A program made the translations under genes and the position numbers. DNA of 64,000 nt from Bradyrhizobium commune. Its GTDB lineage: Bacteria; Pseudomonadota; Alphaproteobacteria; Rhizobiales; Xanthobacteraceae. Within the stretch, counting starts at the first letter, position 1. Each line of letters opens with the position of its first letter. Under the pieces are notes generated by a model. That model saw nothing but the letters and a program-made list of their open reading frames with translations, was not told the origin of the DNA and ran no database searches. Location of the stretch: assembly GCF_015624505.1 (NCBI RefSeq), contig NZ_CP061379.1, forward strand, positions 186,001 through 250,000. The letters are read 5' to 3'. Below are positions 1-64,000 of the stretch, in pieces.

Positions 1-955
1 CGCGAAAACCGGCCGGATCGGGCGCGGCGTAGAGGCCGCCTTGCAAATTTGGGCTGGCATAGACGCGCGGATTGTCCCACAGGCCGGTGCCGAGCAGCTG
101 GATGTTGCGCAAATTCGCGCCCGCGGCCGTCATCGCATCGGCCACCGCGACGACGGCATCGCCGTCATCGGCGATGAACAGCGCATCGGCGCTGCCGAGC
201 TGCTGCGCCACGGTTCGTGCCGGCGTGGCGCGATCGGCGCCGTATCGTTCGAACGCGACGACGCGGCCGCCGCGCCGCGGCACCGCCGCCTTCACCGCGG
301 CCTCGACGACGTTGCCATAGGCGTTGTCGGGCACGAGCACGGCGACGGAGCGCTTTCCGATGCTGGCGGAATACTCGACGATGCGGTTGACGTCGGACTC
401 CGGCAGGAAGCTGAGCAGATAGACGCCGCGGCCGGCGATGCTGGAATCGGTCGAGAACGCGATCACGGAGATGCCGCGCTGGCGCGCGACCTGCGCCACC
501 GCCGGCACCGACTGCGCGAACAGCGGCCCCAGGATGATCTCGGCGCCTTCGTCGACCGCCTGCTGCGCGCCGGCTTGCGCGCCCTGCGGGCTGCCATTGT
601 CGTCCTTGATCAGGAGCTGGATGTTCGGGTTCTGGAATTCGGCCAGCGCCATCTCGGCGGCGTTGCGCATGGATTGCGCGGCGAGGCCGGCATTGCCCGC
701 GGCCGAGAGCGGCAAGATCACGCCGACCTTCACACCACCGCTGCCGGCGGTCGTGGCCTGCTGCGGCGGGCCAGCCGGTTGGGCCGGGGGCTGGGAGCTC
801 GAGAACGGATTGGAGAACTGGCTGAGGCTCTGCTGCACGCCGGCGCAGGCCGACAGCAGCGGCGCGCCGAGCAACAGGCCAAGCGCGCCCCTCCGGGTCG
901 CCCCCGACGATCGGGGCCCCTGAACGGGAGACTTCAAATCACGCGGGCCCAGCAT
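1..955 (-). CDS. Penicillin-binding-protein activator-like lipoprotein (C-terminus outside window)
   Basis: The frame reads from an ATG at 955 and leaves the left edge open after about 318 codons, so it is partial only because of the window. The start has a basic stretch, a hydrophobic segment (GALGLLLGAPLL) and the lipobox LSAC, so Cys37 should be lipidated. A Gln/Pro-rich linker follows, then a periplasmic-binding fold beginning KVGVILPLSAAG. This build matches the LpoA-like proteins annotated in alphaproteobacteria as penicillin-binding protein activators, which stimulate peptidoglycan synthases. The neighbours rsmI and yraN support this: in enterobacteria lpoA (yraM) lies between the same two genes. 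Here it is divergent from rsmI. A branched-chain amino-acid binding protein is a less likely alternative. Confidence 0.75.
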   Translation of the reverse strand, partial: MLGPRDLKSPVQGPRSSGATRRGALGLLLGAPLLSACAGVQQSLSQFSNPFSSSQPPAQPAGPPQQATTAGSGGVKVGVILPLSAAGNAGLAAQSMRNAAEMALAEFQNPNIQLLIKDDNGSPQGAQAGAQQAVDEGAEIILGPLFAQSVPAVAQVARQRGISVIAFSTDSSIAGRGVYLLSFLPESDVNRIVEYSASIGKRSVAVLVPDNAYGNVVEAAVKAAVPRRGGRVVAFERYGADRATPARTVAQQLGSADALFIADDGDAVVAVADAMTAAGANLRNIQLLGTGLWDNPRVYASPNLQGGLYAAPDPAGFR

Positions 956-1294
956 GGCAGCTTCTCTTCTGACCCGCCGTCGCCGGCCGGTCACAACGAA
1001 CTTGCCGCGACGGAAGTCGCGGATTCAGGCATATTGTCGGCAAATAGTTAACCAAAACAAAAGGATAAGGACCGCTTAACGCGGCCGCCTGTCAAGTTCT
1101 GGCTCGCTGTCCGCCGTCCGTCACCAAGCACCAAGGCGGCGTTTCCGCCGCGAATATGGCACTGACGCTGCATTCCCTCTCGAATGTGACCCCGGACGGA
1201 TCACATTCCAGTCCTTCCTCGCCCCTTAACCGGTACGATCTTTTTCGGAGCACCGGTTCCCAGCCCTCCGGATCATGCCTAAGTTCGTTTCATT
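956..1294. other. Divergent intergenic region, lipoprotein gene / rsmI
   Basis: This 339-bp stretch holds the 5' ends of two divergent genes. I see no open frame with normal codon use. It contains an A-rich segment near 1050-1075 and the inverted repeat listed separately at 1182-1208. I cannot assign promoters with confidence. Confidence 0.5.
1182..1208. promoter_or_regulatory. Perfect 8-bp inverted repeat upstream of rsmI
   Basis: GAATGTGA (1182-1189) and TCACATTC (1201-1208) are exact reverse complements separated by 11 bp, about 90 bp before rsmI. The TGTGA/TCACA halves resemble a CRP-family site, but that class has a 6-bp spacer, so the type of regulator is not clear. No T-run follows, so a terminator is unlikely. 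Confidence 0.35.
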
Positions 1295-2231
<937 letters not shown>

Positions 2232-2245
<14 letters not shown>

Positions 2246-2630
2246 GGGCGCAGAACCGAAAGTCGCCTCGCCCGAACGTGTCGCCGCGTTCCGCACCGGC
2301 ATCTCGGCCGAGACCCGCGCCGCAGCCTACCTCATGGCCAAGGGCTATCGCATCCTGGCAAAGCGCTACCGCACACCGCATGGCGAGATCGACCTCGTCG
2401 CCCGCCGCCGCAATCTGATCGCCTTTGTCGAGGTCAAGGCGCGCGCCAGCCTCGACGAGGCCGCCTATGCGGTGACGCCGCGCCAGCAGCAGCGCATCAT
2501 CGACGCCGCGCAAGGCTGGCTTGCCGCGCATCCCGAGCATGCGGAATTCGAGCTGCGATTCGACGCCATGCTGATTGCGCCGCGCTCGCTTCCACGCCAT
2601 GTGTTGGCGGCATTCGACGCCTCGACCTGA
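2232..2630 (+). CDS. yraN: YraN/UPF0102 family nuclease-fold protein
   Basis: The 132-residue product carries the YraN core: [30 protein letters not shown] followed by [10 protein letters not shown]. The E-D and E-V-K residues match the endonuclease-like (Holliday-junction resolvase type) fold. The biochemical role is not established for the family. The ATG at 2232 is chosen because it lies at the coupled junction with rsmI (14-bp overlap); the frame stays open upstream but only inside rsmI. gshB starts 10 bp after the stop. Confidence 0.88.
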
Positions 2631-2640
2631 AAGGCAGACC

Positions 2641-3585
2641 ATGAAACTGAACGTCGCCGTCCAGATGGACCCCATCGCCCGCATCAACATCAAGGGCGAT
2701 TCCACCTTCGCGCTGCTCCTGGAGGCGCAGAAGCGCGGCCACGGCCTGTCCTATTACACGCCGGACAAGCTCTCGATGGTCGGCGAGGAGCTGGTCGCGC
2801 CGGTGCAGCTTCTGACCGTGCGTGACGAGCCCGGCGATCACTTCACGCTTGGAGAGCCCAAGCGCGAGGCGCTCAATGGCTTTGACGTGGTGCTGCTGCG
2901 CCAGGATCCGCCGTTCGATCTCGCCTACATCACCTCGACGCATTTCCTGGAGCGGATCCATCCGAAGACGCTGGTGGTCAATGACCCGGCCTCGGTGCGC
3001 AACGCGCCGGAAAAGCTGTTCGTGATGAACTTTCCGCAGCTGATGCCGCCGACCTTGATCTCGCGCGACCTCGACGAGATCAATGCGTTTCGCGACAGGC
3101 ACGGCGCCGTGGTGATGAAGCCGCTGCACGGCCATGGCGGCGCGGCGGTGTTCCGCGTGATGCCGCAGGACATGAATTTCGGCTCGCTCTACGACATGTT
3201 CTCGGTGACCTTCAAGGAGCCCTGGGTGATCCAGCAGTTCATCCCCGAGGTGAAGCACGGCGACAAGCGCATCATCCTGGTCAATGGCGAGTTCGCAGGC
3301 GCAGTGAACCGCGTGCCGGCCGCCGACGACCTCCGCTCCAACATGGTCCGCGGCGGCGCTGCGCAGGAGACCGAGCTCACCGCCCGCGAGCGCGAGATCT
3401 GCGCGACCGTCGGGCCGGCGCTGCGCGAGCGCGGCCTCTTGTTCGTCGGCATCGACGTCATCAACGGCAATCTCACCGAGATCAACGTGACCTCGCCGAC
3501 CGGCATCCGCGCGATTGCGCGGCTGGGTGGGCCGGACGTTGCCGCCAAGATCTGGGACGTGATCGAGCAGAAGCGCGCGAAGTAA
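2641..3585 (+). CDS. gshB: Glutathione synthetase
   Basis: The 314-residue protein joins gamma-glutamylcysteine and glycine with ATP. It starts [23 protein letters not shown], typical of bacterial GshB, and has the ATP-grasp features [15 protein letters not shown] (about residues 158-172), [18 protein letters not shown] and the metal-binding C-terminal [12 protein letters not shown]. Length equals the usual 315. It is the third gene of rsmI-yraN-gshB. A palindromic repeat follows and may end the transcript. Confidence 0.96.
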
Positions 3586-4071
3586 TATTCCGCAATGATT
3601 CGTCTGGGAGCCCGCGATCTCTCCGCACGTCGTCCCGGACAAGCGGAGCGCCGATCCGGGACCCATACGCCGCAGCAACAGTTTTGCGACGGGTCGGGGT
3701 TACCAGCTGCGCGCCACAACTACTCCCTGTGGTTATGGGTCCCGGCCCCCGTGCGCATTTGCGCACCAGGCCGGGACGACACCATTGATGTTGGCGTTGC
3801 TTCCGTCTCATCAGCATACCGCCCCGCCGACCGCTAACCACCCATTCACCATGACGCCCGGCGTCTCATCCGAATGCATGAGCGGACACGCGTAGGTCTA
3901 CGGGGCCGCAGCCTCGCGGCTAACGCGGCATTCACCATCTGCCCAGAACTCGCACCGTCACAGGCCATCACACTCGGCCTCGCAACACCCCTTATACTTT
4001 TACTGCCTACTCATCGACACGGGGGAACCCGCCAGGTGCGGTCCGAGTGCCCCGCGTAAGAGTAGCAGCGT
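3586..4071. other. Intergenic region gshB-cpaB
   Basis: The first third is repeat A1. The remainder (3781-4071) has no credible gene. It should carry the promoter of the pilus operon, but I cannot place -35/-10 boxes reliably; TATACTTTTA near 3991 is the most AT-rich segment. No Flp pilin or CpaA prepilin peptidase frame is present here, although those genes often precede cpaB. Confidence 0.5.
3629..3780. repeat. Palindromic intergenic repeat family A, copy A1
   Basis: The element is bounded by GTCGTCCCGG and CCGGGACGAC and has inner inverted segments GGGACCCATA / TATGGGTCCC. The same outer and inner arms recur at 22156-22278, 39133-39258 and 47360-47499. It lies directly after gshB. It has no coding capacity and looks like a RIME/REP-type element that folds into a long hairpin. 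Confidence 0.8.
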
Positions 4072-4884
4072 ATGAATACCGCACGCATTGTCGTTCTCGT
4101 CATCGCGCTGGGCGCCGGCGGCGTCGCCGCCTATCTCGCCAGCGGCTATGACAACAAGCCCGCGCCCGCGCTTCCGGTCGCCGAGAAGCTACCGACGATC
4201 GAGGTTCTGGTCGCGAAGAGCGACATCCAGCTCGGCCAGGCGGTCAAGCCCGACGACCTGATATGGCAGGTCTGGCCGGCGGCGACCGCGAGCGGCGCCT
4301 TTATCCGCCGTGACAGCAGGCCCGACGCGCAGACCCAGATCGCCGGCTCGATCGCGCGCATGCCCCTGATGCAAGGCGAGCCGATCCGCGAGCAGAAGCT
4401 GGTGAAGGCCGACGGCTCCGGCTTCATGGCCGCGATCCTGCCCTCAGGGATGCGCGCCGTCTCCACCGAAATTTCCGCCGAGACCGCCGCCGGCGGCTTC
4501 ATCCTGCCGAACGACCGCGTCGACGTCGTCCTGACCCGCCGCCTGAAGAATCCCGACACCAATGGCCCGGCCGGCGGCAACGATCTGATCCTGTCCGAGG
4601 TCATCCTGCGCAACATCCGCGTGCTCGCGATCGACCAGGCGCCGAAGGAAAAGGACGGCCAGACCACCGTGCTCGGCAAGACCGTCACGCTCGAGCTCAA
4701 GCCCGACCAGGTCGCGACACTGTCGGCCTCGCGCCAGGGCGGCACGCTGACGCTCGCGCTGCGGAGCATCGCCGATGCCAACGCGGCCGACGGCTCGCTC
4801 GAAGACCAGGGGCTCAAGCGCGCGGACGGCGTCAACGTGATCCGATACGGCGTGCAGGCGCGGCAACTGACGTCACAGAAGTGA
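4072..4884 (+). CDS. cpaB: Flp pilus assembly protein CpaB (RcpC)
   Basis: The 270-residue protein has an N-terminal signal/anchor (RIVVLVIALGAGGVAAYLASG, residues 5-25) followed by a periplasmic SAF domain around residues 45-110 (PTIEVLVAKSDIQLGQAVKPDDL). That is the standard CpaB/RcpC layout. In Tad systems it assists the outer-membrane secretin in the periplasm. It is the first of four same-strand genes cpaB-cpaC-cpaD-cpaE with short or overlapping junctions, so one operon is likely. The start at 4072 follows a modest AGAGTAG ribosome-binding site. Confidence 0.92.
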   Translation: MNTARIVVLVIALGAGGVAAYLASGYDNKPAPALPVAEKLPTIEVLVAKSDIQLGQAVKPDDLIWQVWPAATASGAFIRRDSRPDAQTQIAGSIARMPLMQGEPIREQKLVKADGSGFMAAILPSGMRAVSTEISAETAAGGFILPNDRVDVVLTRRLKNPDTNGPAGGNDLILSEVILRNIRVLAIDQAPKEKDGQTTVLGKTVTLELKPDQVATLSASRQGGTLTLALRSIADANAADGSLEDQGLKRADGVNVIRYGVQARQLTSQK

Positions 4885-4894
4885 TGGGGATAGC

Positions 4895-6412
4895 ATGAAG
4901 GACGGGGACATTCGGACGGGCCTGCGCATTCGGGGGAAGCGCACGCGCTCGTTCTGGACGGGGGCAATGCTGATGCTGGGGCTGGTCGCAGTCCCTGGCC
5001 GGGTCAGTGCCGCGGATGCGCCGGTCGGCGACCAGGCGCCGATGCAGGCACCGGATCTCGGCGTGTCGTCGGTTGCAACCATCGCGCCAGCGAAGACGCG
5101 TTTCCTCTCGCTCGGCGTGGGCAAATCCGTCGTCATCGACCTGCCGCGTGAGGTCAAGGACGTGCTGGTGGCCGATCCCAAGATCGCCAATGCCGTGATC
5201 CGCTCGGCGCAACGCGCCTATATCATCGGCGGCACGGTCGGCCAGACCAACGTCGTGTTCTTCAGCGCCGACGGCCAGCAGGTCGCCGCCTATGACATCG
5301 CGGTGAAGCGCGACCTCAACGGCATGCGCGCCGCGCTGCGCTCGTCGCTGCCGGGTGTGCAGATCGAGGGCGTCGGCGATAGCGTGATGCTGACCGGCTC
5401 GGTATCGAGCCCGGTGGAAGCGCAGCAGGCCGGCGACGTCGCCGCAAAGCTCGTCGGCGGCCCGGAGAAGGTCGTCAACAACATCGTCGTGCGCGGCCGC
5501 GACCAGGTGATGCTCAAGGTCGTGGTCGGCGAAGTGCGCCGCGACATCGTCAAGCAGCTGGGCGTCGACCTCAGCGCCAGCCTGAACGCCGGCACTGCGG
5601 TGGTGAATTTCAACAACTCGAACCCGTTTACAGCCAGCGGCGGACCGCTGGTCAGCAACAACGGGCTCGGCGTTGCCGGCCTCACCAAGGGCGTCGCCAC
5701 CGTCAGCGCCACGATGCGCGCGATGGAAAGCGCCGGCGTGATGCGGACGCTGGCCGAGCCGAGCCTGACGGCGATCTCCGGTGAATCGGCGACCTTCGTC
5801 GCCGGCGGCGAATTTCCAATTCCCGGAGGCTACGCCTGCGATCCGACCACACATGTCTGCACCACCCAGATCACCTACAAGAAGTTCGGCATCTCGCTGA
5901 ACTTCACCCCCGTCGTGCTCAGCGAGGGCCGGATCAGCCTGCGCGTGATGACCGAGGTCTCGGAGCTGTCGAGCCAGAATGCCATCACGGTGTCGCAGGC
6001 GCTGTCCTCGAGCTCGACCAACTCGATCACGATTCCCTCGGTCCAGACCCGCCGCGCCGAGACGACGCTGGAAATTCCCTCGGGTGGCTCGATGGCGATG
6101 GCCGGCCTGATCCAGCAGCAGACCAAGCAAGCGATCAACGGCCTGCCCGGCGTCGACCAAGTGCCGATCCTCGGCGCGCTGTTCCGCAGCCAGGACTTCG
6201 TCAACAACGAGACCGAGCTGATGGTGATCGTGACGCCCTATGTGGTGCGCGCGGTCGCCCAGAAGGACCTGTCGCGGCCCGATGACGGCTTCGCGCCCTC
6301 GTCGGATGCGCAGTCGGCGCTGCTCGGCCGCATGAACCGCCTCTATGGCATCGCCCGCCGCGTCGATCCGATCAACGGCATGCCCGGCGATTTCGGCTTC
6401 ATCATCGACTGA
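4895..6412 (+). CDS. cpaC: Tad pilus outer-membrane secretin CpaC (RcpA)
   Basis: The 505-residue protein has a signal peptide (FWTGAMLMLGLVAVPGRVSA, residues 24-43). Next comes a pilus-secretin N-terminal domain (FLSLGVGKSVVIDLPREVKDVLVADPKIANAV), a BON-like segment and a C-terminal secretin domain with GGEFPIP, TRRAETTLEIPSGGSMAMAGL and ELMVIVTPYVV. It should form the gated outer-membrane ring through which Flp pili leave the cell. It begins 10 bp after cpaB; cpaD follows. Confidence 0.93.
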   Translation: MKDGDIRTGLRIRGKRTRSFWTGAMLMLGLVAVPGRVSAADAPVGDQAPMQAPDLGVSSVATIAPAKTRFLSLGVGKSVVIDLPREVKDVLVADPKIANAVIRSAQRAYIIGGTVGQTNVVFFSADGQQVAAYDIAVKRDLNGMRAALRSSLPGVQIEGVGDSVMLTGSVSSPVEAQQAGDVAAKLVGGPEKVVNNIVVRGRDQVMLKVVVGEVRRDIVKQLGVDLSASLNAGTAVVNFNNSNPFTASGGPLVSNNGLGVAGLTKGVATVSATMRAMESAGVMRTLAEPSLTAISGESATFVAGGEFPIPGGYACDPTTHVCTTQITYKKFGISLNFTPVVLSEGRISLRVMTEVSELSSQNAITVSQALSSSSTNSITIPSVQTRRAETTLEIPSGGSMAMAGLIQQQTKQAINGLPGVDQVPILGALFRSQDFVNNETELMVIVTPYVVRAVAQKDLSRPDDGFAPSSDAQSALLGRMNRLYGIARRVDPINGMPGDFGFIID

Positions 6413-6468
6413 CACGGGCGGACGTTTTGGGGAACGGGGCGAGAAACGGGGCAAGAGGGGACGAGGCG

Positions 6469-7206
6469 ATGACGAAGACGACACAGGATCGGCGTCGCGG
6501 CTTGCGCATCGCGCTGGCACTGGCGGGGCTCGCTGTCACGCTGGGCGCGTGCAACACCACCGGCGACGTTGTCACCACCCAGACGGTGCCGATCGACTAT
6601 CGCATGCGCCACCCGATCGCGGTGCAGGAAGGCAAGCGCTCGATCGTGATCTTCGTCGGCAAGGCTCGTGGCGGCCTCTCGACCGCGCAACATGCGGACG
6701 TGATGGGCATCGCCCAGGACTGGGTGCGCGAAGGCACCGGCTCGGTTGTTGTCGATGTTCCCATCGACACTGCCAATTCGCGCGCTGCGGCTGCGACCTA
6801 TCGCGAAATCCGCGCCGTGCTTGGCGCCGGCGGCGTACCCTCGCGCGCCATCGTCCAGCATCCCTATCGTCCCGAGGATCCCGGCCTGCTGCCGACCATC
6901 CGGCTGAGCTATTCCAAGATCGCCGCGGTCGCCGGACCCTGCGGCTTGTGGCCCGAGGACATGGGTCCGTCCATCGTCGATCCCGGCTACAACGAGAACC
7001 GGCCCTATTTCAATCTCGGTTGCGCCACCCAGCGCAATCTCGCGGCGATGATCGACAACCCCGCCGACCTCGAGCAGCCGCGCGCCGAAACCCCGGCCTA
7101 CACCGCACGGCGCGACATCGCCTTCGACCGCTACCGCAAGGGCACGGCGACCACGACCACCTATCCCGAAGCCGAAAAGGCCAAACTCAGCGATACAGGC
7201 AAATGA
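6469..7206 (+). CDS. cpaD: Tad pilus assembly lipoprotein CpaD
   Basis: The 245-residue product has a basic N-terminus, a hydrophobic segment and lipobox LGAC (MTKTTQDRRRGLRIALALA then LGACNTTGD). The mature part matches CpaD, including SARVYNEN-like SIVDPGYNENRPYFNLGCATQRNLAAMIDNPADLEQPR. CpaD is thought to stabilise or pilot the CpaC secretin. I chose the ATG at 6469, preceded by GGGGACGAGG, over an in-frame TTG 14 codons earlier. The TGA overlaps the ATG of cpaE by 4 bp (ATGA). Confidence 0.9.
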   Translation: MTKTTQDRRRGLRIALALAGLAVTLGACNTTGDVVTTQTVPIDYRMRHPIAVQEGKRSIVIFVGKARGGLSTAQHADVMGIAQDWVREGTGSVVVDVPIDTANSRAAAATYREIRAVLGAGGVPSRAIVQHPYRPEDPGLLPTIRLSYSKIAAVAGPCGLWPEDMGPSIVDPGYNENRPYFNLGCATQRNLAAMIDNPADLEQPRAETPAYTARRDIAFDRYRKGTATTTTYPEAEKAKLSDTGK

Positions 7207-8492
7207 CGGGCATTCACGACGAAGAAGCGGACGATCCGCAGCACCCCGACGAGCACATTGCGCCGGTCCCGCGCATCTCGGTGCAGGCGTTTTGCGAGAC
7301 CGAGCAGACGCTCGCCGCGGTGACCGCGGCGGGGCAGGATCGCCGTCTCGCGAAAGCGCATCTGACCGCGAAGAGCGGCGGCCTGGCTGCGGCAATCGAA
7401 GTCTATGACACGATGCCGACGCCGAACGTGATCGTGATCGAATCCGACGGCACGCGCGACATCCTCGAGGGCCTCGACGACCTCGCCGGCGTCTGCGATC
7501 CCGGCACCCGCGTGGTCGTGATCGGCAATCCCGGCGACACCGCACCCTATCGCGAGCTGGTCCGCCGCGGCGTCAACGACTACGTGATCGGGCCGGTCGA
7601 GACCATCGACGTGGTGCGCTCGATTTGCAGCCTGTTCTCGGCCTCGGAGGCCATCATCACCGGCCGCGTCATCGCGGTGGTCGGCGCCAAGGGCGGCGTC
7701 GGTGCCTCCACCGTCGCGCACAACGTGGCCTGGACGATTGCGCGCGACCTCGCGCTCGATTCCGTCGTGATCGATCTCGACCTCGCCTTCGGCACCGCCG
7801 GCCTCGACTACAACCAGGATCCGCCGCAGGGCATCGCCAACGCGGTGCTGTCGCAGGACCGGCCGGACACGGCGCTGATGGAGCGCCTGCTCGCCAAATG
7901 CACCGAGCGCCTCAGCCTGCTCGCGGCACCCGCGACCCTAGATCGCGTCTATGATTTCGGCGCCGAAGCCTTTGACGCGATCTTCGACACGCTGCGCATG
8001 ACCACGCCCTGCATCGTGCTCGACGTGCCGCATCAATGGTCGGCCTGGACCAAGCGCGCGCTGGTCAATGCCGACGACATCGTGATCGTGGCCGAGCCCG
8101 ATCTCGCCAATCTGCGCAACACCAAGAACATGCTGACCGTGCTCAAGGCGGCGCGGCCGAACGACCGGCCGCCGCTCTACTGCATCAACCAGGTCGGCAT
8201 GCACAAGCGCGCGGAGATCGACGTCAAGTCCTTCGCCAAGACGATGGAGAGCCAGCCGCTCGCGGTGATTCCGTTCGATTCAAAACTGTTCTCGGCCGCG
8301 GCCAATAACGGCCAGATGATCGCGGAAATCTCCAAGAGCCACCGCACCACCGAGCTGTTCCAGAACATGGCGAACCGTCTCGCCGGACGCGGCGAGGTGA
8401 AGAAGCCGAAGCGTTCGCTGCTCGGGCCGCTGCTGAAGAAGCTGAAGGGCAGGCCGGGACGCGGATCCGCACCGCACCGCAAGGCGTCGTAA
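7203..8492 (+). CDS. cpaE: Tad pilus assembly ATPase-like protein CpaE
   Basis: The 429-residue protein has an N-terminal receiver-like domain (about 25-150; NVIVIESDG, RVVVIGNPGD, RRGVNDYVIGPV) and a MinD/ParA-type domain from about residue 158. Its deviant Walker motif is VVGAKGGVGASTVAHN. CpaE proteins place and help assemble the pilus machine at the inner membrane. The basic C-terminus (KKPKRS..LLKKLKGRPGR) could bind membrane. It is coupled to cpaD by an ATGA overlap. It is the last pilus gene on this strand: the secretion ATPase cpaF and tadBC do not follow. Confidence 0.92.
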   Translation: MTGIHDEEADDPQHPDEHIAPVPRISVQAFCETEQTLAAVTAAGQDRRLAKAHLTAKSGGLAAAIEVYDTMPTPNVIVIESDGTRDILEGLDDLAGVCDPGTRVVVIGNPGDTAPYRELVRRGVNDYVIGPVETIDVVRSICSLFSASEAIITGRVIAVVGAKGGVGASTVAHNVAWTIARDLALDSVVIDLDLAFGTAGLDYNQDPPQGIANAVLSQDRPDTALMERLLAKCTERLSLLAAPATLDRVYDFGAEAFDAIFDTLRMTTPCIVLDVPHQWSAWTKRALVNADDIVIVAEPDLANLRNTKNMLTVLKAARPNDRPPLYCINQVGMHKRAEIDVKSFAKTMESQPLAVIPFDSKLFSAAANNGQMIAEISKSHRTTELFQNMANRLAGRGEVKKPKRSLLGPLLKKLKGRPGRGSAPHRKAS

Positions 8493-8495
8493 CAT

Positions 8496-8541
8496 AGCGT
8501 TTTCGAGCGAAGTGGATACCGGTTCGCGTCAAGAAAACGCG
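8496..8541. repeat. Hairpin repeat AGCGTTTTC...GAAAACGC after cpaE
   Basis: Four bases after the cpaE stop, GCGTTTTC (8497-8504) pairs with GAAAACGC (8533-8540). The loop contains GAGCGAAGTGGATACC, a sequence I recognise as a common dispersed element of Bradyrhizobium and relatives. On the plus strand an A-run rather than a T-run follows, so it is not a classic intrinsic terminator for cpaE, though it could protect the 3' end. Confidence 0.6.
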
Positions 8542-8543
8542 TC

Positions 8544-8574
8544 AAAAAAAGAAGGGCGGATTACTTGTCCGCCC
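8544..8574 (-). terminator. Rho-independent terminator of the tadD-like gene
   Basis: On the minus strand GGGCGGA (8574-8568) and TCCGCCC (8560-8554) form a 7-bp perfect stem with a 7-nt loop. It begins two bases after the stop at 8576 and is followed by TTCTTTTTTT. Stem and T-run are correctly placed for the minus-strand gene. Confidence 0.75.
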
Positions 8575-8575
8575 G

Positions 8576-9334
8576 CTACTGCTTCTTCGCCAGCAGCTGC
8601 CGCAGCGCCGTGACCTTGGCCGCGGCCTGGTCCGGCGGCAAATCTGCCTTCACGAGGATTTCAGCCTCGGCCTCGCGGCCCTGCAATCCCAGCACGAGCG
8701 CGAGATTGGCACGGACCCGCGCATCGTTCTGATTGCGCTGATAGGCGCGGCCGAGCACCTGTTCGGCCTTCGGCAGATTGTTTTGCAGCACATAGGACAG
8801 GCCGAGATTAGACAGCACGGTCGGCTCGTCGGGCACGATCTTCAGTGCCGTGGCATAATATTGCTGCGCTTCCTCGTTGCGGCCGAGCTGGTCGAGCGCC
8901 GCACCCTGCGCCGACAGGATGCGCCAGTCGGGATCCTCGGGCGTATGCGCGCGGCTCAGCACGTCGAAGGCCTGCTGGAAATTGCCGTTGTCGGCGAGCG
9001 CACGGCCGTAGCCGGCAAGCAGCGCCCTGTTGCTGGGATGGGCAAGCACGGCCTGCTCCATCACCGCGACCGCCTGGGCGCGCTGGCCGGTGTCGCGCAG
9101 CGCCTTGCCATAGTCGAGCGCGACATTGGGATCGCCGGGCTTGGCGCGATACCGCTCGCGCAGCGCATCCATGTCCGGCTTCGCGTCGGCTTTGGCGGCC
9201 GGCTCCGACTTGACGCCGAGCGCGCCGGTCACGTCCTCCAGGCTCGTGGTCTGGCAACCGCCGAGGACGAGCACCAGGAGCGCGGGGAACAGCAATCTTG
9301 CCCGGGGGGAGGCAAGGGACGAACGCTTGGACAT
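8576..9334 (-). CDS. tadD: TadD-like tetratricopeptide-repeat lipoprotein
   Basis: The 252-residue protein has a lipoprotein signal (RLLFPALLVLVLGGC; Cys about residue 27) and then 4-5 TPR units, for example DPNVALDYGKALRDTGQRAQAVAVMEQAVLAHP and EPTVLSNLGLSYVLQNNLPKAEQVLGRAYQRN. TadD lipoproteins of this layout help pilotin/secretin assembly in Tad systems. Position convergent to cpaE supports that role. It has its own terminator and is transcribed alone. A generic TPR scaffold lipoprotein is the alternative. Confidence 0.8.
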   Translation of the reverse strand: MSKRSSLASPRARLLFPALLVLVLGGCQTTSLEDVTGALGVKSEPAAKADAKPDMDALRERYRAKPGDPNVALDYGKALRDTGQRAQAVAVMEQAVLAHPSNRALLAGYGRALADNGNFQQAFDVLSRAHTPEDPDWRILSAQGAALDQLGRNEEAQQYYATALKIVPDEPTVLSNLGLSYVLQNNLPKAEQVLGRAYQRNQNDARVRANLALVLGLQGREAEAEILVKADLPPDQAAAKVTALRQLLAKKQ

Positions 9335-9417
9335 ACTCTGATCACCGCCGGCGGACTGATCAGAGATGCTTTGCCGATTAACGCTAAAGTCCGGTTAAGG
9401 AATCGCGCCGCTCGGGA

Positions 9418-9663
9418 CTAGTCGGTGAATTCCGCACCGAATTCGCAGCCGATGCGCCAGCGCAGGCGGCACTGGCGGGAATAATCCGGCGCGAAGATGA
9501 TGGTGAATTGCGGAGGCACTTCCAGAAACTCCGCCACCACCTTCACACCCCCGTCCGAGATATCCGTGATCGTGCAGTCCCGCGGCAGCGAGCCCGCGCC
9601 AAAATGAATCTTGGCGAGCCGCGTGCACACCCGTCGTTCGCTTCTGCGGCGATTTGCAAGCAT
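9418..9663 (-). CDS. Small PilZ-domain protein
   Basis: The 81-residue product starts MLANRRRSERR and contains DCTITDISDGGVKV. The RxxxR and (D/N)xSxxG elements are the c-di-GMP-binding signature of PilZ domains, here RRSERR and DISDGG. The whole protein is one domain, as in many rhizobial single-domain PilZ proteins. It probably reads c-di-GMP and acts on a partner. Lying next to a pilus locus, with GGDEF enzymes elsewhere in the window, it could couple c-di-GMP to surface behaviour; that link is inference. A slightly longer frame from 9676 reads out of phase and is not preferred. Confidence 0.78.
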   Translation of the reverse strand: MLANRRRSERRVCTRLAKIHFGAGSLPRDCTITDISDGGVKVVAEFLEVPPQFTIIFAPDYSRQCRLRWRIGCEFGAEFTD

Positions 9664-9890
9664 TTGAATTGTTCACCCGTTAGATCACGGCCCATCCCGC
9701 AGCCCTAGGAGTAGCGGACATTCGTTGGAATGTGCTGAGGACAGCCGCTCGCATTCGAGGCGTAGTCGACGCTTAGTGTCTTCGTCCCGTTTACGGGTCG
9801 TTAGGGAATCCGGCCCCTCCGCTCTCGTTCCCGTATTGTTCTTGTCAGGGCCGTCGGCGTCTGCTACCCTCGATTGTGCGAGGGGGCAGC

Positions 9891-11429
9891 ATGGTTCAGC
9901 GGGTTTCGACAGTCGCCTTTGAGGGGATCGAGGCCCGCGCGGTCGACGTGCAGGTACAGGTCGCGCCAGGCCTGCCGGCCTTTGCCATCGTCGGCCTGCC
10001 GGACAAGGCGGTATCGGAGGCGCGGGAGCGGGTGCGCTCGGCGCTGATCGCCTCGGGGCTGGCGCTGCCGGCGCGGCGGATCATCGTCAATCTGGCGCCG
10101 GCGGACCTGCCCAAGGAAGGCAGCCATTACGATTTGCCGATCGCGCTCGGGCTGATGGCGGCGATCGGCGCGATCCCGCCGGATGCGCTGACCGGCTTCA
10201 CCGTGCTTGGCGAGCTCGGCCTCGACGGCTCGATCGCACCTGTCGCCGGCGTTCTTCCCGCCGCGATCGGCGCCAATGTGCGCGAGGAAGGCCTGATCTG
10301 CCCGGCGGCCTGCGGCTCGGAAGCAGCCTGGGCCAGCCCGGACATCCAGATCATCGCCGCGCGCTCGCTGATCCAGATCGCCAACCATTTCAAGGGCACG
10401 CAAGTGCTGTCGCGGCCAGTGCCGAAGGTGCATGAGGCCGCGGCCTCCCCGCTCGATTTGCGCGACATCAAGGGCCAGGAGAGCGCCAAGCGGGCGCTGG
10501 AGATCGCGGCCGCCGGCGGACATCACCTCCTGATGATCGGCGCGCCCGGCGCCGGCAAATCGATGCTGGCGGCGCGACTGCCTTCGATCCTGCCGCCGCT
10601 GTCGCCGGGCGAGCTGCTCGAGGTCTCCATGATCGCCTCCGTCGCCGGCGAGATCGAGGGCGGCGCGCTGACGTCGAAGCGACCGTTCCGTTCGCCACAT
10701 CATTCAGCAAGCATGGCAGCACTGACCGGCGGCGGCGCGCGCGCAAGACCCGGCGAGATCTCGCTGGCGCATCAGGGCGTGTTGTTCCTCGACGAGCTGC
10801 CGGAGTTCGACCCGCGCGTGCTGGATTCGCTGCGCCAACCCCTGGAGAACGGCGAGGTCTCGGTCTCCCGCGCCAACCATCGCGTGACCTATCCGGCGCG
10901 CTTCATGCTGGTCGCGGCGATGAATCCCTGCCGCTGCGGCAATGCGTTCGAGCCCGGCTATGCCTGCAAGCGCGGTCGCATCGATCGCTGCACCGGCGAC
11001 TATCAGGCGCGCATCTCCGGCCCGCTGATGGATCGCATCGATCTGCGCATCGAGGTGCCGGCGGTGACCGCGGCCGATCTGATCCTGCCGCCGCCCGCGG
11101 AAGGCTCGGCCGAAGTCGCCGCGCGTGTGGCGGCTGCGCGCGACATCCAGCTCGCGCGTTACGCCGATGTCGGCCTGCCGCATGTCCGCACCAATGCCGA
11201 GGCGCCGGCCTCCGTGCTGGAAGACATCGCCAAGCCCGATGCGCAGGGCCAAAAGCTGCTGCGCGATGCCGCCGAGACCATGCGGCTGTCGGCGCGCGGC
11301 TATCACCGCGTGTTGCGGGTGGCACGCACGCTCGCCGACCTCGACGGCACTGAGAAGATCGGCCGGCTGCATCTCGCCGAGGCGCTGTCCTACCGCGCAC
11401 TCGCGGAGGATGTACGCCAGCTGGCGTAA
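9891..11429 (+). CDS. comM: YifB/ComM family Mg-chelatase-like AAA+ ATPase
   Basis: The 512-residue protein has the N-terminal ChlI-like domain (GLPAFAIVGLPDKAVSEARERVRSAL), the AAA+ core with Walker A GAPGAGKSMLAARLP (about residues 218-232), Walker B LFLDELPEF and the C-terminal Mg-chelatase domain (YHRVLRVARTLADLDG). ComM is a branch-migration helicase used in natural transformation in some bacteria; the role in alphaproteobacteria is less clear. ATG at 9891 follows AGGGGG and is preferred to a GTG five codons upstream. The left neighbour is more than 220 bp away. Confidence 0.9.
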   Translation: MVQRVSTVAFEGIEARAVDVQVQVAPGLPAFAIVGLPDKAVSEARERVRSALIASGLALPARRIIVNLAPADLPKEGSHYDLPIALGLMAAIGAIPPDALTGFTVLGELGLDGSIAPVAGVLPAAIGANVREEGLICPAACGSEAAWASPDIQIIAARSLIQIANHFKGTQVLSRPVPKVHEAAASPLDLRDIKGQESAKRALEIAAAGGHHLLMIGAPGAGKSMLAARLPSILPPLSPGELLEVSMIASVAGEIEGGALTSKRPFRSPHHSASMAALTGGGARARPGEISLAHQGVLFLDELPEFDPRVLDSLRQPLENGEVSVSRANHRVTYPARFMLVAAMNPCRCGNAFEPGYACKRGRIDRCTGDYQARISGPLMDRIDLRIEVPAVTAADLILPPPAEGSAEVAARVAAARDIQLARYADVGLPHVRTNAEAPASVLEDIAKPDAQGQKLLRDAAETMRLSARGYHRVLRVARTLADLDGTEKIGRLHLAEALSYRALAEDVRQLA

Positions 11430-11526
11430 GGGCTTCGCGCGTCAACCCGGCGGTAAGGAGTTTCCTTTACCCTCTGCAAACCATAAGGCCCAACAGTTCC
11501 CATCTGGGCCCGGCGAGTAGAGTGTC

Positions 11527-12000
11527 ATGTTGCGTTTCAAGATCCTGGCCTCGGTTGTTCCCCTGTTGGCAGCTGCGGTGTTCGCCCGCAGCGAGATCGG
11601 ATCGGTGTCGCATCCCTGCATCGCCATCGGCGAGACCTCGGTCGAGCTGACATCCCTGTTCTGGACCGCCGGCGTCCAAGTCGCCTTCACCGACGATCCC
11701 GCACTGGCCAATGTGCGGGTCCAGATCACCGACGATGCAGACGCGGCCGACTTCGCCGTCGTGGACGACGGTCTCGGTTCGGAACCGGACTCCTGCCAGG
11801 CCAATCCGTCGACCCGTCTTGTCACGATTGCCGCGCAGCCGGTGGACGGCGGTCCGGTCATCTACCTCTCCACCGACGGCCCGGCCGACTACCGCGTCTA
11901 TGTCCGCTCGAAGACGCTCTCGCAGCAAGAGGCCGCAGCCCTGATCGTCGGCGCTCATGGCGGCCACCGCCCGTCCCCTCTCCAGGCCGCCTCGCTCTGA
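11527..12000 (+). CDS. Small secreted protein of unknown function
   Basis: The 157-residue protein starts with a probable signal peptide (MLRFKILASVVPLLAAAVFARS). It contains two cysteines (SHPCIAIG and PDSCQANP), which could form a disulfide in the periplasm. The middle is rich in Asp/Ala/Val (VRVQITDDADAADFAVVDDG). I recognise no domain. It lies 124 bp before the hybrid kinase on the same strand, so co-expression and a sensory or accessory role are possible but unproven. Codon use is like that of the neighbours. Confidence 0.75.
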   Translation: MLRFKILASVVPLLAAAVFARSEIGSVSHPCIAIGETSVELTSLFWTAGVQVAFTDDPALANVRVQITDDADAADFAVVDDGLGSEPDSCQANPSTRLVTIAAQPVDGGPVIYLSTDGPADYRVYVRSKTLSQQEAAALIVGAHGGHRPSPLQAASL

Positions 12001-12124
12001 AGCGTTAACACCTCGTCAACCCTGTTTGGAGGCGGCGCCTGCGCCTCAAGCTGTTCGCAAGGTCGGCGAGACATCGTCGCGCGCGGCGGCAGTGGGGTTT
12101 CGGACAAGAGTCGGGGTCGGTGCG

Positions 12125-14347
12125 ATGGGTGGGACGTTCCGGATCAAGGTGCGCATGCGCCGCTTCAGGCGCCGCCACCCCAGGATCGCCTTTGCGATCC
12201 GCTCGTTCATGATCTTCTCGGCGACGTTCGGCGGCGCCTACGGCTTCGTCTCCGGCAGCCGCTCGGAAAATTCCGGCTACGATCCCAACACCTTTGCGAT
12301 CGGCGCGAGCTTCCTGTTCGCGCTCGCCTGCCTCGGCCTCGCCACGCTCAGCATGCGGCTGCGCTTCGTCAACAAGCGGCTGCGCACGCTCGCCGCGCAC
12401 AACGAAGCCCTGATCGACCGCAATTGGGAACTGAAGGAAGCCGAAGAGCGCGCCCGCAGCCTCTTCGAGTCGCAAGGCGATCTCATCGTGCTGCGCGACC
12501 ATCAGGGCCGCATCACCTTCGCCAACGACGCCTATTGCGCGCTGTCCGGACAGGCGCGCAACGCGCTGGTCGGTACGCGGTTTGACTTCGACGTGCTGGA
12601 GCAGGGCGACAGCGCGCGCGAGAGCAACGGCACGCGCATCCACGACCAGCGTATCACCACGCAGCTCGGCGCGCGCTGGATCGCCTGGCGCGAAGGCTTC
12701 GTGCGGCTCGATGCCGGCCAGCCCGCCGAATTGCAGAGCGTCGGACGCGACGTCACCGACCGCACCGAGACCGAGCGCGCGCTGGCCGACGCGCGCGACC
12801 AGGCCGATGCCGCCAACCGCGCCAAGTCGCGCTTCCTCGCGATGGCCTCGCATGAGATCCGTAACCCCCTGAACGGCATCATCGGCATGGGCGGGCTGCT
12901 GCTCGACACCACACTGACGCCGGAGCAGGCGACCTATGCGAAGGCGGTGAAAACCTCCGGCGAAGCGCTGATGGCGCTGATCGAGGAGCTCTTGGACTAT
13001 TCCAAGATCGAAGCCGGCAAGCTCGATCTCGAGCAGCGCCCCTTTGCGCTCTCGACCCTGATCGAAGAAATCACCGAACTGCTGGCACCTCGCGCACAAG
13101 CCAAAAACCTCGAGATCGCGGCTTACGTCGACGAGCGGCTTCCGCTGGAAGTCGTGGGCGACGCGGCACGGCTGCGTCAGGTGCTGCTCAACCTCGCCGG
13201 CAACGCCATCAAATTCACCGCGACCGGCGGCGTCGCGCTGATCGTCGAGCCCGGCATCTGGCCGAACGAGATCAGCTTTCTGGTGCGCGACACCGGCATC
13301 GGCATCGCGCCCGAAGCGCAGCAACGCATCTTCCGTGAGTTCGAGCAGGCCGACGAGCGCGTCGCCCGCACCTATGGCGGCACCGGGCTTGGCCTCGCCA
13401 TCAGCGAACGCATCGTCAAGCGCATGGGCGGCCGCATCACGCTTACGAGCGAAGTCGGCAAGGGCTCGACCTTCGAGGTCGCGATTCCGCTGGCGCCGTC
13501 GCAAGGGAATGCCGGGCACACGACGTTCCCGAGCCCCGACCTCACCGGCAAGCCGATCCTCCTGATTGTCGAGGGCATCGAGGGCTCGCTGATCGCGCGG
13601 CGGCTCGAGCGCTGGGGTGGCCAGACCTGCATGGTTTCGGATGCGGCCGCTGCCGAAGCGCTGCTGCCGGAGCGCGCGTGGCATGCGGTGCTGGTCGACC
13701 GCACGCTCGGCGCTGCCATGGCCGACCGCCTCGGGGAGCTCGCTCGCCCACACGCGACGCAGCGGCTGGTGCTGCTGACGTCGGGCTCGCGCCACGAAAA
13801 CTTCTCGCCGGCCTTCACCGGTTTCCTGATGAAGCCGCTGCGCGCGGCCTCGCTCGCCGCGCGTCTCGCATTGACACCGGAAGTCGCCTCGCCCGATCTC
13901 GCGCCGGAGCCGCCGGTGGAAGCCAAGGCACCGGCGGCAAAAGGCCTGTCGATCCTCGTCGCCGAAGACAACGAGATCAACGCGCTCCTGATGCGGTCGC
14001 TGCTGACCAAGCTCGGCCACCGTGTCGTCATCGCCGTTCACGGCGAAGCCGCGCTGGAATCCTGGCTCGCCGCCAGCTCTGCCGGCACGCCTTACGATCT
14101 GGTTCTGATGGACATCCAGATGCCGCAGCTCGACGGCATCGAGGCCACAAAACGCATCCGCGCGCATGAGTCCGCCACCGGCGGCCACCATACCCCGATC
14201 CTGGCACTCACCGCCAACACGCTGGTAGAAGATCGCTACGCCTGTTTCGAGGCGGGCATGAATGGATTCTTGATCAAGCCGCTCGATCGCGACAAGCTCG
14301 ACGAGGCGCTGGCGGGGCTCGCGGCGGCGCGGCAGCTGGCGGTGTAA
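12125..14347 (+). CDS. PAS-containing hybrid histidine kinase with receiver domains
   Basis: The 740-residue protein has two N-terminal membrane segments (about 22-42 and 58-80), a short coiled coil, a PAS domain (SLFESQGDLIVLRDHQG...), a HisKA domain with ASHEIRNPLNGIIG (phospho-acceptor His243) and an HATPase_c domain with N, G1 (DTGIGIA) and G2 (GGTGLGLAI) boxes. A degenerate receiver-like domain follows, then a full receiver (VAEDNEIN...LMDIQMPQLDG; Asp663) ending in LTANT and LIKPLD. It probably autophosphorylates and relays to its own receiver and then to an unseen partner; no Hpt gene is adjacent. ATG at 12125 is chosen because coding-like sequence begins there; the frame is open further upstream. 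Confidence 0.88.
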   Translation: MGGTFRIKVRMRRFRRRHPRIAFAIRSFMIFSATFGGAYGFVSGSRSENSGYDPNTFAIGASFLFALACLGLATLSMRLRFVNKRLRTLAAHNEALIDRNWELKEAEERARSLFESQGDLIVLRDHQGRITFANDAYCALSGQARNALVGTRFDFDVLEQGDSARESNGTRIHDQRITTQLGARWIAWREGFVRLDAGQPAELQSVGRDVTDRTETERALADARDQADAANRAKSRFLAMASHEIRNPLNGIIGMGGLLLDTTLTPEQATYAKAVKTSGEALMALIEELLDYSKIEAGKLDLEQRPFALSTLIEEITELLAPRAQAKNLEIAAYVDERLPLEVVGDAARLRQVLLNLAGNAIKFTATGGVALIVEPGIWPNEISFLVRDTGIGIAPEAQQRIFREFEQADERVARTYGGTGLGLAISERIVKRMGGRITLTSEVGKGSTFEVAIPLAPSQGNAGHTTFPSPDLTGKPILLIVEGIEGSLIARRLERWGGQTCMVSDAAAAEALLPERAWHAVLVDRTLGAAMADRLGELARPHATQRLVLLTSGSRHENFSPAFTGFLMKPLRAASLAARLALTPEVASPDLAPEPPVEAKAPAAKGLSILVAEDNEINALLMRSLLTKLGHRVVIAVHGEAALESWLAASSAGTPYDLVLMDIQMPQLDGIEATKRIRAHESATGGHHTPILALTANTLVEDRYACFEAGMNGFLIKPLDRDKLDEALAGLAAARQLAV

Positions 14348-14364
14348 CGACAAGCGACGGTGCC

Positions 14365-14478
14365 GTAGGGTGGGTTAGCCCTGCAGATGCGCGAAGCGCA
14401 TCTGCTCGGCGTAACCCACCTCTTCTGCTTACGCGGAAAGAGAGATGGTGGGTTACGCCTACGGCTAACCCACCCTAC
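14365..14478. repeat. Palindromic repeat family C, copy C1
   Basis: GTAGGGTGGGTTAGCC and GGCTAACCCACCCTAC bound the element, with inner GTAACCCACC / GGTGGGTTAC. It fills the gap between the converging kinase and coaA genes. A close copy is at 51288-51377. A shorter relative (GTAGGATGGGTAGAGCG) is at 38102-38181. The long hairpin could serve as a bidirectional terminator. Confidence 0.78.
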
Positions 14479-14482
14479 AAAG

Positions 14483-15439
14483 CTACAGCCTTCGCAGCGC
14501 CACGCTCTCCACCACGTGATCCGCGCCCTTCTTCAGGATCAGCGTCGCGCGGGGCCGCGTCGGCAGGATGTTGTCCTCGAGATTGGCGAGGTTGGTGCGC
14601 TCCCAGATCGCGGTGGCGGTGGCAGTGGCCTCCTCGTCCGAGAGCAGCGCGTAGCGGTTGAAGTAGGATTTTGGATTGGTGAATGCGGTGTCGCGCAGCG
14701 CCAGGAAGCGCTTGATATACCAGCGCCGCAGCGCCGCTTCATCCGCGTCGATATAGACCGAGAAGTCGAAGAAGTCGGAAACAACGGGCACCGCCTTGCC
14801 GTCGCGCGGCAGCTTGCCGGTCTGCAGGACGTTGACGCCCTCGACGATGAGAATGTCGGGCTGGTCGACCTCGGCCCATTGGTTCGGCACGATGTCGTAG
14901 GTCAGATGCGAGTATACCGGCGCACGCACGTGGCGGCGTCCGGACTTGATGTCGGACAGGAAGTTCAGCAGCAGCGGCAGGTCGTAGCTTTCGGGAAAGC
15001 CCTTCTTCTGCATGATGCCCTGCCGGTCGAGCACGGCGTTGGGATAGAGAAAACCGTCGGTGGTGATCAGCTCGACCTTCGGCCGCGGCGACCACCGCGC
15101 CAGCAGCGCCTGGAGCACACGAGCGGTGGTGGACTTCCCGACCGCGACCGAACCGGCGACGCCGATGATGTAGGGCACCTTGCGATCGCGGATGTCGAGG
15201 AACTGGCGTTCCGCATAATACAGGCGCTGCATTGCATCGACATAGATCGAGAGCAGGCGCGACAGCGGAAGATAAATGTCCTCGACTTCCTGCAAGTCGA
15301 GGCGATCGTGCAGCGAACGCAGCCGGTCGAACTCGCCCGGCTCCAGCGTCATCGGCGTATCGTCGCGCAGATGCGCCCATTCCTGGCGCGTATAAACGCG
15401 GTACGGATTGTACTGCTGCTCGGGTGCGCGGATATCCAT
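14483..15439 (-). CDS. coaA: Type I pantothenate kinase
   Basis: The 318-residue protein has the type I CoaA pattern: [22 protein letters not shown]-loop [19 protein letters not shown] (Lys102), SHLTYDIVP and the C-terminal [19 protein letters not shown]. It phosphorylates pantothenate in the first step of CoA synthesis, usually with feedback by CoA. It is the last gene of the minus-strand his cluster, 27 bp after hisE; his-coaA adjacency is common in Rhizobiales. The repeat C1 lies right after the stop. Confidence 0.95.
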
Positions 15440-15466
15440 GACGCGACCTTCTCCGTTAAGAGCTGG

Positions 15467-15790
15467 CTAGCTGCTCTTGCGCGACGCTTTCTCTTCCAAC
15501 CCAGACATGTTCGTGCGCTTGTCGAGCGCCGCTTCCACTTCCTCCAGTTTTACGCCGCGCGCCTTGAGCAGCACAAGGAAGTGATAGAGCAGGTCGGCAC
15601 TCTCGGCGATCAGATGTGCGCGATCGTTTTCGACTGCGGCGATGACGGTTTCGACGGCTTCCTCACCGAACTTCTTGGCGCAGTGTTCGGCGCCCTTGTC
15701 GAGCAGCTTGCGGGTGTAGGACGCCTCGCCACCGGATGCCGCGCGGGCATCGATGGTCTCGGCCAGATCGTGGATCGTGAAACGCGGCAT
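15467..15790 (-). CDS. hisE: Phosphoribosyl-ATP pyrophosphatase
   Basis: The 107-residue protein carries the MazG-like HisE motif EAVETVIAA with KKFGEEAVETV and ESADLLYHFLVLL. It hydrolyses PR-ATP to PR-AMP in step 2 of histidine synthesis. Length is normal for a monofunctional HisE; hisI is not in the window. It lies 76 bp downstream of hisF and 27 bp upstream of coaA. Confidence 0.94.
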   Translation of the reverse strand: MPRFTIHDLAETIDARAASGGEASYTRKLLDKGAEHCAKKFGEEAVETVIAAVENDRAHLIAESADLLYHFLVLLKARGVKLEEVEAALDKRTNMSGLEEKASRKSS

Positions 15791-15866
15791 ACAAAATACT
15801 CAGAAAACGCCCAGGCAAAAAGCCAGTCCCCGCCGGCAGATGTAGCACTTTTATGAACAGGAGTCG

Positions 15867-16643
15867 TCAGGCATCCATGCGCATGGGCAGCCCGCGCCGG
15901 GCCATATGCTCCTTGGCTTCACGGATGGTGAATTCCCCGAAATGGAAGATCGAGGCGGCCAGCACGGCGGTGGCGTGCCCGTCGCGGATACCGTCAACCA
16001 GGTGATCGAGATTGCCGACGCCGCCCGAGGCGATCACCGGAACGGGAACGCTGTCGGCGATCGCCCGGGTCAGCGGGATGTCAAAACCCTGCCTGGTGCC
16101 GTCGCGGTCCATCGAGGTGAGCAGGATTTCACCCGCACCGAGCGAGACCACTTCCTGGGCATATTCGATCGCGTCGATGCCGGTCGAGTTGCGGCCGCCA
16201 TGGGTGAAGATCTCCCAGCGGTCGGAGCCGCCCGGGCGCTTGACCCGCTTGGCGTCGATCGCCACCACCACGCACTGCTCGCCGAACTTTTCGGCCGCTT
16301 CCTTGACGAACTCGCGCCGCGACACCGCAGCGCTGTTGATCGAGACCTTGTCGGCGCCGGCGCGCAACAGCGTCTTGATGTCGTCCACCTTGCGCACGCC
16401 ACCGCCGACCGTCACCGGCATGAAGCAGGCCTCCGCCGTGCGCCGGACCACGTCCAGCATGATGCCGCGGTTCTCATGGGTCGCGGTGATGTCGAGGAAG
16501 GTCAGCTCGTCGGCGCCGGCCGCGTCATAGGCGATCGCGGCTTCGACGGGGTCGCCGGCATCGCGCAGGTCGACGAAATTGACGCCCTTGACGACGCGGC
16601 CGTCCTTGACGTCGAGGCAGGGGATGACGCGCACCTTGAACAT
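15867..16643 (-). CDS. hisF: Imidazole glycerol phosphate synthase, cyclase subunit
   Basis: The 258-residue TIM-barrel enzyme starts [20 protein letters not shown], with catalytic Asp11, and contains the second acid in [10 protein letters not shown] (about Asp130). It has both phosphate-binding regions ([20 protein letters not shown]). It condenses PRFAR with ammonia made by HisH to give IGP and AICAR. It is 9 bp after hisA on the minus strand. Confidence 0.97.
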
Positions 16644-16652
16644 TTTGCTCTC

Positions 16653-17399
16653 CTAGGCGGCGCGGGCGTTGCGGATCAAAGCGAGAGCGGCGGCGGGATC
16701 GAGCCGGCCGTCATAGAGCGCACGGCCGGCGATCGCGCCGGCGAGCTTTTTCGCCCGCGGCGTCAGCATCGCGTTGACGTCCTCGATCGAGGCGAGGCCG
16801 CCGGAGGCGATCACGGGGATCGAGATGGCGTCAGCCAGCGCAATGGTCGCATCGAGGTTCAGGCCTTTGAGCAAGCCGTCGCGGGCGATGTCGGTAAAGA
16901 TGATGGCGGCAACGCCGGCATCCTCGAACCGCTGCGCGATCTCCAGCACCGTCACTTGCGAGGTCTCGGCCCAGCCTTCGACCGCGACCTTGCCGTCGCG
17001 GGCATCGAGCCCGACCGCGACGCGGCCGGGGAATTTTTTCGCCGCAGCCTTCACCAGCTCGGGATCGCGCACCGCGGCCGTGCCGATGATGACGCGGGTG
17101 ATGCCCTTGGCGAGCCAGGCTTCGACAGTCGCAAGATCGCGGATGCCGCCGCCAAGCTGCACCGGGATCTTGATGGTCTTCAGCATCGCCTCAACGGCCT
17201 GCGCGTTCATCGGCTTGCCGGCAAAGGCGCCGTCGAGGTCGACGACGTGGAGATACTCAAAACCCTGCGTGACAAAGCTCTGCGCCTGCGCGTCAGGATC
17301 GAGGTTGAACACGGTTGCGCGCGCCATGTCGCCTTGCTCGAGGCGCACGCATTGGCCGTTCTTGAGGTCGATGGCAGGGAAGAGAATCACGGTTTCCAT
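16653..17399 (-). CDS. hisA: ProFAR isomerase
   Basis: The 248-residue TIM-barrel enzyme begins [20 protein letters not shown]. It contains catalytic acids in PAIDLK (Asp11) and IFTDIARDG, plus the phosphate-binding QLGGGIRD. It isomerises ProFAR to PRFAR, the HisF-HisH substrate. The ATG at 17399 is the usual start and overlaps the end of hisH by 13 bp, indicating coupling. The frame remains open upstream inside hisH but that part is not HisA-like. Confidence 0.96.
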
Positions 17400-18037
17400 C
17401 GCAAAAAGTTCGAGATCAGGGCCAAGCCAAAACGCTGGCTCTTCTCGGGGTGAAACTGCGTGCCGATTGCGGTGTCCTTGGCGACGATCGCGGTGACGGG
17501 CCCGCCGTAATCGGCGCGCGCAAGCACGTCCGCCTCGCTGGCGGGATTGAGGTGATAGGAGTGCACGAAATAAGCGTGCTGACCCTTGGGGCCGAGCGGC
17601 AGCTTGTTCAGCACCGGGTGCTCGCGCAGCACCTCGAGCGTATTCCAGCCCATGTGCGGGATCTTCAGGCTCTCGTCGCGCGGCGTGATCTTCTCGACAT
17701 CGCCGCCGATCCAGTTCAGGCCTTCGGTGATGACGTGCTCCTTGCCGCGGGTCGCCATCAGCTGCATGCCGACGCAGACGCCGAAGAAGGGCCGCGCCTT
17801 GACGCGCACCGCCTCGGTGATCGCCTCGACCATGCCGTTGACGGCATCGAGGCCGCGCCGGCAATCGGCGAAGGCGCCGACACCCGGCAGCACCAGACGG
17901 TCGGCGCTATAGGCCTGGTCCGGATCGCTGGTGACGAACACCTTTTGCGGGTTCTCCAGGCTGCGCGCGGCACGCTCAAACGCTTTCGCGGCGGAATGCA
18001 GGTTGCCGGAACCGTAATCGATGATGGCGACGCTCAT
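17387..18037 (-). CDS. hisH: Imidazole glycerol phosphate synthase, glutaminase subunit
   Basis: The 216-residue class I amidotransferase starts [20 protein letters not shown]. It has the nucleophile elbow [11 protein letters not shown] and the catalytic His/Glu in TQFHPEKSQ. It supplies ammonia to HisF. The start at 18037 follows GGGAGGGTCAAG and overlaps the upstream DUF2628 stop by 4 bp, so those two genes are tightly coupled. Confidence 0.96.
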
Positions 18038-18564
18038 CTTGACCCTCCCGGTTCTGGAAACAAACCAATGATGCCACCGGCCGGAATCGGCGGCGGGTTC
18101 GAAAATGGCTGGCCCGGCACGTTGCGGGTCGGCGGCGGGCCGCCGCGGTCGACGGCCCATTGATCGTTGACGATGCCGCGCTGGGTCTTGCTCCAGCGCT
18201 CGAAGAACCGGTGCTCGGCCGTGTCCTCATCGTCAGCGACGACGACGTCGAGCTGTTTCCACTTGCCGCGCGACAGCGTCCAGCGGCGCAGGCTCGAGGC
18301 CTCAAAGCCCATCAGCAGCGCGACGATCATGTTGGCAAAGAAGATCGCGCCGCGGCCGACGCCCAGGCTGTGCAGCCCGGCATCGAATGCAGCCAGGAAC
18401 ACGATCCAGCCGATCAACGCCAGCCACAGCCTGTTCCAGAGCAGCCAGAGCGGACCGAGCAGCATCGCCCAGAGATGAAAGCCGTCGCGCACGAACACGA
18501 ACTTGTCGGTCGCGCGCAGATCGGCCCCGCCGGGGGTGGGTGCATGAACTGTGTAGACAGGCAT
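18034..18564 (-). CDS. DUF2628 membrane protein inside the his operon
   Basis: The 176-residue protein begins MPVYTVHAP and has the DUF2628 block [29 protein letters not shown] followed by two hydrophobic helices (about residues 45-65 and 72-92). The hydrophilic C-terminus ends in a Pro/Gly-rich tail ([22 protein letters not shown]). Function is unknown. It sits between hisB (72-bp gap) and hisH (ATGA overlap), so it must be transcribed with histidine genes. No histidine enzyme is missing in a way that would suggest a catalytic role. Confidence 0.88.
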
Positions 18565-18636
18565 TTTCGATGCCCCGTTCTCGAGAATTGAGTCAATGCC
18601 GTCCGCAGCGCCATCAGGCGTCGCGAGATGGAGATG

Positions 18637-19230
18637 TCAGCCGCCGAGCGAGCCCTTGGTGGACGGGATTTCCCCCGCCGCTTTCGGATCGATCGCAACC
18701 GCCGTCCGCAGCGCCCGCGCCAGGCCCTTGAAGCAGGACTCGGCGATATGGTGGCTGTTATCGCCATATAGGGTCTCGACGTGCAGAGTCACGCCGGCAT
18801 TCATGGCGAAGGCCTGGAACCACTCGCGCACCAGCTCGGTGTCGAACTCACCGATCTTGTCGCGGGGGAAGTCGACCTTGAACACCAGGACCGGGCGGCC
18901 CGAGATGTCGATGACGACGCGCGACAGCGTCTCGTCCATGGGCATGTGCACGCCGGCATAGCGGGTGATGCCCGCCATGGTACCGAGCGCCTGCTTGACG
19001 GCCTGGCCGAGCGCGATGCCCGTGTCTTCGGTGGTATGGTGATGATCAATGTGCAGGTCGCCAACCGCCTTGACCGTGAGGTCGATGCGGGAATGGCGGG
19101 CGAGGAGATCGAGCATATGGTCGAAAAAGCCGATGCCGGTCGCGATTTTGGCCACGCCGGTGCCATCGAGGTTCACGGTGACCTCGATGTCGGTTTCCTT
19201 GGTCTTGCGCTTGATCGTCGCGGTGCGCAT
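18637..19230 (-). CDS. hisB: Imidazoleglycerol-phosphate dehydratase
   Basis: The 197-residue monofunctional HisB begins [17 protein letters not shown]. It has the metal-binding repeats [17 protein letters not shown] and [17 protein letters not shown]. It removes water from IGP in the histidine pathway. An in-frame ATG six codons earlier (19248) is possible, but the shorter form matches the family N-terminus. It is the first gene of the hisB-DUF2628-hisHAFE-coaA unit and is divergent from hslV. Confidence 0.96.
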
Positions 19231-19421
19231 TGGAAAATCGGTTTCCATTCTAGTTTTGAGCCGAAAACGGCGGTCTTTTAACAGCCAAATGACGCCTTCG
19301 CTACTGCGGGAACGGCTGGCCGGGGCCTACTTCTGCCTATGGTGAGCGAAATGGGGCCGGAGCGGCCCGTTGTACGCCCGGCCCCAACCGCCTAAATCAG
19401 GCCGGACAACGAGGATGATTT

Positions 19422-19982
19422 ATGCAGGATTCCCAGAACAGCCTGCCGGTCTGGCACGGCACCACGATTTTGACGGTCCGCAAGGGCGGCAAGGTGGTGG
19501 TCGGTGGCGACGGCCAGGTCTCGATCGGCCAGACCGTGATCAAGTCCAACGCCAAAAAGGTCCGCAAGCTCGGCAAGGGCGACGTGATCGGTGGCTTCGC
19601 CGGCGCCACCGCCGATGCCTTCACCTTGTTCGAGCGGCTGGAGAGCAAGCTCGAGCAATACCCGGGGCAGCTCACCCGGGCGGCCGTTGAGCTCGCCAAG
19701 GACTGGCGCACCGACCGTTATCTCAGGCGGCTGGAGGCCATGATGATCGTGGCCGACAAGGACGTCTCCCTGGTGCTGACAGGCACCGGCGACGTGCTCG
19801 AGCCCGAGGCGGGCGTGATGGCGATCGGCTCCGGCGGCAATTACGCGCTGGCCGCGGCCCGCGCCCTGATCGACACCGACAAGGACGCCGAGACCATCGT
19901 CCGCCGCTCGCTCGACATCGCCGCCGACATCTGCGTCTACACCAACCGCAACGTCACCATCGAAGCACTGTCGGCCGGCTAA
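19422..19982 (+). CDS. hslV: ATP-dependent protease subunit HslV (ClpQ)
   Basis: The 186-residue proteasome-type peptidase has the segment [21 protein letters not shown]. Thr14 should become the catalytic N-terminal Thr after removal of the 13-residue propeptide. [10 protein letters not shown] and [14 protein letters not shown] are family features. HslV hexamers dock on the HslU ATPase encoded 0.8 kb downstream. A DUF2585 gene and repeat B1 separate the two genes. Confidence 0.96.
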
Positions 19983-20027
19983 AGGATCCATCCGTGGATG
20001 AACAGCGCAGCTCCGGGCTCGTTCTAA

Positions 20028-20147
20028 CCTCTCCCGCTTGCGGGAGAGGTCGGCGCGTAGCGCCGGGTGGGGGCTCTCACCTCTTGGGGGTTCTTGCCAG
20101 CGGAGGCACCCTCTCCCCGACCCTCTCCCGCAAGCGGGAGAGGGAGA
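20028..20147. repeat. Palindromic repeat family B, copy B1
   Basis: Two hairpins, CCTCTCCCG-CTTG-CGGGAGAGG (20028-20049) and CCCTCTCCCG-CAAG-CGGGAGAGGG (20121-20144), are inverted with respect to one another and flank GTCGGCGCGTAGCGCCGGGTG. The same composite occurs at 23443-23560 and 56160-56279. It lies between hslV and the DUF2585 gene, ending 17 bp before the latter's start. Confidence 0.85.
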
Positions 20148-20163
20148 GCACCGCCGCTCTGGC

Positions 20164-20769
20164 ATGACGCTCGCACCCGCCAAGAGCGCCAGGACGGCGA
20201 TCCCCGCGACCTACTGGGTCGGCATCGCTCTGCTGCTGCTGGCGCTGCAAGCCTCGATCCTGTTTGCGATGGGCCGGGTGCCGATCTGCACCTGCGGTTA
20301 CGTCAAGCTCTGGCATGGCGTGGTGAACAGCTCGGAGAATTCGCAGCACATCGCCGACTGGTACAGCTTCTCGCACGTGCTGCACGGCTTCCTGTTCTAC
20401 GGGCTGACATGGCTCTTGTTCTCGCGGGGCTTGTCCTGGTCCGCACGGCTGATCATCGCGATGCTGATCGAAGGCGCCTGGGAGATCGTCGAGAACTCGC
20501 CGTTCATCATCGAGCGCTACCGCGCCGGAACGATCTCGCTGGACTATTACGGCGACAGCATCGTCAACTCGGTCTCGGACACGCTGTTCATGGTGCTGGG
20601 GTTCCTCACCGCGCGCGTGCTGCCGATCCCGGCCACCGTTGCGCTCGGGCTCGCCTTCGAGATCATGATGGCGCTGCATATTCGCGACAATCTGACGCTC
20701 AACATCCTGATGCTGATCCATCCGATCGACGCAGTCAAACAATGGCAATCCGGTCCGCCGATCATCTGA
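20164..20769 (+). CDS. DUF2585 (UPF0314) membrane protein
   Basis: The 201-residue protein has about 5 hydrophobic segments. The first is near residues 15-35, followed by the family block [39 protein letters not shown]. Conserved Cys, His and Asp residues sit near the predicted membrane surface. Function is unknown. ATG at 20164 is preferred because the frame upstream runs through repeat B1. Its place between hslV and hslU recurs in Bradyrhizobium-like genomes as far as I recall. Confidence 0.85.
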
Positions 20770-20821
20770 CGGTCGAAAAAGCCGCTTGTCCTCGGCCGCC
20801 TCGCGCCCTAGCTAAACAGAC

Positions 20822-22126
20822 ATGACAGATTTTTCCCCCCGCGAAATCGTTTCCGAACTCGACCGTTTCATCGTCGGCCAGTCCGACGCCAAGCGCGCCG
20901 TCTCGATCGCGCTGCGCAATCGCTGGCGGCGGCAGCAGCTCGAAGGTTCCTTGCGCGAGGAAGTGCTGCCGAAAAACATCCTGATGATCGGCCCGACCGG
21001 CGTCGGCAAGACGGAAATCGCGCGACGGCTCGCAAAGCTTGCCAACGCACCGTTCCTCAAGGTCGAGGCGACGAAATTCACCGAGGTCGGCTATGTCGGC
21101 CGCGACGTCGAGCAGATCGTGCGCGATCTCGTCGAGGTCGCGATCGCCCAGGTGCGCGAGAAGAAGCGCAAAGACGTGCAGGCGCGCGCGCAACTTGCCG
21201 CCGAAGAGCGCGTGCTCGATGCGCTGGTCGGTGCCAATGCCAGTGCCGCTACGCGCGAATCCTTTCGCAAGAAGCTGCGTGCCGGCGAACTGAACGACAA
21301 GGAAATCGAGATCGAGACGCAATCGTCCGGCAGCGGCATGCCGATGTTCGAGATCCCGGGCATGCCCGGTGCGCAGATGGGCGCGATCTCGATCGGCGAC
21401 ATTTTTGGCAAGCTCGGCGGCCGCAGCAAGACGCGGCGGCTGACGGTCGAGGGCTCGCACGAGATCCTCGTCAACGAGGAATCCGACAAGCTCTTGGACA
21501 CCGACCAGCTGACGCTGGAGGCGATCAGCGCGGTCGAGAACAACGGCATCGTGTTCCTGGACGAGATCGACAAGATCTGCGCCCGCGACGGCCGCGTCGG
21601 CGGCGACGTCTCGCGCGAGGGCGTGCAGCGTGATCTCTTGCCGCTGATCGAGGGCACCACGGTCTCGACCAAGCACGGCGCGGTCAAGACCGACCACATT
21701 CTGTTCATTGCGTCCGGCGCCTTCCACGTCGCAAAACCGTCCGACCTCTTGCCGGAATTGCAGGGCCGCCTGCCGATCCGGGTCGAATTGCAGGCGCTGA
21801 CCCGCGACGACATGCGCCGCATCCTGACCGAGCCCGAGGCCTCGCTGATCAAGCAATATGTCGCGCTGTTGCAGACCGAGGGCGTGACGCTCGACATCAC
21901 CGACAGCGCCATCGACGCGCTCGCCGACGTCGCGGTCGCCGTCAATTCCACCGTGGAGAACATCGGCGCGCGCCGACTCCAGACCGTGATGGAGCGGGTG
22001 CTGGACGAGATCTCCTTCACCGCGCCGGACCGCAACGGCGAGACCGTCCGGGTCGACGCCGATTTTGTGCAGAAGCACGTCGGCGATCTCGCCAAGAACG
22101 CGGATTTGAGCCGGTTTATTTTGTAA
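20822..22126 (+). CDS. hslU: HslUV protease ATPase subunit HslU (ClpY)
   Basis: The 434-residue AAA+ unfoldase begins [20 protein letters not shown]. It has Walker [18 protein letters not shown] (Lys63), pore motif VGYVGRDVE, Walker [12 protein letters not shown] and the C-terminus DLSRFIL that inserts into HslV. It unfolds substrates and opens HslV. Length is normal. It follows the DUF2585 gene by 52 bp and is the likely end of the hslV unit, as repeat A2 lies 30 bp after the stop. Confidence 0.97.
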
Positions 22127-22155
22127 TTTTGCGCGGTCGCGCTATTCATTCCGTC

Positions 22156-22278
22156 GTCGTCCCGGCGCAGGCCGGGACCCATACCCACCAGTGGTTATTG
22201 TCGGAAAGCGATGGCGGCTCCAGCCTTGACTCAAAACAACCATTCGTGGGTATGGGTCCCGGCCTGCGCCGGGACGAC
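22156..22278. repeat. Palindromic repeat family A, copy A2
   Basis: GTCGTCCCGGCGCAGGCCGG at one end and the inverted CCGGCCTGCGCCGGGACGAC at the other make an almost perfect long palindrome, with inner GGGACCCATACCCACCA / GGGTATGGGTCCC. It lies between hslU and the next membrane-protein gene and ends 11 bp before that gene's GTG start. Confidence 0.88.
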
Positions 22279-22289
22279 AGCGGAATTTT

Positions 22290-23432
22290 GTGCACGCAGG
22301 GTTCGTCGTGTTCGCTGACATCCAGAAGAACCCCTGGCGCCTCTTCCTCGCGATCAACATCGCCGTCATTGTCGGCGTGTTCATCCACAAGATCCTGCTG
22401 CCGCCTTACGTCCCCTATATCCACCTCCTCGTCGACTACCATTTCGGCTTCATCAAGCGCGCGCTGATCGGGGCGATCGTCGCGCTGTTCACGGCAAAAG
22501 TGCCGGTGTGGCTGGTATTCGCGCTATCGGGTACGGTGTGGCTGGTGACACTGGGGCTGTTCGTCAAGCTGTTTCAGAAAACGTTCGGCTTCACGCAACA
22601 GACGCTGCCGCTGTTCGTCTTCCTCGCAGGCTCGCCGTTCTTCCTGAAAAACTTCATGCACACGCTCGGCCATTTCGACATCTATGGCTGCATGCTGGCG
22701 CTGATCCTGCTGCTGGTGCCGGCGCGCTCACTGTTGTTCGTGGCGCTGGCTGCGCTGTTCTCGATCATTCTGGTGCTGATCCACCACATCCATCTGCTGA
22801 TGTATGTGCCGACCCTCATCACCATCGTCGTGACCAGGCATTACCTGATCTATGGCTGCAATCGCACCAACGTCGCGTTCGGTATTGTCGCCTTCACAGC
22901 GGTTTCCGCGCTGTTCTTCGCCGCGCAGTTTTTGGGAACGATGCCGATCGCGGAAGCGGATTTCCTCGCCTATCTGAAGACCCGGATGGCCGATCCTGCG
23001 CGTACCGACCTCTTGCAATTCAGCTACATCTGGTATCAGCCGCTGTCGAAGGAGATGTCCGACACCTGGGGACGCCTGCCCCACAACAGCCTCGGCATCC
23101 CCGTCTTCGCGCTGCTGATCTGGCTGCATACGCCGCTGTGGCGCTATTTTGCCGGCCTGATCCGCGCGCTCGAACACGACATGCACCGTCGTCTCGTCAT
23201 TGCGGCGCTGATCGGCGTCAGCCTCGCTTATCTCGTGATGTTCGCGATGGTGTTCGACTATTCGCGCTGGATGTCGAGCTGGGCGGTCTGCATGTTCCTG
23301 CTGCTGCATGCGGTGAAGATGCTGCCAGCCAAGCAGGAAACGCAGCTGATCCCCGCGGTGGACAAGAAGACGAATATCTTCGGCCTGTTCGTCACGCTGA
23401 TCCCGCGCGTCGGAATCGTCCGGCCGTTTTAG
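22290..23432 (+). CDS. Multi-pass membrane protein, function not recognised
   Basis: The 380-residue product has about 9 hydrophobic segments, starting with LFLAINIAVIVGVFIHKILL (residues 18-37). Hydrophilic loops contain ADFLAYLKTRMADPARTDLLQFSYIWYQPL. A cytoplasmic-like tail ends the protein. I recognise no transporter or enzyme motif. The general look, with a DYHFGFIKRALIGAI segment, recalls polysaccharide-related membrane proteins, but I would not assign that role. The start is a GTG at 22290; another GTG at 22308 is possible. Repeats lie on both sides. Confidence 0.75.
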   Translation: MHAGFVVFADIQKNPWRLFLAINIAVIVGVFIHKILLPPYVPYIHLLVDYHFGFIKRALIGAIVALFTAKVPVWLVFALSGTVWLVTLGLFVKLFQKTFGFTQQTLPLFVFLAGSPFFLKNFMHTLGHFDIYGCMLALILLLVPARSLLFVALAALFSIILVLIHHIHLLMYVPTLITIVVTRHYLIYGCNRTNVAFGIVAFTAVSALFFAAQFLGTMPIAEADFLAYLKTRMADPARTDLLQFSYIWYQPLSKEMSDTWGRLPHNSLGIPVFALLIWLHTPLWRYFAGLIRALEHDMHRRLVIAALIGVSLAYLVMFAMVFDYSRWMSSWAVCMFLLLHAVKMLPAKQETQLIPAVDKKTNIFGLFVTLIPRVGIVRPF

Positions 23433-23442
23433 GCGGTCTGCT

Positions 23443-23560
23443 CCCTCTCCCGCTTGCGGGAGAGGGCTGGAGAGAGGGTGTCGCCGCAATGGGACACCCC
23501 CGATGCTGAAAGAGCCCTCACCCGGCGCTGCGCGCCGACCTCTCCCGCAAGCGGGAGAGG
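23443..23560. repeat. Palindromic repeat family B, copy B2
   Basis: CCCTCTCCCG-CTTG-CGGGAGAGGG (23443-23466) and CCTCTCCCG-CAAG-CGGGAGAGG (to 23560) flank GAGCCCTCACCCGGCGCTGCGC. The arms are those of B1 and B3 in inverted order. It sits between the converging membrane-protein and smr genes. Confidence 0.85.
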
Positions 23561-23570
23561 TGTAGAGCCG

Positions 23571-24161
23571 CTAGAATCTCGCCCGCCGGATCCGCACATA
23601 AAGCGCGCCCTCGCCGCCATGGCCGATATGCGCCTCCTCGAAGCCGACCACGAAGGCGCGGAATTCCGGCAGGCTCAGCCATTCCGGCACCTGGCGGCGG
23701 AGCACGCCGCTCTCGCCGCCGCTCCGGCCCTTGCCGGTGATCACCAGCACGAAGGTCAGGCCGTCGTGATGGGCGCGGTGCAGGAAGCCGGTCAAAGCGC
23801 GATGCGCGCGCATCTGGGTCATGCCGTGCAGATCGAGCCGGGCCTCGATCTCGCTGCGGCCGCGCGACAGTTTTGTGCGCTCGCGCTTGCCGAGCGGGGC
23901 GAGCGGCGGCATCGCCGGCTTTGATGGACGCGGTGCCGGTGCGGCGGCCAGGGGCCGCGGCGACGGCGCGGGTTTTGCGACTGGCGTTGCGGGCGAAGGA
24001 TCCGTGCGCGGCGCCGCATGCACCTTTGTCGCGCGATGCTTCCGCAGCGGCTTGATCTGCTTTGCGACAAGGTCCCACAGCTCACGGTCTTCCTCGCTCA
24101 GCCCGCGACGGCGCGGCGAGGGACGAGGATCCAGCACGGGCGGACGGGACGATCGCTTCAT
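23571..24161 (-). CDS. Smr-domain protein
   Basis: The 196-residue protein has a Pro/Ala-rich disordered N-terminal half and a C-terminal Smr domain with LDLHGMT and ITGKGRSGGESGVLRRQVPEWL, the two Smr signatures. Smr domains nick or bind branched DNA or cleave RNA; the exact role of these short alphaproteobacterial proteins is unknown. The start overlaps the mltA stop by 4 bp, so it is translated with mltA. The region mltA-smr next to Tim44-like, secB and dnaQ belongs to the conserved origin neighbourhood. Confidence 0.88.
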   Translation of the reverse strand: MKRSSRPPVLDPRPSPRRRGLSEEDRELWDLVAKQIKPLRKHRATKVHAAPRTDPSPATPVAKPAPSPRPLAAAPAPRPSKPAMPPLAPLGKRERTKLSRGRSEIEARLDLHGMTQMRAHRALTGFLHRAHHDGLTFVLVITGKGRSGGESGVLRRQVPEWLSLPEFRAFVVGFEEAHIGHGGEGALYVRIRRARF

Positions 24162-25678
24162 TGCTGGTGGGAACGACTTTTCGTGTGCCGGCGTGGCTCG
24201 CGGACAGGCTCGATCACGGGACGCGGTGCCGGCAGCGGCACCGGATTGGCCACCGCAACCGTCTCACCCTTGCTCGGCGCCACGGCAGGCGCGGCTGGCT
24301 TCGCTGCCTCCGTCTGCGGAAACAGCCTCGCGATCTTCTCCGATGGCCGCGGATCCGGCACCGGCAGACGCGCAGCACGAACGCCGGGATCGAGGCTCTT
24401 CGGCACCAGCATCACGAAATGCATGGAATGGCGCAGCCGGCCCGAGACCCGGCCGGCATCCGCACCGGCGCCAAAATAAAGATCGGCGCGCGCGGGGCCG
24501 ATGATGGCCGAACCCGTATCCTGCGCGATCATCAGCCGATGGAACGGCGTCTTGGATCGTTCGGAATCGATCGGCAGCTCGCCTTCGATGAAGAACGGCG
24601 TGCCGTAGACGTGGAGCGATTTGTCGACCGCGATCGAGCGGCCGGCTGTCAGCGGAATGCCCTGCGCCCCGACCGCCTCGTCCTTGTCGGAGAGATTGAC
24701 TTCGTGGAAGAAGATGTAGGAGCGGTTCTGGCGCCGCAGCTCTTTCGCGCCATCCGGGTTTTGCGCCATCCACTCCCTGATCTTCTGCATCGACATCTCC
24801 TCCTTCGGAATGATGCCGCGTTCGATCAGGACGCGCCCGACGGCGGTGTAGGGATAGCCGTTGTAGGAATCGTAGTTGAGCCGAATGGTACCGCCGTCAT
24901 CGAACTTGATCCGCGCCGAGCCCTGGATCTGGGCGAACAAAAGATCGGTCGGGTCCTTCAGCCAGGCGATCTCGAGGCCGCGGCCGGCGATCTTGCCATC
25001 CTCGATCTCGCCGCGATCGTAATAGGGCACGAGCTTGCGGCGGCCGATCTTGCGATAGACCGGCCCCTTGTTGGGCAGGTTGACGGACGCCTGATTGTAG
25101 CCGCGCACGAACAGGTTCGAGGGACGGCGATAGACCGGAACGTTGTAGACATCGGTCTGTGTGCGCGAGCCGTCGAGCACTGGTTCATAGTAACCCGTGA
25201 CAAACCCGTCGGGCTCGCCGAGCCGCGAGATGCGCAGCGGCGAAAAATTGTCCTCGAAGAAAGTCTTTGCCTTGGGGTCGTCGGTGAGCTCGAGCGATTT
25301 GGCGAGGCGGCAGGGCTCGATCAGCGACGCACCCAGCGCTTTCGGCTCGGCCGCGCCAGTCTGCGCATTGATCGAGCGGCAGCTGGCGCGAAACGTCTTG
25401 TAGGCCGCGAGGTGATCGTCATCGCTCCAGCCTTTCACGTCGGCCCAGGCCAGCGGCAGATATTGCGCCCCGGGAATCTCGAACGGGAGCGGGAGCTGGG
25501 GATAGGGCAGGGCCCGCGGCGGGAGCGCGGCCACGTCCGGAAGATGACGCTGATGGCTGCGATAGTGGCGCCGCGCCGCCTCGGCGCCAAGCGGGAACGA
25601 CAACAGCACGACGGCACCTGCGCACAGCGCCGTCACGCCATTCCTGAAGGCAATTCTAATTCGCGCTTCCGGTGCCAA
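24158..25678 (-). CDS. mltA: Membrane-bound lytic murein transglycosylase A
   Basis: The 506-residue protein has a basic start and signal segment (NGVTALCAGAVVLLSFPLGAEA). Next come the MltA barrel (GFVTGYYEPVLDGSR, RKLVPYYDRGEIEDG) and a 3D domain with AQDTGSAIIGPARADLYFGAG, whose Asp is the catalytic acid. It cleaves peptidoglycan to 1,6-anhydro products in the periplasm. The Pro/Ala-rich C-terminus (VPLPAPRPVIEPV) is longer than in E. coli MltA. The start appears to be TTG at 25678, overlapping the preceding gene by 23 bp. It is not an obvious lipoprotein. Confidence 0.92.
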   Translation of the reverse strand: MAPEARIRIAFRNGVTALCAGAVVLLSFPLGAEAARRHYRSHQRHLPDVAALPPRALPYPQLPLPFEIPGAQYLPLAWADVKGWSDDDHLAAYKTFRASCRSINAQTGAAEPKALGASLIEPCRLAKSLELTDDPKAKTFFEDNFSPLRISRLGEPDGFVTGYYEPVLDGSRTQTDVYNVPVYRRPSNLFVRGYNQASVNLPNKGPVYRKIGRRKLVPYYDRGEIEDGKIAGRGLEIAWLKDPTDLLFAQIQGSARIKFDDGGTIRLNYDSYNGYPYTAVGRVLIERGIIPKEEMSMQKIREWMAQNPDGAKELRRQNRSYIFFHEVNLSDKDEAVGAQGIPLTAGRSIAVDKSLHVYGTPFFIEGELPIDSERSKTPFHRLMIAQDTGSAIIGPARADLYFGAGADAGRVSGRLRHSMHFVMLVPKSLDPGVRAARLPVPDPRPSEKIARLFPQTEAAKPAAPAVAPSKGETVAVANPVPLPAPRPVIEPVREPRRHTKSRSHQQ

Positions 25679-26360
25679 CCAGCTTCCAGTTCGGATCGCG
25701 AGAGGTGGTGTCGCGGGCGAAAGTCCAGATGTCGGTGATGTCGGCGACCTTGTCGGCGTTGCCGTCGACGATGTTGCCGGCCTTGTCGCGGGTGACCGAG
25801 ATCATCTGCGAGACGAAGCGGATGGTCAGCTGGGCGGTGCGGTCGCGCAGCTCGGCGCCGACCAGCTCCGCCTTGTCGATCGAGACGAAGCGTGTCTCGG
25901 TCTTCTGCTCGTTCTTCTCGCGCTCCTTGATCGCGGCGTCGAAGCTGTCATAGACCTCCGACGACAACAGGTCGCGCAGCGCGCGACGGTCGCCATTGGC
26001 AAAGGCCAGCACGATCATCTCGTAGGCGCCGCGGGCGCCGGAGATGAAGTGGCGCGGGTCGAAGGTGGAATCCTTGTCGACGATGGCATCGAGGCCCTGG
26101 GCGAGCGCGGTGCCCGGTTCGGTCAGGCCCTTCCAGCGGTCGGAGGGCGGGGCCGGCTCGGCGGTCGGCGCCAGGGGCGCCTGATCGATCACCTTGCCGG
26201 GCATGGTGACGACGTTCTTGTCCGGGGCCCCCTGAAGCGCATTCCTGGCCGTGCGGTCGAACGGCGGCCGCTCATTGCCGGTCCGCTGCCCCAGCACGCT
26301 GCGCAGCCTCAGAAAGATAAAGACCGCCAGCGCAAGGAAGATGATGGTGTAGATGTCCAC
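25656..26360 (-). CDS. Tim44-like (TimA) membrane-anchored protein
   Basis: The 234-residue protein, read from GTG at 26360, starts VDIYTIIFLALAVFIFLRLRSVLGQRTG, giving one N-terminal membrane anchor. A linker follows, then a Tim44/L45-like domain (FDPRHFISGARGAYEMIVLAFANGDRRALRDLLS...). Bacterial Tim44-like proteins are inner-membrane factors of uncertain role, homologous to the mitochondrial import component. An ATG at 26432 would add 24 residues; I prefer the GTG because the family starts right at the helix. It is divergent from secB and overlaps mltA. Confidence 0.87.
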   Translation of the reverse strand: MDIYTIIFLALAVFIFLRLRSVLGQRTGNERPPFDRTARNALQGAPDKNVVTMPGKVIDQAPLAPTAEPAPPSDRWKGLTEPGTALAQGLDAIVDKDSTFDPRHFISGARGAYEMIVLAFANGDRRALRDLLSSEVYDSFDAAIKEREKNEQKTETRFVSIDKAELVGAELRDRTAQLTIRFVSQMISVTRDKAGNIVDGNADKVADITDIWTFARDTTSRDPNWKLVGTGSAN

Positions 26361-26771
26361 GTCGTATTCGCTTTCTGGTCTTTTCAGGAGGTCGCTGCCG
26401 GGAAAATCAATCCGGCCAGTAGACCGTTCCATACGGGAACGGCAAGTCTACATCACCATTTTAGGACCCGCTTGAGGCCCCGCGTCTCGTCTGTCGGATG
26501 TAGGCACGAAATCTTGCCCGGCCAATGGCGCCTTTTGGCACAGCGGGAAGTGTAGCGCGTTTTATGCTTAAGGGGAAACCCGATCCTGCCTGGAAATCGC
26601 GCATCTTCAAGCGTTTAAGGCGCGATTTCGTGTCCGGGGCAGGGCGAACGTCACAGTTGTGGGCGCGGCCCGGATTCCCCATCCGGAGCCGTTCGTCCTT
26701 GTGGAATGAGGCGGCCCTATGTTAGCCAACCGCCGCGAAATTCAGCCCCAATCGGGTAAGGAGACACTCTG
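26361..26771. other. Divergent intergenic region, Tim44-like gene / secB
   Basis: I find no convincing gene in these 411 bp. A hairpin AAATCGCGC (26594-26602) / GCGCGATTT (26620-26628) with a 17-nt loop is the main structure. GGTAAGGAGACACTCTG just before 26772 supplies the secB ribosome-binding site (AAGGAG). Confidence 0.5.
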
Positions 26772-27251
26772 ATGACCAACGGCAACGGTACCCCTCCCGA
26801 GGCGGCCCAGGCTCCCCAGCTCAACGTGCTGGCGCAATATACCAAGGACCTCTCGTTCGAAAATCCGAACGCGCCGAGCTCGCTCCAGCAGCAGAGCCAG
26901 CCGCCCCAGATCAACATCCAGATCAATGTCGGCGCCAACAACCTCAGCGAAACCGAGTTCGAGGTGACGCTGTCGGTCGAGGGCAAGGCCGAGACCGCCG
27001 GCAAGGTGATGTTCTCGTTCGAGCTCGCCTATGCCGGCGTGTTCCGCATCGCGAACGTGCCGAAAGAGAATCTGCACCCGCTGGTCATGATCGAGTGCCC
27101 GCGACTGCTGTTCCCGTTCGCCCGCGAGATCATCGCGACCGCTGTCCGCGACGGCGGGTTCCCGCCGCTGATGCTGGATCCGGTCGATTTCGTCGGTCTC
27201 TACCGTCAGAACATGGAGCGGCAGATGGCCGCTCCTGGCGGTCAGGCCTAA
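26772..27251 (+). CDS. secB: Protein-export chaperone SecB
   Basis: The 159-residue protein contains [30 protein letters not shown] and [40 protein letters not shown], the SecB core. It keeps preproteins unfolded and delivers them to SecA. A strong AAGGAG precedes the ATG. It converges on dnaQ with a 4-bp overlap of the stops. SecB beside dnaQ is part of the conserved origin-side gene order in alphaproteobacteria. Confidence 0.96.
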
Positions 27252-27967
27252 CCGGCCGGATTGGCGGCAACTGGGGCGGGCAAGAACTCGTTCCAGATCG
27301 CCTTGTCGCCGAGCGTTGCGATGAAAGCCCGATGGGCCTCGCGCTCGGCATCTGACACCCGCGGGGCAAGCGGCACCGGCCGCTGCCGCCGCGGCGCATC
27401 TCCAGCGGCATTGACGCGAATCTCCTGGGCGTCCGACGCCAGCAGCAGCTGCGACTGCCGCGCCCCGACCAGATCGACATAGACTTCGGCGAGCAGCTCG
27501 GCGTCCAGCAGCGCGCCGTGCTTGGTGCGGTGTGAATTGTCGATCGCATAGCGCGAGCAGAGATCGTCGAGCCGGTTCGACACGCCGGGATGCTTGCGCC
27601 GCGCCAGCAGCAGCGTATCGACCAGCCGCTCGCGCGGGATCGCGGCGTGCTTGATCCGGTCGAGCTCGGCATTGATGAAGCTGATGTCGAACGAGGCGTT
27701 GTGGATCACCAGCGGCGCATCGCCGATGAACTCCAGAAACTCGTCGACGACCTCGTTGAACAGCGGCTTGCTCGAGAGAAACTCGGCCGACAGCCCGTGC
27801 ACCGCAAAGGCCTCCGCCGGCATATCCCGTTCGGGATTGATATAGACGTGGAACGTCTGTCCCGTCGGCATGCGGTTGAAGATCTCGACGCAGCCGATTT
27901 CGACCAGGCGATCGCCGCGGAGCGGATCGAGGCCGGTGGTTTCAGTGTCGAGGACGATTTCGCGCAT
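27248..27967 (-). CDS. dnaQ: DNA polymerase III epsilon subunit
   Basis: The 239-residue proofreading exonuclease starts [15 protein letters not shown] (Exo I; Asp7, Glu9), with Exo [16 protein letters not shown] and Exo [21 protein letters not shown]. The C-terminal part that binds the alpha subunit is short and ends at PVAANPAG. The ATG at 27967 is the family start; the frame upstream is open only through coaE. coaE begins 34 bp before it, so coaE-dnaQ may be one transcript. Confidence 0.95.
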
Positions 27968-28001
27968 GATTCCGAGAGATCTAGCCGTGTGAGGCGGCGA
28001 A

Positions 28002-28601
28002 TCAGGCGCGCCGCTGCGGCATCTTAACGACCTCGGCCAGAATGTGCGCGATTTGCGCGCGCACCGGCTCAAGTCCGTGTGACGTATCCACCACGAAATC
28101 GGCCCGCTTGCGCTTCTCGGTATCGGGGGTCTGCTTGGCGATGATGGCGTCGAGTTTTGCGTCGTCCATGGTGCCGCGCGCCAGCACCCGCTCGCGCTGG
28201 AGTTCAGGCGAGGTGGAGACCACGACCACGGCGTCGACCCGCTTCTCGCCGCCGGTTTCGAACAGCAGCGGGATGTCGAGAACCACGACCGGCGCCGCGG
28301 CAGCTTCAGCTTCCGCAAAGAACTTTTGCCGGGACGCACCGAGCATCGGATGGACGATCTGCTCGAGCTGCTTGATCGCCGCGGGATCGTGCACCACGCG
28401 CGCGGATAGTTTGGGCCGGTCGACCTTGCCGTTCACGGTGGTGCCGGGGAAGGCCGCCTCGATCGCCGGCGCTGCCTCACCCTCATAGAGCTGATGCACG
28501 GCAGCATCGGCGTCGTAGACGGGCACACCGGCCTCCGCGAACAGCTTTGCGGTGGTCGATTTCCCCATCCCGATCGAGCCGGTCAGTCCCAAAATCCGCA
28601 T
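28002..28601 (-). CDS. coaE: Dephospho-CoA kinase
   Basis: The 199-residue kinase starts [21 protein letters not shown] with a P-loop at residues 8-15, and has [13 protein letters not shown] and [12 protein letters not shown]. It phosphorylates dephospho-CoA, the last step of CoA synthesis. In Caulobacter aroE lies between maf and coaE; here no aroE is present and only 23 bp separate coaE from maf. Confidence 0.95.
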
Positions 28602-28624
28602 CAGCGTCCAGCCGTATTGATTGT

Positions 28625-29233
28625 CTAGACCGCAATTAGCTGTTCGCGCCGCAGGAACGCAAGCAACGGCAGCAGTGGCAGGCCGAGAATGGTGAAATGG
28701 TCGCCCTCGATGCGCTCGAACAGATGGATGCCAAGCCCTTCGAGCTGATAGGCCCCGACGCTGGTGGTGACGGCATCGCCAGCGGCGTCGAGATAGGCTG
28801 AAAGCTCGGCCTCGGACATTTGCCGCATCGTCATGCGGGCTATCGCGACGTCCTCGAAAACAATCTTGCCGTCTCGTGCTACGGCGATGGCGGAATTCAG
28901 CTCGTGGCCGTTGCCCGCGAGATCGCGCAACTGCGCCATCGCTTGCGACCGGCCAGCGGGCTTGTTGAAGAGACGATCGCCGAGTGCCAGCGTCTGGTCG
29001 GCGCCGATCGCGTAGCTGCCGGGATGGCCAGCCGAGACCGCCCTGGCCTTTTCACGGGCCAGCAGCAGCGCGACTTCGCGCGGGTTCGACAGCTTTGAAT
29101 CGGCCTGAATGCCGCGCTCGTCGATGTCGGCCGCAATCGCCTTGAATTCCAGCCCGGCATTGGCCAGCAACATTTTTCGCGCGCCGCTTTGCGACGCCAA
29201 AATCAAACGAGATTTGCCGCGCCAGAGAGACAT
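28625..29233 (-). CDS. maf: Maf-like nucleotide pyrophosphatase
   Basis: The 202-residue protein starts [30 protein letters not shown], has DIDERGIQ and [16 protein letters not shown], and ends in [13 protein letters not shown] [13 protein letters not shown]. Maf proteins hydrolyse modified or canonical NTPs. The ATG at 29233 is preferred to a TTG two codons earlier. The PPDK regulator stops 9 bp upstream, so ppsR-maf-coaE-dnaQ read as one unit running away from the proposed origin. Confidence 0.92.
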
Positions 29234-29242
29234 CGCCAAAAC

Positions 29243-30082
29243 TTATTCCGAAGGCCGGCTTCGCTGGCGATCACTATACAGCTTCATGATAGCCGCCGCT
29301 GTTTCCTCGATCGAGCGCCGCGTCACGTCAAGCAGCGGCCAATCATGCTTGGCACTCAGCTTGCGCGCAAACGCAACCTCCTCGGTGACCGACTGCCTGT
29401 CGGTATAATTCTCGCTGCCGGACTCGGCGCCCATTGAGAGCAGCCGGTTCTGACGGATCTGGATCAGGCGTTCCGGCGTCGCGTGCAGGCTTACGACCAG
29501 CGGCCGGGTCAGTGTCTCCAATTGCGCCGGCACCGGAATGCCCGGCACCAGCGGCACGTTGGCGGTGCGGATGCCGCGGTTGGCCAGATAAATCGAGGTC
29601 GGCGTCTTGGAGGTGCGGGACACACCGACCAGAACGACGTCGGCTTCCTCGAGGCCCTCGACATGCTGACCGTCGTCATGGATCATCGTGTAGTTCAGCG
29701 CATCGATGCGCTTGAAATATTCCGCATTGAGCACGTGCTGCGCGCCGACGCGACCGGTGGTCGCTGCTCCAAGATAGGCTTCGAACAGCTGCATCACCGG
29801 GCCGATGATCGACAGGCTCGGAACATTGATCTCCTTGCACTTGTCCTCGAGCCGGGAAACCAGATCCTTCTCCAAGAGCGTGAACAGCACGATCCCCGGC
29901 GCTTCCTCGATCTCATCGAGCACGCGGTCGAGCTGCTTCTGGCTGCGCACCAGCGGATAGACATGCTCGACCGGCGTCACGTTGGCGTATTGCGCCGCGA
30001 CGGCGCGCGCGACCGTAATCAGGGTCTCGCCGGTGGAGTCGGAGACGAGGTGCAGATGAAAATAATTGCTCGAGGTCGGCAC
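29243..30082 (-). CDS. Pyruvate, phosphate dikinase regulatory protein (DUF299)
   Basis: The 279-residue protein has [21 protein letters not shown] at the start and the P-loop [19 protein letters not shown] near residues 152-170. These bifunctional kinase/phosphorylases control PPDK or PEP synthase by phosphorylating an active-site Thr. The start codon is GTG at 30082. The family member in Caulobacter and Rickettsia (RP001) borders the chromosome origin, which is why the non-coding DNA upstream of this gene matters. Confidence 0.93.
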
Positions 30083-30384
30083 AAAAACTCTTTGTATGAG
30101 GGCGGGGCAGTTTGTGGATTTCTGTGGAGCTTAACCCCTCGGAAAGGGATGCGCGACACCAGGGGCGGGATAAGTGCCAATTTTCTTCACACCGCTGCCC
30201 CTCAGAACAAGTCCGGCACGCATGCGAGACGGAAACGGGATTGCGCCGACAAGCCCTTTGATAAGCTGCGGATGAAAACGCGCAAGCCTTTGAGCCCGGA
30301 TGGTTTATCCAGGCAGGCAGGAACCACGCAGGAGATGTTGAGGGATGTGAACAAGGGCGCACGAACTGGCGCACTTCATTGCGT

Positions 30385-30434
30385 GAGTCCAATCCACGGT
30401 CACTCAGACTCAAACCTTTAAGAATCTAAGATTC
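30385..30434. promoter_or_regulatory. Cluster of four GANTC (CcrM-type) methylation sites
   Basis: GAGTC at 30385-30389, GACTC at 30407-30411, GAATC at 30422-30426 and GATTC at 30430-30434. Random sequence would give about one per 256 bp. GANTC adenine methylation by CcrM marks replication state in alphaproteobacteria. Confidence 0.6.
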
Positions 30435-30482
30435 TAGATTTGAGGAAGGCAGTACGGACGGATATGTGTGCAGAGTAAGACC

Positions 30483-30497
30483 TTAACGGGTTCTTAC
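30483..30497. promoter_or_regulatory. CtrA-like site TTAA-N7-TTAC
   Basis: TTAA (30483-30486), seven bases, then TTAC (30494-30497) differ from the CtrA consensus TTAA-N7-TTAA by one base. The site is 60 bp before hemJ, so it might regulate hemJ, the origin or both. Confidence 0.4.
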
Positions 30498-30557
30498 TAT
30501 CCCCAGCCCGCTGGCCTAAGGTCGCCGGAAGGCTGGGTGCTCATTCGGGTGCCGGAC

Positions 30558-30992
30558 ATGTCGGAAGACCTCTACCTCTGGATCAAGGCGCTTCACGTGA
30601 TCGCCGTCATCTCCTGGATGGCCGGCATGCTCTATCTGCCGCGGTTGTTCGTCTATCACTGCGAAGCCGAGATCGGCTCGAAGCAGTCCGAGACGTTCAA
30701 GATCATGGAGCGCCGGCTGCTCAAGGCGATCATCAATCCGGCGATGGGAGCGACCTGGATTGCCGGACTTTTTCTCGCCTGGTCCGGGCATTGGTTCAGT
30801 TTCGGCTGGCTGCACGTAAAACTGGCACTGGTGCTGGCGCTGTCCGCGGTCCACGGCTTTTTTTCGCGCTGGGTGAAGGACTTCGCTGCCGACAAGCGCC
30901 CCCGCACCCAGAAATTCTATCGGATTATCAACGAGGTGCCGACGTTGCTGATGATCCTCATCGTGATCATGGTGATCGTAAAGCCGTTCTAG
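30558..30992 (+). CDS. hemJ: Protoporphyrinogen oxidase HemJ
   Basis: The 144-residue membrane protein starts MSEDLYLWIKALHVIAVISWMAGMLYLPRLFVYH and has four hydrophobic segments and a C-terminal LLMILIVIMVIVKPF. Conserved His in KALHVI is expected to bind heme, and Lys in ERRLLKAIINP is conserved. It converts protoporphyrinogen IX to protoporphyrin IX. The ATG at 30558 fits the family; an upstream extension in the same frame is not HemJ-like. hemE, often next to it in relatives, is absent. rho lies 259 bp downstream. Confidence 0.93.
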   Translation: MSEDLYLWIKALHVIAVISWMAGMLYLPRLFVYHCEAEIGSKQSETFKIMERRLLKAIINPAMGATWIAGLFLAWSGHWFSFGWLHVKLALVLALSAVHGFFSRWVKDFAADKRPRTQKFYRIINEVPTLLMILIVIMVIVKPF

Positions 30993-31251
30993 GCAAGATT
31001 CTAGGCAACAATCGTGAGCGATCGCTCAGCGCTTCGTCTTGCGGAGTGGGAAGCGATTTTCTATATTAGCGATATCCCACCCAACGCAGGCGGATGTGGT
31101 TGTGTCCGAGCTTTTTGAAGGCCGGACACCGCATCAGGTTTGAAGCCTCCACCGGCGCTCACCTTGCCAGACCTGCGGACCTTACCTTCTCACGTCCGCA
31201 TTTCAGAGCCTCCTCGCACCCCTCCCCAGGTTACCCCACAGGACCACCCCA

Positions 31252-32517
31252 ATGCGGGAAATTAAACTCCAGGACCTCAAGTCGAAGACGCCGGCCGAGC
31301 TCGTCTCGTTCGCGGAAGAGAACGGGGTCGAGAATGCCAGCACCATGCGCAAGCAGGAGCTGCTATTTGCCATCCTCAAGCAGCTTGCGATCGCGGAAAC
31401 TGACATCGTCGGCGAGGGCGTCGTCGAGGTGCTCTCCGACGGCTTCGGCTTCCTCCGCTCGCCGGATGCGAATTATCTGCCGGGCCCGGACGATATCTAC
31501 GTTTCGCCGTCGCAGATCCGCCGCTTCGGCCTGCGCACCGGCGACACCATCGAAGGCCACATCCGCAGCCCGAAAGAGGGCGAACGCTATTTCGCGCTGC
31601 TGAAAGTCAACACGCTCAATTTCGAGGACCCGGAAAAGGCCAAGCACAAGGTCAATTTCGACAACCTCACGCCGCTGTTTCCGAATCAGCGTTTCCGCAT
31701 GGAAATCGACGACCCGACGCGGAAAGACCTGTCTGCACGCGTGATCGACATCGTAGCCCCGATCGGCAAGGGCCAGCGCGCGCTGATCGTGGCGCCGCCG
31801 CGCACCGGTAAAACCGTGCTGATGCAGAACATCGCGCACTCGATCACGGCCAATCATCCCGACTGCTATCTGATCGTGCTCTTGATCGACGAGCGTCCGG
31901 AAGAAGTCACGGACATGCAGCGCTCGGTGAAGGGCGAGGTGGTGTCCTCGACCTTCGACGAGCCGGCCGTGCGTCACGTCCAGGTCGCCGAGATGGTGAT
32001 CGAAAAAGCCAAGCGCCTGGTCGAGCATGGCCGCGACGTCGTGATCCTGCTCGATTCGATCACGCGCCTGGGGCGCGCCTACAACACCGTGGTGCCGTCA
32101 TCCGGCAAGGTCTTGACCGGCGGTGTCGACGCCAACGCGCTCCAGCGCCCGAAGCGTTTCTTCGGCGCCGCCCGTAACATCGAGGAAGGCGGCTCGCTGA
32201 CCATCATCGCGACCGCGCTGGTCGATACCGGCAGCCGCATGGACGAAGTCATCTTCGAAGAGTTCAAGGGCACCGGTAACTCGGAACTGATCCTCGACCG
32301 CAAGGTCTCGGACAAGCGCACCTTCCCGGCGATCGACATCTCGCGCTCCGGCACCCGCAAGGAGGAGCTCATCACCGATCCGCAGGTGCTCAAGAAGATG
32401 TACGTGCTCCGCCGCATCCTGAACCCGATGGGCACCATGGATGCGATCGACTTCCTGCTCGACAAGCTGCGCTCGACCAAGAGCAATTCCGAGTTCTTCG
32501 ACTCGATGAATACCTAG
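31252..32517 (+). CDS. rho: Transcription termination factor Rho
   Basis: The 421-residue hexameric helicase has the N-terminal RNA-binding fold ([42 protein letters not shown]), the cold-shock-like RNP region ([22 protein letters not shown]), Walker [16 protein letters not shown] (Lys187), Walker [17 protein letters not shown], the Q-loop region and the R-loop [19 protein letters not shown]. Length is normal. A 259-bp leader separates it from hemJ, typical of an autoregulated rho, though I see no attenuator. A strong terminator follows. Confidence 0.98.
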
Positions 32518-32540
32518 TGTGCGGTGCAACAAAGCCTCAG

Positions 32541-32565
32541 AGGGCGCCTTCGGGCGCCCTTTTTG
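32541..32565 (+). terminator. Rho-independent terminator after rho
   Basis: AGGGCGCC-TTCG-GGCGCCCT forms a perfect 8-bp stem with a UUCG tetraloop (32541-32560), immediately followed by a T-run. It starts 23 bp after the rho stop. Confidence 0.93.
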
Positions 32566-32721
32566 TTGTGCGGCCTTGCTGCGGGACAGGTGCAGCATGA
32601 GAGGCGATTTGGCGCCGGATTCCCGATCGCTTCTAAGTTGTTGATATTTATTGAATTTGATTGACTTTCGGAGTTCCTTCCGGGTTCCGGAGCAGGGGTT
32701 TCTGCAGCAAACGCCCTGACT

Positions 32722-32738
32722 ATATTGCGCTGCAATAT
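32722..32738. promoter_or_regulatory. Palindrome ATATTGC-GCT-GCAATAT upstream of mnmE
   Basis: Perfect 7-bp arms around a 3-bp centre, 95 bp before mnmE. The core TTGCGCTGCAA (32725-32735) fits TTGCRNYGCAA, which I recall as the PhaR-binding consensus reported for Bradyrhizobium; I could not check that here. A dimeric regulator is likely. Confidence 0.4.
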
Positions 32739-32833
32739 GCCTGATTGCTGCGGGAATGGTGCAGCAAAGCAGGCTGCCGCACACTGACCAAAACGGGTGT
32801 TTGCCTTTTCGCCGGCAGCCGGACAAATAGGCC

Positions 32834-34204
32834 ATGCATCCGCGAGACCAGACCATCTTCGCTTTGTCGTCCGGCCGTCCGCCGAGCGCGATCGCCGTGG
32901 TGCGGGTTTCAGGCTCACAGGCTGGCGCGGTGCTGACGGCGCTGACAGGCCAGCTGCCGGCGCCGCGGCAGGCGAACCGCCGGCTGCTCCGAGATGCGGC
33001 GGGCCAGCCGATCGACGATTCGGTCGTGCTCTGGTTTCCGGGACCGGCGAGCGCGACGGGCGAGGACGTCGCCGAATTTCACGTTCATGGCGGCCGGGCG
33101 GTCCTGGCGGCGCTCATCGCCGCTATTTCGAAAATTCAGAATACGCGCGCGGCCGAGGCCGGCGAGTTCACGCGGCGCGCCTTCGAGAACGGCAAGCTCG
33201 ATCTCACCGAGGCCGAGGGCCTCGATGATCTGATCCACGCCGACACCGACCGTCAGCGCCGCCAGGCACTGCGGCAGTTGCAGGGCCTGCTCGGCAACCG
33301 CGCGCGCGACTGGCGCGAGCGCATCATCGAGGCTTCGGCGCTGATCGAAGCCGGCATCGATTTCTCGGACGAAGGCGACGTGCCCGCGGAATTGATGGCG
33401 CCGGCCGTGAAGGCGATCAGGGCGCTGCACGACGAAATCACAGAAGTGCTTGCAGCACAGGGACATGCTGAACGGCTGCGTGACGGCATGGTGGTCGCCA
33501 TTGCCGGCCCGCCGAACGTCGGCAAATCGACGCTGATGAATCAGCTCGCCCGCCGCGAGGTCGCGATCGTCTCGCCGCATGCCGGCACCACACGCGACGT
33601 GATCGAGGTCCAGCTCGATCTCGATGGCTATCCGGTCACGGTGATCGACACCGCCGGCATTCGTGAGACCGAGGATCCGGTCGAGCAGGAGGGGGTGCGT
33701 CGGGCGCGGGCGCGAGCCGAGGACGCCGACCTGGTGTTGTGGCTAGAGGACGGCGACCATCCGGCGGATCGATCGAAAGCCAGTCCCATTCCAACCAGGA
33801 AGCGTCCGTCGGGCGAGATTGATTTCCGCGGGCTGACCGTGCTGCACGTCCGCAACAAGATCGATCTAGTTGCAGGCGAAGGAACAGATCTGGCCGAGGG
33901 CCAGATTGGGATTTCTGCGAGTCGTGGCTTTGGTGTGCCCGAACTCGTCAACTTGCTGGTTGGGTTCGCTGCGACCTTCTTCGGTGAGAGCGAGGGCGCG
34001 TTGGTGACTCGGGCGCGCCAGCGTGAATTGCTTTATCGCGCCTCGGACAGCTTGCACCGGAGCCTGGAGCTTGTAGAAGAAGGTGAGGAGCTGGCCGCCG
34101 AAGAGCTGCGCGCCGCGGCCTATGCCTTGGGCCGACTGCTGGGCCGGGTGGACGTCGAGGACGTCCTTGGGGCCATCTTCCAGAAATTCTGCATCGGAAA
34201 GTAG
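32834..34204 (+). CDS. mnmE: tRNA uridine-5-carboxymethylaminomethyl modification GTPase MnmE
   Basis: The 456-residue protein has the tetrahydrofolate-binding N-domain ([56 protein letters not shown]), a helical domain and the inserted G domain with [10 protein letters not shown] (Lys231), DTAGIRE and NKID. It ends in FCIGK with the conserved Cys. With MnmG it modifies U34 of certain tRNAs. mnmE, mnmG, rsmG, parA and parB follow in order on the plus strand, the classical origin-side cluster. Confidence 0.96.
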
Positions 34205-34238
34205 CGCTAGTTCTTCAATGTAGAACTAGCGTTTGTTC
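34205..34238 (+). terminator. Hairpin directly after mnmE, probable terminator
   Basis: CGCTAGTTCT (34205-34214) and AGAACTAGCG (34222-34231) form a perfect 10-bp stem with a 7-nt loop, starting at the first base after the mnmE stop. Only TTTGTT follows, so efficiency may be modest. Confidence 0.55.
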
Positions 34239-34248
34239 CATTGCTTGG

Positions 34249-34264
34249 TGTTTCACGTGAAACG
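34249..34264. other. parS site 1 (one mismatch)
   Basis: TGTTTCACGTGAAACG differs from the consensus TGTTTCACGTGAAACA only in the last base. It lies in the mnmE-mnmG gap and should bind ParB. Confidence 0.88.
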
Positions 34265-34297
34265 GTGGTTGGGTTCCGATCCCCGCGCCGCCCGCGG

Positions 34298-34376
34298 CAT
34301 TGCGAGGAGCTCTTGCGGCGAGGCAATCCAGGTTGCCACCGCGGAAGTCTGGATTGCTCCGCTGCGCTCGCAATGA
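34298..34376. repeat. Palindromic repeat family D, copy D1
   Basis: CATTGCGAGGAGC...GGCAATCCAG and CTGGATTGC...GCTCGCAATG form inverted arms. A second copy is at 39296-39381. It lies between parS sites 1 and 2. Confidence 0.75.
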
Positions 34377-34437
34377 CTGAGTGGGGCGCGGCCACTGCTG
34401 TCCCCTCATTGAATTACCCCTGTCCGCAGCCCAGCTT

Positions 34438-34453
34438 TGTTTCACGTGAAACA
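34438..34453. other. parS site 2 (perfect)
   Basis: TGTTTCACGTGAAACA matches the consensus parS 16-mer exactly. It lies in the mnmE-mnmG gap. Confidence 0.95.
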
Positions 34454-34517
34454 ACAACGCGACTTCTACTGTGCATGGGGTTGTTTTCGAGAAACGATCT
34501 AGCTCCTCCGGCCGCCC

Positions 34518-34533
34518 TGTTTCACGTGAAACA
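34518..34533. other. parS site 3 (perfect)
   Basis: A second exact TGTTTCACGTGAAACA, 80 bp after site 2 and 57 bp before the mnmG start. ParB loading here could affect mnmG transcription. Confidence 0.95.
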
Positions 34534-34589
34534 CCCGCCTCCCCAGTTTCCACTTCCGGCTTTCCCGCCTCTGAGCTAGAAGTCCGCCC

Positions 34590-36470
<1,881 letters not shown>

Positions 36471-36471
36471 G

Positions 36472-36487
36472 CGTTTCACGTGAAACA
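36472..36487. other. parS site 4 (one mismatch), overlaps the rsmG start
   Basis: CGTTTCACGTGAAACA differs from consensus only at base 1. The GTG start codon of rsmG at 36480 lies inside the palindrome, so bound ParB would cover the start region. Confidence 0.88.
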
Positions 36488-37202
36488 GCGCGGACCGGCC
36501 CAGTCCCAGCCGAAGATCGCCAAGCCGAAGATCGCTAAGGCCAGCGCCAACGATCAATCGCTCGACGCTGTCATCGCCGCCGACAAGATCGCAGCTCTCA
36601 AGCTCGCCCCCGTTTCACATGAAACGGAAGCCCGGCTCGATCGCTACATCGCGTTGTTGAGGGAGTGGCAGGCCAAGACCAATCTGGTCGCGCCCTCGAC
36701 CCTGCCGCAGCTCTGGACCCGGCACATCGCCGACTCGCTTCAGCTCGTGGATCTTGCGCCGACCGCAAAGCGCTGGGCCGATCTCGGCAGCGGCGGCGGC
36801 TTTCCCGGAATCGTCCTCGCCTGTGCCATGGCCGGGACGCCGGGCACGAGCGTCCATCTCGTCGAGCGGATCGCCAAGAAAGCCGCGTTTTTGCGCGAAG
36901 CGATCCGCGTCACCACATCACCGGGAGTCGTACATCTCGCTGAGATCGGGGATAATGTGGATAGAATCACCGGCCCCGTCGATTGCGTCACCGCGCGCGC
37001 GCTGGCTCCGCTACATCAACTCATCGGCTTTGCGGAGCCGCTGATGCGTCAGGGCGCAAAGGCGTTATTTCTCAAGGGTCAAGATGTAGAGGCTGAATTG
37101 ACCGAAGCCGCTAAATATTGGAATATTCGGCCAAAGCTTCACCAAAGCCGCACGGGTGACGGCTGGATCGTAGAACTCGTTGGCGCCGACCGGCGCGGCT
37201 GA
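36480..37202 (+). CDS. rsmG: 16S rRNA G527 N7-methyltransferase RsmG (GidB)
   Basis: The 240-residue protein has a Lys/Ala-rich N-terminal extension (QPKIAKPKIAKASAND) and then the RsmG core: RLDRYIALLREWQAKTNLVAPSTLPQLWTRHIADSLQL, SAM motif WADLGSGGGFPGIVLA, VHLVERIAKKAAFLRE and VTARALAPLHQLI. It methylates G527 of 16S rRNA. The GTG at 36480 is the earliest start after mnmG; the core would still be intact from a later one. parA starts 30 bp downstream. Confidence 0.94.
   Translation: MKQRGPAQSQPKIAKPKIAKASANDQSLDAVIAADKIAALKLAPVSHETEARLDRYIALLREWQAKTNLVAPSTLPQLWTRHIADSLQLVDLAPTAKRWADLGSGGGFPGIVLACAMAGTPGTSVHLVERIAKKAAFLREAIRVTTSPGVVHLAEIGDNVDRITGPVDCVTARALAPLHQLIGFAEPLMRQGAKALFLKGQDVEAELTEAAKYWNIRPKLHQSRTGDGWIVELVGADRRG
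36611..36626. other. Degenerate parS-like site 5 inside rsmG
   Basis: CGTTTCACATGAAACG is a near-palindrome differing from parS at three positions, including the centre (CACATG instead of CACGTG). It encodes part of rsmG, so conservation could be either protein- or DNA-driven. Confidence 0.5.
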
Positions 37203-37232
37203 GGCGTTCAGGGGTTGAGTGGGGAATTTGCG

Positions 37233-38087
37233 ATGGGCTTGATTGACGAGACGCAGCAAGAGCAGACCGCAACGGTGCCGCAGGGTCATCCGCGCATCCT
37301 GGCGCTGGCGAATCAGAAGGGCGGCGTTGGAAAAACAACCACGGCGATCAATCTCGGCACGGCGCTCGCCGCGATTGGCGAGCGCGTCCTGATCGTCGAT
37401 CTCGATCCGCAGGGCAACGCTTCGACCGGCCTCGGCATCGATCGCCGCAACCGCTCCTGCTCGACCTACGACGTGCTGATCGGCGAGGCCAGCCTGCGCG
37501 AGGCGGTGGTCGCGACCGCCGTGCCGCGGCTGCACATCGCGTCCTCGACCATGGATCTCTCCGGCCTCGAGCTCGAGCTCGGTACCACGCCCGGCCGCGC
37601 CTTCAAGCTGCGCGACGCGATCTCCGCGCTCAACAACAACGTCTCGCCGGAAGCCGATTACACCTACGTGCTGATCGACTGCCCGCCCTCGCTCAATTTG
37701 CTCACGGTGAACGCGATGGCAGCATCCGATGCGATCCTGGTGCCGCTGCAATGCGAGTTCTTCGCACTCGAAGGTCTGTCGCAATTGCTCCAGACGGTGG
37801 AGCAGGTGCGCTCGACGCTCAATCCGAACCTGTCTATCCACGGCATCGTGCTGACCATGTTCGACTCGCGCAACAACCTCTCGAACCAGGTCGTCGCCGA
37901 CGTTCGCCAGTTCATGGGCGAGAAGGTCTACAAGACCATGATCCCGCGCAACGTGCGCATCTCGGAAGCGCCGTCCTACGGCAAGCCGGTCCTGGTCTAT
38001 GATCTCAAATGCGTCGGCAGCGAAGCATACTTGCGGCTCGCCACCGAAGTGATCCAACGCGAGCGCGAGCTGCGCGTCACGCATTGA
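37233..38087 (+). CDS. parA: Chromosome partitioning ATPase ParA
   Basis: The 284-residue protein has the deviant Walker A LANQKGGVGKTTTAINLG near residues 24-41, IVDLDPQGNASTGLGI (A'), and Walker B YVLIDCPPSLNLLTVNAM. ParA forms an ATP-dependent gradient on the nucleoid that pulls ParB-parS complexes. ATG at 37233 follows GGGG at a suitable distance and is preferred over TTG at 37215. It follows rsmG by 30 bp; parB is 152 bp downstream with a repeat between them. Confidence 0.96.
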   Translation: MGLIDETQQEQTATVPQGHPRILALANQKGGVGKTTTAINLGTALAAIGERVLIVDLDPQGNASTGLGIDRRNRSCSTYDVLIGEASLREAVVATAVPRLHIASSTMDLSGLELELGTTPGRAFKLRDAISALNNNVSPEADYTYVLIDCPPSLNLLTVNAMAASDAILVPLQCEFFALEGLSQLLQTVEQVRSTLNPNLSIHGIVLTMFDSRNNLSNQVVADVRQFMGEKVYKTMIPRNVRISEAPSYGKPVLVYDLKCVGSEAYLRLATEVIQRERELRVTH

Positions 38088-38101
38088 AGCGACGGTGATC
38101 C

Positions 38102-38181
38102 GTAGGATGGGTAGAGCGCAGCGAAACCCATCATCGCACGCGCGAACAGCGATGGGTTTCGCTTCGCTCTACCCATCCTAC
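38102..38181. repeat. Palindromic repeat (family C relative, C3) between parA and parB
   Basis: GTAGGATGGGTAGAGCGCAG and the inverted segment GCGAAGCGAAACCCATC-type arm ending GAGCGAAGCG/TCTACCCATCCTAC make an 80-bp palindrome. It occupies most of the parA-parB gap and could stop or attenuate transcription of parB. Confidence 0.78.
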
Positions 38182-38239
38182 AAGTTTCGAAAATTCAGTT
38201 CTGGAGTACTGCAGCGTGAACCCAAGGGAGCTGGCGACA

Positions 38240-39124
38240 ATGGCCGACGAAGCGCGTTCGCGACTGGGCCGGGGTCTTGCGAGTCTGATCGGTGACGTCG
38301 GCGGTGAAGCCGCGCATGTCGATCGTCCGCGCGCACAGCGCAAGGTGCCGATCGAATTCATCAAGCCCAATCCGCGCAATCCGCGCCGCACCTTTTCCGA
38401 CACCGAGCTCAAGGAGCTCTCCGAGTCGATCAAGCAGCACGGCGTGATCCAGCCCATCGTGGTGCGCCCCGTGAAGGGCGCGCAGGATCGCTACGAGATC
38501 ATCGCCGGCGAGCGGCGCTGGCGCGCCTCGCAAATGGCCGGCCTGCATGAAGTGCCGATCGTACCGGTCGACATCAGCGACAGCGATGCGCTGGAATTCG
38601 CCATCGTCGAGAACGTGCAGCGCGAAGACCTCAACCCGATGGAAGAGGCGCAGGGCTATCACGCGCTCGCCAACGAATTCAAACGCAGCCAGGACGACAT
38701 CGCAAAGGTCGTCGGCAAGAGCCGCAGCCACATCGCCAACATGATGCGGCTCACAAGACTGCCGGCCGAGGTGCAGGCCCTCATCGCGCAGGGACAGCTG
38801 ACCGCCGGTCACGCCCGCGCGCTGATCGGCGTGCCCGATCCGCTCGCCGCGGCCAGGCGTATCGTCGAAGAGGGCCTCAACGTCCGCCAGGCCGAGGCGC
38901 TCGCGCATGAAGAGGGCGTGCCGGAGCGCAAGCCGCAAAAGGCACGCGCCGGGGGCAAGGAGAAGGACCCCGACACGATCGATCTCGAGAAGCGCGTCAC
39001 CGACGCGCTCGGCCTCAAGGTCACGGTGAACCACCGCGATCCCGGCGGCTCCGTGCAGATCAACTACCGCAACCTCGATCAGCTCGACGAAGTGATGAAG
39101 CGGCTCGCCAAGGGCGGGCTTTGA
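38240..39124 (+). CDS. parB: Chromosome partitioning protein ParB
   Basis: The 294-residue protein has the ParB order: RSRLGRGLASLIGD, the CTP-binding N-domain with YEIIAGERRWRASQMAGL, the helix-turn-helix DDIAKVVGKSRSHIANMMRL and a C-terminal dimer domain ending LDEVMKRLAKGGL. It binds the parS sites at 34.2-36.6 kb and spreads by CTP-dependent clamping. ATG at 38240 follows AAGGGAG and matches the family N-terminus; GTG at 38216 is an alternative. Confidence 0.96.
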   Translation: MADEARSRLGRGLASLIGDVGGEAAHVDRPRAQRKVPIEFIKPNPRNPRRTFSDTELKELSESIKQHGVIQPIVVRPVKGAQDRYEIIAGERRWRASQMAGLHEVPIVPVDISDSDALEFAIVENVQREDLNPMEEAQGYHALANEFKRSQDDIAKVVGKSRSHIANMMRLTRLPAEVQALIAQGQLTAGHARALIGVPDPLAAARRIVEEGLNVRQAEALAHEEGVPERKPQKARAGGKEKDPDTIDLEKRVTDALGLKVTVNHRDPGGSVQINYRNLDQLDEVMKRLAKGGL

Positions 39125-39132
39125 TCATCGGT

Positions 39133-39258
39133 GTCGTCCCGGCGAAGGCCGGGACCCATACCGCGTGATCCATCGATTGCTGAAGGCAGCAGCACCGACC
39201 ACGAGTCGTAGCCAAACTTCTCCCCGTGGTTATGGGTCCCGGCCGTCGCCGGGACGAC
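39133..39258. repeat. Palindromic repeat family A, copy A3
   Basis: GTCGTCCCGGCGAAGGCCGG at one end, CCGTCGCCGGGACGAC at the other, with inner GGGACCCATACCGCGTGAT / TATGGGTCCCGGCC. The left 35 bp is nearly identical to copy A4. It lies 8 bp after parB. Confidence 0.85.
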
Positions 39259-39295
39259 GTCGAAGATATTGTCGGGCTCAATAGTCTATCCACCC

Positions 39296-39381
39296 GTCAT
39301 TGCGAGCGTAGCGAAGCAATCCAGAGTCTCTCCGCGGAGGGATTCTGGATTGCTTCGTCGCAAGGGCTCCTCGCAATGACG
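39296..39381. repeat. Palindromic repeat family D, copy D2
   Basis: CGTCATTGCGAG with GCGAAGCAATCCAGA, and TCTGGATTGCTTCG with CTCGCAATGACG, form nested inverted arms. It is 37 bp from A3, so two unrelated repeat types lie side by side between the converging parB and holA genes. Confidence 0.8.
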
Positions 39382-39399
39382 GGGAGAGAGCGGGGGAAC

Positions 39400-40428
39400 T
39401 CAACCCCGCCGCTTCGCGTTCGCGGCGATCGCCATCAGCGTGCGCTGGGCGATTGCCGCGGCAAGCGTCGCTTGCTTGCGGGTGTCGAGGGCGGCGGTCG
39501 CGAGCTGCTCGATGATGCCTGCGAGCCGCGTGACGCTGAAATTACGCAGCGCGGTTTCGACCGCCGGCTTTCGTGAAAAATGCAGCCGCGGGAAACCACC
39601 GTCGAGCACGGCGGAGGCTGGCGTACCGTCGGCAATCGCAAGCGCGGATTTGTGCAGCCATGCGGCCTGACGCTGCGCGGCCGAGATGATCACGCCGGGA
39701 TAGGTGCCGGCGATCATGGCCTTGGCGAATTCGGTCTCGACGATGTCAGGCCGGCCTGCGAAGGCGCCATCGACGATCGGATCGAGTTTCAGCTCGGACG
39801 CATCCGCCACCACAGCCATCACATCATCCAGCGTGACCTCGCCCTTGCCATGCGCATAGAGCGTCAGCTTGCGCAGCTCGTTGCGCGAGGCCTGGCGGTC
39901 GCCGCCGAGGAACGACATCAATGCGGCGCGGGCATCCTGCGCGATCCGCAAATTGGCGATGCGGAGCTCATCCTCCATCAGCTTCGCAAGATCGCGTTCG
40001 GTGTCGGGATAGCAGCCGATCGCGACCGCCGCCTTGGCGCGCTCGCAGGCCTTGCGCAGCGGCGATTCCGGACGGAGCTCGCCGGCCTCGATCACGATGC
40101 GGCAATCTTTCACGCCCATCTCGGCCAGCGTGTCGACGCCGCTGGCGAAGCTGCGCGAGCCGGCGCGGATGCGGATGGCGCGGCGACCGCCGAACAGCGG
40201 CACGGTCATGGCTTCATCGACCAGCCGCGACGGCTCGGCCGAGAGCTCGTCGCCGTCGAGCTTCACGAGCGAGAAGGGATCGTTGGGATCATCGACCGCG
40301 GAGGCGATCAACGCGTCGGCACGCTCGCGGACGAGGCCGGCATCGGGGCCGTAGAGCAGGATGATCGGGCGGCCCGCATCGGGGCGGGCGAGGAAGGCGT
40401 CGATTTCCTTTCCGCGCAGCGCGACCAA
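39400..40428 (-). CDS. holA: DNA polymerase III delta subunit
   Basis: The 342-residue clamp-loader subunit starts MVALRGKEIDAFLARPD, with LYGPDAGLVRERAD and FGGRRAIRIRAG, and shows the usual three-domain length. Delta opens the beta clamp. The start codon seems to be TTG at 40428, two bases after the lptE stop, which implies coupling to lptE. It is the third gene of leuS-lptE-holA, converging with parB. Confidence 0.92.
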   Translation of the reverse strand: MVALRGKEIDAFLARPDAGRPIILLYGPDAGLVRERADALIASAVDDPNDPFSLVKLDGDELSAEPSRLVDEAMTVPLFGGRRAIRIRAGSRSFASGVDTLAEMGVKDCRIVIEAGELRPESPLRKACERAKAAVAIGCYPDTERDLAKLMEDELRIANLRIAQDARAALMSFLGGDRQASRNELRKLTLYAHGKGEVTLDDVMAVVADASELKLDPIVDGAFAGRPDIVETEFAKAMIAGTYPGVIISAAQRQAAWLHKSALAIADGTPASAVLDGGFPRLHFSRKPAVETALRNFSVTRLAGIIEQLATAALDTRKQATLAAAIAQRTLMAIAANAKRRG

Positions 40429-40430
40429 AC

Positions 40431-40968
40431 TTAAGTGCCTGCGGTGAAGAACGCGGCGAGGCGGGTGTTGATGTTCTCCGCGATCTCGTTGGCGGCGCGA
40501 TCCTCGGCGTCGCGCACCGCGCGGTTGCGGGCGAAGCGCTGGTAAGAGCCGGGCATGTCGTAGGACACACGCGAGAACGTGGTGCCGGTCATCACCGATT
40601 TGCCGGTTACAACCTCGGTCAGGTTGTACTGGCAGTCGATGCCGTAGTTCTCGCTGTTCGGCAGGCCGGTGTTGGGATCGACGATCAGGGACGACTTGCT
40701 CGTGGTGAAGCGGATCTCCAGCCGGTGGGTCGGCGGCATGCCCGTGGCCGAGCCGTAAAGCTTGAAGGCGAGCGCGTTGCGCACTTCGACGCCGACGCGG
40801 GCTTCACGCGAGGCGTTGGCCTTGTTGATCGGCGGGAGCTCGATGCCCATCAGCTTCTCACGCAAGCCCGGGGTGCCGTCGGTATGCTCGGCATACATCG
40901 GCTGGAAGCAGCCGGCCGTCAGCGCCGCCAGAGCGGCCACCGCCAGCAAGCGGGCTGCGATACGGATC

Positions 40969-40982
<14 letters not shown>
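40431..40982 (-). CDS. lptE: LPS-assembly lipoprotein LptE
   Basis: The 183-residue protein has a lipoprotein signal ([15 protein letters not shown], Cys25) and a body resembling the alphaproteobacterial LptE family ([41 protein letters not shown]). LptE plugs the LptD barrel that inserts LPS in the outer membrane. It overlaps the leuS stop by 14 bp and precedes holA by 2 bp; leuS-lptE-holA is conserved from E. coli to rhizobia. Confidence 0.9.
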
Positions 40983-43608
<2,626 letters not shown>

Positions 43609-43806
43609 GGAATCGTTCGGTTTCGTGAATTTAGGCCGTCGAAAGTGGCCGGACTAGGCCATAGAAGTCCTCAAGGGGTCAATGGGTTGCCCAAAGGGAT
43701 GTCAAAGGACGCGGGTCGGCCGGCCGCACCCCGCACAAATACCGAGCCGGCCGTTGGGACGCGATTAAGGCCTCGATGCGAGGTTGGAGTCGGATAAAAC
43801 CCCCAA

Positions 43807-44862
43807 ATGACTGCGATGGATACGAGCCTCGACGATCTCGACCACGACTATGCCGCCTCCATCGCCGATCGGGCGATGCGGGCCATGGCCGAGCAGCGGA
43901 TTCCGCCGACGCCGACCAATTTTGCGGTTTGGTTCCAATATTTTGCCGGCAGCCATGACGATTTGCGCAACGCCATCGATCTCCTGATCGACCACAACCG
44001 TCCCTTCGACGCCCGAATCAATCAGGATCTGTTCGAGACCTATGTCGCCCCCCAGGTGAGTGCCGTCGTCGTCGACACGTCGGAGCGGCTGCATGAGCTG
44101 ATGGGCACGGCGAAGGACTTTCTGGCGACGGCGATTGCCGACAACCATTCCCAGATCCAGGCCATCAGCGATGTCGCCGGCCAGGGCCAGGCCGGCGTCG
44201 ATCCGAAGGCGCTGGTCGCCCAGCTCATGAACGAGCTGGCGCGCGCGGCCAGCAGGGCGACCCGGCTGGAAGCGGGCTTTGCCGAAAAGACCCGCGAGCT
44301 TGACGTGATCCGCGATTCCCTCTCCAAGTCCGAGCAGCGCGCCCGGACCGACACGCTGACGGGCCTGGCGAACCGGCGCGCGCTCGACGAATTCCTGCGC
44401 AAGGCGCAGACGACGGCGGAATGGGGCGAGCCGCTCAGCGTGCTCCTGCTCGACATCGACCACTTCAAGACCTTCAACGACAATTTCGGCCACGGCGTCG
44501 GCGATCAGGTGCTGCGCCTGATGGCCAAGGTGCTGCGCGAAAAAGTTCGCGAGCAGGATCTGTCGGCCCGCTATGGCGGCGAGGAGCTGATCGCGGTGCT
44601 GCCGGATACCGATCTCGCGGCCTGTACCGAGATTGCCGAGCGCATCAGGCGCGCGATCGCGGAAGCAAAGATCACGCGCCGTTCGACCGGCGAGGTGTTG
44701 CCCGGCATCACGGTATCGATCGGCGTGGCGCGATATCGGGTGGGCGAGACGGTCACCGACCTCATCGAGCGCTGCGATCGCGCGCTCTATCTCGCCAAGG
44801 GCGGCGGCCGCAATCGCGTGGTGACGGAGAACGAGCTCGATCGCGCCGAGGCTGCGGGTTAG
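43807..44862 (+). CDS. GGDEF diguanylate cyclase, cytoplasmic
   Basis: The 351-residue protein has no signal or membrane segment. The N-terminal 160 residues are helical (SIADRAMRAMAEQRIPPTPTNFAVWFQYFAG). A coiled coil follows (ELDVIRDSLSKSEQRARTDTLTGLANRRAL), then a complete GGDEF domain with GGEEL at 257-261 and an RxxD inhibitory site (REQD, 248-251). It should make c-di-GMP and be product-inhibited. It converges with, and overlaps by 4 bp, another GGDEF gene. Confidence 0.92.
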   Translation: MTAMDTSLDDLDHDYAASIADRAMRAMAEQRIPPTPTNFAVWFQYFAGSHDDLRNAIDLLIDHNRPFDARINQDLFETYVAPQVSAVVVDTSERLHELMGTAKDFLATAIADNHSQIQAISDVAGQGQAGVDPKALVAQLMNELARAASRATRLEAGFAEKTRELDVIRDSLSKSEQRARTDTLTGLANRRALDEFLRKAQTTAEWGEPLSVLLLDIDHFKTFNDNFGHGVGDQVLRLMAKVLREKVREQDLSARYGGEELIAVLPDTDLAACTEIAERIRRAIAEAKITRRSTGEVLPGITVSIGVARYRVGETVTDLIERCDRALYLAKGGGRNRVVTENELDRAEAAG

Positions 44863-46556
44863 CCCGCCATCGCGATCTCGGCGGTGCTGCCCTCGATCCG
44901 CAAAATGCCGTGCTCGACGACATTGTTGCGGCCGCGGTGCTTTGCGGCGTAGAGCGCGGCGTCGGCGGCCTCGATCAGGTCGCCCGGGCGCAGGGTTTCG
45001 TTGGGGCGCGTCGCCGCAACGCCGATCGAGACGGTGACCACCATGTGCGAGGACGTGATGTGCGGCAGGCAGAGTTTGAGCACGGCCGCGCGCACCTGTT
45101 CGCCGATCTCGACGGCGCGCACCACGTCGGTGTTCGGCAGCAGCAGGCAGAACTCCTCGCCGCCGTAACGCGCCGCGAAGCCCATGGTGTCGGCGGCGAT
45201 GCCGGACAGCGACTCGCCGAGCCGGGTCAGGCAGGAATCGCCTTCGAGATGGCCGTAGGTGTCGTTGAACAGCTTGAAATGGTCGACGTCGATCATCAGG
45301 AGCGCGAGCTCGCTGCCATATTGCTGCGCGCGCATCCATTCGAAGTCGAGGCGGCTCTGGAAGCCGCGGCGGTTGGCGAGCCCCGACAGCATGTCGATCG
45401 AGGCCATCACCGTCAGCCGGTCGTTGCTCGCGATCAGCTCGCGCTCGCGCTGGCTGAGCTGGGCGGCCATTGCGTTGAAGGCGCGCGCCAGCGGCACGAA
45501 TTCGGACGGCAGCCGGTTGCGCGCCGCGCGGGCCGACAGATCGCCCTCGCCCAGACGCTTGGCCATGTCGGCGAGCATCTCGATCGGCTTGATCACGAGC
45601 TTCTCGGCGGCGATGAGCGCGCCGAGCAGCACGAACATGACGACGAAGGCGAGCTGGAGATAGGCGGTGCGGATGTCGCGGCTGACCGCCGCGGACACCT
45701 TGTCCTCGTCGATGCTGGCGATCAGGCGGGCGTTGGTGCCGGCGATGCGGGTGAAGCTGACCGCGCGGCGCGAGCCGTCGGCGGCGAGGAACGACAGCGA
45801 GCCTTCGTCCTGGTCCGAACGCAGCGCCATGTCGGCGATCGCCGACATCAGCGGCATGTTGTCGAGCGGACGTCCGACCGCGCTGTGCTGGTCGGCGGGT
45901 GCGGCCAGCACGGTGCCGGCGCTGTCGACCAGCACCGCGGTGATACCGGCGCGGCCGCCGAGATTGTTCATGACCTTCGACATCCAGTCGAGATTGACGG
46001 TCGCCAGCACGACGGCGTCGGCGACGCCGCTGAATGCGGAGACCGGATACACCGCCATGACGGTCGGCGTCTGCACCGGCCGCGACAGGATGAAGTCGGA
46101 CAGCACGAAGCGGCCGGTCTCCTGCGCCTGCTGGAAATAGGGCCGGTCGGAGAGGTCGAGACCGACATACATGTTGTTGGTGGCGCACTGGATGCGGCCG
46201 TCCGCGCCTGCGATCAGCAGCGTGCGGATCCAGGGCAGGCTCGTCGGCAGGCTCGCACGCAGCACGTCGCAGCTCTTGCTGACGCCGCCGGCGGAGGCGC
46301 GGATGAAGGCCTCGGATTTCAGGATGGTCTCGACGGATGAGATTACCTCGCGCTGGGCGTCGGCGCTGTGCCGTGCCACCGTGGTGAACTCGGTCGTGGC
46401 CTGCGCAATCTGCTTGGTGCGGGTGTCTTCGAGCGAACGGATGCGCTCGAGCATCAAGGGTGCGACCAGAATCACCGCGAGCAAAGCAAGCCGGGCCCGG
46501 ATCCCGAGGACCTGCTTGAGTTTTGCGCGTTTGCGGTTGAAACTGACGTTTGCCAT
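44859..46556 (-). CDS. Membrane GGDEF diguanylate cyclase with periplasmic sensor domain
   Basis: The 565-residue protein has a membrane helix (about 18-36), a Cache-like periplasmic domain (SSVETILKSEAFIRA... CATNNMYVGLDLSDRPYFQQAQETGRFVLSDFILSR), a second helix (about 310-330), a HAMP domain (KPIEMLADMAKRLGEGDLSARA) and a GGDEF domain with GGEEF at 465-469. The RxxD inhibitory site is absent. It probably makes c-di-GMP in response to a periplasmic ligand. I chose ATG at 46556; an ATG six codons earlier is possible. Confidence 0.9.
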   Translation of the reverse strand: MANVSFNRKRAKLKQVLGIRARLALLAVILVAPLMLERIRSLEDTRTKQIAQATTEFTTVARHSADAQREVISSVETILKSEAFIRASAGGVSKSCDVLRASLPTSLPWIRTLLIAGADGRIQCATNNMYVGLDLSDRPYFQQAQETGRFVLSDFILSRPVQTPTVMAVYPVSAFSGVADAVVLATVNLDWMSKVMNNLGGRAGITAVLVDSAGTVLAAPADQHSAVGRPLDNMPLMSAIADMALRSDQDEGSLSFLAADGSRRAVSFTRIAGTNARLIASIDEDKVSAAVSRDIRTAYLQLAFVVMFVLLGALIAAEKLVIKPIEMLADMAKRLGEGDLSARAARNRLPSEFVPLARAFNAMAAQLSQRERELIASNDRLTVMASIDMLSGLANRRGFQSRLDFEWMRAQQYGSELALLMIDVDHFKLFNDTYGHLEGDSCLTRLGESLSGIAADTMGFAARYGGEEFCLLLPNTDVVRAVEIGEQVRAAVLKLCLPHITSSHMVVTVSIGVAATRPNETLRPGDLIEAADAALYAAKHRGRNNVVEHGILRIEGSTAEIAMAG

Positions 46557-46664
46557 CTTCGCTACCCACCCCATGGGCCAAGGTAAAGCGAAGGGTTCAA
46601 AAACCCTTTCTTGAACTCGGTAAAATTGGAACTACCTCCGTTACGATCGCAACCAGTCGACGTC

Positions 46665-47354
46665 ATGACAGACAGCAATTCCGCGCCGGTAACCGGCCAT
46701 TCACCAAACGCGCTCGCCGCGGTCGAAGCCGAGATCGCGCGCGCCTGCGCCGATGCACGACGCGAACGCGCGTCGGTGACGCTGATTGCGGTGTCCAAGA
46801 CCTTCGCGGCCGATACAATTATCCCGGTCATCGGCGCCGGACAGCGCGTATTCGGGGAAAATCGCGTCCAGGAGGCCAAAGGCAAGTGGCCGGAGTTAAT
46901 GTCGGCTTACCCCGGCATCGCGCTGCATCTGATCGGTCCGCTGCAATCCAACAAGGCGAAAGAGGCGGTCGCGCTGTTCGACGCGATCCATTCGGTTGAC
47001 CGTCCGAGCATTTGCCAGGCGTTAGCCAAAGAAATCGAATCCCAGAAAAAGCACCCGCTTCTGTTCGTCCAGATCAACACCGGCGAGGAGCCGCAGAAGG
47101 CCGGCGTCGCGCCCGCTGACGCCGACGCCTTCCTCGCGAGCTGTCGCGACACCTATGGGCTGACGATCTCCGGTCTCATGTGCATCCCGCCGGTGGACGA
47201 GCCGCCGGCCGCACATTTCGCGCTGACCGCCAAGATTGCCGCGCGCAACGGACTCACGAATCTGTCGATGGGCATGAGCGCGGATTATGCGACCGCCATC
47301 ATGCTCGGCGCCACGCATGTCCGCGTGGGCAGCGCGATCTTCGGGCACCGGTGA
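46665..47354 (+). CDS. YggS/PLPBP family pyridoxal phosphate homeostasis protein
   Basis: The 229-residue protein has VTLIAVSKTFAADTI with the PLP-binding Lys, FGENRVQEAKGKWP, LHLIGPLQSNKAKEAV and LSMGMSADYATAIMLGATHVRVGSAIFG, the family C-terminus. It binds PLP and balances vitamin B6 pools without known catalysis. ATG at 46665 is preferred over an upstream start at 46611 because the family N-terminus begins near here. It is divergent from the membrane GGDEF gene. Repeat A4 follows 5 bp after the stop. Confidence 0.93.
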   Translation: MTDSNSAPVTGHSPNALAAVEAEIARACADARRERASVTLIAVSKTFAADTIIPVIGAGQRVFGENRVQEAKGKWPELMSAYPGIALHLIGPLQSNKAKEAVALFDAIHSVDRPSICQALAKEIESQKKHPLLFVQINTGEEPQKAGVAPADADAFLASCRDTYGLTISGLMCIPPVDEPPAAHFALTAKIAARNGLTNLSMGMSADYATAIMLGATHVRVGSAIFGHR

Positions 47355-47359
47355 TCATT

Positions 47360-47499
47360 GTCGTCCCGGCGAAGGCCGGGACCCATACCGCGTGATGTCT
47401 CGGTGACGGGCGGTGTCAGTACCGATGAAAGTTCAGCAACTGCGAATCTTCACCCAACCTCTGCCTGTGGTTATGGGTCCCGGCCTTCGCCGGGACGAC
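47360..47499. repeat. Palindromic repeat family A, copy A4
   Basis: GTCGTCCCGGCGAAGGCCGG and CCGGCCTTCGCCGGGACGAC are exact inverted ends, with inner GGGACCCATACCGCGTGAT / GGTTATGGGTCCC. It lies in the gap between the converging yggS-like and hydratase genes. Confidence 0.88.
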
Positions 47500-47516
47500 A
47501 ACGGTGGGTGAGATCG

Positions 47517-48296
47517 CTATCCGAATCTCACCGACACCTTCCCCAACACGCCAAAATCCGCCGCAAAATGATCGCCGGCCTGGATCGGCAGCGGCGGATG
47601 GCATGTGCCGGTCGTCACCACCTCCCCTGCTCGCAAGGTGATGCCGAGCCCGCGCAGTTCGTTCGCGAGCCAGGTCAGCGCCACGCGGGGATCGCCCAGC
47701 ACGTTCTTGCCGTGGCCGATGTAACGCTGGCCGCGCAGCATGATCTCGGGCCGCTCCTCGACGAGATTCATCGCGCGCCAATTCGCGTCAGTCGCCGCAC
47801 CCAGCACGAACAGATGCGCGCAGGCATTGTCGGCGATGAGCTGGGCCTCGCCGGCGTTGGCGAAAGTGGCGAAGCGCGAATCGGGGATCTCGATCGCGGG
47901 ATGCAGCGTGTCGACGGCGGCAAGCACCTCGTCGACGCCAAAAGGCACAGACCGCGGCGAAAGATCACGCCCCATGCGGAAGCAGAATTCCGGCTCGCCG
48001 ACACGCATCTCGTTACCCGTCATCGACGCGGTGCCGCCATCGGCGATGACGGTGTCGCTCAGAATGCGTCCGGCCATGGGACCCGCGACATTGATGTGCC
48101 TCTGGCCGGCCTCGCTTGTCGCCGCGATCTTCCAGCCGAATAATTTGCCGCGTGCCTCGAGCGCAGCCTGGATGGCATAGCCTTCTGCACGGGTCTGCGG
48201 CCGCAGCCGCGTCTCCAGCGCATCAAGCTTGCTGCCCTCGTGCCAATGTTGGACGAGGATTTGCGATGCGGCTGCGATCTGATCCCTGTCGAGCAT
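47517..48296 (-). CDS. 2-keto-4-pentenoate hydratase-like protein
   Basis: The 259-residue protein has the hydratase/fumarylacetoacetase-like fold: YAIQAALEARGKLFGWKIAATS, GEPEFCFRMGRDLSPR with metal-binding acids, AIEIPDSRF and GTCHPPLPIQAGDHFAADFGVLGKVSVRF. Enzymes of this group hydrate 2-oxopent-4-enoate or decarboxylate 4-oxalocrotonate in aromatic meta-cleavage. No other pathway genes are nearby, so the substrate is unknown. It starts 6 bp before the end of the next minus-strand gene upstream. Confidence 0.85.
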   Translation of the reverse strand: MLDRDQIAAASQILVQHWHEGSKLDALETRLRPQTRAEGYAIQAALEARGKLFGWKIAATSEAGQRHINVAGPMAGRILSDTVIADGGTASMTGNEMRVGEPEFCFRMGRDLSPRSVPFGVDEVLAAVDTLHPAIEIPDSRFATFANAGEAQLIADNACAHLFVLGAATDANWRAMNLVEERPEIMLRGQRYIGHGKNVLGDPRVALTWLANELRGLGITLRAGEVVTTGTCHPPLPIQAGDHFAADFGVLGKVSVRFG

Positions 48297-48302
48297 GTGT
48301 CC

Positions 48303-48896
48303 TCACCCGATGATGATTCTTGTTCTTGGTCCCAAGCGGCGCAGCAATTGCAGCATCGCGGATTTCGTCATGGAAACGCAGCCCGCGGTCGGGCCGAAAT
48401 TGTCGCGGGCCAGGTGCAGGAACACCGCGCTGCCGCGGCCGGCGATGCGCGGCCTGGTGTTGTGATCGATCTCGACGATGAAATCATAGAGGTGATCGGC
48501 GCGCTTGAGCCGGTCGCCGCCCTCGCCCTCACCGCGCCGGATCCACCGATTGTAATGACGGTCGGCCGGATCCTCGCACCAGGCATCCGCGCTGGTGATG
48601 GCCCGCACCGGCAGGAACGTTTGCGGCCGGCTATGGCGGTCGCCCCGCCACCACAACTGCCTGGGATGAAAGCTGCCCCTGGGGGTGCCGCCATCGCCCT
48701 CGCGCTTGTTGGCCAGAATGCCGCCGCGGCCCAGCGCCACCGGAAAAGTCAGCGGCCCGGCGGTCAGCCAGCCCCGCCGTGCATTGCCGGCGGCAGGCTT
48801 GACGCGGATCGCGGCGAGTGGTCCGGCGCCCCGATTTAGGTTGTAACTATTTGAATTGGCGTTGTTTTTCATGTGAAGGCATGGTGTCCTGTTCAT
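48303..48896 (-). CDS. YkuD-type L,D-transpeptidase family protein
   Basis: The 197-residue product has a YkuD-like motif AVFLHLARDNFGPTAGCVSMTKSAM, where His and Cys are the expected catalytic residues, and an upstream GDGGTPRGSFHPRQLWWRGDRHSRP region. I see no signal peptide or membrane segment, which is unusual for an enzyme acting on peptidoglycan. The usual Ser before Gly-Cys is Ala here. It could modify peptidoglycan crosslinks or have another role. Starts at 48896 or 48872 both fit. Only 6 bp separate it from the hydratase. Confidence 0.78.
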   Translation of the reverse strand: MNRTPCLHMKNNANSNSYNLNRGAGPLAAIRVKPAAGNARRGWLTAGPLTFPVALGRGGILANKREGDGGTPRGSFHPRQLWWRGDRHSRPQTFLPVRAITSADAWCEDPADRHYNRWIRRGEGEGGDRLKRADHLYDFIVEIDHNTRPRIAGRGSAVFLHLARDNFGPTAGCVSMTKSAMLQLLRRLGPRTRIIIG

Positions 48897-49075
48897 TACA
48901 GGACATTCATCGAAATGCCCCGCCATTTTAGGTTAGAGTGGTTCCGGCTTGTGAATCGGTAACAGCCCACTACTTCAACACGAACAACAATAAAAACGGC
49001 GACCTCAAAACTTCCCATCACGGCTGGGTGCGGCATGCATGCGCGCCGAGCCGGACCCCAAAAGGATGACCCCCT

Positions 49076-49762
49076 ATGGCCAATGCCCGCAAGATCCTGA
49101 TCGTGGATGACGATACCGATCTGCGCGACACGTTGGTGGAGCAATTATCGCTACACGAAGAATTCGAAGCCTCCGCGGTCGATACCGGCGCCAAGGGTGC
49201 CAGCGCCGCAAAGGCCAACGCTCCCGATCTCGTCCTGATGGATGTCGGCCTCCCCGACACCGACGGCCGCGAGGTGGTCCGCTCCTTGCGCAAGGGCGGC
49301 TTCAAGGCGCCGATCATCATGCTGACCGGGCATGACACCGATTCCGACACGATTTTGGGCCTGGAATCCGGCGCCAACGACTATGTCGCAAAGCCTTTCC
49401 GCTTTGCCGTGCTGCTTGCCCGCATCCGCGCTCAACTGCGACAGCACGAGGCCAGTGAGGACGCGGTGTTCTCGGTCGGCCCCTACTCCTTCCGTCCCGG
49501 CTCCAAGATGCTGACCGCGGCCAACGCCCGCAAGGTGCGGCTGACGGAGAAAGAGACGGCGATCCTGCGCTTCCTCTACCGCGCCGGCCAGATGCCGGTG
49601 TCGCGCGAGACCCTGCTCCAGGAGGTCTGGGGCTACAATTCCGGCGTCACCACCCACACGCTGGAAACCCACATCTACCGCCTGCGCCAGAAGATCGAGA
49701 AGGACGCCGCCAATCCGGAAATCCTGGTGACGGAAGCCGGTGGCTACAAGCTGGTGCCGTGA
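49076..49762 (+). CDS. OmpR-family response regulator, CenR-like
   Basis: The 228-residue protein has a receiver domain (IVDDDTDLRDTLVEQLSLHEEFE; phospho-Asp56 in LVLMDVGLPD; MLTGHDTDSD; AKPFRFAVLLARI) and a winged-helix DNA-binding domain (RKVRLTEKETAILRFLYRAG, THTLETHIYRLRQKIEKD). The receiver closely resembles CenR, the essential cell-envelope regulator of Caulobacter. No histidine kinase is adjacent, as is also the case for cenR. The name CenR is by resemblance only. Confidence 0.88.
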   Translation: MANARKILIVDDDTDLRDTLVEQLSLHEEFEASAVDTGAKGASAAKANAPDLVLMDVGLPDTDGREVVRSLRKGGFKAPIIMLTGHDTDSDTILGLESGANDYVAKPFRFAVLLARIRAQLRQHEASEDAVFSVGPYSFRPGSKMLTAANARKVRLTEKETAILRFLYRAGQMPVSRETLLQEVWGYNSGVTTHTLETHIYRLRQKIEKDAANPEILVTEAGGYKLVP

Positions 49763-49820
49763 TACGCTTTGGGGCAGCGCGAATCGTTTGAGATCGCGTG
49801 CCCTTGAGCCTCGGATCTGA

Positions 49821-50264
49821 ATGTCAATCGACGACGACGTAGCGCTGCTCGAGCGTGTCCCGACACTGCGCCTGTTGGGAGACGCCTCGTTGCGCATGCT
49901 GGCGATCGGCTCCGAGCAGCGTGATTTCGTCCGCGGCGATGTCCTGTTCAATCTTGGTGACGACGCCGACGCCGGCTTTGTGGTTCAGCGCGGCGCCTTC
50001 CGCGTCGACGACGGCGCCGGCGCCGAGATGATCGCCGGTCCCGGCACGCTGATCGGCGAGCTCGCGCTGGTGGTGCCGATGAAGCGGCCATCAGGCGCGA
50101 TCGCGCTGGAGCATTCCACCGTCATCCGCGTCGCGCGCAGCCTGTTTCAGCGCGTGCTCGAGAGCGATCCCGCCGCCGCGGTTCGTCTCCGCGACGAATT
50201 CGCGGTGCGCTCGAGCCAGATCGCCAGCGATATTCTGATGGCAGGCGCGAAGCTCAGCACGTAA
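49821..50264 (+). CDS. Single cyclic-nucleotide-binding-domain protein
   Basis: The 147-residue protein is one CRP-like effector domain: LLERVPTLRLLGDASLRMLAIGSEQRDFVRGDVLFNLGDDADAGFVVQRG, then a GTLIGELALVVPMKRPSGAIA phosphate-binding-cassette-like segment (usual form GExA...R(S/T)A). No helix-turn-helix follows, so it is not a transcription factor. It may act by protein contact. It lies 58 bp after the CenR-like gene on the same strand, so the two are probably co-transcribed. Confidence 0.82.
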   Translation: MSIDDDVALLERVPTLRLLGDASLRMLAIGSEQRDFVRGDVLFNLGDDADAGFVVQRGAFRVDDGAGAEMIAGPGTLIGELALVVPMKRPSGAIALEHSTVIRVARSLFQRVLESDPAAAVRLRDEFAVRSSQIASDILMAGAKLST

Positions 50265-50281
50265 CTGTTTCTCGATCTCGT

Positions 50282-50363
50282 GGCCCGGATGGAGCGAAGC
50301 GCAATCCGGGACAGTCTTTCCGAAGGCACGAATCCCGGATTTCGCTGCGCTCCGTCCGGGCTA
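50282..50363. repeat. Palindromic repeat family E
   Basis: GCCCGGATGGAGCGAAGCGCAATCCGGG and its inverted partner ending CCGGATTTCGCTGCGCTCCGTCCGGGC form an 82-bp palindrome. It lies between the cNMP-domain gene and the end of xthA, which converge. This is a single copy in the window but similar in design to families C and D. Confidence 0.7.
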
Positions 50364-50379
50364 CGGACTTCCTGAGAAT

Positions 50380-51195
50380 TCAAACCTCCAGCGTCACCGT
50401 CACCGGCACATGGTCTGACGGCCGCTCCCAGCTGCGGGCGTCGCGCAAAATCCTGAAATCGCTCACCGCATCCTTCAGCGCGCGCGAGACCCAGATGTGG
50501 TCGAGCCTGCGGCCGCGGTCGCCGACAGTCCAGTCGGCGGAGCGATAGCTCCACCACGTATAGACCTTTTCCGACATCGGAATGCGTTCGCGCGCGACGT
50601 CGACCCACTCGCCCGCCGCCAGCGCCGCCTTCAGCTTCTCGGTTTCGATCGGCGTGTGCGAGACGACTTTGAGAAGCTGCTTGTGCGACCAGACGTCGTT
50701 CTCGTGCGGCGCGACGTTGAGATCGCCGACCAGGATGTGGCGATCTTCGCCGCGCGGATGCAGCGGCTCGCAAGCCGTCATCTCGTCGAGGAAGCGCAGC
50801 TTGTGATCGAATTTTTCGTTCAGCGCGGGATCGGGAATGTCGCCGCCGGCGGGCACGTAGAAATTATGCAGCACCAGCGGCTTTGCGATGTTCGCCTTCT
50901 CGCCGAACGACACCGAGATGTGGCGCGAATCCACCTTGTCGCAGAAGGTGCGGACGTCCGTGGACTCGAACGGAATCTTCGAGACGATGGCGACACCGTG
51001 ATAGCCCTTCTGCCCGTTCAGCGCGACATGCTCATAGCCGAGCCGCTTGAAGCGCTTCAGCGGAAAAGCGTCGTCGATGCATTTGGTCTCCTGGAGACAC
51101 AGCACATCCGGCCGCGCGCTCTTGAGGAATTTCGCGACCAGATCGATGCGCAGGCGCACCGAATTGATGTTCCAGGTTGTCAGGGAAAGACGCAT
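50380..51195 (-). CDS. xthA: Exodeoxyribonuclease III
   Basis: The 271-residue EEP-fold nuclease starts MRLSLTTWNINSVRLRIDLVAKFL. It has LCLQETKC (catalytic Glu), YVPAGGD, GDLNVAPHENDVWS, WTVGDRGRRLDHIWVS and the C-terminal SDHVPVTVTL with catalytic Asp-His. It acts at abasic sites and 3' blocks in base-excision repair. Repeat C2 separates it from lolA upstream on the same strand. Confidence 0.95.
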   Translation of the reverse strand: MRLSLTTWNINSVRLRIDLVAKFLKSARPDVLCLQETKCIDDAFPLKRFKRLGYEHVALNGQKGYHGVAIVSKIPFESTDVRTFCDKVDSRHISVSFGEKANIAKPLVLHNFYVPAGGDIPDPALNEKFDHKLRFLDEMTACEPLHPRGEDRHILVGDLNVAPHENDVWSHKQLLKVVSHTPIETEKLKAALAAGEWVDVARERIPMSEKVYTWWSYRSADWTVGDRGRRLDHIWVSRALKDAVSDFRILRDARSWERPSDHVPVTVTLEV

Positions 51196-51287
51196 GGGAC
51201 TTGCGTCTTAGCAAGCTCTCGTGGGGCGGGCAAAGGCGCAAAGCGCCGTGCCCACCGTCTTTTCGGGCTTCGTGCCAGCCGTAATTC

Positions 51288-51377
51288 GTAGGGTGGGTTA
51301 GCCGAAGGCGTAACCCGCCATCTCTCGGTCGGCGATTGCGGAGGCATGGTGGGTTACGCTGCGCTAACCCACCCTAC
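51288..51377. repeat. Palindromic repeat family C, copy C2
   Basis: GTAGGGTGGGTTAGCC at the left and GCTAACCCACCCTAC at the right, with inner GTAACCCGCCAT / ATGGTGGGTTAC. It is the same design as C1. It lies between lolA and xthA and ends 5 bp before the lolA stop. Confidence 0.82.
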
Positions 51378-51382
51378 GGCAC

Positions 51383-52243
51383 CTATCCGGGCGACGGGCC
51401 GTAATTGGTGAAATCGATCTTGAACATGCTCGGATCGAGCTTCTTGCCCGCGTCGAGATTATAGACCGCGATCGTGGTGTCGTAGCCTTGCGGGTCGGTG
51501 ACGGTCCATTGCTTCAGCTGGCCGTCCTTGGCGCCGATCATCAGCAGCAGGCGGCTGGTGCCGACCAGCGCCTGCTTCTCCTCGATGGTGACGCTGATGA
51601 AGAGATCGTCCGCGGTGACGTTGACGACGTTGGTGTCCTTCATCAGGTCGATGCGGTCGGACAGCAGGTAGCGCAGCGGCGTCTGCGACAGCGGGTAGAC
51701 GTCTTGCGTTGCGAGCTTGCGGTCGCGCACCACGACCGACGATCCGTCCGCGACGATGTCGATCGGGCTCGGCGGATCATACTCGAAGCGGACCTTTCCC
51801 GGCTTCTGGATGTAGAAATCGCCTTGCGTCTTGCTGCCGTCGGGACCGACCTGCACGAAATTCCCGACCAGCGTCGACAGCGAGGAAAGATAGGCGCTGA
51901 CTTTCGCGGCCTGCGCCTTCTGCTTGTCGTCGAAGGTCTGGAAGATGCTGCTCGGCACGTTGCGGCGCGGATCCGGAATCACCGGATTCGGCGGCGCCTG
52001 CGTTGCGCCGGTGATCGACGGTCCTCCCGACGGCGGAGTAGCGTCACGACCCTTCGGCGCCGGCTTCGGCACGGGCACGGTCTGCGCGAACGATGCTGCG
52101 GTCACCATCACGGCGGTGACGAGAAGCACGCCCGCCACGCGCGCGCTACGCGCAGCAATGGAGGCAGCGAATCGAATGTCCGGATGTTGGGTCAACGCGT
52201 CGTCCTGTGTGGCTGGGCGTCGTTTTAGCGTGATTTCGGGCAA
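51383..52243 (-). CDS. lolA: LolA-like outer-membrane lipoprotein carrier protein
   Basis: The 286-residue protein has an N-terminal hydrophobic signal segment (VAGVLLVTAVMVTAASFA, about residues 36-53), a Pro-rich linker and a LolA domain: VSAYLSSLSTLVGNFVQVGPDGSKTQGDFYIQKPGKVRFEYDPPSPIDIVADGSSVVVRDR. LolA carries lipoproteins across the periplasm. The start is uncertain: TTG at 52243 gives a long n-region, and an internal start nearer the signal is possible. It lies 48 bp after ftsK; ftsK-lolA adjacency is common in alphaproteobacteria. Confidence 0.9.
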   Translation of the reverse strand: MPEITLKRRPATQDDALTQHPDIRFAASIAARSARVAGVLLVTAVMVTAASFAQTVPVPKPAPKGRDATPPSGGPSITGATQAPPNPVIPDPRRNVPSSIFQTFDDKQKAQAAKVSAYLSSLSTLVGNFVQVGPDGSKTQGDFYIQKPGKVRFEYDPPSPIDIVADGSSVVVRDRKLATQDVYPLSQTPLRYLLSDRIDLMKDTNVVNVTADDLFISVTIEEKQALVGTSRLLLMIGAKDGQLKQWTVTDPQGYDTTIAVYNLDAGKKLDPSMFKIDFTNYGPSPG

Positions 52244-52291
52244 AAGCAGAGATCGTTTTTGCGTGAAAATATCAATTCGAGGCGTCGCGGC

Positions 52292-54757
52292 TCACATATG
52301 GCTGTCTTCTTCCTCGACCAGAATCTCGCGCTTGCCGGCGTGGTTGGCGGGTCCGACAATGCCTTCCAGTTCCATGCGCTCCATCAGCGATGCGGCGCGG
52401 TTATAGCCGATTTGCAGGCGGCGCTGGATGTAACTGGTCGAGGCCTTGCGGTCGCGTTTGACGATCGCAACGGCCTGCTGGAAAAGATCGCCGCCGCCAT
52501 CCGCGCCCATGCCGCTGGCGTCGAACACGGCGCCGCCATCCTCGTCCTCGGTCGGCTCTTCGGCCGTAACTGCTTCGAGATATTCGGGCTGGCCTTGCGT
52601 CTTGAGGTGACGCACCACCTTCTCGACTTCCTCGTCCGATGCAAAGGGACCGTGCACGCGGCTGATGCGGCCGCCACCGGCCATATAGAGCATGTCGCCC
52701 TGGCCGAGCAGCTGCTCGGCGCCCATTTCACCCAGGATGGTGCGGCTGTCGATCTTGGAGGTGACCTGGAAGGCGATGCGGGTCGGGAAGTTCGCCTTGA
52801 TGGTGCCGGTGATGACGTCGACCGACGGACGCTGCGTGGCGAGGATCACGTGCAGGCCGGCGGCGCGCGCCATCTGCGCGAGACGCTGCACCGCGCCTTC
52901 GATGTCCTTGCCCGCGACCATCATCAGGTCGGCCATTTCGTCGACGATGATGACGATGTAGGGCAGCGGGTCGAGCGAAAGCTTCTCTTCCTCGTAGATC
53001 GCCTTGCCGGTTTCCTTGTCGAAGCCGGTATGCACGGTGCGCGTCGGCTCCTCGCCCTTGGCTTTCAATTCGAGCAGGCGCGTGTTGTAGCCGTCGATGT
53101 TGCGCACACCGAGCTTGGCCATGTTCTTGTAGCGCTCTTCCATCTCGCGCACGGCCCATTTCAGTGCAACCACCGCCTTCTTCGGATCGGTCACGACGGG
53201 CGTGAGCAGATGGGGAATGCCGTCATAGACGGACAGTTCGAGCATCTTCGGATCGACCATGATCAGGCGGCACTGGTCCGGACGGAGCCGATAGACCAGG
53301 CTCAGGATCATCGTGTTGATGGCGACCGACTTGCCGGAGCCGGTGGTGCCGGCGATCAGCATGTGCGGCGTGCGCGCGAGATCGATGATGACAGGGTCGC
53401 CGCCGATGGTCTTGCCGAGGCAGAGCGGCAGCTTCGCAACCGTCTCGGTGGCTTCCTTCGCGACCAGCAGCTCGCGCAGATAGACCTTTTCGCGATGCGC
53501 GTTCGGCAGCTCGATGCCGATGGCATTGCGACCGGGAACGACGGCGACGCGCGCGGACAGCGCGCTCATCGAGCGGGCGATGTCGTCGGCCAAGCCGATC
53601 ACGCGCGACGATTTGATGCCGGGCGCCGGCTCCAGCTCGTACAGTGTGACCACGGGACCCGGATTGGCCTTCACGATTTCGCCGCGCACGCCGAAATCCT
53701 GCAGCACGCCTTCGAGAGCGCGCGAATTGGTTTCGAGCTCAGCCTTGCTGAGCGGCTGGCGATCGCCGGCCTTCGGCGCCGCCAGCATGGAGACGGAGGG
53801 AAGGTCGAACCTGTCGGACGATTTTTTCGAAGCGGCCTTTGGCGCAGCCTTCTTGCGCGAGGCGCGTGCGGGCGCCTCCTCCTCTTCTTCCTCCTCGTCT
53901 TCTGCCTCGTCCTCCTCGTGCTCTTCGTCCTCGGCGTGCGGCGAGATCGAGGGCGCCGAACGGCCGCCGAGATTGGGCTCCTGCCGGCTGAAGCCGATGG
54001 CCTTGGCCTTTGGCCCGCTTGAGACCAGCGCGCGATAGGCGGTGCCGAAGAACCAGATCAGCCGCGCCTTGGTGCTCATCAGGGCGTGGAACAGCCACCC
54101 CAGCGAGATCGAGCCGCGATCGCTCTCCTCGTCGTCGTCGAGCGGCTTGTCGTCGTCCTCGATCTCCGCCAGTTCGGCATCGTGCTCGCGCGCACCAAGG
54201 CCGCAGGCAATCAGGAAGGTTGCGGCCAACGCGACGAACAGGATCGCGCCCAGCACGATGCGATAGATCGCGCCGGGTGGCCCGAAGATCACCGCGGGCG
54301 CCCGCACCAAGGCATCCCCGACCACGCCGCCGAGGCCGGTCGGCAGCGGCCATGCGCCGCCATGCGGCCAGCAGCTGACAAAGCCTGCCGCAATCACCGT
54401 GCAGAGAATCCACGCGCCGAGCCGCAGCGCTTCGCGGTCGAACGGGCGATGCGTCATCATGCGCCAGCCCCACACCGCGACCGTCAGGATCAGCATGATC
54501 GCGCCGAGGCCGAGGATCTGCATTGCGAGGTCGGCACCGATCGCGCCCGCATAACCGAGAATGTTGCGGATCGGCCGGGAGGTCGCGTGGCTGAGGCTCG
54601 GATCCTGCACGGACCAGGTCATCAGCGCCGCGGAGGCGACACCCGACAGCGTGATCAGTCCGAAGCCGGTGAGCTCGCGCACACGTCGGGTCAATGCCTC
54701 GCGGATCGATGGCGGCAGATGACCGATCAGGGGAATGACTCGTTCGATCGCCGACAT
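52292..54757 (-). CDS. ftsK: DNA translocase FtsK
   Basis: The 821-residue protein has four N-terminal membrane helices (about 30-180) and a highly acidic linker ([18 protein letters not shown], about 275-295) followed by a basic stretch. The motor domain has Walker [16 protein letters not shown] (Lys476) and Walker [15 protein letters not shown]. The C-terminal gamma winged-helix domain is [27 protein letters not shown]. It pumps chromosome ends apart at the septum. ATG at 54757 is preferred over GTG at 54763. It follows the aminotransferase gene closely and precedes lolA. Confidence 0.97.
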
Positions 54758-54772
54758 GCTCACGGGCCCCGC

Positions 54773-55987
54773 CTAACCCAGAGTCTCGACCAGACGGTGC
54801 AGCGCCTGCGCCGTGGTCTCGCTATCCTGCACCAGCGCCAGGCGAATGTAGCCGGCACCGGGATTGAAGCCGTCGGGCTGGCGCCGCGCCAGATAGGAGC
54901 CGGGCACCACGCGCACGCCTGCTTCCGTGAAGAGCTTGAGTGTCATCGACACGTCGTCGCCAAGTTTGGACGTGTTGAGCCAAACGCAGAAGCCGGCGTC
55001 GGGCCGGCGATAGCCGTAACGATCGCCGATGATCTGGTCGGCGAGATCGAACTTGATCCGGTAGAGCCTGCGGTTCTCCTCGACATGCGCTTCGTCGCCA
55101 TAGGCAACGGTCGCGACATGCTGGAGCGGCACCGGAACCTGGGGCGCGGCGATGTTGCGCAGCTCGAGGAACATGCCGATGAACCTCTTGTCGCCGGCGG
55201 CAAAGCCGACGCGCATGCCCGGCAGGTTCGAGCGCTTCGACAGCGACTGAAACGCAACCACGCGGGTGAAGTCGGGGCCGGCGCATTCGAGCGCGCTGCC
55301 GGGGGCCTCCCGGGTGTAGATCTCGGAATAGCATTCGTCGCTGAGGATCACGAAGCCATAGCGATCGGCGAGTTGCTTCAACCGCCTGAAATAGTCCGGC
55401 TTGGCGACCGAGCCCTGCGGATTGGCGGGCGAGGCCAGATAGAACGCGACCGTGCGCGCCAGCGTCGCCTCGTCGATGGCGTCGAGATCGGGCAGGAAGC
55501 CGTTTTCGATCGTTGTCGGCAGATAGATCGGCTCGCAGGCTGCGGCACCGGCGCCGGCGCCATAGACCGGGTAGAACGGGTTCGGCATCAGGATCGCGGG
55601 CTTGCCGGGACGCGGCCCGACATAGCGTGCCGCCGCGATCGCGGCGAGGAACAGCCCCTCACGGCTGCCATTGAGGACGAGAATCTCGCTCTCGGGATCG
55701 AGCGGCCGCGGCAGCCTGAAGCGCGACGACAGCCAGGCGCCCGCAGCCTTGCGGAACGGGTCGGTGCCCTTGTTTGCGGGGTAACGACCGAAATCGGCTA
55801 TGTGCTTGGCGAGCACCGGTCCGACGAAATCCGGCACCGGATGCTGAGGCTCGCCGACCGCGAGCGAAATCAAGGGCTTGCCGGGCTGATGCGGCGCCAA
55901 CAGCTCGTTCAGCCGGACGAAGGGCGAGCGTTCACTGTCGGAGCTTCCACCGGTCAGCGGCGCACGGGATGAAGCGGTCATAGCCAT
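54773..55987 (-). CDS. Class I/II aminotransferase, DapC-like
   Basis: The 404-residue PLP enzyme has SPFVRLNELLAPHQPGKPLISLAVGEPQHP, NGSREGLFLAAIAAARY, LASPANPQGSVAKPDYF and FVILSDECYSEIY. The PLP-Lys site is AFQSLSKRSNLPGMRVGFAAG. The SLSKRSNLPG form is characteristic of succinyldiaminopimelate transaminases (DapC), giving a likely role in lysine and peptidoglycan precursor synthesis; this is inference from motif. Starts at 55987 or 55981 are equally plausible. It is directly upstream of ftsK. Confidence 0.87.
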   Translation of the reverse strand: MAMTASSRAPLTGGSSDSERSPFVRLNELLAPHQPGKPLISLAVGEPQHPVPDFVGPVLAKHIADFGRYPANKGTDPFRKAAGAWLSSRFRLPRPLDPESEILVLNGSREGLFLAAIAAARYVGPRPGKPAILMPNPFYPVYGAGAGAAACEPIYLPTTIENGFLPDLDAIDEATLARTVAFYLASPANPQGSVAKPDYFRRLKQLADRYGFVILSDECYSEIYTREAPGSALECAGPDFTRVVAFQSLSKRSNLPGMRVGFAAGDKRFIGMFLELRNIAAPQVPVPLQHVATVAYGDEAHVEENRRLYRIKFDLADQIIGDRYGYRRPDAGFCVWLNTSKLGDDVSMTLKLFTEAGVRVVPGSYLARRQPDGFNPGAGYIRLALVQDSETTAQALHRLVETLG

Positions 55988-56308
55988 TCTGGGCGCCAGC
56001 ACTCTTGGAACAGCCGGTCGCACGAATACGCCGGCGGGAAATGGTTCAGTTCACCATAGATAGGGCGAGGTTAAGACGCGATTAACCATCGGTCGGCCGG
56101 CCCGTCCAGAGCGGAATAATTGGACCGGATAACAACGGGATGGCTGTGGCGGTTCTCCACCTCTCCCGCTTGCGGGAGAGGTCGGCGCGCAAGCGCCGGG
56201 TGAGGGTTGTGTCCTCACGCGGGTCATCGATTGCGGAGATACCCCCACCCCCGCCCTCCCCCGCAAGCGGGAGAGGGAGCGCACCGTTTTCTTGGCTCAA
56301 TCCGACCT
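55988..56308. other. Intergenic region upstream of the aminotransferase
   Basis: These 321 bp hold repeat B3 and the promoter side of the aminotransferase-ftsK-lolA unit. I see no gene in it. Confidence 0.5.
56160..56279. repeat. Palindromic repeat family B, copy B3
   Basis: CCTCTCCCG-CTTG-CGGGAGAGG at 56160-56181 with GTCGGCGCGCAAGCGCCGGGTGAGGG, and a CCCCCGCAAGCGGGAGAGGG arm at the right, as in B1 and B2. It lies between the GFA-family gene and the aminotransferase. Confidence 0.83.
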
Positions 56309-56713
56309 CTAGTGCCCCGGCAGCTTCTCGAACGTCGTCATGCCTGCGGGGATGGCGTGGAACTCCTGCTTGTCGCAGGTGTAGATCGCCATCTGCGGCT
56401 TGAATTTGTCCGGCTCGTCCAGCGTGCCGACCTTCAGGATCGCGGCGGGCAGGCCCGGCACCTTGGTCACCAGATGGGTGCCGCACTCGGCGCAGAATTC
56501 CCGCGTCACGGCGCGTTCGAGATCCTTGCGGGTGAACTGCTTGGGGTGACCGGTGATGTAGCTGAAGCCCGTCGCCGGCATCGCGATGAACGTGTTGGGC
56601 GCGCCGCCCGAGATGTACTGGCACTCGCGGCAATGACATTGGGCCTGCATCATCGGATCGCCCTCGGCCACATAGCGCACTTCGCCGCAATAGCATCCGC
56701 CTTCCAAACGCAT
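56309..56713 (-). CDS. GFA/CENP-V family zinc protein
   Basis: The 134-residue protein has the family's metal ligands: MRLEGGCYCGEVRY, QCHCRECQYISGG and REFCAECGTHLV. Seven Cys in CxC, CxxC and CxxC arrangements bind two zinc ions in this fold. Members are often annotated glutathione-dependent formaldehyde-activating enzyme, but that activity is disputed. A strong AAAGGGAGGTCGTC ribosome-binding site precedes the ATG at 56713. It is a separate unit from amtB, whose terminator lies upstream. Confidence 0.88.
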   Translation of the reverse strand: MRLEGGCYCGEVRYVAEGDPMMQAQCHCRECQYISGGAPNTFIAMPATGFSYITGHPKQFTRKDLERAVTREFCAECGTHLVTKVPGLPAAILKVGTLDEPDKFKPQMAIYTCDKQEFHAIPAGMTTFEKLPGH

Positions 56714-56810
56714 GACGACCTCCCTTTGTTGTTCGTTGTGGTCGATATTTCTGCGCCGGCAATCTGGAATGGCAATGTTTTTCTTTTGCCGCGTTGTCAA
56801 AAAGAATTCG

Positions 56811-56847
56811 CAAAAAGAAAGGGGCCCCAGCTTGCGCTGGAGCCCCT
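56811..56847 (-). terminator. Rho-independent terminator of glnK-amtB
   Basis: On the minus strand GGGGC-t-CCAGC (56846-56836) pairs with GCTGG-g-GCCCC (56831-56821) around GCAA, with one mismatch. It is followed by TTTCTTTTT. It lies about 85 bp after the amtB stop. Confidence 0.82.
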
Positions 56848-56930
56848 CAACGGTCGGGGCATTGCCGGGTATGTGCCCAAACCGTAGTTGTGGACGCGAT
56901 CCCCGAGGAGACCGCGTCCGGGAGGAGACG

Positions 56931-58379
56931 TTACATGTTGTAAGCGCGCTCGGTGTGCTCGGTGATGTCGAGGCCTTCACGCTCGGTCTCGACATTGGCG
57001 CGGAGGCCAACGATCACATCGACGACCTTGTAGAGGATCGCCGAACCGATGCCCGACCACACCAGCGTGGTGCAGACGGCTTCGATCTGCGAGATCATCT
57101 GCGCGGTGAAGTCGTAATCGGCGACCTTGGGCGGGATCGCGGTGTAGTCGATGATGCCGGCACCACCGAGAGCCGGATTGACCAGGATGCCGGTGCCGAG
57201 GGCGCCGACGATGCCGCCGATGCAGTGCACGCCGAACACGTCGAGCGAGTCGTCGTAGCCGAGCGCGTTCTTCACGACGGTGCAGAAGAACAGGCAGACC
57301 ACGCCGACCACGAGGCCGAGGACGATCGCGCCCATCACGCCGGAGAAGCCGGCGGCAGGCGTGACGGCCACGAGGCCCGCGACAGCGCCGGAGATGACGC
57401 CGAGCACCGACGGATGACCCTTCACGATCCACTCCGCGAACATCCACGACAGCGCGGCGGCTGCGGTGGCGACGAAGGAGTTGGTCATGGCGAGAGCCGC
57501 GCCGCCGTTGGCTTCGAGGTTGGAGCCGGCGTTGAAGCCGAACCAGCCGACCCAGAGCAGCGAGGCGCCGATCATCGACATGGTCAGCGAGTGCGGAGCC
57601 ATCAGCTCCTTGCCGTAGCCGGTGCGCTTGCCGATCAGGAGAGCGCCGACGAGACCTGCAATGCCGGCGTTGATGTGCACCACGGTGCCGCCTGCGAAGT
57701 CGATCGCGCCCTTCTTGAAGATCCAGCCGGCGTCGGCGTTGATCTCGTCGAGCTTGGCCTGAGCCGCGGTCTTCGCGGCGCCATCAGCCGCAGCAGCCAG
57801 AGCCTTGGCAGCGTCCTGGATCGCGTCCGGGCCGGGCCAGTACCAGACCATGTGCGCGATCGGGAAGTAGATCAGCGTGACCCAGAGCGGGATGAACAGA
57901 GCGATCGCCGAGAACTTCATGCGCTCGGCGAAGGCGCCAACGATGAGGGCGGGCGTGATCGCCGCGAAGGTCATCTGGAAGCAGACATAGACGAGCTCCG
58001 AGATGTTGGCGTCGACCGAGAAGGTCGCAGCCTTCGAGTCGGTGGTGACGCCCATCATGAAGGCCTTGGAGAAGCCGCCGATGAAGTCGGAGCCGCCGGT
58101 GAAGGCGAGGCTGTAGCCGTACACGGCCCAGATCACGGTGACGACGCAGACGGTGTAGAACACCTGCATCAGGACCGAGAGCATGTTCTTGGAACGAACG
58201 AGGCCGCCGTAGAACAGCGCGAGACCCGGGATCGTCATCAACAGCACGAGCACTGTCGATGTCAGCATCCAGGCGTTATCCCCCTTGTTGACCGTTGGCT
58301 CGGCATAGGCTGCGGTCGCAGCGAACAGGCCGACTGCGAGAGCCGCCAATCCCGCGCCATAGGGACGCTTAAACGTCAT
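56931..58379 (-). CDS. amtB: Ammonium transporter AmtB
   Basis: The 482-residue protein has a cleavable-looking signal (GAGLAALAVGLFAATAAYA) and about 11 membrane helices. It contains ALFYGGLVRSKNMLSVLMQ, the pore-histidine regions (AHMVWYWPGP and GVHCIGGIVGALGTGI) and DFAGGTVVHINAG. An extra Ala-rich periplasmic insertion (KALAAAADGAAKTAAQAKLDE) lengthens it. It conducts ammonium/ammonia and is blocked by GlnK. ATG at 58379 follows GGAG. It is 38 bp downstream of glnK, the classical glnK-amtB operon. Confidence 0.96.
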   Translation of the reverse strand: MTFKRPYGAGLAALAVGLFAATAAYAEPTVNKGDNAWMLTSTVLVLLMTIPGLALFYGGLVRSKNMLSVLMQVFYTVCVVTVIWAVYGYSLAFTGGSDFIGGFSKAFMMGVTTDSKAATFSVDANISELVYVCFQMTFAAITPALIVGAFAERMKFSAIALFIPLWVTLIYFPIAHMVWYWPGPDAIQDAAKALAAAADGAAKTAAQAKLDEINADAGWIFKKGAIDFAGGTVVHINAGIAGLVGALLIGKRTGYGKELMAPHSLTMSMIGASLLWVGWFGFNAGSNLEANGGAALAMTNSFVATAAAALSWMFAEWIVKGHPSVLGVISGAVAGLVAVTPAAGFSGVMGAIVLGLVVGVVCLFFCTVVKNALGYDDSLDVFGVHCIGGIVGALGTGILVNPALGGAGIIDYTAIPPKVADYDFTAQMISQIEAVCTTLVWSGIGSAILYKVVDVIVGLRANVETEREGLDITEHTERAYNM

Positions 58380-58417
58380 TTCATTTACTCCTGATTGAAT
58401 CTTGGTTGAGCGCGAAA

Positions 58418-58756
58418 TCAAAGGGCCGCGGCGTCGGCTTCGCCGGTGCGGATGCGAACCGCATGGTCGAGGCCGATGACGAAGATCTTGCCGTCGCCGA
58501 TCTGTCCGGTTTTCGCGGCGGACGTGATGGCATCGATGGTCTTGTCGACCTGGTCGGAGGCGACAGCGACTTCGATCTTGATCTTGGGCAGGAAGCTCAC
58601 GGCATATTCGGCGCCGCGATAGATTTCCGTATGGCCTTTCTGACGGCCATATCCCTTGACTTCCGTCACCGTGAGACCGTGAACGCCAATGGCGGTCAGG
58701 GCGTCACGGACTTCTTCCAGCTTGAATGGCTTGATAATCGCCATAACAATTTTCAT
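58418..58756 (-). CDS. glnK: Nitrogen regulatory P-II protein GlnK
   Basis: The 112-residue protein starts [51 protein letters not shown], the P-II signature with uridylylated Tyr51, and ends GDGKIFVIGLDHAVRIRTGEADAAAL. It senses ATP/ADP and 2-oxoglutarate and plugs AmtB when nitrogen is plentiful. The ATG at 58756 is the family start; an open frame upstream is not P-II-like. A sigma-54-like element lies upstream. Confidence 0.96.
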   Translation of the reverse strand: MKIVMAIIKPFKLEEVRDALTAIGVHGLTVTEVKGYGRQKGHTEIYRGAEYAVSFLPKIKIEVAVASDQVDKTIDAITSAAKTGQIGDGKIFVIGLDHAVRIRTGEADAAAL

Positions 58757-58862
58757 GGGTCCTATCCCCGCTTGGGCCCGGTCCGGACGTGGCCGGGCGT
58801 TTCTCGACTGGTTCGCCACGAGGGAGAAGTTTCACTACGCGGGCACAGCCGGGACCCCTAGA

Positions 58863-58878
58863 ATCAAATGCCGTGCCA
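58863..58878 (-). promoter_or_regulatory. Sigma-54-like promoter of glnK-amtB
   Basis: On the minus strand TGGCACG-GCAT-TTGAT runs from 58878 to 58863. The -24 box is perfect and the spacing canonical (10 bp between GG and the -12 dinucleotide), but the -12 dinucleotide is GA instead of GC. It would give a leader of about 95 nt. glnK-amtB is usually sigma-54/NtrC controlled. No clear NtrC palindrome is visible upstream. Confidence 0.45.
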
Positions 58879-58953
58879 GATCGGGCCTGTTGGCTAACGG
58901 ACTATGAAAACGGGTGTTTTCGCGTTTGGCGGGTATTGCGTTGCAGTGCGCTA

Positions 58954-59214
58954 TTACGTCGCGCTTAAAACGTGGTCAGGCCTGTTCAAAATGTGAGCAG
59001 TGCAGGTCACCGACACAATGTTGCTCATGTGTCGGGCAGCAAAATGGTAATTTAGTAGAGCCATCGCCTCCTGAAGGGCTTCGCCGTGCCGCGAAACATC
59101 GAGCCGTTCGAATTCGTGCTCACGGGATGCGCGCCGCAGGCCGGTCGGCTTGAGCAGGACAGGCTTGCCGGACGGTATCCGGCTGAAGTCCGCGGTCGGA
59201 CCATCAGGCGGCAT
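58954..59214 (-). CDS. Possible small protein downstream of the clpP paralogue
   Basis: A frame of 86 residues begins at ATG 59214, overlapping the clpP stop by 11 bp, and ends at 58954. The first 55 residues use G/C-rich third positions like real genes ([41 protein letters not shown]). The last 25 do not and contain a 7-bp inverted repeat (59011-59017 / 59028-59034). I recognise no domain. It may be genuine, degraded or chance; it otherwise leaves 447 bp without a gene. Confidence 0.3.
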
Positions 59215-59806
59215 CGCGCTCCGCAAAGACCCGGTCGATCAATCCCCATTCGACGCCTTGCTGCGCGGTCATGAAATGGTCGCGGTCGAGCGTCCGTTCC
59301 ACCTCCGCCTCGGCGCGCCCGCAATGTTGCGCATAGAGCCGGATGATGCGCCGCTTGGTTTCCTGCATCTCGTTGGCATGGATCAGGATGTCGGAGGCCT
59401 GGCCCTGGAAGCCACCGAGCGGCTGATGCACGTGCAGGCTTGCATTGGGCAGCGCGGCGCGGTGCCCGGGCTCGCCGGCCATCAGCAGGAACGAGCCCAT
59501 CGAGCGCGCGGTGCCCATGCACAGCGTATGGACCGGCGCCTTGATGAACTGCATGGTGTCGTACATCGCGAGGCCGGAGGTGACCACGCCACCGTAGGAA
59601 TTGATGTAGAGATTGATCGGCCTGTTCGGATTCTCGGCTTCCAGGAACAGCAGCTGCGCGCAGACCAGTCCGGACATCGCATCATTGACCTCGCCGTTGA
59701 GGAAGATGATGCGCTCGCGCAAGAGCCGCGAGTAGATGTCGAAGGATCGTTCGCCGCGGGCGGATTGTTCGACGACCATAGGGACGAGCTGAAGCATGTC
59801 GCGCAT
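59204..59806 (-). CDS. ClpP-like serine protease subunit (paralogue)
   Basis: The 200-residue protein has the ClpP fold: [48 protein letters not shown], nucleophile Ser in [14 protein letters not shown], His in [19 protein letters not shown] and Asp in [18 protein letters not shown]. The triad is complete. Several normally invariant residues differ (GTARSMG for GQAASMG; LHVHQP for MIHQP), so this looks like a secondary ClpP. No clpX, clpA or tig is adjacent. ATG at 59806 follows GGAGG; an upstream open stretch is not ClpP-like. Confidence 0.9.
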
Positions 59807-59847
59807 CGGCGACCTCCGTTTCTGCAGATGATGAAGTCCTGTTGCTG

Positions 59848-60201
59848 TCAGGCCGCCAGCATCAGGCAGCAATTGGTGTTGGCAGCTTGCGGCAACGTTA
59901 CGCGATCGTCGCAGGCCTGCTGGATGATGCGAAAACGGGTGCCGCCGTCCTCGTTCGGTTCGACCCGGAAGATGACCTGGCTCTCGCGGAACGGCGGGAC
60001 GGAATCGCGAAGCCGGTACCGCACCTCTTCGCCCGCGATCGACGATTCCGGCTCCGCGCCCGCAAGATCCGCATTCGGCAGCCAGCGCTCGCGCAGCGCC
60101 GGAATGGTCACGGCGCGCCAGACCTTCGCCGGCGGTGCATCGAATTCATATTCGAGCACCAGGTCTGCATCAGCGGGATCAGGCTTCTCTGCGTCGCTCA
60201 T
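59848..60201 (-). CDS. AHSA1/SRPBCC-domain protein
   Basis: The 117-residue protein has the START-like AHSA1 pattern [33 protein letters not shown] and [22 protein letters not shown]. Such domains form a cavity for hydrophobic ligands; function is unknown here. ATG at 60201 overlaps the stop of the upstream arsR gene by 4 bp (ATGA), so the two are coupled. ArsR-AHSA1 pairs are widespread in Rhizobiales. The C-terminus ([12 protein letters not shown]) looks Cys/Leu-rich. Confidence 0.87.
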
Positions 60202-60512
60202 TGATCCATATCCTTCAAGAGGTCGGCGAGCGCTTCCATGCGCTTCGGCCAGTAGGCGCGGTAGCGCGCAAGCCATGCCCCGATGGCGACGATTCCGTCC
60301 GGGTCGACTTCGTAATTGACAAAGCGGCCGTGGCGCTGCTCGCGCACCAACCCCGCTGCGCGCAGCACCGCGAGATGCTGCGACATTGCCGGTTGGCTGA
60401 TCTCCAATCCGTCGCGCAAGGCGCTCGCATTCAGGCTTCCGCCAGCGAGCCTCTCAAAGACCTTGCGGCGCGTCGGGTCGGCCAGCGCCTTGAAGATGTC
60501 GGCTTCGATCAT
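60198..60512 (-). CDS. ArsR-family helix-turn-helix repressor
   Basis: The 104-residue protein has the winged helix of ArsR/SmtB regulators: DIFKALADPTRRKVFERLAGGSLNASALRDGLEISQPAMSQHLAVLRAAGLVREQRHGRFVNYEVDP. It lacks the ELCVCDL-type metal-binding Cys box in helix 3, so it is probably not a metal sensor. It resembles the SdpR-like subgroup that lies before AHSA1 genes. A perfect inverted repeat sits 2 bp upstream of its start codon, which implies autorepression. Confidence 0.92.
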   Translation of the reverse strand: MIEADIFKALADPTRRKVFERLAGGSLNASALRDGLEISQPAMSQHLAVLRAAGLVREQRHGRFVNYEVDPDGIVAIGAWLARYRAYWPKRMEALADLLKDMDQ

Positions 60513-60514
60513 GA

Positions 60515-60542
60515 CAACACATAAGCATGTACTTATGTGTTG
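60515..60542. promoter_or_regulatory. Operator-like inverted repeat for the ArsR-AHSA1 pair
   Basis: CAACACATAAG (60515-60525) and CTTATGTGTTG (60532-60542) are perfect 11-bp arms around a 6-bp spacer, starting 3 bp before the arsR start codon. This is the position and form expected for an ArsR operator. Confidence 0.75.
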
Positions 60543-60580
60543 TGCAAGCCCTTCCGGCAGCGATCGAACGCGCTTGAGCC

Positions 60581-61072
<492 letters not shown>

Positions 61073-61158
61073 TCATCCATCACAATGCATTTTTGGCATG
61101 GATGCGGTGAACCGAACCGTGCCCGCCGGTACATAAGTATGTTTGAGGGGGACGTTTC

Positions 61159-62049
61159 ATGGCGAGCTGGTTCTACGCATCCGAAGGCAAGCAGCAGGGG
61201 CCCTATCCGGAAGGGCAATTCCGCGATCTGATCGCTCAGGGCGTCGTGCGCCCCGACACGCTGGTGTGGTCCGAGGGCATGGCCGGCTGGCAGAAGGCCG
61301 TCGAAATTCCCGGCCTGATCGGCGGCGCCGGTGCGCCCCCGATGGTCCCGACCGGCGGCCCACCCATGATGGGCGGCGGTAGCTATACCGGTGCCGGCAG
61401 TGCGGCCGGAGGATCGCTGTCCATCGACTTCGGAATCTGGGACTTCGTCTGGCGCACGCTGGCGATGACGATCGGCTCTGCCTTCGTGATCCCCGCGCCT
61501 TGGCTGATCGTTTGGTACACGAAGTGGTTGGTATCCTGCGTTCGAGTGCCCGGACGGCCGAACCTCAGCTTCGAAGGTGGGGCGATGACCATCGTGCCCT
61601 GGTTCTTTGGCATCATCGTGCTCTTCGCCATAGCGGGGTACACGGGCAGTCAGCTGATCAACCTGCTGGCCTTCCTGCTTTACATCGCTGCTTACTGGCT
61701 TTTCATAAGATGGTTTGTCGCGAATCTTGCGTCGAACGGCCAGCCGCTCGGGCTCAGCTTTTCCGGCACTCCCTGGGCCTATGTCGGCTGGATGCTCCTG
61801 TTCTTCGTTTCCATCATTACCATCATCGGCTGGGCATGGGTTTATGCGGCTTGGCTCCGATGGTTCTGTCGCAACATCCAGGGCACCCGGCGCGAAGTCG
61901 TATTCGTCGGCAGCGGCCTGGAGTTCCTGTGGCGATCGATCGTGATCGCCATTGTCAGCTCCCTCATCATCCCGATTCCGTGGATGTATCGCTGGAAGCT
62001 GCGATGGCTGGCGTCGCAGGCGCTGCTCGCGCCGCGTGGCTCGACGTGA
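61159..62049 (+). CDS. GYF_2-domain multi-pass membrane protein
   Basis: The 296-residue protein starts with a GYF_2 domain (SWFYASEGKQQGPYPEGQFRDLIAQGVVRPDTLVWSEGMAGWQKAVEIPGL, residues 3-55), then a Gly/Pro-rich linker. The rest has about 5 hydrophobic helices in a WRTLAMTIGSAFVIPAPWLIVWYTKWL...LRWFCRNIQGTRREVVFVG arrangement that repeats (FVIPAPWLIVWYTKW and LIIPIPWMYRWKLRW). It is a two-fold repeated membrane domain, possibly DUF898-like. Function is unknown. Its start region carries ACATAAGTATGT at 61131-61142. Confidence 0.83.
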   Translation: MASWFYASEGKQQGPYPEGQFRDLIAQGVVRPDTLVWSEGMAGWQKAVEIPGLIGGAGAPPMVPTGGPPMMGGGSYTGAGSAAGGSLSIDFGIWDFVWRTLAMTIGSAFVIPAPWLIVWYTKWLVSCVRVPGRPNLSFEGGAMTIVPWFFGIIVLFAIAGYTGSQLINLLAFLLYIAAYWLFIRWFVANLASNGQPLGLSFSGTPWAYVGWMLLFFVSIITIIGWAWVYAAWLRWFCRNIQGTRREVVFVGSGLEFLWRSIVIAIVSSLIIPIPWMYRWKLRWLASQALLAPRGST

Positions 62050-62094
62050 GCTGATCGGGACAACTCCGCGCGCGATTGATCGCGCTCAGGGCCT

Positions 62095-62958
62095 TCAGCT
62101 CCTCCGCTCGCGCACGGAGCCTTCCTGCGCGACGGAGGCCACCAGCGTGCCGTCGGGCTTGAAGATCGAGCCGCGGGTCAGGCCGCGGCCGCCTTGCGCG
62201 CTCGGCGAATCCTGCGCGTAGAGCAGCCATTCGTCGGCGCGGAACGGGCGATGAAACCACATCGCGTGGTCGAGGCTCGCCGGCATCATGCGCTTGTCGA
62301 ACAGCGTGCGGCCGTAGCGCGCCATGATCGCATCGAGCAGCGAGAAGTCCGAGGCATAGGCGAGCGCGCACATGTGCAGCGCCGGATCGTCCGGCAGCGT
62401 CGCCGCGGTCCTGATCCAGACGTGAATGCGGCCGTCCTCGATCCTCTCGCCGAAATAGCGGCCGAGCTCCACCGGGCGCAGCTCGATCGGCCGATCGGAT
62501 TCGTAGTAGCGGCGGATGAATTCCGGCATCTCGCGGAACATCGGCTGCTTCGCCACTTCCTCCGCCGTGAGCTTTTCCGGCGGCGGCACCTCGGGCATCT
62601 TGTCCTGATGGTCGAACGCGGTTTCCTCCTCGGCATGGAACGACACCATGATCGAGAAGATCGCATTGCCGTGCTGGATCGCGGTGACGCGGCGCGTCGA
62701 ATAGCTCTTGCCGTCGCGCAGGCGCTCGACCTGATAGATGATCGGGATCTGCGGATCACCCGGCAGGATGAAATAACAATGCAGCGAATGCGGCAGCCGG
62801 CCCTCGACCGTGCGGCAGGCCGCAACCATCGCCTGGCCGATTACCTGGCCGCCGAACACCCGCTGCCAGCTCGTCTTCGGGCTGTTGCCGCGGAACAGAT
62901 TCACCTCGAGCTGCTCGAGGTCGAGGATCGCGATCAAATCGATCAGGCTTTTGGACAT
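62095..62958 (-). CDS. tesB: Acyl-CoA thioesterase II
   Basis: The 287-residue double-hotdog enzyme starts MSKSLIDLIAILDLEQLEVNLFRGNSP. It has WQRVFGGQVIGQAMVAACRTV, LPHSLHCYFILPGDP, YSTRRVTAIQHGNAIFSIMVSF and the C-terminal LDHAMWFHRPFRADEWLLYAQDSPSAQGGRGLTRG, with the catalytic Asp/Gln/Thr region. It hydrolyses medium- and long-chain acyl-CoA. ATG at 62958 is preferred over an ATG 11 codons earlier. It is divergent from the UbiH-like gene. Confidence 0.94.
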   Translation of the reverse strand: MSKSLIDLIAILDLEQLEVNLFRGNSPKTSWQRVFGGQVIGQAMVAACRTVEGRLPHSLHCYFILPGDPQIPIIYQVERLRDGKSYSTRRVTAIQHGNAIFSIMVSFHAEEETAFDHQDKMPEVPPPEKLTAEEVAKQPMFREMPEFIRRYYESDRPIELRPVELGRYFGERIEDGRIHVWIRTAATLPDDPALHMCALAYASDFSLLDAIMARYGRTLFDKRMMPASLDHAMWFHRPFRADEWLLYAQDSPSAQGGRGLTRGSIFKPDGTLVASVAQEGSVRERRS

Positions 62959-63106
62959 GACTTGCGCTTTCGCATCGCCCCGGAATGGCACATCAGGCAG
63001 TTCTTTGCGGGCGGTTCCGCCCTTGTTTCACCGCACTGTTTCGCCCACCTCAAGTCTGCTAGCAAGGCCAAGAGTTAGCCGGGGTTTTTGGCAGGAAAGC
63101 TTGGGT

Positions 63107-64000
63107 ATGTCAGCACAGGGTAGCATTGTCATTGGTGGCGGCGCGTTCGCGGGCCTTGCGCTCGCTCTGGCGCTGCGCCAGGGCCTCGGACCCGAGATTC
63201 CCGTCATCGTCGCCGATCCGGCGCTCAGCACGCGGCCAAGCCGCGACCCCCGCGCGACCGCGATCGTCGCCGCCTGCCGCCGGCTGTTCGAGGCGATCGG
63301 CGCCTGGGACGATGTCAGGGGCGAGGCGCAGCCGATCCTCGACATGGTCGTCACGGATTCGAAGCTGGAAGACGCCACGCGTCCGGTATTCCTGAATTTT
63401 GCCGGCGATGTCGCGCCAGGCGAGCCGTTTGCGCATATGATCGAGAACCGCCGCCTGATCGACGCGCTGGTCGTCCGTGCCGAGGCGGCAGGCGTCGAGC
63501 TCCGCGCCACCACGGTCGCGACCTATGACGCAAGTCCTGGTGGCATTGACGTGACGCTCGGCGATGGCAGCAAGGTCGCCGCGAGCCTGTTGATTGCGGC
63601 TGACGGCGCGAAGTCCAGGCTGCGCGAGCGCGCCGGGATCGTTACCCATGGCTGGGAATATGATCAATCCGGCATCGTCGTCACCGTCGGCCATGAGCGC
63701 GATCACGAGGGCCGCGCCGAGGAACATTTTCTGCCCGCAGGCCCGTTCGCGATCCTGCCGCTGACCGGAAAACGGTCCTCGCTGGTGTGGACCGAGCGCC
63801 GCAGCGAGGCCGCGCGCATCGTGGCCTTGAGCGAGGAGGAATTTCACGGCGAGCTCGAGCAGCGTTTCGGCCTGCATCTCGGCGAGGTGAAGCCGCTCGA
63901 CAAGCCGCGCGCATTCCCGCTGTCCTATTTCGTGGCGCGCTCCTTCATCGCCGAGCGCCTCGCGCTGGTCGGCGATTCCGCCCATGTCATTCACCCGATC
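63107..64000 (+). CDS. UbiH/UbiF/COQ6-family FAD monooxygenase (C-terminus outside window)
   Basis: From ATG 63107 the frame stays open to the right edge (298 codons); about 100 residues should be missing. It has the N-terminal FAD-binding GGG-AFAGLALALAL, the RDPRATAIVAA segment, FAHMIENRRLIDALVVRAEAAGVEL, LLIAADGAKSRLRERAGI and VGDSAHVIHPI, the second FAD motif. Family members hydroxylate ubiquinone precursors. Which ring position (C5, C6 or other) cannot be read from this part. Confidence 0.9.
   Translation, partial: MSAQGSIVIGGGAFAGLALALALRQGLGPEIPVIVADPALSTRPSRDPRATAIVAACRRLFEAIGAWDDVRGEAQPILDMVVTDSKLEDATRPVFLNFAGDVAPGEPFAHMIENRRLIDALVVRAEAAGVELRATTVATYDASPGGIDVTLGDGSKVAASLLIAADGAKSRLRERAGIVTHGWEYDQSGIVVTVGHERDHEGRAEEHFLPAGPFAILPLTGKRSSLVWTERRSEAARIVALSEEEFHGELEQRFGLHLGEVKPLDKPRAFPLSYFVARSFIAERLALVGDSAHVIHPI

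Follow-up and report, generated by a model that had tools for sequence, protein, structure and literature searches.

The ppsR-hemJ intergenic region as a candidate chromosome origin in Bradyrhizobium commune and its comparison with Cori-type origins

The oriC of Escherichia coli carries GATC sites in the 13-mers of its unwinding element. The Cori origin of Caulobacter crescentus is described as lying between hemE and COG1806/CC_0001 (PMC1914354) and as containing five CtrA boxes together with an IHF site (PMC1914354, PMC8959179), and a hemE-type origin has been predicted in Rickettsia (PMC1914354). Here we compare with these systems the gap between ppsR and hemJ in Bradyrhizobium commune, which is very probably the oriC of the Bradyrhizobium chromosome and a descendant of the ppsR/hemE origin found in other Alphaproteobacteria. 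An earlier note on this DNA had proposed the gap as a candidate chromosome origin, and the proposal is now supported by a switch of strand composition, by an excess of DnaA-like boxes across relatives and by the synteny with Cori, while a candidate AT-rich unwinding element is found by calculation.

The window analysed is a stretch of 64,000 nucleotides, C1:186001-250000 of the single 7,622,528-bp contig (C1) of a 100% complete genome. Within it, the gap spans 475 bp (C1:216083-216557) with 54.7% GC and is bounded by the GTG start of ppsR at 30082 on the minus strand and the ATG of hemJ at 30558. The ppsR family is taken here to be COG1806/DUF299, and hemJ is our name for the UPF0093 protein. 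A Pfam scan of ten proteins was consistent with their gene names, and ppsR shares 98% protein identity with its counterpart in Bradyrhizobium sp. Ghvi. An alternative start of hemJ at GTG 30468 was not adopted, though on weak ground: when the gaps of relatives are measured up to the conserved ATG, their length differences are not multiples of three. The earlier note had described a non-coding gap of this length between the PPDK-regulator gene (ppsR) and hemJ, holding a cluster of four GANTC sites, a CtrA-like TTAA-N7-TTAC, a pair of 9-mers that each differ from TTATNCACA by one base, and an AT-rich patch; all of these were confirmed, and the patch is indeed the weakest 40 bp of the gap. The conserved near-box elements at 30113, 30123 and 30390 are additional. 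The features are collected in Table 1.

Table 1. Features of the ppsR-hemJ gap and its surroundings (positions in the window)
Feature	Position	Strand	Remarks
ppsR (PF03618), origin flank	29243..30082	-	Pfam
Candidate oriC, ppsR-hemJ intergenic region	30083..30557	.	non-coding; orthologous gap in 80/80 loci; skew switch within 20 kb in 3/3 genomes
Weak DnaA-like box AAATCCACA, two bases off TTATCCACA	30113..30121	-	TGTGGATTT identical in 71/80 named loci
Second tandem near-box AGCTCCACA, three bases off, 10 bp from the first	30123..30131	-	GTGGAGCTT in 49/80, GTGGACCTT in 27/80 loci
DnaA-like box TTCTTCACA	30183..30191	+	TTCTTCACA in 73/80, TTGTTCACA in 7/80 loci; same place in many family gaps
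DnaA-like box TTGTTCACA	30346..30354	-	identical in 72/80 loci
GANTC site GAGTC	30385..30389	.	kept in 79/80 loci
Weak near-box CAATCCACG beside the GANTC block	30390..30398	+	five commonest variants, all AAT(C/T)CAC, make up 74/80 loci
Candidate DNA unwinding element, weakest 40 bp of the gap	30403..30442	.	nearest-neighbour energy -46.7
GANTC site GACTC, within weak duplex	30407..30411	.	kept in 79/80 loci
GANTC site GAATC, within weak duplex	30422..30426	.	kept in 80/80 loci
GANTC site GATTC, within weak duplex	30430..30434	.	kept in 64/80 loci
Imperfect CtrA-like TTAA-N7-TTAC, TTAACGGGTTCTTAC	30483..30497	+	kept in at least 63/80 loci
hemJ (PF03653), origin flank replacing hemE	30558..30992	+	Pfam
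Three parS sites (34249, 34438, 34518), mnmE-gidA gap	34249..34533	.	gap of the kind that the published predictor calls oriC
Fourth parS site	36472..36487	.	
parA (37215-38087) and parB (38216-39124)	37215..39124	+	Pfam

The gap resembles Cori in the ppsR homologue alongside, in its DnaA-like boxes and in its AT-rich part. It differs in that hemJ replaces hemE, in that it holds one imperfect CtrA-like site and no perfect one, in that the IHF consensus WATCAN5WTR does not occur in it, and in that a GANTC pair lies inside the weak duplex. The earlier note had likened the local gene order to the border of Cori. This comparison holds in that COG1806 and hemE are the boundary genes there (PMC1914354), but hemE has moved away here, and its sole match in the genome lies at C1:5,802,195. 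The parS sites and parAB are close to the gap, as had been noted, starting 3.7 kb downstream of it, whereas 216 kb separate the gap from dnaA, which stands at the start of the contig. We read the gap as a remodelled Cori-type origin.

The locus was compared with the best 80 of 226 relatives (the named set), 78 of which are titled Bradyrhizobium, one Bradyrhizobiaceae (L078) and one Frankia (L115). The orthologous gap between ppsR and hemJ measures 428-512 bp in this set. The record titled Frankia sp. RB7 has a Bradyrhizobium-type ppsR-hemJ locus with 95% identity at the protein level, which makes mislabelling or contamination of this record probable. Searches of the genus, family and order, at most the best 30 matches of each and biased toward near relatives, gave 84 loci; among these best matches, ppsR is followed by hemJ in 55, by hemE in 28 and by a contig end in one (L178). 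In G153 and G131, two members of the family, hemE is retained at this locus.

In an alignment of 31 gaps of the family (7 Bradyrhizobium and 24 of other genera), DnaA-like boxes recur at fixed places. The place of the 30113 box reads TGTG(A/G)AT in most rows, the 30123 near-box coincides with a cTGTGG block, and the place of the 30346 box is TTATGCACA, a full match to TTATNCACA, in five loci of two genera (L182, L183, L187, L190 and L191). Judged by sequence, the near-box at 30123 may have a role in DnaA binding and that at 30390 may act as a further box. Only the Bradyrhizobium rows have a CtrA-like site at the place of 30483. Matches to TTATNCACA within one mismatch numbered 47 in 25 gaps from other genera of the family (L176-L200), compared with 6.2 ± 2.1 in shuffles, and 38 in 26 gaps of the order search (L201-L226, including L211, a member of the own family), compared with 4.1 ± 2.0. 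Perfect CtrA boxes numbered 0 against 0.06 in shuffles in L176-L200 and 9 against 0.15 in L201-L226; the corresponding GANTC counts were 94 against 58 and 53 against 39. The hemE-type origins, as predicted in Rickettsia and as read in our 28 gaps, share with this locus the ppsR flank and the box excess.

Over the 80 loci, constraint reaches 0.97-0.98 at the boxes 30183 and 30346 and 0.946 in the GANTC block; third codon positions score 0.750 in ppsR and 0.743 in hemJ. As the gap in its entirety is conserved at only 0.779 compared with 0.898 for the hemJ-rho gap (30993-31251), conservation alone proves little. The hemJ-rho gap itself contains a promoter-like TTGCGG...TATATT stretch, seen by eye, and a conserved rho leader without an Rfam match. 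The block TGTGGATTTGTCTCTTGATAA of many relatives is largely eroded in the B. commune gap, which has near-boxes only and no perfect box, and no exact TTATNCACA occurs in the 64-kb window. Genome-wide, TTATNCACA is present in 16 copies per 7.62 Mb, none less than 12 kb from another, compared with 49 copies of the reversed control, which suggests that perfect DnaA boxes are avoided throughout the genome.

The two types of gap differ most clearly in their GANTC and CtrA sites. The motif GACTC-N8-12-GA[AT]TCT, tied to weak duplex, was found in 79 of the 80 named gaps, in 32 of the 33 from the genus set and in 20 of 23 other hemJ-type gaps of the family (including L178), but in none of 28 hemE-type gaps. 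Overall, the GACTC/GANTC pair is present in 52/56 hemJ-type and 0/28 hemE-type gaps, and perfect TTAA-N7-TTAA boxes in 0/56 and 9/28, respectively, counts in which the hemJ-type gaps are not independent trials because they may go back to one event, so that a Fisher value computed from them does not measure how likely the difference is to arise by chance. At least two GANTC sites are found no more than 10 bp from the weakest 40 bp in 80/80 named gaps, 33/33 of the genus set, 20/23 other hemJ-type gaps and 6/28 hemE-type gaps. What is new is that hemE is gone from the locus in the Bradyrhizobium group, that perfect CtrA boxes are absent and that a GANTC pair lies in weak duplex. The RAMA domain, which we take to be the tail of CcrM, is encoded in all nine genomes searched, of both gap types, so the enzyme does not distinguish the types. 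In a culture of B. diazoefficiens, 99.77% of GANTC sites were reported to be methylated (PMC4840208). The gap resembles the E. coli oriC in having methylation sites inside the unwinding element and differs from it in the enzyme and the motif (CcrM and GANTC). It is conceivable, although we think it rather unlikely, that the origin was rebuilt in a hemJ-type ancestor, with hemE leaving, CtrA boxes being lost and CcrM sites being placed within the unwinding element. Firing would then be limited to once per cycle by the state of GANTC methylation and not by CtrA occupancy, in convergence with the Dam sites that the E. coli unwinding element carries.

Motif counts in this genome were set against 475-bp windows across 800 contiguous kb of chromosome around dnaA. 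Windows matching the counts of the gap made up 0.31% for DnaA-like boxes, 1.46% for GANTC and 1.92% for CtrA-like sites, and all three classes came together in 0.028% of windows, at two places: the gap and a second, some 296 kb ahead of the contig start. This rarity is suggestive, not decisive. In 100 dinucleotide shuffles of the gap, its two DnaA-like boxes compared with 0.23 expected (shuffle maximum 2) and its four GANTC sites with 1.80 (shuffle maximum 5), a modest excess. Positions as weak as 30403-30442 made up 0.006% of the 800 kb and fell into 13 places including the gap; one of the twelve others is only 2.2 kb off, in the rho-mnmE gap. The latter (32518-32833) contains a 40-bp stretch of -45.8, compared with -46.7 for the candidate unwinding element, the weakest being near C1:218,629. 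Motif counts in one genome alone would not decide on an origin, and the comparison with relatives does more.

GC skew was sampled in 60 stretches of 20 kb, 1.2 of the 7.6 Mb, and the relatives G153 and G131 were also sampled. A skew minimum elsewhere, which the earlier note had named as an outcome that would speak against the gap, did not appear in the sampled stretches: the cumulative minimum over 800 kb lies at C1:209,750, the gap at C1:216,083-216,557. For the whole chromosome, gene strand and replichore side were fitted together, intergenic pieces included, on a 20-kb grid with a single switch and a terminus fixed at half a genome's distance from it. The best grid points were 200,000 in B. 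commune, 2,240,000 in G153 (gap at about 2,251,000) and 5,220,000 in G131 (gap at about 5,225,400). Thus the best point lay at most 20 kb from the ppsR gap in all three family genomes, with dnaA 166-261 kb away. With the gap as the switch and gene strand corrected, the replichore effect gave t = 6.77, 8.25 and 6.45 in B. commune, G153 and G131. Over 400 contiguous kb of G153, the change point was 2,250,001 (95% interval 2,234,001-2,260,001; middle half of bootstraps 2,249,001-2,251,001) and the cumulative minimum 2,254,420, with the gap starting at 2,250,858 and dnaA at 1,990,032.

In B. commune, 21/30 stretches left of 200 kb within the 800 kb were negative and 8/10 from 200-400 kb positive; outside it, 10/11 20-kb samples of the right arm were positive (the miss being at 400 kb) and 9/9 of the left arm negative. 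The local switch has a wide bootstrap interval, from -348 to +340 kb, with the middle half at 167-221 kb. Third-codon-position skew over the 800 kb, corrected for gene strand, had its optimum at 340 kb, the edge of the stretch, and the fit was almost flat. K-mer orientation scores were noisy, with a minimum near 290.5-290.7 kb for k = 3-5 and at -45 kb for k = 6, and the KOPS-like GGGNAGGG gave few sites per stretch. A 40-kb fine scan in G131 gave no clear switch, with the minimum at 5,218,551 and the change point at 5,236,501.

A published prediction places the origin of this family elsewhere. In the Ori-Finder paper, TGTTTCACG is given as the DnaA box of Bradyrhizobiaceae and oriC as adjoining gidA (PMC2275245); the motif was applied to Oligotropha (PMC3091675) and served to define where the B. 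diazoefficiens reference genome begins (PMC4840208). That site is only about 4 kb from the ppsR gap, and skew resolves about 10 kb at best and cannot separate the two, so the choice between them rests on motifs, on synteny and on TGTTTCACG being one half of TGTTTCACGTGAAACA. We take TGTTTCACGTGAAACA to be the ParB site (parS). The genome has four perfect GTTTCACGTGAAAC at C1:220,250-222,486, less than 5 kb from parAB, and its 38 copies of TGTTTCACG are densest in a cluster of six at C1:220,249-222,487, within these four parS cores; elsewhere, the two copies nearest to each other are separated by 522 bp, at 2.794 Mb. The mnmE-gidA gap (34205-34589) contains no TTATNCACA within one mismatch and no GANTC. 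Meanwhile, DnaA keeps its usual recognition stretch: domain IV retains the GGRDHTT of the solved DnaA 8btg, which we take to be the B. subtilis protein and its stretch to be the one reading the box. (Extra DnaA C-terminal domains besides dnaA, above the family cut-off, occur in 5/11 genomes searched, G101, G119, G131, G138 and G153, those of G153 lying at C1:4,346,433 and 8,361,948.) In G131, unlike Bradyrhizobium and G153, gidA-parS-parAB and ppsR share one side of the gap, with hemE-hemJ-rho opposite, so that the position of the parS block with respect to the gap is not fixed; this local rearrangement (L264-L265, C1:5,206,001-5,246,000) puts mnmE-gidA-parS-parAB after ppsR-maf-coaE-dnaQ. Because the densest TGTTTCACG cluster coincides with parS cores and the block changes sides in G131, the published predictor most likely took the centromere, which neighbours the origin but is a ParB site, for the origin itself; we consider an oriC beside gidA, with DnaA binding at these motifs, highly improbable. 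A term search of the main text of Ori-Finder 2022 returned no mention of TGTTTCACG (PMC10225481), and a 2026 paper notes that the true origins differ from some of those listed in DoriC 12.0 (PMC13342612). No published correction of the gidA origin of the family was found in the literature searched, most subscription journals lying outside it.

An origin upstream of dnaA, near C1:7,621,534-7,621,839, is slightly less credible still. The gap there has four DnaA-like sites, one of them a perfect TTATCCACA, with one more in the preceding gene, presumably that of ribosomal protein S20; these are the densest DnaA-like windows in the 800 kb, and the duplex is almost as weak (-47.2) as the patch of the ppsR-hemJ gap. 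However, skew does not switch at dnaA, as 8/10 20-kb stretches from 1-200 kb are negative like the left arm, and the ln likelihood ratios against a switch at dnaA are 17.7 in B. commune, 62.2 in G153 and 9.9 in G131. DnaA boxes before dnaA are expected for self-regulation, which this box-rich region probably serves. Several GANTC sites were also seen by eye in the approximately 1.3 kb between the preceding gene and dnaA (end of L061). The least credible of these readings is that the ppsR-hemJ gap is only a divergent control region of its two flanking genes. It must hold both promoters, and conserved intergenic DNA is common, the hemJ-rho gap being conserved more. Nevertheless, an Rfam search of the gap was negative up to E = 1, a crude scan for sigma-70-type promoters had no match within it, and a control region would leave the order-wide box excess, the weak duplex and the skew switch unexplained.

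With the ppsR-hemJ gap as oriC, DnaA would load on the weak-box array at 30113-30131, 30183 and 30346, and the resulting complex would open the AT-rich stretch 30403-30442, where the helicase would enter. Forks would leave both ways, and the one passing through hemJ-rho-mnmE-gidA would meet parS within 4 kb, so that ParAB could segregate the new origins. The GANTC sites in the weak duplex would become half-methylated on fork passage and, if a methylation gate operates, would signal that initiation has taken place.

On this reading, the origin predicted for Bradyrhizobium and its kin shifts by about 4 kb. The motif TGTTTCACG used to find the origin is indicated to be a centromere site, a reading already built into the start of a reference genome (PMC4840208). 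In Ensifer, CcrM dysregulation has been suggested to drive the endoreduplication of bacteroids (PMC8725594). The 475-bp gap offers a defined target for work on DnaA and CcrM in a nodule symbiont.
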